IMG/VR virus record: IMGVR_UViG_3300025000_000371
Coordinates: 1 to 26,908 of that record
From: a virus
Strand: one strand, 5' to 3'
Length of the DNA: 26,908 bases
Within the stretch, counting starts at the first letter, position 1. Each line of letters starts with the position of its first letter. Of the stretch, positions 1 through 26,908 are shown piece after piece. The position numbers and the translations under genes were made by a program. The notes below the pieces were generated by a model that had not been told where the DNA came from, did no database searches, and worked only from the letters and a program-made list of their open reading frames with translations.

Positions 1-3000
1 GTGAACATTAGTTTACCTAAGTCTCCTGTTGAACCAGGAATTGTTATTATCTTTGTATATTCTAATTCATCTTCAGGTAATAATTTTAATCTATAAATAT
101 CATATAAAGCACCTTTTTCTGTTTCTGTCCATAATAATTTTATTGCTCCCAAATCTCCTGTTGCTGATAAATCATTTGGTAAAGGCGGTGCATCATTATC
201 AATTGCATATAATATATTTGTAGATTCTGTTTTATCAATACTTTCCATTCCACTATAATCAACACAAGATAATTTGTAATAATAACCTTGACCATTATTT
301 AATCCTGTATTTGTGTAATTTGTTGTAAAATTGTCTACTTCTGCAATATTATAAAAATTAGTACCATCTTCACTTCTAAATATCTTATATTTCGCTAAAT
401 CACCATCTGGATTTTCATTTGGTATCCATGTAATTGTAATACTACCATTATAATTACATTTTGTATTAATATTATCAATTGTAGGTAATTGCGAAGGAGG
501 AGCACCATCACCAGGAATAGCAGTTTGACCACTACCTGAAATATATCCATCAGAAGGCACAGTAATTTCATTCCATGATTTATTACCTGCTCTATCAATT
601 GTATATATCCTATAATATCTATTATCAAATGTATCTCTATTTGTATCTGTATAACTTGTTTGTGACGTATTTACTATATCATATGTATTAAAATCTGAAT
701 AATCACTAACCCATATTCTGTAATTTGCTATATCTAAATCATTTGGTTTTGTCCAATTTAACATTATTGTTCCTATACCACCTGATATAATTAAATCACT
801 TGGAGCAGAAGGATCAATAATATCATTTGCAGTTATTTGTTTCCAATTAGCTAAATTTTCCTCTAATGCTGTTTGATTGCCAGCATTATCAAAACAAGTA
901 ATTGTGTATTTATATGTTGTATTATGTAATGTAGTAGTATCTATATATGAAGTAATATTATAATTTCTAACACTATATATTAATTCTTTATCATCGAAAG
1001 TTTGAGTTGATAAAATTCTCCATATGTTATAACCACCAACACCAGATAATTCATCTGAATATCCTGACCATGATAATGTAATAGAACCATCATCATTTGC
1101 AATTGGATCATTTATAGTACCAATTATTGGTGCAGTTGTATCACTTGCTGTATATGGTGTCATTGATGAAAAACTTCCAGATAAATTACTTTGATTACTC
1201 TCATTTCCCCAAGAATCAACAGATGATATCTTATATTGATATGAATTACTAACATTTATTGACATAGAACTATCCAAAAATTGTAATTGCGATACGTTTG
1301 CCATATACATTTCATTACTTACACCATCAGAGTCATATCTATATACATTATACGATACTGCATCAGTAACACTATTCCAATATATAGTGATGCCACCAAT
1401 TTTAGGTTCTACACCTGATATTACTGGTATACTTGGAGGAGTATTATCTACTGCTTGTATTGTACCTGTTGCTGGAATTGTTAATGCACTAGATGATATC
1501 ATGCCAGAATTATCAATAGTATATATTTGATAATAATAATATTTAATTTTATCTAAATAACTATCAATATATTTATGTGTTGTACTTCCTATATGGTTAA
1601 TTGTACCAATGTCAATACCATTGTCATCACCAGTTTTATCAGCAAAATTACAAGTATGTCTTATAATTCTATATCTTGAAGCATCAGAAGAACCAGATCC
1701 TTTAAATGTTAATACTAATCTACCATTACTATCAGACGTAATCGTTGGTACTGAAGGTGCATTAGGTGGTGTATTATCTCCAGCTATTACAGCTTGACCG
1801 TTTCCTGATAAAAAATCAATTGATATATTATTATTTATATCTATAGAATATATCCTATAATATCTTATACTAATATACGTTCTATCAAAATCAGTATAAC
1901 TAGTAATATTAGTATCTATTGTAGATGCTATTACACTAAAATCACTAAAATTACTAATTTGTATTCTATATTTTGCTATGTCTTTATTTATTGGTGCTGT
2001 CCATGATAAATCAATTCTTCCCCATCCACCTTTAATTATTAAATTTGTTGGTCTAGATGGACGAATTGTATCTAATGCGGTAATAGATATTGGAGTAGTT
2101 GCTATTTTATTAGTTTCATTACTTTGAGTGTCATAAGCAGATACCCAATAATAATATGGTGTATTACTAATAGTATTAGTATCAATATATTCTAATAAAC
2201 TTGGACAAGTTATAGAAGTTGTAGTTAAACTTTTTATTAATGTTGCTGTTGTTGAGTTATTAGTAGGAGTATTTCTCCAAATATTAAATCCTGATAAATC
2301 TGTATCAATAGGTTTAGCGATAGATATTTTTATTGTTCCGTCATTTATCGCTGTTAATGTTGGTGTTGATAATGTTGGTGGTTGTGTATCTGTTTGTAAT
2401 GCATTAGTTATTAATGATTGAGTGGAAGATGATAATTGATCTTGTGGTATACCACCATTTGTAATAGTTAATGCTAAACCAGAAATTTCTATACCGTTTT
2501 GGTCTACTGTAAATGTTTTATTACCTTGAGTGTCAGAAGCATCGATTTGAAGATTTACACCACACAGAAGTTTTCCAAAAATTACCTCTGCTATCAAACC
2601 CAAAGGTGTCAGAGCATTTTTATAAGTATTCCCACCATCATTTGTAAACGCTAAAATATTATGTAATGCACGTAGAAAATTTAATTGGTCTGTAGGTGAT
2701 TTAAGAGTTAATCCAAATCTATCAAGAGTGTAATTCTCATTGGTGCCTGAAACTATCATATTTTTATTTGCATTCCATTTATTGTTAATAATCTGATTTA
2801 TTTCACTTGTTAACTGTGGTATTCCACTAATATTATACTTATTCATATCTACTGTAGTAGAAGTTGATATTGCTTTATTTAAATCTGCAATAAATTTTTG
2901 TTTATCATCTGATATTTCTTTACTGTTAGATATAGTTAAAGAACATTCTTGTTCCTCAAAGTTAAAATTAAATTCTATAATTTTTGCCTCTATCTCAATA

Positions 3001-4451
3001 TTCATTTTTTCATAATATATCTTAACTATATCACCTAAATTAGTTGGTAAAAATTTATCCCATTTATCTTGTTCTTCAAATAAGGCAAGCAAATTTACTG
3101 TATTAATTTTAATATTTAATATCGGAGTAATTATTTTGATAAACTCTTTTTTGCCAAATTCGATCAAATCTTTGGCATTAGTAATACTATCATTAGATAA
3201 TTCTTTTACAATTATATAATTATTCAATTCAATTATCTGATCTGCTGTAAAATTGTTTTCCATAGATAATATATTTCTTAATGAAGCAATTTGTAAATCA
3301 ATATTATCTATTTCAATTTGTTTGTTATCTATTTCAATTTGTTTGTTATCTATTTCAATTTGTTTATTTTGTCTTTCTATTAATAAAGCAGAAGTGTCAT
3401 CGCCATTAGCTTGTGCAATATCAAAATTATCTTGTATCACATCAAATTCTGTAAGTAATGTATTTAAACTATTATCTAATATAGTTAATTCATCTTGTTT
3501 TACTTCTTTTTGTTCTATTAATGTTGTGAATTCTGTATCATTACTACTTACTAAATCTTGATAATCTAAAATAGCATTTGATAACGAATCTGTAAAATAT
3601 AAACTAGATTTTAACACATTTTTATTTTCATCACGTTCAAATGGATATAAAAATAGAGAGTAATTAATTAAATAATTTATTCCTGTGGAATTATATTCAT
3701 TTATTGTTATATCATCTTTACCAAATAATTTTAAATGTGTACAAACATTATCATAATCTGGTTCGTAGTCCATATTTTGCAAATAACGCCCATATGAAAA
3801 TGTTAAACCTTTGTAAGTTCCTAATTTTAATGGATCATAGAAATTTATTACTTTATTTTTATTGTCAAAAATTATAATACAACTAAATGTTTCTGCAATT
3901 TCAAATAAAAAATCAAGCAATGTTTTGCTAGACACAGAAAAACCTCTATAAAGTATTTGGGCATCGACATCAGTATACCCTAAGACCCAATTTGTTTCTG
4001 ATAAAATAGAAGAATAAATAATACCATCTTCATTAAATCCATTAAATAATTGATTAATTGATTTTGCTTCAACAACATAATTTCTTATATTTTTATCTTT
4101 TAACTCATAAGCAAGAGAATAGCAAGTTATATTCTTTACATCATCGGAATCACTCATATTATCTTTTGGTTTGTCAATAATAAAATAATCTTCATATGAA
4201 TCCAATATTATTTTTATGATATATTTATAAAGTAATTTATCTATATTTGGATTTTTTATTAACTCGTTATTTAAATCTATTTGAAATGGTACACTGAAAT
4301 TTAATTCTGAAACTCCTCCGAATTTTAAATCTAATTCAATATTAAATGCTTCGCTTAGATTAGCAATAGTAGTACGTTCTATATTATTTTTACAAATAAA
4401 TAATTGTGGTTTTGGAATAGGTTTACTAAAATCAATATCTTCTAAAAACAC
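1..4451 (-). CDS. Phage tail-tip/baseplate protein with tandem fibronectin type III domains (3' end outside window)
   Basis: The frame is open from a GTG at 4451 to the window edge (1483 codons visible). The start is set by a GAGGTGA Shine-Dalgarno 8 nt upstream. Residues 1 to about 330 resemble the N-terminal hub region of phage minor structural (Tal-like) proteins, which attach below Dit and contact the cell surface. Residues about 350-470 are a coiled coil containing an exact heptad repeat. From about residue 680 to the edge there are at least eight FN3-like domains, recognisable by recurring Y-x-I-x-R and Y-x-Y-x-I-x-x-x-D-x-x-G-N motifs, and they repeat in groups of four. FN3 domains in phage tails are thought to bind surface carbohydrate. 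It follows Dit by 24 bp and is probably co-transcribed with it. The hub assignment is by context and general resemblance; the FN3 domains are clear. Confidence 0.85.
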   Translation of the reverse strand, partial: MFLEDIDFSKPIPKPQLFICKNNIERTTIANLSEAFNIELDLKFGGVSELNFSVPFQIDLNNELIKNPNIDKLLYKYIIKIILDSYEDYFIIDKPKDNMSDSDDVKNITCYSLAYELKDKNIRNYVVEAKSINQLFNGFNEDGIIYSSILSETNWVLGYTDVDAQILYRGFSVSSKTLLDFLFEIAETFSCIIIFDNKNKVINFYDPLKLGTYKGLTFSYGRYLQNMDYEPDYDNVCTHLKLFGKDDITINEYNSTGINYLINYSLFLYPFERDENKNVLKSSLYFTDSLSNAILDYQDLVSSNDTEFTTLIEQKEVKQDELTILDNSLNTLLTEFDVIQDNFDIAQANGDDTSALLIERQNKQIEIDNKQIEIDNKQIEIDNIDLQIASLRNILSMENNFTADQIIELNNYIIVKELSNDSITNAKDLIEFGKKEFIKIITPILNIKINTVNLLALFEEQDKWDKFLPTNLGDIVKIYYEKMNIEIEAKIIEFNFNFEEQECSLTISNSKEISDDKQKFIADLNKAISTSTTVDMNKYNISGIPQLTSEINQIINNKWNANKNMIVSGTNENYTLDRFGLTLKSPTDQLNFLRALHNILAFTNDGGNTYKNALTPLGLIAEVIFGKLLCGVNLQIDASDTQGNKTFTVDQNGIEISGLALTITNGGIPQDQLSSSTQSLITNALQTDTQPPTLSTPTLTAINDGTIKISIAKPIDTDLSGFNIWRNTPTNNSTTATLIKSLTTTSITCPSLLEYIDTNTISNTPYYYWVSAYDTQSNETNKIATTPISITALDTIRPSRPTNLIIKGGWGRIDLSWTAPINKDIAKYRIQISNFSDFSVIASTIDTNITSYTDFDRTYISIRYYRIYSIDINNNISIDFLSGNGQAVIAGDNTPPNAPSVPTITSDSNGRLVLTFKGSGSSDASRYRIIRHTCNFADKTGDDNGIDIGTINHIGSTTHKYIDSYLDKIKYYYYQIYTIDNSGMISSSALTIPATGTIQAVDNTPPSIPVISGVEPKIGGITIYWNSVTDAVSYNVYRYDSDGVSNEMYMANVSQLQFLDSSMSINVSNSYQYKISSVDSWGNESNQSNLSGSFSSMTPYTASDTTAPIIGTINDPIANDDGSITLSWSGYSDELSGVGGYNIWRILSTQTFDDKELIYSVRNYNITSYIDTTTLHNTTYKYTITCFDNAGNQTALEENLANWKQITANDIIDPSAPSDLIISGGIGTIMLNWTKPNDLDIANYRIWVSDYSDFNTYDIVNTSQTSYTDTNRDTFDNRYYRIYTIDRAGNKSWNEITVPSDGYISGSGQTAIPGDGAPPSQLPTIDNINTKCNYNGSITITWIPNENPDGDLAKYKIFRSEDGTNFYNIAEVDNFTTNYTNTGLNNGQGYYYKLSCVDYSGMESIDKTESTNILYAIDNDAPPLPNDLSATGDLGAIKLLWTETEKGALYDIYRLKLLPEDELEYTKIITIPGSTGDLGKLMF
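3304..3366 (-). repeat. Three tandem 21-bp units encoding a coiled-coil heptad
   Basis: Two identical 21-bp units and a third differing at its last base lie in frame in the tail-tip gene. Each encodes QIEIDNK, with hydrophobic residues at heptad spacing, so the repeat lengthens a coiled coil by exact heptads. Near identity at the DNA level points to recent slippage or duplication. Confidence 0.9.
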
Positions 4452-4475
4452 TTTTAATTCACCTCATTTTGAAAA

Positions 4476-5249
4476 TTAAAATACAACACATTGGTATTTA
4501 ATTTTTATCTTGCATTTTCCTACTACTTTTAAATAATTTGCTCCCCTAGATAATTCAAGAAATACATTATTAAAATTATCATATCTAAATAAATTTGATT
4601 GATCTGTTGTAATTGTCCCAGTTTTATTATCTATAAATACTATTTCTTCTGGCAATAAACTAGTGAATGCAAATAAAGAATTTGCATTAGAAAGATTAAA
4701 AATTGATACATTGCCTAAAATATTAGTTGAATCTACTTCAATATATAATTGAGGTAAAACATTCATATATCCATTATTGGTAAATGTAATATTTGTCTCA
4801 TTATTAAAAGTACAATCATATATTTGTTCATATATTGGTGATAATGCCCAGGGATATTTACATCTAAAATTTAATTGAATATAACCTTGTTTTAATCCAG
4901 AATGCATGAGAGTAGGATTGTCAATAGGCAAACAATAAAATATTTTACTTAGATTTTCACTAAATTGTAATGGTTTATAATATGATGGTGTTAACCAATA
5001 TAATGTTTGTGCAAGTTTATCATTGTCAAAAGTATCCTTAAAATAAAAATTTACTGGAATGGTCAAAGGTTCATATTGTATTTCTTTAAAACAAGGCGAT
5101 GGATTGCCACGAACTTGAGTTTCAAGTATTGTTCTATTACCTTGTAAAGATTCTTCAAGTAGACCACTATCTAAATTTACATTATATAAATTCATCTCTT
5201 CGCTTGTTTTATTATCATAAATAAAATATAATGAATCTCTAATCGTCAA
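4476..5249 (-). CDS. Distal tail protein (Dit-like, siphovirus tail component family)
   Basis: The protein is about 257 residues and lies between the tape measure and tail-tip genes, the standard place for Dit, which forms the hexameric ring joining the tail tube to the tip. The N-terminal part, with basic and aromatic residues around a conserved-looking GNPSP and an NFYFKD stretch, fits the Sipho_tail (PF05709) pattern, and the C-terminal half looks like a beta-rich galectin-like domain. The open frame extends to a GTG at 5258, but that GTG is inside the GAGGTG Shine-Dalgarno. The TTG at 5249, six bases after it, is the better start. Family assignment rests on size, order and overall composition rather than a diagnostic catalytic motif. 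Confidence 0.75.
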   Translation of the reverse strand: MTIRDSLYFIYDNKTSEEMNLYNVNLDSGLLEESLQGNRTILETQVRGNPSPCFKEIQYEPLTIPVNFYFKDTFDNDKLAQTLYWLTPSYYKPLQFSENLSKIFYCLPIDNPTLMHSGLKQGYIQLNFRCKYPWALSPIYEQIYDCTFNNETNITFTNNGYMNVLPQLYIEVDSTNILGNVSIFNLSNANSLFAFTSLLPEEIVFIDNKTGTITTDQSNLFRYDNFNNVFLELSRGANYLKVVGKCKIKIKYQCVVF

Positions 5250-5275
5250 ATAATTCACCTCACTTTTATATAAAA

Positions 5276-5311
5276 TATAAATAGAGGCATAATTAAATGA
5301 CTCTATTTATA
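5276..5311 (-). terminator. Intergenic hairpin between tape measure and Dit genes
   Basis: A perfect 11-bp stem (5276-5286 with 5301-5311, 14-nt loop) sits 7 bp past the tape measure stop. On the minus strand it is followed by TTTTATAT, so it may terminate partly or adjust tape measure versus Dit levels. Confidence 0.6.
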
Positions 5312-5317
5312 AAATTA

Positions 5318-8300
5318 TTATTTACCTATTTTATTTAATTCAGTTCTAATTGTTCCAAAAAATTGATTTAAACTACTTTGATCTTGTGTGTTAACTTTAG
5401 CAATATTTACATTCATTGTTATATTTGTATTACCTCCACCAACAGCTTGTGGTTGTAAATTAAAACTAGGTACAAAACTACTAACAAAATTTTGCATATT
5501 AGGCATAAAGTTTTTCATCACATTATTTTCTGGAATCGCTAATTCACCTTTAAGCATTTTTACAACAGATTCATTAGATTGAGTATTAAATAATTTATTT
5601 ACTATATCCATTATTTTAGAAGGTTTAGTATTTGAAATTAAACCTCCCTCATGGTAAATATTTTTATCATACCAACTTTTAGCAGAAGTATAATTCATTC
5701 CTTGTAGTAAACTTTTAGCATCATCTGGGATTTGATCATAATATATTTTTGCTTCATTTTCTGCATCTTTCATCATTTGTTGATTACCAGTTTCGTATCC
5801 TTGTTGCCACATTTTTTTATCATATATTATATTATTGATCTGAGTTTTCCAAGGATAGTATTTACTATGATTACTAGAATTATTACTTGAATTATTATTA
5901 TTACTAGAATCACTACTACCACTATTTCCACCAATATCAGAACCATTAGCATCATTTAAACTTTTTAATGCAGATAAAGCATTTCTAATTTGATCAATAA
6001 AATTAGTTTGAATATTAGTCCCTAAACTTTTAAATTTAGAACTTGCAATATTTTCAAAATTTGATAATTCACTTTGAATATTGCCGAAGTTTCCTTTGAT
6101 AATATCTTCTCTAATCTGAGCAAACTTTCTCTCATCATTTATTAAATTATCATAATATTTTTCAGTAATATCTTTTTGATCATCTAAACTATCTTTAATA
6201 GTATCGTATTTATCATCTTCTAATTCTTTCTGTGCATCATTATCCTTTTTATATATGTCTAATTGATCTTGAAGATTTTCTTTTCTTAATTCTCTGGAAC
6301 GATCTGTTTGTAATTTTTCAATTTCCTCTTGCTTTACTGTTAATTCTTTTTGTAAATCAAATCTTTTAGCATTTGCTTCATATGAATCATCTAATGCTAA
6401 TTTATTTATTTGTTTTTGGATGTCAGATTCTTCTTTTTGTAGTTTATTTAAATTTTGAGTATAATCTTCTTGATTTTCTTGGTCATTTAATAAGTCTAAT
6501 TTCTCATTAATAAAATCTTCAAATTGATTCATTTCTGATTCAATATTTTTAGTTGCTTGTTCATGTCTTTTATCTTCTGCATCCATTTGTTTATCAATAG
6601 CATCTAAAGCATAATCTTTCTGTTTTTCATATGCATCTTTGTAAATTGAGATGATATTATCTCCTAAAGACATTTTCTTGTCGTATAATGCTTTTTCATT
6701 ATTTATTATTTCTTGAGTTGTATCTGAAATTGCTTTTTGCAATTCTTGATATCTTAATGTTCCTAAAGCAGTATCTGCTAATTCTTTTTGATATATTGCT
6801 AGTTTTGCTTTCAAGGCAAATTCTATATTAGCATATTGAATAGCTTCATTTTTTAAAGCATTATTGTATCCTTCTGTTCCATTTTCATTCATTTCCTGCT
6901 GAGATTGCGAAATTGATAATGCTAAATTATATTCATCTATTTTATTTGTTACTGCTTCAACTTCACTAGATGTTATTTCTGCTTGTTTATCAACTATTTC
7001 TTTCTGTTTGTTCCACCATTCAGCAGATAATGCCTTTCTTTTTTCTATAGTTTCTTTTAAGAATTGTTCATCTTTAAATGTACCTTCAGTAATACCTTTT
7101 TTCATATTCTCAATGGCTTGATCCATTTGTTTAGCTTGCTCTGCTAATTGAGTCTGAACACCTGTAATATTATTTTTCTGTACTTCTAATTCATTCCTAT
7201 ATTCTGGTGATGATTTAGACATACTTTCAGAGAACATTTTAGAGAAATTACTTTTTTGTTCAAATTCACTAATTATATTATCTGATTCTTGCCATAAATC
7301 TGTATACCATTCTTTAGAATTTTGAGCAAATTTCTTCTCTAATTCTAATATTTTAGCATTAATTTCTTCTTGGTGTTTAATACGATCTTCTGCTAGTTTT
7401 GCATAAGATAGATTTGATGAATCACCACTTATTGTACTTGTCATTTGCCCGTTAGAAAATTCTTTATATAAATTCCAAACAGAATTTTGCCATCTACCAT
7501 CTGTAGCATATATACCAGTAGGTAAATTACCTTGATTGCCTTGATTTAATTTATCAAAACTAACATTTCCTGGAGTCATGCCCCAAGCACTCATTTTTTT
7601 AATTGCTTTTTCTACTTGATTTTCTAATCCTGCTTGACTATAATCTGAACCTGAATCATATGATCCATAGCCAAGATACATCCCTTTTTTGCCATCGCCA
7701 GATTTTCCCCAATTTGTTTCTTGCTCTCCAATTGCGAGTATTAAAGCTGGATCGACATTATATTTTTGTGCAAGTGATAAAACAGTATCTACAATTTCAG
7801 GAGATATATTATATCTGTCTATAGCAGAACGTGAAGTATTAGTTGTTATAGTTTTTTGTGTAGTAGTAGTATTAACATCATTAGTTAATAAATTATAAGG
7901 ATTAACTGCTTTTTTATTAGCATCTGTAATTCCATAATGTAAATGTGGTGTACCTTTAGCATTGCCACTATCTCCAACATACCCTATTACTTGACCTGCT
8001 AATATTTCTTGTCCTATTCCTAATATTTTACTGGGATCAGTATTCATATGGGCATAATAATGTCTATTACCTTGAGGATCAGATATTGTTACACCCCAAC
8101 CACCTTTAGTACCAGTATTGCCAGCACTTAATACTTTACCAGATGTAGTTGAATGTATTTCTGTACCTCTTTCAGCCATTATATCTATTCCTTCATGCTT
8201 ACGAGCACCACCATCTCTAGGTGCTCCAAAGGAATCTTTTAATTCTTTGCCAGGAATAGGATTAGGTAATTTACCATTAGAAGTAGTTGTTATTGATACT

Positions 8301-11300
8301 GTATTTAATCCATCTTTTTGTTTTTTTAAATAATCAATTTGTTCCTTTATTTTTAAATTCTCTGCGTGTAAAGCATCTCTACGGTCTTTAGAACCTTTAA
8401 TCATATTAGAAGTAGTGTCTTCTAATCTATTAAGTGCGTTGTCATATTTTTTTATTTCATTTGTTACTTCTTCCCATGCTAGGGATTCTGCTGTGGAGTT
8501 TGAGTCTTTTGATCTATCAATGCCAAAATTAGGATTATCCATTGAATCTATTAATTCTTGACTTAATTTCTTATAATTTTCTATTTCCTGTTTGCTTTTT
8601 TCTATCTCTGCTCTTGATCTTGACAAATCTACAACAGCTTGTTTTTCTTCTTCTGGTGTCATCTTACCAACATTTGCAGACATTTTCATGCCCATCTCTA
8701 CTACTGCTGCTTCTGCATCTGCAAGATTATGAATTTGTTCTATTTCAATTCCATATGATTTTATTCTGTCTAATGTTGCTTTATTAATAATTTTAGTTTT
8801 TTCTATTTGAGTTTCAATTGCAGTTTTATGTTCTAATTTTCTTTCTTTAATTAACTTTCTTAACGCTTCTACACTAATAGTCATTTGACCATTTTCATTT
8901 TTTATTGCAGTAATTAATTTAGGATTTGTCTCTATTAGTTTTTGAACAGATTCAAAATTAATATCATTGCCTTCTGTAACATCACTTAATAATTTTTGAT
9001 ATTCATTTATTTCATCTGAAGATTTTTTATAGGTATCTGTTAATGATTTTATTGCAGTATCGTAATCTGTAAAAGAATCTAATTTAATTTGTGGCAATGC
9101 TAGAAAATCTTCTTTTAATTGTTTAAAAGTTTCACTACTTTCTAATTTTAAATCTTTAAATACTTTTTCTAAAGCAGATAAAGCAGTTGCTTGTTTATTT
9201 ACTAATGTTTCATAATCTTTTTCTAACATTGGTGATTCTTTATATTCTTCTAGTGCTTTATTATATTCAGCAAAAATATTAGGTACTTTAGCTTCTCCTA
9301 ATTGTTCTATAAAACCTCTAATATCTTTTACTCCTGATTTATTCAATTCTTCTGAATTATTTAATATGTCACGAATAAACAATGTTAAATTAGAAGAACC
9401 TAAATCAAAATTATCAAATTCTGAATATAATGCAGATGCTCCTGTAGACAATGTTTCAAATGTTTTATTTGATTCATCTTGAAATCCTCTTAACTCTTTT
9501 CTTAATCTTACAATATTTTCATCTATATCATTATCTGAATATATTGCATTTCTAAAAATTCCTTTACTATCTCTTAATTTTATAAATGCATCCAATTCTT
9601 TTTTTGTCTTATTTATATTATCTTTACTATTATTTAAACTTTCAAAATCTGCGTCACTAGTATCAATAAATCCATCTTTTAATGCTTTCTTTTTTTCTTC
9701 TCCTTCTTTTCTTTTGGCATCTAAATATTGTTCTATTAATTTGGTATTATTTTCAATAGCCTTTCCTTCAGCATTATAACGTATTACTGCTTCTGGGTAC
9801 AATTCTGATAATCTTTGTGTGGCTTCTGCTAATTTTTCTTTCTCTTCTGTTGTCTTAGCTAATCCACCTGATAAATCTTCATATGTTTTTAACAATGTTT
9901 CCGTTTCTGTTATTTCAGATTTAAGAGACTTTAATTCATCTTTTAGTTTATTAAATTCTTCCCTTGCTTTTTCAGTTTTATGAAATAAATCCCATACTAT
10001 TTCACCTAGTTTAGTAAGTGCGAATGAAATAGTTGTTATAATTGCTAATGGAAAAAACAATCCAGACATAAACTTTATTGTAGATGCCATTGCTAAACCT
10101 ACGCCTCTTATTGAAAAAGATAATCCAGTAAAAGCAATAGTAGCTAATCTACTTGAAAGAGTTGCACCATTTAATGCAGTGGAAGTACCTTTTAACATTG
10201 CTATTAATGTTGCACCATTAGCTATTACTTTTGTTCTTAAAACATTGCTGAATAAAGAAAATGAAACCATCGTTATTCCTAAAGCTACTGTAGAAGCACC
10301 GAATGTTTTAATTATATAATTAATAATATTACCTAAACCTGTTAATGCAGATATTACATTTCTAATACCATCTGAAGAAAAAGTATTTAACCATACACCC
10401 TCAAAAACATTTTTCATTCTGGTTAGTTGTGCTTCTGTACCTTGTTGATAGAGATCAAATTTTTTATTTGCTATTCCTGCTTGATTTAATGATTCTTTAT
10501 AGAGATCTATAGATTCTCCATAACTTTCCATTAGGTTCAAAAATCTTGCTTGCTGGTAAGTACCTGCTAAAGTTGTCGAAACATAAGCCTTTTGCCTACT
10601 ATCTAATGTTTTCCATTTGCCTCCAATTTCATCCATTACTTTTCCAAAATTTCTAAATTGACCTTGATTATCTATTAATTGAACACCTATGGTAGCTAAT
10701 GATTTAGCAACTTGGTTTACTTGAGTGCCATCTGTTTCATCAAAACCTCTTTCTTTTAAAGATTGCATCCTAGATATCAAACCTTTGATTGAGTTGCCTA
10801 TAGTATACGCCGACTCCCTGCTCTTAGCCGAGATTATGGAAACCCAGGAAGCCGCTTTAGCAAACGTAACGTCTGTAGATCCAATAGTACCACCCATACG
10901 TTGGAATGCCTCTCCAATTTCATCAGCACCCGTCGCAGTTGCATCTCCCATATATGAAAATACATCAGCTGCATGTTCAGCACTAACACCCATACTATTA
11001 ACAGTAGCAGTTAAAATTCTAGCAGATGTATTAAAGTCTAAATTTGATATTTTAGCATATTTAATTGCTGTTTCCATTCTTTTAAAGGTATCTTCTTGAC
11101 TTAAACCTTGTCTTGCAAATTCAACTGCACCTTTTGCTACTTCTTGTGTAGCAATCCCCATTTGAATACTTAAAGCATGTATTTTTTCGCCTAATCCTTC
11201 AATTTGTTCTTGAGTTTTCATATAAACCATAGATAATTCTGTTAATGATTTATTATATTCATTTACAAATTGTATTCCTTCTTTGAAAAATGCAAATGAT

Positions 11301-13006
11301 TGATAAAATACTGTACTAGCTGCCATCCAAATTGGAAACCGCTGCATGGCGATCCTAAATAATTCCATAAAAGATTTATTTGAATTATTTAATTCTGCAG
11401 CAGCAGTTCTTGCATTTGATACGATTCTTCTATATTCAACATCTAATTCTTTCATCTTTTTCTTTAAATTATCAGTTGAAGAATTTAATTTACCCACACC
11501 TGATAAATACGCATCTAATGCACTTTTATCAATATTAGAACCATATCTAGTACGTGCATTTTTAGATTCAAATTCTGCTATTTTTTTATACAATAATAAT
11601 TTATGCTCTAAATCTTGTATTTCTGAATTGTTTTTACTTTTATTAGATAGATTACTTATTCTATTACTAGCTAATTTCCTTGTTTGTGTATCTAATACTT
11701 CAATATTTTTTATATAATCTACTAAATTTTTTATTTCATCTTTAGTTATAAATCCTTTATAATTTTTACTAATATCAGCAATACTTTTAAAACTAGAAAT
11801 TTTAAATGTTTTTAAAGCATCGTTATTTTGTGATTGTTCTATATTTACTTTTCTTAAAGACTGACTCACAGAATCCCATTGAAACTTTAATTTTTCAATG
11901 TATCCTGCTTGATTTCTAATTTCTAAAGTCAATTTACCAAATTCATCAATTGAAGATTTATTAACTACATTCCCTCCAACAGATAAAGAAGATTTCATTT
12001 TTTCTATTTCTGATTTAAACATTGCCAATTCAGAAGTCATAATATTAAAATCAAATATTTTTTGTTTTTTTGTATTGCTACCAGAATTATTAACCATATC
12101 TTGAGTATTTTTAATAACTCTTTTTACTTCTGCTTCATATCTATTTAAAATTCTAAATGTTTCTTGAGGAATTACTTCTCCTTTTTTTATTCTTAAATCT
12201 AACGAATATAAATATTTTTGGAATGTTTCAACTTTCCTTTTTGCTTCATCTACTTCTTTTGTCCCTATTGGCATTAATTTAATTTGCTCAGCCATTTTAT
12301 CAGAACTTATAACTTTAGGATTTAATTTATTTAATTGAGATTGATAAGAATTTTCTACTTTTGATAATAATTGTGCATTTTTTTTTATTTGATTAAATTG
12401 ATTTTGCAAATCAGTTAATATTTTTTTATCTAATACTTCTATTCCCTTTAAAGAATCTTCAAAAGTCTTTAAAGCACTTTTATCTACAAAACTACCAAGT
12501 TTACCTTTATTTAAAGTTTCTATTAACCCTTTGAATTTTGCTTGAAGTGCATCAACTGTTCCAATACTATCTTTTTGTTCTCTATTAATCCTTATTAACA
12601 TCTTGCTTACAGAGTCCCATTGATATTTATATTTTTCTACGTATCCTGTAGCAGAAGTAACTTCCATTGTTACTTTTCCTAATTCATCTTTGATTGTACT
12701 TACTCTTCTACCCGTTGTTTCAATATTTCTTTCTGTATGCATAATTGCTTTATTAAAAGCTAATAATTCTTTTGATTTATTATCAAAATCAAAATTAGGT
12801 GTTTTTATATTTTGCATGGAAGATGATATTTGATTTAACTGTGATATTAACTGTGAAAGTCCTGTACCACCTATTTTTATGTTTAATGTTCCAATCTTTT
12901 TCTGCAATTGACTTATTAAATTTTCTACTTCTGTGGTTATATTAGTTTTAGATGTTTTGTCCATTAAAATCTTTATTAGGATTGATAGATCATTGTTATT
13001 TGGCAT
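5318..13006 (-). CDS. Tail tape measure protein with M23 peptidase and lytic-transglycosylase-like domains
   Basis: This 2562-residue protein sets tail length and is ejected during infection. Residues 1-540 are mostly coiled coil. Residues about 580-830 form the conserved TP901-type core. Hydrophobic segments at about 895-925 and 972-1006 could cross or disrupt a membrane. A long coiled coil follows to about 1560. Residues about 1595-1700 are an M23 endopeptidase domain with zinc-ligand motifs H-E-G-I-D (from H1604) and H-L-H (about 1686). Residues about 1730-1810 look like a lysozyme or transglycosylase fold with a GEQETNWG catalytic-Glu motif. The rest is charged coiled coil with a Ser/Asn-rich linker. 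The start is an ATG after a strong AAAGGAGGT site. A GC-rich patch lies in the core. Confidence 0.96.
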   Translation of the reverse strand: MPNNNDLSILIKILMDKTSKTNITTEVENLISQLQKKIGTLNIKIGGTGLSQLISQLNQISSSMQNIKTPNFDFDNKSKELLAFNKAIMHTERNIETTGRRVSTIKDELGKVTMEVTSATGYVEKYKYQWDSVSKMLIRINREQKDSIGTVDALQAKFKGLIETLNKGKLGSFVDKSALKTFEDSLKGIEVLDKKILTDLQNQFNQIKKNAQLLSKVENSYQSQLNKLNPKVISSDKMAEQIKLMPIGTKEVDEAKRKVETFQKYLYSLDLRIKKGEVIPQETFRILNRYEAEVKRVIKNTQDMVNNSGSNTKKQKIFDFNIMTSELAMFKSEIEKMKSSLSVGGNVVNKSSIDEFGKLTLEIRNQAGYIEKLKFQWDSVSQSLRKVNIEQSQNNDALKTFKISSFKSIADISKNYKGFITKDEIKNLVDYIKNIEVLDTQTRKLASNRISNLSNKSKNNSEIQDLEHKLLLYKKIAEFESKNARTRYGSNIDKSALDAYLSGVGKLNSSTDNLKKKMKELDVEYRRIVSNARTAAAELNNSNKSFMELFRIAMQRFPIWMAASTVFYQSFAFFKEGIQFVNEYNKSLTELSMVYMKTQEQIEGLGEKIHALSIQMGIATQEVAKGAVEFARQGLSQEDTFKRMETAIKYAKISNLDFNTSARILTATVNSMGVSAEHAADVFSYMGDATATGADEIGEAFQRMGGTIGSTDVTFAKAASWVSIISAKSRESAYTIGNSIKGLISRMQSLKERGFDETDGTQVNQVAKSLATIGVQLIDNQGQFRNFGKVMDEIGGKWKTLDSRQKAYVSTTLAGTYQQARFLNLMESYGESIDLYKESLNQAGIANKKFDLYQQGTEAQLTRMKNVFEGVWLNTFSSDGIRNVISALTGLGNIINYIIKTFGASTVALGITMVSFSLFSNVLRTKVIANGATLIAMLKGTSTALNGATLSSRLATIAFTGLSFSIRGVGLAMASTIKFMSGLFFPLAIITTISFALTKLGEIVWDLFHKTEKAREEFNKLKDELKSLKSEITETETLLKTYEDLSGGLAKTTEEKEKLAEATQRLSELYPEAVIRYNAEGKAIENNTKLIEQYLDAKRKEGEEKKKALKDGFIDTSDADFESLNNSKDNINKTKKELDAFIKLRDSKGIFRNAIYSDNDIDENIVRLRKELRGFQDESNKTFETLSTGASALYSEFDNFDLGSSNLTLFIRDILNNSEELNKSGVKDIRGFIEQLGEAKVPNIFAEYNKALEEYKESPMLEKDYETLVNKQATALSALEKVFKDLKLESSETFKQLKEDFLALPQIKLDSFTDYDTAIKSLTDTYKKSSDEINEYQKLLSDVTEGNDINFESVQKLIETNPKLITAIKNENGQMTISVEALRKLIKERKLEHKTAIETQIEKTKIINKATLDRIKSYGIEIEQIHNLADAEAAVVEMGMKMSANVGKMTPEEEKQAVVDLSRSRAEIEKSKQEIENYKKLSQELIDSMDNPNFGIDRSKDSNSTAESLAWEEVTNEIKKYDNALNRLEDTTSNMIKGSKDRRDALHAENLKIKEQIDYLKKQKDGLNTVSITTTSNGKLPNPIPGKELKDSFGAPRDGGARKHEGIDIMAERGTEIHSTTSGKVLSAGNTGTKGGWGVTISDPQGNRHYYAHMNTDPSKILGIGQEILAGQVIGYVGDSGNAKGTPHLHYGITDANKKAVNPYNLLTNDVNTTTTQKTITTNTSRSAIDRYNISPEIVDTVLSLAQKYNVDPALILAIGEQETNWGKSGDGKKGMYLGYGSYDSGSDYSQAGLENQVEKAIKKMSAWGMTPGNVSFDKLNQGNQGNLPTGIYATDGRWQNSVWNLYKEFSNGQMTSTISGDSSNLSYAKLAEDRIKHQEEINAKILELEKKFAQNSKEWYTDLWQESDNIISEFEQKSNFSKMFSESMSKSSPEYRNELEVQKNNITGVQTQLAEQAKQMDQAIENMKKGITEGTFKDEQFLKETIEKRKALSAEWWNKQKEIVDKQAEITSSEVEAVTNKIDEYNLALSISQSQQEMNENGTEGYNNALKNEAIQYANIEFALKAKLAIYQKELADTALGTLRYQELQKAISDTTQEIINNEKALYDKKMSLGDNIISIYKDAYEKQKDYALDAIDKQMDAEDKRHEQATKNIESEMNQFEDFINEKLDLLNDQENQEDYTQNLNKLQKEESDIQKQINKLALDDSYEANAKRFDLQKELTVKQEEIEKLQTDRSRELRKENLQDQLDIYKKDNDAQKELEDDKYDTIKDSLDDQKDITEKYYDNLINDERKFAQIREDIIKGNFGNIQSELSNFENIASSKFKSLGTNIQTNFIDQIRNALSALKSLNDANGSDIGGNSGSSDSSNNNNSSNNSSNHSKYYPWKTQINNIIYDKKMWQQGYETGNQQMMKDAENEAKIYYDQIPDDAKSLLQGMNYTSAKSWYDKNIYHEGGLISNTKPSKIMDIVNKLFNTQSNESVVKMLKGELAIPENNVMKNFMPNMQNFVSSFVPSFNLQPQAVGGGNTNITMNVNIAKVNTQDQSSLNQFFGTIRTELNKIGK

Positions 13007-13037
13007 TTATTTTTACCTCCTTTATAATAAAAAAATA

Positions 13038-13064
13038 TAAAGAAGGTAAATTATACCTTCTTTA
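13038..13064 (-). terminator. Rho-independent terminator after the homing endonuclease gene
   Basis: A perfect 11-bp stem (13038-13048 with 13054-13064) with a 5-nt loop begins directly after the endonuclease stop codon and is followed on the minus strand by ATATTTTTTTATT. It separates the endonuclease from the tape measure gene, whose ribosome binding site comes immediately after. Confidence 0.85.
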
Positions 13065-15026
13065 TTACGCAACTAAAAATATTATTTGTTTTAATTTATT
13101 TTTAACTCCCTGTAAATTATATCTTAAATCTTCTGGATATAAATCAATTAATATAATTTCATTATCATTACATATTTTTATTTTTTCTTGCATCTTAACT
13201 TTATAAAAATCTTTCTTTGGCATACCAAAAAATTCTACTATGATATTATCATTAATCAACCAATCCATCCTTTTTAAACCACATCTTTTATCATCAATTA
13301 AATCTCTATATAAATATTCTTTAATATAATACATATTAATATCAATCATATAATTAGTAATTATTAACTCTGCTTTAGATAAACATATATCATTATTATT
13401 GGATAAATATATTTTCTTATTATAAATACTATTGCTATTTAATTCTAATCCTGCTTCAATACATGCTTCTCTGTATCCACCAAAATATCTTATATATGTA
13501 ACTATACCTGGCATATCTTTATTATCCGTAATCTCTTGTCCTAAAGGTGTTCTACCCAATTCATTTGCAAAATTTTTAAGAGCAATTATAACATCTTTTT
13601 TATTATCTTCGTGTTTTTGTATAAAATAATCACTAGAATAATCTTTACGTATATTTAATTTCATTGCCATATTTATTAATTGAGTAATTTTCCTACCAGG
13701 GAATAATTTAATTAAATCCTTATTATCTATACAAGCATATTTTTCTTTTAATATATTTATTTCTTGTTCATCCCATTTATTAGATTCAGATATTCCTAGT
13801 TTATATGCTTTTGTTGTAAGAGATTCATATGTACGATTAGGAAATAATATTAATAATTTTTGTGGAGATAAATTATTATAATTTTCTTTTAATAAATCAA
13901 TTTCTTCATCTGTCCAATAATAATTTTCTCTTTGTATATTTAATTTAGATGCTTTTTGGCATATTTCATCTTTGGTAAATGGTTTTAATAATTCAATTAA
14001 TATATACCATTCTTCATAAGGGTATTTTTCTTTAAGAATTTCTATTTGTGTTTTAGTCCATCTATCATTTCTTTTATTTATTCCAAGTTTATTTATTATA
14101 TTACATATACTTGCTCCATCATTATAACCATATTTTTTAGCAATCTCATTTAATTCCATATTATTTAGATAATCATTTTTAATTCCTTCATAATCTTTGT
14201 TGCAATATGTACCATTGGAATTCAAAACTCGTAATCCCATTTTATTAGCTTTATGTCTTATTACTGTTTCTGTTCTTTTAATCATTAATAATTTTTGTAT
14301 TTTTTCTATTTCATTAGATGGATAATAATCAATTAATACTTGTTCATCACACAAATACCATTCATCTTCTCCTAAAATATTAATTAATTTTAAAAAATCA
14401 TTCCAAGTGCCAAAACTTCTTTGATATACTCCAACATCTGGATAACCATTTTTCTTTTTCATTTCTTTTCCTAAAGGGTATTTATCATTTTCTTTATAAA
14501 ATCTCCAAAATTCACTTATTAAAAAATCATTACTATATTTAAAAACTCTCCTTAATTTTTCATGTTCTCTTTTTGTTTTAATTTGTTTTTCTGTTTTACT
14601 TCCTAATGCTGTAGCGATTTCACTATCAGTCATATTTAAATAATTTTCTTTTAAAAATTCAAATTCTTCATTTGTCCATATATTCGCTTTTATTTTAATT
14701 CCTGATTTATTTAAAATTAAAATAATATTATTCTTTTTTAAATTATATTTTATTACTAAATCATCTAATGACATACCATTTTTATAATCATTCTTAATAT
14801 TATTATGTATTATATTTATATTTTCATTAAACGATTTAAAACCTAATAAATGAAATGCTTCTTTTAAAGAACCAAATTTTGTTTTATAAATTGATGCACC
14901 TAGATAATTTTTATTTTTATCTAACTTTCTTCGAGTTGGTACTTCTCCAAACTCATTATAATATCTTTTTAATTCATTAATTAAAAATTCATCAGTATGT
15001 TCACTTTTGATATTTTGTTTACTCAT
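13065..15026 (-). CDS. Modular homing endonuclease: HNH-associated repeats, Myb/SANT-like repeats and a PD-(D/E)XK-like nuclease end
   Basis: Numbering is from the TTG at 15032 (655 residues); the ATG at 15026 is the likelier start, though spacing from GGAG is 11 nt versus 5 nt for TTG. Residues 13-66, 168-220 and 479-530 match the homing-endonuclease-associated repeat pattern (PF18780 type). About five Myb/SANT-like helical repeats beginning W-T-x-x-E follow at about 118, 225, 325, 373 and 420, and two short helix-turn-helix units lie at 81-114 and 284-321. The C-terminal 110 residues carry E555, D590 (RMDW), E600 (IIVEFFG) and Lys at 611/613, which suggests a restriction-endonuclease-like fold of the kind in Vsr-related homing enzymes. 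It lies next to the conserved tape measure gene, as free-standing homing genes often do. Domain architecture is confident, the catalytic assignment less so. Confidence 0.8.
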   Translation of the reverse strand: MSKQNIKSEHTDEFLINELKRYYNEFGEVPTRRKLDKNKNYLGASIYKTKFGSLKEAFHLLGFKSFNENINIIHNNIKNDYKNGMSLDDLVIKYNLKKNNIILILNKSGIKIKANIWTNEEFEFLKENYLNMTDSEIATALGSKTEKQIKTKREHEKLRRVFKYSNDFLISEFWRFYKENDKYPLGKEMKKKNGYPDVGVYQRSFGTWNDFLKLINILGEDEWYLCDEQVLIDYYPSNEIEKIQKLLMIKRTETVIRHKANKMGLRVLNSNGTYCNKDYEGIKNDYLNNMELNEIAKKYGYNDGASICNIINKLGINKRNDRWTKTQIEILKEKYPYEEWYILIELLKPFTKDEICQKASKLNIQRENYYWTDEEIDLLKENYNNLSPQKLLILFPNRTYESLTTKAYKLGISESNKWDEQEINILKEKYACIDNKDLIKLFPGRKITQLINMAMKLNIRKDYSSDYFIQKHEDNKKDVIIALKNFANELGRTPLGQEITDNKDMPGIVTYIRYFGGYREACIEAGLELNSNSIYNKKIYLSNNNDICLSKAELIITNYMIDINMYYIKEYLYRDLIDDKRCGLKRMDWLINDNIIVEFFGMPKKDFYKVKMQEKIKICNDNEIILIDLYPEDLRYNLQGVKNKLKQIIFLVA

Positions 15027-15126
15027 AAACAAACCATCTCCTTTAATTTATTATTTTATTAATCTAACAATACTAATTAATCTACCAACCAACCTTTACT
15101 CCTCAATAATCAAATTAAAAAATAAA

Positions 15127-15190
15127 ATAGGGAAAGGGTATGAGGAGATGTAAAAAACCCTTTATCAGTTAGTTGTACGGACTAACCTAT
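15127..15190 (-). promoter_or_regulatory. Two-hairpin attenuator-like leader upstream of the homing endonuclease
   Basis: Read on the minus strand, hairpin 1 (GTTAGT/ACTAAC, 15168-15186, 7-nt loop) is followed by the linker TGATAA and a second hairpin (AAAGGGT/ACCCTTT, 15133-15163). CCTAT at 15186-15190 can also pair with ATAGG at 15127-15131 to close both. A T-rich run (ATTTTATTTTTT) comes next, about 90 nt before the endonuclease start. This looks like an intrinsic terminator in a leader, and it resembles the leader at 20018-20069. Confidence 0.6.
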
Positions 15191-15215
15191 CCCAAACTAC
15201 AATAAATAAAATAAA

Positions 15216-15243
15216 AAAGAATCTACATTTTTATAGATTCTTT
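15216..15243. terminator. Hairpin in the leader region, possible bidirectional terminator
   Basis: A perfect 10-bp stem (AAAGAATCTA at 15216-15225 with 15234-15243) with an 8-nt loop. A-rich sequence precedes and T/A-rich sequence follows, so it could act on either strand. It lies between the promoter at 15391-15419 and the attenuator-like element. Confidence 0.5.
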
Positions 15244-15277
15244 AATACTTTAAAATCAAAAAATCAATTATATTTAA

Positions 15278-15304
15278 TTGTTATATTGTTATATTGTTAT
15301 ATTG
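15278..15304. repeat. 8-bp tandem repeat, about 3.4 copies
   Basis: TTGTTATA is repeated exactly three times plus three bases, followed by a looser CTGTACTGCTGTG stretch. It is within the long endonuclease leader and its role is unknown. Confidence 0.8.
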
Positions 15305-15390
15305 CTGTACTGCTGTGTTGCTAATTCATTAATTAACTTATTAATTTATCTATTTTCACATACTTATAATTATATTTCTATTTTATTGTT

Positions 15391-15419
15391 ATTATACAAC
15401 ATATAAAATGGTATGTCAA
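15391..15419 (-). promoter_or_regulatory. Consensus sigma-A-type promoter for the homing endonuclease cassette
   Basis: TTGACA (15419-15414) and TATAAT (15396-15391) are separated by exactly 17 bp on the minus strand. Both hexamers match consensus perfectly. Predicted start near 15384 gives a leader of about 350 nt that contains the attenuator-like element. Confidence 0.8.
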
Positions 15420-15447
15420 GATATAAATGAAAATAATTATATTAATA

Positions 15448-15501
15448 ATCTAAATAAAATAAATACAATCTAAATAAAATTAAATAAAATCTAAATAAAA
15501 T
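15448..15501. repeat. Three direct repeats phased by about two helical turns
   Basis: ATCTAAATAAAAT occurs exactly at 15448-15460, 15468-15480 and 15489-15501, spaced 20 and 21 bp. The copies lie directly upstream of the promoter at 15391-15419 and near the integrase 3' end. Phasing suggests a protein-binding array: integrase arm sites, or a regulator of the promoter. Confidence 0.7.
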
Positions 15502-15511
15502 AATCACAAGT

Positions 15512-15580
15512 AGTAACTAAGATTTATAAATTTTATTTAATATCATATTTAATATTTAACTCAAATTTACCTTAGTTACT
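15512..15580. repeat. 10-bp inverted repeat with 49-bp spacer
   Basis: AGTAACTAAG (15512-15521) is exactly inverted at 15571-15580. The spacer is almost pure A/T and no T-run typical of a terminator follows on either strand. It may belong to an attachment or regulatory region beside the integrase. Confidence 0.6.
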
Positions 15581-15636
15581 TATTTCTAATTATTTCTAAT
15601 TATTTAATTAATTTATGTGTCAATTTACGATTTTAC

Positions 15637-15710
15637 AAACCCTTATAAATAGTACGTTTACAACACCTCAAAAATTCAAAAATCATGACAAATGAGGATT
15701 TTATGTTGAT
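15637..15710. other. att-like element A at the integrase 3' end
   Basis: AAACCCTTATAAA (15637-15649) lies within an imperfect inverted pair with GTTT at 15656-15659 and is followed 41 bp from its start by AAAATCATGACAAAT, then GGATTTTATGTTGAT overlapping the integrase stop. The same blocks occur in the same order and orientation at 24575-24685. The layout could suit a tyrosine-recombinase core site, since attP commonly abuts the integrase gene. This is inference. Confidence 0.35.
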
Positions 15711-16726
15711 TTCATATTTTCTAATTCTTTATTTTTATTCATTAAATTTTTAATTTTATCTCTAACTTGTGCCTTACTTATTGGTTTAATATATGCAGAC
15801 CTCGTAGTTTCCGTACTCTTATGATTACCCATTTCGGCAGCTAACGACAAATCTCCCGTTTTTTCGTAAATATTATTCAATGCACTCTTTCTTACGCAGT
15901 GACAATGAAAATCATCTAATCCAATAATAGTACCTATTGCTGTAATTCTCCTTTGTAATGAACCTTTACTCATTTTACGATAAACTTTACCATAATAACT
16001 AATAAATAATGCATCTACTTCAAGATTATCAATTTCTTTTCTCTTCTCAAACCACTCTTGAATCAAAACTAATGTTTCTTCTGATATACTCACTTCAACC
16101 AGATAGCCTCTTTTCTCCCTTATATTTGTAAATACACAATTCTCTATATCTAAATCACTTATTTTAAGTTTCTCTACAGCACCAATTCTATTAGCACTAT
16201 CTAATAAAACTTCAAATAATAACTTATCAATAATATCAAATCTCTTTTCATTCTTTAATCCTTCACGAATTTCTTCTATTTGATCATCGTTCAAGAAATA
16301 TGAATTAATAATTCTTTCTTCACTAGCACCTTTCATTCTATCTAATTTCTTATCGAATGGATGCCTATCAATTAATCCACGTTTCATAGACCATAAATAG
16401 AATGTAGATACAGCAGCAATTTTATTATTAATAGTTTTCTTATTATTCTTTAAAGTATCTTGACAAAAACTAATAAAACTTTCCATTATATCAATTGCAT
16501 CAACAAATAAATCATCAGAATATAAATCTATATTATTCCATTCTTCAGATAGAAATACCATGAATTGCATAAAATTACTTGCATAGGTTTTGAAAGTGGT
16601 ATCTTCAACATCCTTATTCTTAATAATACTAGATTTAAGATACTTTTGATATTTAGCAATATTTGTTGGATTAATCTTTGCTTGTTTTTCTTTAGTGAAA
16701 TACTTTACTTTTGTTATTTTAGACAT
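15701..16726 (-). CDS. int: Tyrosine recombinase / phage integrase
   Basis: A 341-residue site-specific recombinase of the XerC/D-like size class, lacking a long AP2-type arm-binding extension. The SAM-like core-binding region covers about residues 20-125 and the catalytic domain about 140-325. Catalytic residues are visible in the correct order: R180 (NRIGAVEKL), K205, H276 and R279 (H-C-V-R), H302 (GNHKS) and the nucleophile Y312. The frame opens at 16807, but the ATG at 16726 has an AAGGATG site 9 nt upstream, while the 27-residue extension has none. It probably integrates and excises this phage or a module within it. The candidate site A overlaps its 3' end. A leader hairpin lies at 16777-16804. 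Confidence 0.93.
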   Translation of the reverse strand: MSKITKVKYFTKEKQAKINPTNIAKYQKYLKSSIIKNKDVEDTTFKTYASNFMQFMVFLSEEWNNIDLYSDDLFVDAIDIMESFISFCQDTLKNNKKTINNKIAAVSTFYLWSMKRGLIDRHPFDKKLDRMKGASEERIINSYFLNDDQIEEIREGLKNEKRFDIIDKLLFEVLLDSANRIGAVEKLKISDLDIENCVFTNIREKRGYLVEVSISEETLVLIQEWFEKRKEIDNLEVDALFISYYGKVYRKMSKGSLQRRITAIGTIIGLDDFHCHCVRKSALNNIYEKTGDLSLAAEMGNHKSTETTRSAYIKPISKAQVRDKIKNLMNKNKELENMKST

Positions 16727-16776
16727 TAAAAGCACATCCTTATATTTTATTTTATTTTTGTTTTTATAGTAGGGTA

Positions 16777-16804
16777 GAGAGCAGTAATTAAATATACTAC
16801 TCTC
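16777..16804 (-). promoter_or_regulatory. Leader hairpin upstream of the integrase
   Basis: A 9-bp stem with one G-T pair (16777-16785 with 16796-16804) and a 10-nt loop, between the BRO-N gene stop and the integrase start. No T-run follows on the minus strand, so it looks like a leader or processing structure and not a terminator. Confidence 0.45.
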
Positions 16805-16812
16805 CAAAATAT

Positions 16813-16829
16813 AATTATATTTACAATTT
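16813..16829 (-). repeat. Copy of the recurring 17-bp motif, after the BRO-N gene
   Basis: AAATTGTAAATATAATT on the minus strand, 7 bp past the BRO-N/RusA stop codon; one of about six related copies between 16.8 and 24 kb. Confidence 0.5.
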
Positions 16830-16835
16830 ATTTAA

Positions 16836-17924
16836 TTAATCTACATTTCTAATATGGTAATAGATCTTCCCATCTTTATAATTATCAACATCCATATTTT
16901 TTTCTATAATTATTTTATCAATTATATTATCATTTTCTCCATATTCCCTTGTAATTATCTGATCTACGATTCCTTTTGTAAGATTTTGAACATCAAAGGA
17001 TTTCTTACAATCAAATTTTAAAAATACAATAATAGATTTATCCCAATCTACATTTAATTCTTCTTTGGGAGTCAATTGATGCGAAGGGAAGTTTTTAATC
17101 CAATTATTATATGTATTTGTTTTTACAGTAATATTTTTATTTGTATAATTACTCTTAACTGTCTCATAAAGGTAATTTTCAGAAATTCCATGAACATCTA
17201 AAATTATATATTTAGACATAGGAGGATTTAAATTAGCAATTACATCTTCTAATTTGGAAATAACTTTATTCTTATATGAAAGCATTTGTCCTCTACTTTT
17301 ATTTCCTGTTTCTTTTTGTTTCTTAATTATGTCATTTGTAACTTCTGCAACTGCCAAAGCAAATGAACCTTTACCATTATCAATTAATGCCTGTTTTCTA
17401 TCATTTAAGGAATTAATAATAATACTTTGAATAGAATTCTTTTCTTTACCATCTTTATTTTTATGATAAATCATACATTCTTTAAATTCTTGGTCTATTG
17501 ATTCTAAATTACAATTCTTAAAAGTATTTCTTATTCTCTTATTAGTAGAATATTTATCAAGTTTAGTTTCTTGCTCTTCAGTAATATATTTAGATACATA
17601 CGCACCATTTTGTCTAAGTGAAGGTAGTACATCTTCAAATGCCCATTTCTCGAATTTTTCTGCTTCTGGCAATTTTGATTTTATTATAAGTCTATAAACA
17701 TCTCCTTCAGGTATTAAAGATATTTCATTTCCTCCATCTTTAAAGTTGTCGTTTTTTACGACACCCTTACAATGTCTAATAATAGCATCTCTTGGGTTGC
17801 TATAACCTAAAATATTTGCAATATCTTTTGCAATAAAATAATCCTTACCATCAATAGTAACCATTCTTAATTTCCCTAATTCTCCTGTAAACACTTGAAT
17901 TTCATTTTTCTTTTCCATAATCAA
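16836..17924 (-). CDS. BRO-N domain antirepressor-like protein fused to a RusA-like Holliday junction resolvase domain
   Basis: A 362-residue protein. Residues 10-110 form a typical phage BRO-N domain (F-x-A-K-D-I-A-x-I-L-G-Y and the later W-A-F-E-D-V-L-P-S-L-R), usually a DNA-binding part of antirepressors. The middle, 115-235, is basic and helical. Residues about 237-355 look like RusA, the branch-specific Holliday junction nuclease: D311, N314, K317, D321 and D332 keep the same spacing as D70, N73, K76, D80 and D91 of Escherichia coli RusA. The second catalytic Asp (D72) is Gln313 here, so activity is uncertain. A TTG at 17924 has better spacing (7 nt) from AAAGGAG than the ATG at 17918 (13 nt). 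A structured leader precedes it. The BRO-N call is firm, the RusA call strong but from motif spacing only. Confidence 0.85.
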   Translation of the reverse strand: MIMEKKNEIQVFTGELGKLRMVTIDGKDYFIAKDIANILGYSNPRDAIIRHCKGVVKNDNFKDGGNEISLIPEGDVYRLIIKSKLPEAEKFEKWAFEDVLPSLRQNGAYVSKYITEEQETKLDKYSTNKRIRNTFKNCNLESIDQEFKECMIYHKNKDGKEKNSIQSIIINSLNDRKQALIDNGKGSFALAVAEVTNDIIKKQKETGNKSRGQMLSYKNKVISKLEDVIANLNPPMSKYIILDVHGISENYLYETVKSNYTNKNITVKTNTYNNWIKNFPSHQLTPKEELNVDWDKSIIVFLKFDCKKSFDVQNLTKGIVDQIITREYGENDNIIDKIIIEKNMDVDNYKDGKIYYHIRNVD

Positions 17925-17961
17925 AAAACATCTCCTTTAATATTTTATTTCCTTAAAAAGA

Positions 17962-18033
17962 GTGATAAAACAGTCAGTCACTAAGGAATGTGATTTTCGG
18001 GTGTACTTTCCTAGACTGTTTTTATATCATCAC
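17962..18033 (-). promoter_or_regulatory. Structured leader with terminator-like end before the BRO-N gene
   Basis: On the minus strand, GTGAT plus AAAACAGTC pair with GACTGTTTT plus ATCAC (17962-17975 with 18014-18022 and 18029-18033), leaving a 6-nt bulge on one side. An inner AGGAA/TTCCT helix (18008-18012 with 17984-17988) closes a 19-nt loop. The stem is followed by TCTTTTT, about 35 nt before the start codon. This could be a terminator, an attenuator or a ligand- or protein-responsive leader. I do not recognise a known riboswitch class. Confidence 0.55.
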
Positions 18034-18104
18034 ACAAAAATACCCACCACAAATAAATGTGATAGTCATTGTTCTGCAATAAATTAATCTACAATAAAAT
18101 AAAA

Positions 18105-18133
18105 AGAGAGCAGGGAATAATCCCAAACTCTCT
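18105..18133 (-). terminator. Rho-independent terminator after the HU gene
   Basis: AGAGAG (18133-18128) pairs with CTCTCT (18110-18105), and an inner GGGA/TCCC helix closes a TTAT loop. TTTTATTTT follows on the minus strand. It ends the HU transcript about 80 bp after the stop. Confidence 0.85.
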
Positions 18134-18212
18134 AGTTAATTATATTGCTATTTAGTTATCTTGCTATAATATCAAAATATTAAACTGTTAAACTATGTAT
18201 ATTCTTTAGCAC

Positions 18213-18512
18213 CTACTCACCTTCAACCTTAACTTCCAAACCTGCAATAGCATCCTTTAATTCTTTACCTTCCTTAAACTTAATTTTATTCTTTGCTGGA
18301 ATATCAATTTTCTCTAAAGTTTTTGGATTTTGACCCGTTCTTGCTTTCTTACCTAAAATTTCCCAGTTACCGAATCCAACTAGTTGTACTTTTTCTCCTT
18401 TACCTAATGCTGTCTGAATACCTTTAAGTGTTGATAGAATTGCAATTTCTGCATCTTTCTTGGTAATACCTGCATCCTGTGAAACAAAAGTAATTAATTC
18501 TGGTCTGTTCAT
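18213..18512 (-). CDS. hup: HU-family histone-like DNA-binding protein
   Basis: A 99-residue protein of standard HU length. N-terminal helices (residues 1-45) are followed by the G-x-V-x-L-x-G-F-G-x-W motif and the DNA-gripping beta arm around residues 55-75 with the R-T-G-x-N-P-x-T signature, ending in a K-F-K-x-G-K-x-L-K-D-A helix. HU bends DNA and acts as an accessory factor in recombination, replication and transcription; a phage-encoded copy beside an integrase could assist recombination. It has its own consensus-like promoter, a 5' hairpin and a terminator, so it is a single-gene unit. The ATG start has an AAAGGAG site 9 nt upstream. Confidence 0.95.
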   Translation of the reverse strand: MNRPELITFVSQDAGITKKDAEIAILSTLKGIQTALGKGEKVQLVGFGNWEILGKKARTGQNPKTLEKIDIPAKNKIKFKEGKELKDAIAGLEVKVEGE

Positions 18513-18549
18513 AAATCATTTCTCCTTTTAATTTATATTATTTTTATTT

Positions 18550-18606
18550 CCTCAGTTCTTTTTCTGAGGTTATTTGTAGTATACAATTATTTTTACAATG
18601 TGTCAA
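18550..18606 (-). promoter_or_regulatory. HU promoter with 5' mRNA hairpin
   Basis: TTGACA (18606-18601), 17-bp spacer, TATACT (18583-18578). The predicted start, near 18571, falls right before a 6-bp hairpin CCTCAG/CTGAGG (18569-18550, 8-nt loop), so the transcript would begin with a stem of the sort that protects mRNA 5' ends. Confidence 0.75.
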
Positions 18607-18692
18607 TAGGTTTATGAAAATATTTTTGAGATTATTTTAGAAAGTTGAATTTATTTTTTTAATATGAATAGGGCAGGGAAGAGCACACAAAA

Positions 18693-19202
18693 CTACTTAA
18701 CAGCACTATTACCCAATCTCCTCCTTAGAGCATTTTTCATAGTTTCAACATGACTATTTGAATCTTTTATATCTTCTCTTGTACCTTTTATAAATTGCCT
18801 TGGTTTATTCCAAGGTTGGTCTAATGTCCCGTATCCATATTCAATGTTAAAACTTAATGATTTACTTAAATCTACACCACCATAACCCCTGCCATACATT
18901 GAAGCAAATTCATGATTAAAATCTGCAATATCTTGAACTTTTAGCACTCCATCATCAATTAGAGTAGATTCCATTTGTTTAATATCTCCAAGTGAACCAT
19001 TTTCAAATTGCCTACGTTCATATTCAATAGGATTAGGATAAACTGCATAAACATCTGATGCAACGTGTTTTTGTATTTTTTCTTTAACCATTGTAGAAAC
19101 TTCTTTTTTTAGGGAATCATTTATTTGTTTTTGGATGTGTAATTGTATTTTTAATAACTGTTGTTGTAAAGAGGCGATTTTATTCACCTCCTTTACAATC
19201 AT
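18693..19202 (-). CDS. Small phage protein, possibly a virion (HK97-gp10-like) component
   Basis: About 160-170 residues. The N-terminal third is an amphipathic helical region rich in Gln, Lys and Ile, followed by a DVYAVYPNPIEYERR segment and a C-terminal helix. The order helix, Y-x-R-R, internal Ile/Asp-rich strands, a GYG-x-L-D-x-P-W loop and a terminal helix is what I associate with small head-tail or tail-completion proteins of Gram-positive phages, but I cannot confirm the family. The start is unclear: the ATG at 19202 and TTG at 19211 lack ribosome sites, while the strong AGGAGGTGA at 19192-19184 points to an ATC codon at 19178. The gene overlaps the end of the GIY-YIG gene. Confidence 0.6.
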   Translation of the reverse strand: MIVKEVNKIASLQQQLLKIQLHIQKQINDSLKKEVSTMVKEKIQKHVASDVYAVYPNPIEYERRQFENGSLGDIKQMESTLIDDGVLKVQDIADFNHEFASMYGRGYGGVDLSKSLSFNIEYGYGTLDQPWNKPRQFIKGTREDIKDSNSHVETMKNALRRRLGNSAVK

Positions 19203-19941
19203 TTTTAACAATAATGAAAGGATAACCTTTATCAGTTATCATAAATTGTTCTTTTATTTGTTTCTTTGCTCTAATCCTTTGTAAATCATAACCGTCTAAT
19301 ATATTATTAAGTAAATTTCTAAATTCATCTTTATAATACATTTTTGCAGTTTCTAGAGAACATTCATAATCATTTAAAAATTTATTTAAAACATCATCTA
19401 TGGTAAAATATATATTATCAGATAATTCTTTAATGCAATTAGTAAATATTGTAAATCTCTCTTCTTTACAATTTCTACGTCCTTTTTTAATTTTACCTAA
19501 ATCAATTAATTTTAATTTCAATTGTTGTTCAATATATGAATAAGAATAATTTAATTGCTTAGAAATATCATCTATTGATTTACCTGAATTATACATATTT
19601 AAAACAACATCAATATTTATTTTTCTTCTTTTACCTTTTATATATTCTTTAAATATTAAATCACCTAATGTAATATTTACCTTTCCACCATTTGAATAAT
19701 CTATATTATATTTAGGAATTTCATTAGCAATATAATATATTTCATAAATATGTGCTTCATTTCTAGTCATCATATTACTTATGTATATTTTATCAATTTC
19801 TTTATACCATTTTTTCTTTTGTTTATGTTGTTTTAATCTTATTTTTATATCATTAGTAATACCTATATACAATAATTCATTATTTATATTATAAAATTTA
19901 TAGACTAAATATGTATTTATATCATCATTAATATTCTTCAT
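19180..19941 (-). CDS. GIY-YIG homing endonuclease with C-terminal DNA-binding region
   Basis: A 253-residue protein. The GIY-YIG nuclease domain spans residues about 10-90: the first motif is degenerate (L-V-Y), the second is L-Y-I-G-I-T, and the conserved Arg (I-R-L-K-Q-H), the metal-binding Glu in the E-A-H-I-Y-E helix and the distal P-K-Y-N are all present. Residues about 105-150 look like a helix-turn-helix (S-I-D-D-I-S-K-Q-L), and the remainder is basic and helical, as in free-standing phage homing enzymes. The ATG start has AAGGAG 10 nt upstream, and a two-hairpin leader lies 75-130 nt upstream. Its last four codons plus stop form the Shine-Dalgarno of the next gene, so the gene has inserted flush against its neighbour. 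Confidence 0.9.
   Translation of the reverse strand: MKNINDDINTYLVYKFYNINNELLYIGITNDIKIRLKQHKQKKKWYKEIDKIYISNMMTRNEAHIYEIYYIANEIPKYNIDYSNGGKVNITLGDLIFKEYIKGKRRKINIDVVLNMYNSGKSIDDISKQLNYSYSYIEQQLKLKLIDLGKIKKGRRNCKEERFTIFTNCIKELSDNIYFTIDDVLNKFLNDYECSLETAKMYYKDEFRNLLNNILDGYDLQRIRAKKQIKEQFMITDKGYPFIIVKNDCKGGE
19184..19192 (-). promoter_or_regulatory. Shine-Dalgarno embedded in the GIY-YIG 3' end
   Basis: AGGAGGTGA is a near-perfect ribosome site within the endonuclease codons K-G-G-E. Eight bases past GGAGG is ATC (19178-19176), in frame with the downstream gene. No ATG, GTG or TTG lies at usable spacing. Confidence 0.6.
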
Positions 19942-20017
19942 ATTTTATCCACTCCTTGTCGTGTTATTTTATTAATACTATTTCCTTGTATTATTTCTTA
20001 CCTATAAAAAATAAAAG

Positions 20018-20069
20018 AAGAGAGGACACAAGGAATCCTCTCTTATCAATTGGGGTAATTACTCCCAAT
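20018..20069 (-). promoter_or_regulatory. Two-hairpin attenuator-like leader upstream of the GIY-YIG gene
   Basis: On the minus strand, hairpin 1 (ATTGGG/CCCAAT, 20069-20049, with an inner GTAATTAC) is followed by TGATAA and a 9-bp terminator stem (AAGAGAGGA/TCCTCTCTT, 20044-20018), then CTTTTATTTTTT. The GIY-YIG start is about 75 nt further on. The same order of parts is found before the other homing endonuclease (15127-15190). Confidence 0.65.
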
Positions 20070-20119
20070 CTATCTAATATTAAATTAAAACTATTGCATT
20101 ATAATGATAAATACGATAT

Positions 20120-20136
20120 AATTATATTGACAATCT
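20120..20136 (-). repeat. Copy of the recurring 17-bp motif, upstream of the GIY-YIG leader
   Basis: AGATTGTCAATATAATT on the minus strand, one mismatch from the consensus AGATTGTAAATATAATT. Confidence 0.55.
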
Positions 20137-20138
20137 AA

Positions 20139-20292
20139 AAATAAAACACGTTGATATCGGAGACAATGGATATTTATATGTACTGTGCGTAGCACGAACT
20201 TTCTTTTAGTAGCCTAGTAGTTAGTCTTAGGTATTATCTATTAAGTATATAAGTAATAGTATAGGTATAGATATAGATAGTATAAGTAATAA
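20139..20292. other. Non-coding region next to the primase gene with short repeats
   Basis: No gene is visible. The part nearest the primase (about 20240-20290) is a run of imperfect hexamers related to TATAGA/TATAGT, and a small palindrome GTGC-GTA-GCAC lies near 20185. Its position beside the primase makes a replication origin conceivable, but nothing decisive is visible. Confidence 0.3.
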
Positions 20293-21810
20293 CTATATTA
20301 TCTTCTTATTCTTATATAACTTATTAACTTCTCTATATTGATAATCAGGTAGTATATTCTTTATTTCTTTCTTATTAAACAAACTTACAATACAATTATT
20401 ATATTCATCATTTAAATTAACTATATCATTTTTAATTATGTATTCTTGATTACTTTTATTATTTGTGTTAATCACACTATTACTTATTATGTATTTATTA
20501 GGTAAACTCATATATTTTCCACAGTGTTGATTCTTCCTAGTTATAATTATTTCATTTTCATTTGCTAATTCTACTATATATTTAGATATTGAATCATTTG
20601 ATATATTAACACTTTCTGCGATTTGTTTATATGTCATGTAAAATTCACCATTATTGATCGCATATCTCTTTGCATGAATGATTAACGCATAAAACAATAA
20701 CTTTTTAGGTTTCTCTTTATATTTAATAATCTCCATCATTTCATCTCTATTAATAGAAATATCTCTAACTTCACCTTTTATTCCTCTATTATTTTCATAA
20801 ACAAACTTAATAATATTTTTAATATCTCTTAGATATTCTCTTTCTGGAGTTTTATAATAATCTCTACTTTGCTTAGACATCCATTCAATTAGTAATTTCT
20901 CATTTTCTTCTTTATCATAACCTAAATGATTATAATATCTAGCAATTTTCATTAATGAATGATGTCTTGAACCTAATATAGTTAAACCATTTTCAATAAG
21001 ATTTTCTATGTATTCAATAGTATATTCTGCATCAATATATAAATTTTGAGAATTTGCAGGTTTAGATTTGTTTTTAATCTCATCATTAAAATAATTAATA
21101 TTTTGTCTTTCTTTTCTTGATTGTTTTGCTTTATCAAATACTATGTCAAGAAATTCTCTTGGTAATTGATTAATTTGATATAAATATTCTATTGATTTTA
21201 TATGTTCTAAATTATTATCAATATCACAAAAATAACATTTCTTTTTAGTAACTTGATGGATGCTCAATTCTAGTTTTACACCATAATTATTCTTTGGACG
21301 TAATTCAATTTTTTCTTTTAATTGTAATAATGAATATTTCCAATCCATATCTAATACTTTCAATACTCCATAATCAATAGAATAGTATAATTCTTCAATT
21401 ATTAAATCATATAAAAATTCTATTTGTTTATAACTTACTACATTATCAAAAAATACTAACACATGATAACCTTTCTTTCCAGAAAAACTTGCATTAATAT
21501 ATTTATCTTCAATTCCATATTGTTTAAATATATTAATAATCTTATAAGTTACCCATTTTGCTTGATTCAAATCTTCTCCAAAATCTACATCTATACATAT
21601 AAATTTTGTATGAGTATGACAAAAAACACCTACAGTTTGTTTTGACTGTAAGTGTCTAATCAAAATATTTTTATTATCTTTTAAATTTCCCCACTTATAT
21701 ATCCATTCATAATCTCCATTAGGTTTTTGTATTATAAAAGGATAATAGGTAGTTACATATAATTCATACATCTTATCTGCTAATTTTTCGTAATTAATTT
21801 TAGTTACCAT
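20293..21810 (-). CDS. Archaeo-eukaryotic-type (AEP) primase with C-terminal winged-helix region
   Basis: A 505-residue protein. Residues about 10-200 carry AEP motifs: I-D-V-D with D74 and D76 (metal binding), S-G-K-K-G-Y-H with H116 (nucleotide binding), and a later L-S-I-H-x-x-T-x-K-K segment about residue 182 that fits the third core region of TOTE/plasmid-type AEPs. Residues about 260-345 are helical and resemble the all-alpha domain that often follows the primase. Residues about 370-435 contain a winged helix (Y-K-Q-I-A-E-S-V-N-I-S-N-D-S-I-S-K-Y-I), probably DNA-binding. It would make primers for phage replication; no helicase domain is fused. The ATG has GGAGGT 7 nt upstream and the gene follows the DUF5659-like gene by 16 bp. 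Confidence 0.85.
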   Translation of the reverse strand: MVTKINYEKLADKMYELYVTTYYPFIIQKPNGDYEWIYKWGNLKDNKNILIRHLQSKQTVGVFCHTHTKFICIDVDFGEDLNQAKWVTYKIINIFKQYGIEDKYINASFSGKKGYHVLVFFDNVVSYKQIEFLYDLIIEELYYSIDYGVLKVLDMDWKYSLLQLKEKIELRPKNNYGVKLELSIHQVTKKKCYFCDIDNNLEHIKSIEYLYQINQLPREFLDIVFDKAKQSRKERQNINYFNDEIKNKSKPANSQNLYIDAEYTIEYIENLIENGLTILGSRHHSLMKIARYYNHLGYDKEENEKLLIEWMSKQSRDYYKTPEREYLRDIKNIIKFVYENNRGIKGEVRDISINRDEMMEIIKYKEKPKKLLFYALIIHAKRYAINNGEFYMTYKQIAESVNISNDSISKYIVELANENEIIITRKNQHCGKYMSLPNKYIISNSVINTNNKSNQEYIIKNDIVNLNDEYNNCIVSLFNKKEIKNILPDYQYREVNKLYKNKKII

Positions 21811-21826
21811 TTTGTTACCTCCATAT

Positions 21827-22000
21827 CTATAGCATGATAGTTTGTTTCTTATATTGCTTTATCATTGCTCTTAGTACAGGGGTATCTTTAAATAAAAATA
21901 CTTTAAATCTTAAATCTTCTTTATTGTCATCAATCTTTAATAATTCAAATCCTTTACTAATTAACCATGTTGCTAATTTCTGAGTTCTTATTACATACAT
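21827..22000 (-). CDS. Small DUF5659-like protein (57 residues)
   Basis: The ATG at 22000 has a strong AGGAGGT site 8 nt upstream, and the gene ends 16 bp before the primase start, so the two form an operon. The sequence starts MYVIRTQKLATWLISKGFELL and ends with a F-K-D-T-P-x-L-x-x-x-I-x-x-Y motif. This is the pattern of the small DUF5659 proteins common in clostridial phages and mobile elements. Function is unknown; the size and coupling to the primase suggest a replication-associated or accessory role. Confidence 0.75.
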   Translation of the reverse strand: MYVIRTQKLATWLISKGFELLKIDDNKEDLRFKVFLFKDTPVLRAMIKQYKKQTIML

Positions 22001-22047
22001 AATTTGTTACCTCCTAATTATAATTATTATTTATATTATTTGTTACT

Positions 22048-22073
22048 TTTTTGTGTAATTTTCAACACAAAAA
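22048..22073. terminator. Terminator-like hairpin between methyltransferase and DUF5659-like gene
   Basis: A 9-bp stem TTTTTGTGT/ACACAAAAA (22048-22056 with 22065-22073) and an 8-nt loop. Its A/T tails would give T-runs on either strand. Confidence 0.55.
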
Positions 22074-22151
22074 GAAACATAGTTTTAAATGTTTTATTTT
22101 CTATTGAAATAATTTGTTTATTGTTTTATATTATGCAATTATATTCCCAAT

Positions 22152-22958
22152 CTAACTAACACCCAATTTACCATCAATCTCACTCAATCTTTTCTCACTA
22201 ATCTCAATTGCCCTTTCACTAATATCACAACCAATATATTTCCTACCTAATTCTTTTGCTACTACCATTGATGTTCCTGATCCCATAAAGAAATCAGCAA
22301 CAATATCATTTTCATTTGATGAAGATTTAATTATTCTTTCTAATAGAGATTTTGGTTTTTGGTTATTATATCCTGTTCTTTCTTTTGCTCTAGGATTTAA
22401 TATATCAATACACCACACATCATCAATTTGTCTTTCATATTGAGGAAAATATTTAACACTTCCATCTTCATTTCTAATTACATCACCATTTTTATCTTTC
22501 CTATTTTGATATAATTTAGGATTCTCAATTTCTTCATATAAATGATTTATTTTATTTTTACCTTTAGAATAAAATAAAATATTATCATGCATTGATTGTA
22601 ATTTTATTTCTGATTTACCACACCATCTTTTATAACTCCAAATTATTTCATTCCTAAAACAATCAAATCCAAATATTTCATCCATCAATACCTTCATATA
22701 ATGCACTAACCTATAATCCATATGTAAATATATACTACCAGTATCCTTCAATACTCTATACATTTCCTCAATTCTTGGTCTATACCATTCAATTGCTTGC
22801 ATAGGAGTACCTAGATTGTCATTATAGTCTTTGAATCTTTTTCCTGTGTTGAAAAGAATATCACTGTAGATGAGATCAATATAGTTATTAGGTAGTTGAT
22901 TAAGCAATTCTAAATTATCCATTTTATATACTTTGTTTAATTCAATCAATTCAATCAA
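22152..22958 (-). CDS. Orphan DNA N6-adenine/N4-cytosine methyltransferase, beta-class order
   Basis: A 268-residue protein with catalytic motif IV before the S-adenosylmethionine motif, as in beta-class enzymes. Motif IV at residues 32-36 reads S-D-I-L-F and not the usual D-P-P-Y/F, although the following N-T-G-K-R-F matches the type III/phage-methylase extension. The SAM motif I is clear at 222-229 (D-F-F-M-G-S-G-T), followed by G-R-K-Y-I-G-C-D. It probably modifies phage DNA to evade host restriction; no partner restriction gene is adjacent. A TTG start (spacing 10 nt from AAAGGAG) is best supported, and a perfect promoter sits about 50 bp upstream. The non-standard motif IV leaves the base specificity open. 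Confidence 0.88.
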   Translation of the reverse strand: MIELIELNKVYKMDNLELLNQLPNNYIDLIYSDILFNTGKRFKDYNDNLGTPMQAIEWYRPRIEEMYRVLKDTGSIYLHMDYRLVHYMKVLMDEIFGFDCFRNEIIWSYKRWCGKSEIKLQSMHDNILFYSKGKNKINHLYEEIENPKLYQNRKDKNGDVIRNEDGSVKYFPQYERQIDDVWCIDILNPRAKERTGYNNQKPKSLLERIIKSSSNENDIVADFFMGSGTSMVVAKELGRKYIGCDISERAIEISEKRLSEIDGKLGVS

Positions 22959-23012
22959 ATAATAATCACTCCTTTTATTTTATTATCTTTTATTTTTATC
23001 CTATTAATCATT

Positions 23013-23041
23013 ATTATACACTCATACAAAACAAATGTCAA
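23013..23041 (-). promoter_or_regulatory. Consensus sigma-A-type promoter for the methyltransferase
   Basis: TTGACA (23041-23036), 17-bp spacer, TATAAT (23018-23013); both hexamers are perfect. The predicted start, near 23006, gives a leader of about 48 nt. Confidence 0.85.
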
Positions 23042-23044
23042 CAC

Positions 23045-23061
23045 AATTATATTTATAATCT
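23045..23061 (-). repeat. Copy of the recurring 17-bp motif abutting the methyltransferase promoter
   Basis: AGATTATAAATATAATT on the minus strand, ending 3 bp before the -35 box, where an upstream activator or repressor would bind. Confidence 0.5.
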
Positions 23062-23089
23062 GTAAAATTTAATAAAAAGTAAAGAATCA

Positions 23090-23242
23090 ACGCATAACCA
23101 TACTAACTACATATAGGAAAGGTGACATAAATGTACTTTTTGTATTTATTAGTTTCATACAATATTATTTTATAATTAAATAGAGTAGGAGAAATATGAT
23201 AGCAATTTTGCAATTAGGTATGCGTATTAATCCTGACTCTAT
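23090..23242. other. Non-coding region with nested long-range complementarity
   Basis: ATAGAGTAGGA (23180-23190) pairs with TCCTGACTCTAT (23231-23242) with one bulge, and ACGCATAACC (23090-23099) is complementary, with one bulge, to GGTATGCGT (23217-23225). These pairings are mutually compatible only as alternatives or a pseudoknot. No gene fits. It could be a structured RNA or the 3' region of the upstream transcript. Confidence 0.35.
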
Positions 23243-23279
23243 TAATTATATTTGAAATTTTGAAATTATATTAATTATC

Positions 23280-23296
23280 AATTATATTTACAATTT
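23280..23296 (-). repeat. Copy of the recurring 17-bp motif, after the gene at 23317
   Basis: AAATTGTAAATATAATT on the minus strand, about 20 bp past the stop of the gene at 23317-23907. A weaker relative lies at 23244-23260. Confidence 0.5.
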
Positions 23297-23316
23297 ATTA
23301 TATTTGTATTATTTTA

Positions 23317-23907
23317 CTATTCAATATCAGTAATTTCTATTTTATTAACTAATTCATTAGTTTCATCTACATCATCTATTTTATTAACTAATTCACCATC
23401 CACCTCCACCAAACCATCACCCATAATCTCATTTTTCTTAATTTCTTCATTCAACACTCTCATAAATTCTTCCTGCTGTTTAAGTGAATCCATTTTTCCC
23501 TGCATAATATCAAAAATAGCTTCATTAAAATTCTTAATCTCTTCAGCACAATGTTCTTCCATTTTATTAATAATCTCTTTTAGTATTTTTTGGTCAACTA
23601 ATAAATTAATTAACTGCAATTCTTCTTCAATTGATTTAATCTCAATATTTTTCAATGAAGTAAAGTTTGTAATGAGAAGTAACATTGTGTACTTTTCTAA
23701 ATCTAAATTAGCAAGTGATTCATTATCTTTAACTATTTGATTAATATCTAATAATTTTTGAAATACTTTCTCTATAATAGAAGGACGGAACTTTAAATCA
23801 ATAAGTAGAGTGTAGTCATTAGATAAAGTTATTTGTGCTGTTTTGTTGTAGGTTTTTGAATCTAGGTCTTTAAGATTAGATAAATTTAACTCTTTATTTT
23901 TTGCCAT
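23317..23907 (-). CDS. Unrecognised phage protein, possibly a tail-assembly protein
   Basis: A 196-residue acidic, helical protein. Residues 20-45 form a short beta-rich segment (Q-I-T-L-S-N-D-Y-T-L-L-I-D-L-K-F-R-P-S) followed by long helices and an acidic C-terminal tail in which ELVNKI occurs twice. The K-F-R-P-S-x-I entry followed by a Y-x-x-L-L-x-I-x-x-F-T-S-L motif reminds me of tail-assembly chaperones of Gram-positive phages, which normally precede the tape measure gene. Here the tape measure is more than 10 kb away, so the idea is weak. The ATG has CGGAGG 10 nt upstream. The gene follows the DUF1064-like gene by 66 bp and is probably co-transcribed. Confidence 0.7.
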   Translation of the reverse strand: MAKNKELNLSNLKDLDSKTYNKTAQITLSNDYTLLIDLKFRPSIIEKVFQKLLDINQIVKDNESLANLDLEKYTMLLLITNFTSLKNIEIKSIEEELQLINLLVDQKILKEIINKMEEHCAEEIKNFNEAIFDIMQGKMDSLKQQEEFMRVLNEEIKKNEIMGDGLVEVDGELVNKIDDVDETNELVNKIEITDIE

Positions 23908-23957
23908 AAGGGTATAACCTCCGTTTATTTTTTATTTTTTATTACATACTATAATAC

Positions 23958-23974
23958 TATTATATTTACAATCT
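23958..23974 (-). repeat. Copy of the recurring 17-bp motif overlapping the DUF1064-like stop
   Basis: AGATTGTAAATATAATA on the minus strand, one mismatch from consensus; its first base is part of the stop codon of the DUF1064-like gene. Confidence 0.5.
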
Positions 23975-24453
23975 TATTCACTACTTAAATTGTTCTTTAA
24001 CTTTTCCTTTGCTTTCTTCCTTTCTTTTCTACCTTTTTCAATTACTTTTACATCGCACCATCCTTCATTTTCATCATTTCCATCAATTTTACTATAATTT
24101 ATAACTCTTAAAACTTTATCAGGGTAGAGGTAATTCCAAATCTTAGCCTTGAGTAAAAAATCTGGCGTAGAAAATCCTTTTGTGTCGAAATTTATTATAT
24201 CTCCGTTTGTATATTCTACTTCAAAATCAGGAATATAGTAAATTGCTTGATACTTTTTACCATGTTTCTCAAATTTATTTTGTAATAAATATTTGGGTTG
24301 TATTTTTATACTCTTAACTATTCCTTTTTCTTGTTGAGAGAGAAGGTACACATAGAATCTGTATTCCAGATCACTAGAGAAAGTGTATCCGTTTAATGTT
24401 CTTTTTTCTTTTGATTTTGATGATGTATTCACGTTAAATTTTGATCTTGCCAT
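23974..24453 (-). CDS. DUF1064-like PD-(D/E)XK nuclease
   Basis: A 159-residue protein with the DUF1064 layout: a basic N-terminus, F-x-S-D-L-E-Y-R-F (E30), I-Q-P-K-Y (Q52), Y-I-P-D-F (D76) and I-N-F-D-T-K-G (D90, K92), then a helix. E30, D76, D90 and K92 map to the restriction-endonuclease-like active site, with Asp in place of Glu in the D-x-K motif, as is common in this family. Phage members are thought to process recombination or replication intermediates. The C-terminus is very lysine-rich. The ATG has a GGAGTG site 7 nt upstream and a hairpin 40-75 nt upstream. Confidence 0.85.
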   Translation of the reverse strand: MARSKFNVNTSSKSKEKRTLNGYTFSSDLEYRFYVYLLSQQEKGIVKSIKIQPKYLLQNKFEKHGKKYQAIYYIPDFEVEYTNGDIINFDTKGFSTPDFLLKAKIWNYLYPDKVLRVINYSKIDGNDENEGWCDVKVIEKGRKERKKAKEKLKNNLSSE

Positions 24454-24492
24454 ATAAACACTCCAATTCTTTTAATTTTATTTTTAAAACAA

Positions 24493-24529
24493 AAATAACT
24501 ATCCTAAGAAAAATACAAGATAGTTATTT
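24493..24529 (-). terminator. Terminator-like hairpin in the DUF1064-like leader
   Basis: A perfect 11-bp stem AAATAACTATC/GATAGTTATTT (24493-24503 with 24519-24529) with a 15-nt loop, followed on the minus strand by TTGTTTT, 40 nt before the gene start. Confidence 0.6.
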
Positions 24530-24574
24530 CTAATCTAAATTTATTTTACTTTCATCAAAAATCACACACTCACT

Positions 24575-24622
24575 AAACCCCTATAAAATAAGGGTTTCTA
24601 ATTTCCAAAATCATGATCAAAT
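24575..24622. other. att-like element B
   Basis: AAACCCCTATAAAA (24575-24588) faces an inverted copy AGGGTTT (24591-24597), making a near-perfect inverted pair around an A/T centre, followed by AAAATCATGATCAAAT (24607-24622). The first block matches element A at 12 of 13 bases and the second starts with 10 identical bases. A third shared block (GGATT...ATGTTGAT) lies further right, at 24654-24672. It could be a recombination site or a duplicated regulatory element. Confidence 0.35.
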
Positions 24623-24647
24623 CTCAGTTTTATAACAATAAAACTAA

Positions 24648-24712
24648 AAAATAAGGATTAATCCATGTTGATGCATTTTTATTATGCATTAGTATGAAGT
24701 AATCCTTATTTT
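24648..24712. terminator. Large nested hairpin, probable bidirectional terminator
   Basis: A perfect 13-bp stem AAAATAAGGATTA/TAATCCTTATTTT (24648-24660 with 24700-24712) encloses a smaller ATGCAT/ATGCAT hairpin (24671-24688). T-rich tracts follow on both strands. It separates the right-hand structural genes from the DUF1064-like operon. Confidence 0.7.
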
Positions 24713-24833
24713 AAATTTTTGTGTTAATAAATATAATTAAATTTATTCAATACTTATTATGTATAAATATAAATATTTTGTTTTACATTATTCAATTGTA
24801 TTTACTTCTACTTACCAAACTAACGCACCTTAA

Positions 24834-25028
24834 TTAGTTGGTTAAGTATGGCAGTAAATCGTCAAAAGAAAATGTTTCGTAGGGAATATTATTGGTATTA
24901 AAATACTCCCTAACTTTGTCTACTAATAGTCCAGGAGTGTCTACTGAAACTTGCACTTCAAACCCCCAAGGGTTGATAATAACTTGCTGTAGTGCCCAAT
25001 TTACTGCATCTTGTGTTTTATTTGGCAT
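24834..25028 (-). CDS. Small unrecognised phage protein (64 residues)
   Basis: The ATG has a strong GGGAGG site 9 nt upstream, and the gene follows the 318-residue protein by 27 bp, so both probably share a transcript. The sequence has an N-terminal helix (A-V-N-W-A-L-Q-Q-V), a GFEVQVSVDTPG strand-turn and a C-terminal F-S-F-D-D-L-L-P-Y-L segment. I do not recognise it. Base composition is less AT-rich than in the block to the left. Position suggests a small virion or virion-assembly protein. Confidence 0.7.
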   Translation of the reverse strand: MPNKTQDAVNWALQQVIINPWGFEVQVSVDTPGLLVDKVREYFNTNNIPYETFSFDDLLPYLTN

Positions 25029-25055
25029 AATAAAACCTCCCTTAATTTATTTTTT

Positions 25056-26012
25056 TTAGTTTGGAATACCATATGCTTTTATTGTTATAGACCCACCCGT
25101 AGGCGCATTAGCGCACTTTACGGATATTTGGACACCAAACCCTAATGTTGCTAGCGCTGCTATATCGGATTTGCTGATTATTTGTGTTTCTCCTCCATAT
25201 CCACCAGTTAGAACCTTTATCGCTGTAGGTAACAGTCCTGCACCGTTATCGTACACATAAATGTTAGGATTAGCATTGTGACTGGCATTATCTAATGTAG
25301 TAGCTACATATAAAAATATTTCTCTATATGGTGCTACAGATGTAAATGGTAGAGCTGCTGCGAATCTTTGCGTGGTGTCTGTAATTGCAAGTGCGTTGAA
25401 GGATGTTTGTAATAGTACCGTATTTTTATTTGTAATCTGTACACCATTAGTTACTCCCGGCGTGGATTGGTCTATGCCAACCTTTCCGATAATTGCACTA
25501 CCAGCAGTCAGACTTGGCAGTGTAAGTACGTCAACATCCCCGATATTGTTTGTTCCCGCAGGTAAACTATCAGTTAGTTGCATACTCTTTTCCGTATTAA
25601 CTAACGGACTAACCTTCCCAACAACAGTTACATTACCACTAACATATCCACTAATTCTTGCACGTACAGATTTTTCACCAGCAACTTTAATTTCATATAA
25701 TCCTACTGTAGTACAACTACTACTAATTGTACCATCATTTTTTGTTGCTAAAACAGGATACCAATTTGTATCATCAATTGAACTCTCAAAATTAATTGTT
25801 GCTGAAAAAGTACCTCTGACTTCTAATACTGCTGTTGCATATTCATTTACGTTTAATAGTGTTCCATTACCATTTGTTGTTACTGCATTTTGCATTGTTA
25901 AATTAGCAGGGGAATAACCGCCTGTAATAGATGTTTCTGATTTAACTCTTAATGCTCTTGATATACCATCTTTAAATGTACTTAAAATATCATCGAGAGC
26001 GAAAATAGCCAT
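25056..26012 (-). CDS. Probable virion structural protein (318 residues)
   Basis: The protein is rich in Thr, Ser, Val, Gly and Asn, almost without Cys, and predicted mostly beta. Residues about 55-130 look like a jelly-roll or carbohydrate-binding-type module (E-V-R-G-T-F-S-A-T-I-N-F-E-S-S-I-D-D-T-N-W). The linker at 150-190 (I-G-D-V-D-V-L-T-L-P ... I-I-G-K-V-G-I-D) is a pattern seen in many phage and phage-like surface proteins, and a separate beta domain follows to the end. A receptor-binding, decoration or fibre role is plausible. The 3' part (25056 to about 25620) is clearly GC-richer than the 5' part, which suggests domain shuffling. The ATG has AGGAGG 8 nt upstream. Confidence 0.8.
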   Translation of the reverse strand: MAIFALDDILSTFKDGISRALRVKSETSITGGYSPANLTMQNAVTTNGNGTLLNVNEYATAVLEVRGTFSATINFESSIDDTNWYPVLATKNDGTISSSCTTVGLYEIKVAGEKSVRARISGYVSGNVTVVGKVSPLVNTEKSMQLTDSLPAGTNNIGDVDVLTLPSLTAGSAIIGKVGIDQSTPGVTNGVQITNKNTVLLQTSFNALAITDTTQRFAAALPFTSVAPYREIFLYVATTLDNASHNANPNIYVYDNGAGLLPTAIKVLTGGYGGETQIISKSDIAALATLGFGVQISVKCANAPTGGSITIKAYGIPN

Positions 26013-26110
26013 ATAATAACCTCCTTAAATTATTTTACTAATTTATAAACCATTGATTTTAAAGAGTTTTATTTTCTAAAAATTGTGATAGAACATTGCT
26101 TGATTATAAT

Positions 26111-26578
26111 TTACAAAACTTGATTTTCTAATAATTCATTACATAATAATTTTTTATCATTTAATATTTTAAATTTATCAATAGGAATATCTTCAACTAT
26201 TAACCCACCAAATAAATATGAAATAAATTCTTCTACTCCTAAACTTGAATCAATACTATGTTCAGTATTTAATTCAATTGTAGTATCAATATTTTCATTT
26301 CCATCAAATCCTTGCCAAATTGTATAAACTTCTGGAGTAACTAAATTACCTCTATTATCAATATAAAATTTATCAACTTGTGTTGAAGTATTTTCAATCC
26401 CTAATAAATAATTAAATAATGCAAAAATTTCTGCATTATCATCAAACTGATAAGTATCATCAAACTGATAAGTATCATCAAACTGTGTTGTGTCATCATA
26501 AGCATCTTGTGTTGTATATAAGATTCCTTTTAATTTTAATTTTTTATCAGATGTAATTCTTGCTATGGGTAAAGACAA
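26111..26578 (-). CDS. Unrecognised acidic phage protein with tandem repeat (155 residues)
   Basis: A TTG start at 26578 has a perfect GGAGGTGA site 7 nt upstream. Residues about 28-47 carry a tandem hexapeptide related to T-Y-Q-F-D-D, encoded by an 18-bp DNA repeat. The rest is acidic, with several Asp/Glu-rich strands and a helical stretch near F-I-S-Y-L-F-G-G-L-I. No catalytic motif is visible. Its place upstream of the 318-residue structural protein suggests a virion-associated role. No family could be assigned. Confidence 0.7.
   Translation of the reverse strand: MSLPIARITSDKKLKLKGILYTTQDAYDDTTQFDDTYQFDDTYQFDDNAEIFALFNYLLGIENTSTQVDKFYIDNRGNLVTPEVYTIWQGFDGNENIDTTIELNTEHSIDSSLGVEEFISYLFGGLIVEDIPIDKFKILNDKKLLCNELLENQVL
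26437..26490 (-). repeat. 18-bp in-frame tandem repeat
   Basis: Two exact units of TATCATCAAACTGATAAG (26437-26454 and 26455-26472) and a partial third that diverges after its thirteenth base (to 26490). In frame it encodes the hexapeptide related to T-Y-Q-F-D-D. The exactness suggests recent slippage. Confidence 0.85.
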
Positions 26579-26692
26579 TATATCACCTCCGTTTTAAATT
26601 TGAATTGTATTTAAATTGTTGGATGATAAATGAATGAAAATGTTGTGTGTGAGGGGATTGATGTGTGTGCGTGTGTTAAACTAATATTATTT

Positions 26693-26721
26693 AATTATAA
26701 ACTTGCGCAATGTTTATAATT
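26693..26721. repeat. 10-bp perfect inverted repeat overlapping a stop codon
   Basis: AATTATAAAC (26693-26702) and GTTTATAATT (26712-26721) enclose TTGCGCAAT, itself palindromic. It begins in the stop codon of the upstream gene, without a T-run afterwards. A terminator or a protein-binding palindrome is possible. The rest of 26579-26719 holds only GT-rich simple sequence. Confidence 0.6.
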
Positions 26722-26908
26722 AATATATATACATAATATCCTTATTAGTTATTTTACGAAGTTTACCAAATCTAAATTGTCTTTCATATTGAGATGTTAT
26801 TACTTTAGAATTATCTATATCGAATTTTATCCAAGAATGTCCTGTAGATATATATTTTTTAGCATATTTAAGTAGATATAGTAGGATTAGATTTGATGGG
26901 AGTTTATC
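26720..26908 (-). CDS. 3' end of an unrecognised gene (5' part outside window)
   Basis: The frame is open for 62 codons from the right edge to a TAA at 26722-26720. The visible part is basic: a hydrophobic helix (P-S-N-L-I-L-L-Y-L-L-K-Y-A-K-K-Y-I), then W-I-K-F-D-I-D-N-S-K-V-I-T and a final F-R-F-G-K-L-R-K-I-T. Codon use and the regular hydrophobic pattern look genuinely coding. No family could be recognised from this fragment. Confidence 0.6.
   Translation of the reverse strand, partial: DKLPSNLILLYLLKYAKKYISTGHSWIKFDIDNSKVITSQYERQFRFGKLRKITNKDIMYIY

Follow-up and report, generated by a model that had tools for sequence, protein, structure and literature searches.

A phage protein family with exchangeable N-terminal DNA-binding domains and a RusA-superfamily domain that lacks one canonical aspartate

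The stretch of DNA analysed here (the window) spans 26,908 bases and is a fragment from a virus record. It carries siphovirus tail genes, including those for Dit and for a tape measure protein of 2562 aa that includes a peptidase domain, together with replication genes, an HU gene and a tyrosine integrase. On the minus strand, positions 16836–17924 encode a 362-aa protein in which a Bro-N domain and a RusA-fold domain lie in one chain; the reading frame, its strand and the residue numbering agree with the initial annotation. Judging from the sequence, the start is ambiguous by two codons: an AAAGGAG site lies ahead of both a TTG at 17924 and an ATG at 17918, the latter giving 360 aa. The Bro-N domain (residues 19–101; 17622–17870, minus strand) scored 70.3 bits against PF02498 in a Pfam hmmscan, where the curated cut-off is 25.6, which places it in that family, and the N-terminal half of the protein also matches PHROG anti-repressor families. 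A middle region with no named domain in Pfam follows (residues 102–236; 17217–17621, minus strand); it is helical in a model of the full-length protein (pLDDT 76, pTM 0.38). The RusA-fold domain, recognised by fold and profile comparison, occupies residues 237–362 (16839–17216, minus strand) and contains the active-site motif D311-x-Q313-N314-xx-K317-xxx-D321-(10)-D332 (16929–16994, minus strand), equivalent to RusA D70-x-D72-N73-xx-K76-xxx-D80-(10)-D91.

The fusion gene is probably transcribed on its own, because strong predicted hairpins flank it on both sides: a terminator-like one between the HU gene and the fusion gene (18090–18135, minus strand; -16 kcal/mol, z -5.5) and another between the fusion gene and the integrase (16765–16812, minus strand; -17.1 kcal/mol, z -5.3). 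The integrase (15701–16807, minus strand) is the downstream neighbour. Its annotated TTG at 16807 sits at the second hairpin, and from the sequence the true start is probably an alternative ATG near 16726 (MSKITKVK; 16726–16807, minus strand). Adjoining the integrase is a gene for a 655-aa protein with repeats associated with homing endonucleases (HNH; 13065–15032, minus strand). Elsewhere in the window, positions 20293–21810 (minus strand) encode a primase-like protein whose relative in L001 (33% identical) matches the archaeo-eukaryotic primase domain of TOTE systems. In seven related loci (L005, L006, L007, L009, L013, L014 and L018) a small gene of 64–77 aa (cluster C1, phrog_31036) lies directly upstream of the fusion gene and is a possible partner for it.

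RusA is a dimeric, Mg-dependent junction nuclease. When the whole fusion protein was scanned (hmmscan, Pfam, E ≤ 1), no RusA match appeared. Residues 237–362 alone matched PF05866 with 18.7 bits (E 0.0028), under the curated cut-off of 22.8 bits; the same family was matched by 16 of 17 homologous C-terminal domains (best E 4.8e-5), and in a profile search of the relatives' records two homologues passed the cut-off. A profile-profile alignment (hhalign) against 14 diverse RusA proteins gave E 3.4e-6 and set D311, Q313, N314, K317, D321 and D332 against RusA D70, D72, N73, K76, D80 and D91 without gaps, so the proposal that the spacing of the E. coli motif is kept holds in this register. An AlphaFold model of the C-terminal domain, built from 17 homologues, reached a mean pLDDT of 93.3. 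Its best Foldseek matches in the PDB were the RusA entries 1q8r, 2h8c and 2h8e, and VIA-align superposed it on E. coli RusA (1q8r) with Z 11.2 and an rmsd of 2.5 over 109 residues, compared with Z 5.3 for the best unrelated chain. In a viral structure library, too, the named top matches were mostly RusA-like. By fold and by homology, the C-terminal domain belongs to the RusA superfamily. The fold and profile comparisons rule out a chance resemblance or a different fold, and they bear out the claim that a BRO-N and a RusA-like domain had been joined in one chain.

We nevertheless withheld the label of RusA resolvase, because D72, a residue that defines the catalytic site, was checked and found absent. 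Two of the three catalytic aspartates of canonical RusA are present (D70 and D91), and the third, D72, is replaced by Gln313; the counterparts of the catalytic lysine K76 and of N73 and D80 (K317, N314 and D321) are retained. Among the 18 aligned family members, window included, position 72 is Gln in 16, Asn in two (L008 and L009) and Asp in none. The Asp-to-Gln change reported at this position is thus real and common to the family, in which the aligned sequences indicate that replacement of Asp72 is fixed. A sequencing accident at Gln313 is ruled out, since 16 of the 18 members have the same residue. Every family member keeps the equivalents of D70, N73, K76, D80 and D91; in one alignment the D91 column is only nearly invariant, owing to the placement of the distant L023 row. 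Throughout the family, down to relatives with 28–34% identity, the invariant positions include the same ones as in the RusA set (S13, N15, D70, N73, K76, D80 and D91). Outside the close family, position 72 is Gln in a Vibrio phage protein and Glu in the Arash pair.

To place this replacement among other RusA proteins, we examined a canonical set drawn from bacterial genomes by a pattern confined to the N-terminal part, which left position 72 free of selection bias: all 69 had Asp72. PF05866 matches in a sample from the Chloroflexi phylum likewise had Asp at this position. Many of these (for example L218–L233) carry Gly in place of Asn at N73 (D-x-D-G-G), another fixed variant of the motif. Six phage proteins annotated as, or matching, RusA have Ala, Ser or Asn at position 72: those of Xanthomonas phage XapPhi1, a Cylindrospermopsis phage, Enterococcus phage 9183, Brevibacillus phage Sundance and Geobacillus phage GR1, and the second RusA of L007. 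All six retain D70, D80 and D91, and the Cylindrospermopsis phage protein has Arg for K76 and Lys for N73. In a diverse RusA set that included five of the six, P11, S13, N15, D70, N73, K76, D80 and D91 were invariant. Loss of Asp72 thus recurs in some phage RusA branches. The idea that variation at D72 is commonplace across all RusA proteins is ruled out, Asp being invariant in the canonical and Chloroflexi-phylum sequences and only some phage branches varying.

Two further positions differ from canonical RusA. The basic stretch before D70 (RRRR in E. coli RusA) is absent from the fusion family. E254 (17163–17165, minus strand), the Glu of S-x-N-x-x-Y-E, hardly varies across the Gln/Asn-72 family and its distant relatives; canonical RusA has Arg19 there, and L013 has Gln. 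Its conservation makes it possible that this Glu of the 'LYE' motif is an acid that compensates for the lost D72.

Nineteen viral loci proved to encode close relatives of the C-terminal domain; further relatives are L023 (itself a relative of a Salmonella-phage protein) and proteins of a Vibrio phage and a Salmonella phage. No close viral relative of the Vibrio protein turned up. None was found in plasmids, and with the sequence patterns used no cellular homologue was found in 84,980 species genomes. Between relatives, dN/dS of the C-terminal domain was 0.03–0.19, with dS near saturation in some pairs, which indicates that the domain is under purifying selection. The N-terminal half behaves differently. 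Of 15 proteins, 7 have the Bro-N type and 6 the Rha type (6–7 Rha overall), and a third, unnamed type occurs in L013 and L021. L013 and L014 are 85% identical at the C-terminus and 28% over the first 110 residues, and L008 and L009 show the same pattern (84% against 26%); for L002 and L015 it is reversed (C-terminus 65%, N-terminus 75%). A tree of the C-terminal domain, in which few branches are strongly supported, requires five changes of N-terminal type. The N-terminal domain has therefore been exchanged among relatives. The domain pairing had been called unusual, which is half right: the two domains do share a chain, but the combination recurs in at least seven phage records with Bro-N and in six to seven with Rha, a recurrence in keeping with the modularity already known for phage Bro-N/Rha/KilA-N proteins. 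L020 has an HU gene upstream and an integrase 98.1% identical to that of the window, and its fusion gene has a Rha-type N-terminus. A GIY-YIG/NUMOD3 homing-endonuclease gene interrupts this fusion gene (L020 1419–3252), about 100 middle residues are missing, and it looks like a broken copy.

A second resolvase-like gene is present in 6 of 16 records, window included, a lower bound given that the records are fragments. It encodes a DUF1064 protein in the window and two other records and a separate RusA in three. The DUF1064 protein of the window (23974–24453, minus strand) matches a PHROG family named Holliday junction resolvase (E 1.7e-34). The separate RusA-family proteins are 193–200 aa long (L007 5443–6024, L019 6386–6973 and L025 1306–1908); those of L007 and L025 have Asn at position 72, and two of the three genes follow the fusion gene, immediately or at a short distance. 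These second genes argue against the fusion protein being the only resolvase of these phages, and a specialised rather than a housekeeping role therefore fits it better.

We propose that the fusion protein acts as a modular, DNA-targeted nuclease, a RusA-superfamily enzyme whose metal site is altered. To this reading we assign a probability of a little under one half (about 0.48). The chain would start with an exchangeable DNA-binding domain, which is Bro-N in this protein but Rha or some other type in relatives, and run through the helical middle region to the RusA-superfamily C-terminus, which would dimerise as RusA does. It might still cut branched DNA (junctions, forks or D-loops) by means of D311 and D332 together with K317, with Gln or Asn substituting for the third carboxylate in the metal site. 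The N-terminal domain would steer the protein to particular phage or competitor DNA, by analogy with Odn of phage ICP1. The strongest argument against catalysis is that D72 is held to be essential in the E. coli RusA literature, and the literature searched yielded neither a characterised RusA that is active while lacking Asp72 nor a paper on RusA D72 mutants. On the other hand, phage RusAs with Asn, Ser or Ala at position 72 keep most of the remaining site, so the position does change in other natural proteins. The strongest argument for catalysis is that K76 is invariant alongside D70 and D91, and it is this invariance that leads us to favour an altered but active site; K76 is called a catalytic and not a DNA-binding residue in the title of Bolt 2000, as cited in PMC3485210.

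Several other readings were weighed against this one. In the main rival, the protein may bind junctions without cleaving them, catalysis having died with the third carboxylate and the N-terminal domain serving to place or regulate the complex; a binder of this kind and an altered metal site were the two consequences offered in the initial annotation. In favour of the rival, the position invariant as Asp in canonical RusA has become Gln or Asn throughout the 18 family members, the basic residues ahead of D70 have gone as well, and E. coli RusA D70N was crystallised with DNA (2h8c), which shows that an inactive RusA can bind DNA. A dead enzyme would however be expected to lose some of K76, D70 and D91 over such divergence, and all three are invariant. 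We regard non-cutting binding as possible but doubtful. It seems to us unlikely that the protein is an ordinary regulator of the antirepressor type whose RusA fold is just a dimerisation or partner-binding module. The anti-repressor PHROG matches of the N-terminal half speak for this reading, as does the usual annotation of Bro-N/Rha proteins as phage regulators, and Bro-N and Rha proteins are known to swap their C-terminal modules. A scaffold role would, however, leave the invariance of D311, N314, K317, D321 and D332 unexplained; moreover, no repressor gene was recognised beside the fusion gene, and several copies follow closely on lysis genes (amidase, XhlA-like, holin-like).

The suggestion in the initial annotation that the protein regulates, or partners, the neighbouring tyrosine integrase fares worst, and we consider it very improbable. 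The window and L020 do have an integrase gene immediately downstream of the fusion gene, and L006, L007 and L019 have one within 3 kb of it, but this amounts to only 5 of about 17 loci; in the others none was found within 5 kb, or it is some 20 kb or more distant. The window's fusion and integrase genes have a strong hairpin between them, and in L020 the nearly identical integrase accompanies a fusion gene that is broken and carries a different N-terminal domain.

The altered-nuclease reading can be set beside known systems. E. coli RusA (Rac prophage; PF05866; 1q8r, 2h8c, 2h8e) shares its fold with the whole C-terminal domain, along with the motif spacing and residues D70, N73, K76, D80, D91 and the N-terminal S13 and N15. 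The fusion protein departs from it in having Gln at D72, Glu at R19 and no RRRR before D70, and whereas E. coli RusA stands alone, the fusion domain sits behind Bro-N or Rha. Other phage Bro-N/Rha/KilA-N proteins (anti-repressor PHROGs; PF02498, PF09669) have the same kind of N-terminal domain and the same habit of exchanging modules, but unlike them the fusion protein has a RusA-like C-terminal module. Hypothetical proteins of Vibrio phage D69 (P0003) and Salmonella phage Arash (P0002) share this C-terminal domain, 28–34% identical to that of the window and with position 72 occupied by Gln or Glu, behind different, unnamed N-terminal halves. G44P of Bacillus phage SPP1 is likewise phage-encoded and longer than its RusA domain, which forms the C-terminus, and it is an active RusA-type enzyme, proven as a junction and D-loop nuclease; the passages of PMC3485210 on which these statements draw do not call its N-terminal extension (about 104 aa) Bro-N or Rha. 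Odn of phage ICP1 is a chimeric RepA_N-T5orf172 nuclease whose captured DNA-binding domain aims it at satellite origins (PMC8263062). The overall plan is the same, with a swappable phage or satellite DNA-binding domain ahead of a nuclease domain, but the DNA-binding and nuclease families are others, and for Odn the satellite-origin target is known. The architecture of the fusion protein fits an Odn-like plan, and exchange of its N-terminal domain is seen among relatives.

No paper describing the pairing of Bro-N or Rha with RusA was found in the literature searched, and a RusA-superfamily domain that lacks one canonical aspartate and stays constant while the phage DNA-binding domains in front of it are exchanged is apparently an undescribed variant. 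RusA active sites have so far been read through three aspartates, and a natural family in which one of these is fixed as Gln or Asn and the others are retained offers a clean test of that residue's role. In its fullest form, which we think rather unlikely, the proposal would be of a phage nuclease family with a site of two carboxylates plus Gln or Asn, cutting forks or junctions at loci chosen by swappable Bro-N or Rha domains, for example against competing phages or satellites. If the enzymes are active, phages would be aiming structure-specific nucleases with the same exchangeable domains that they use for regulators, in parallel with Odn of ICP1.
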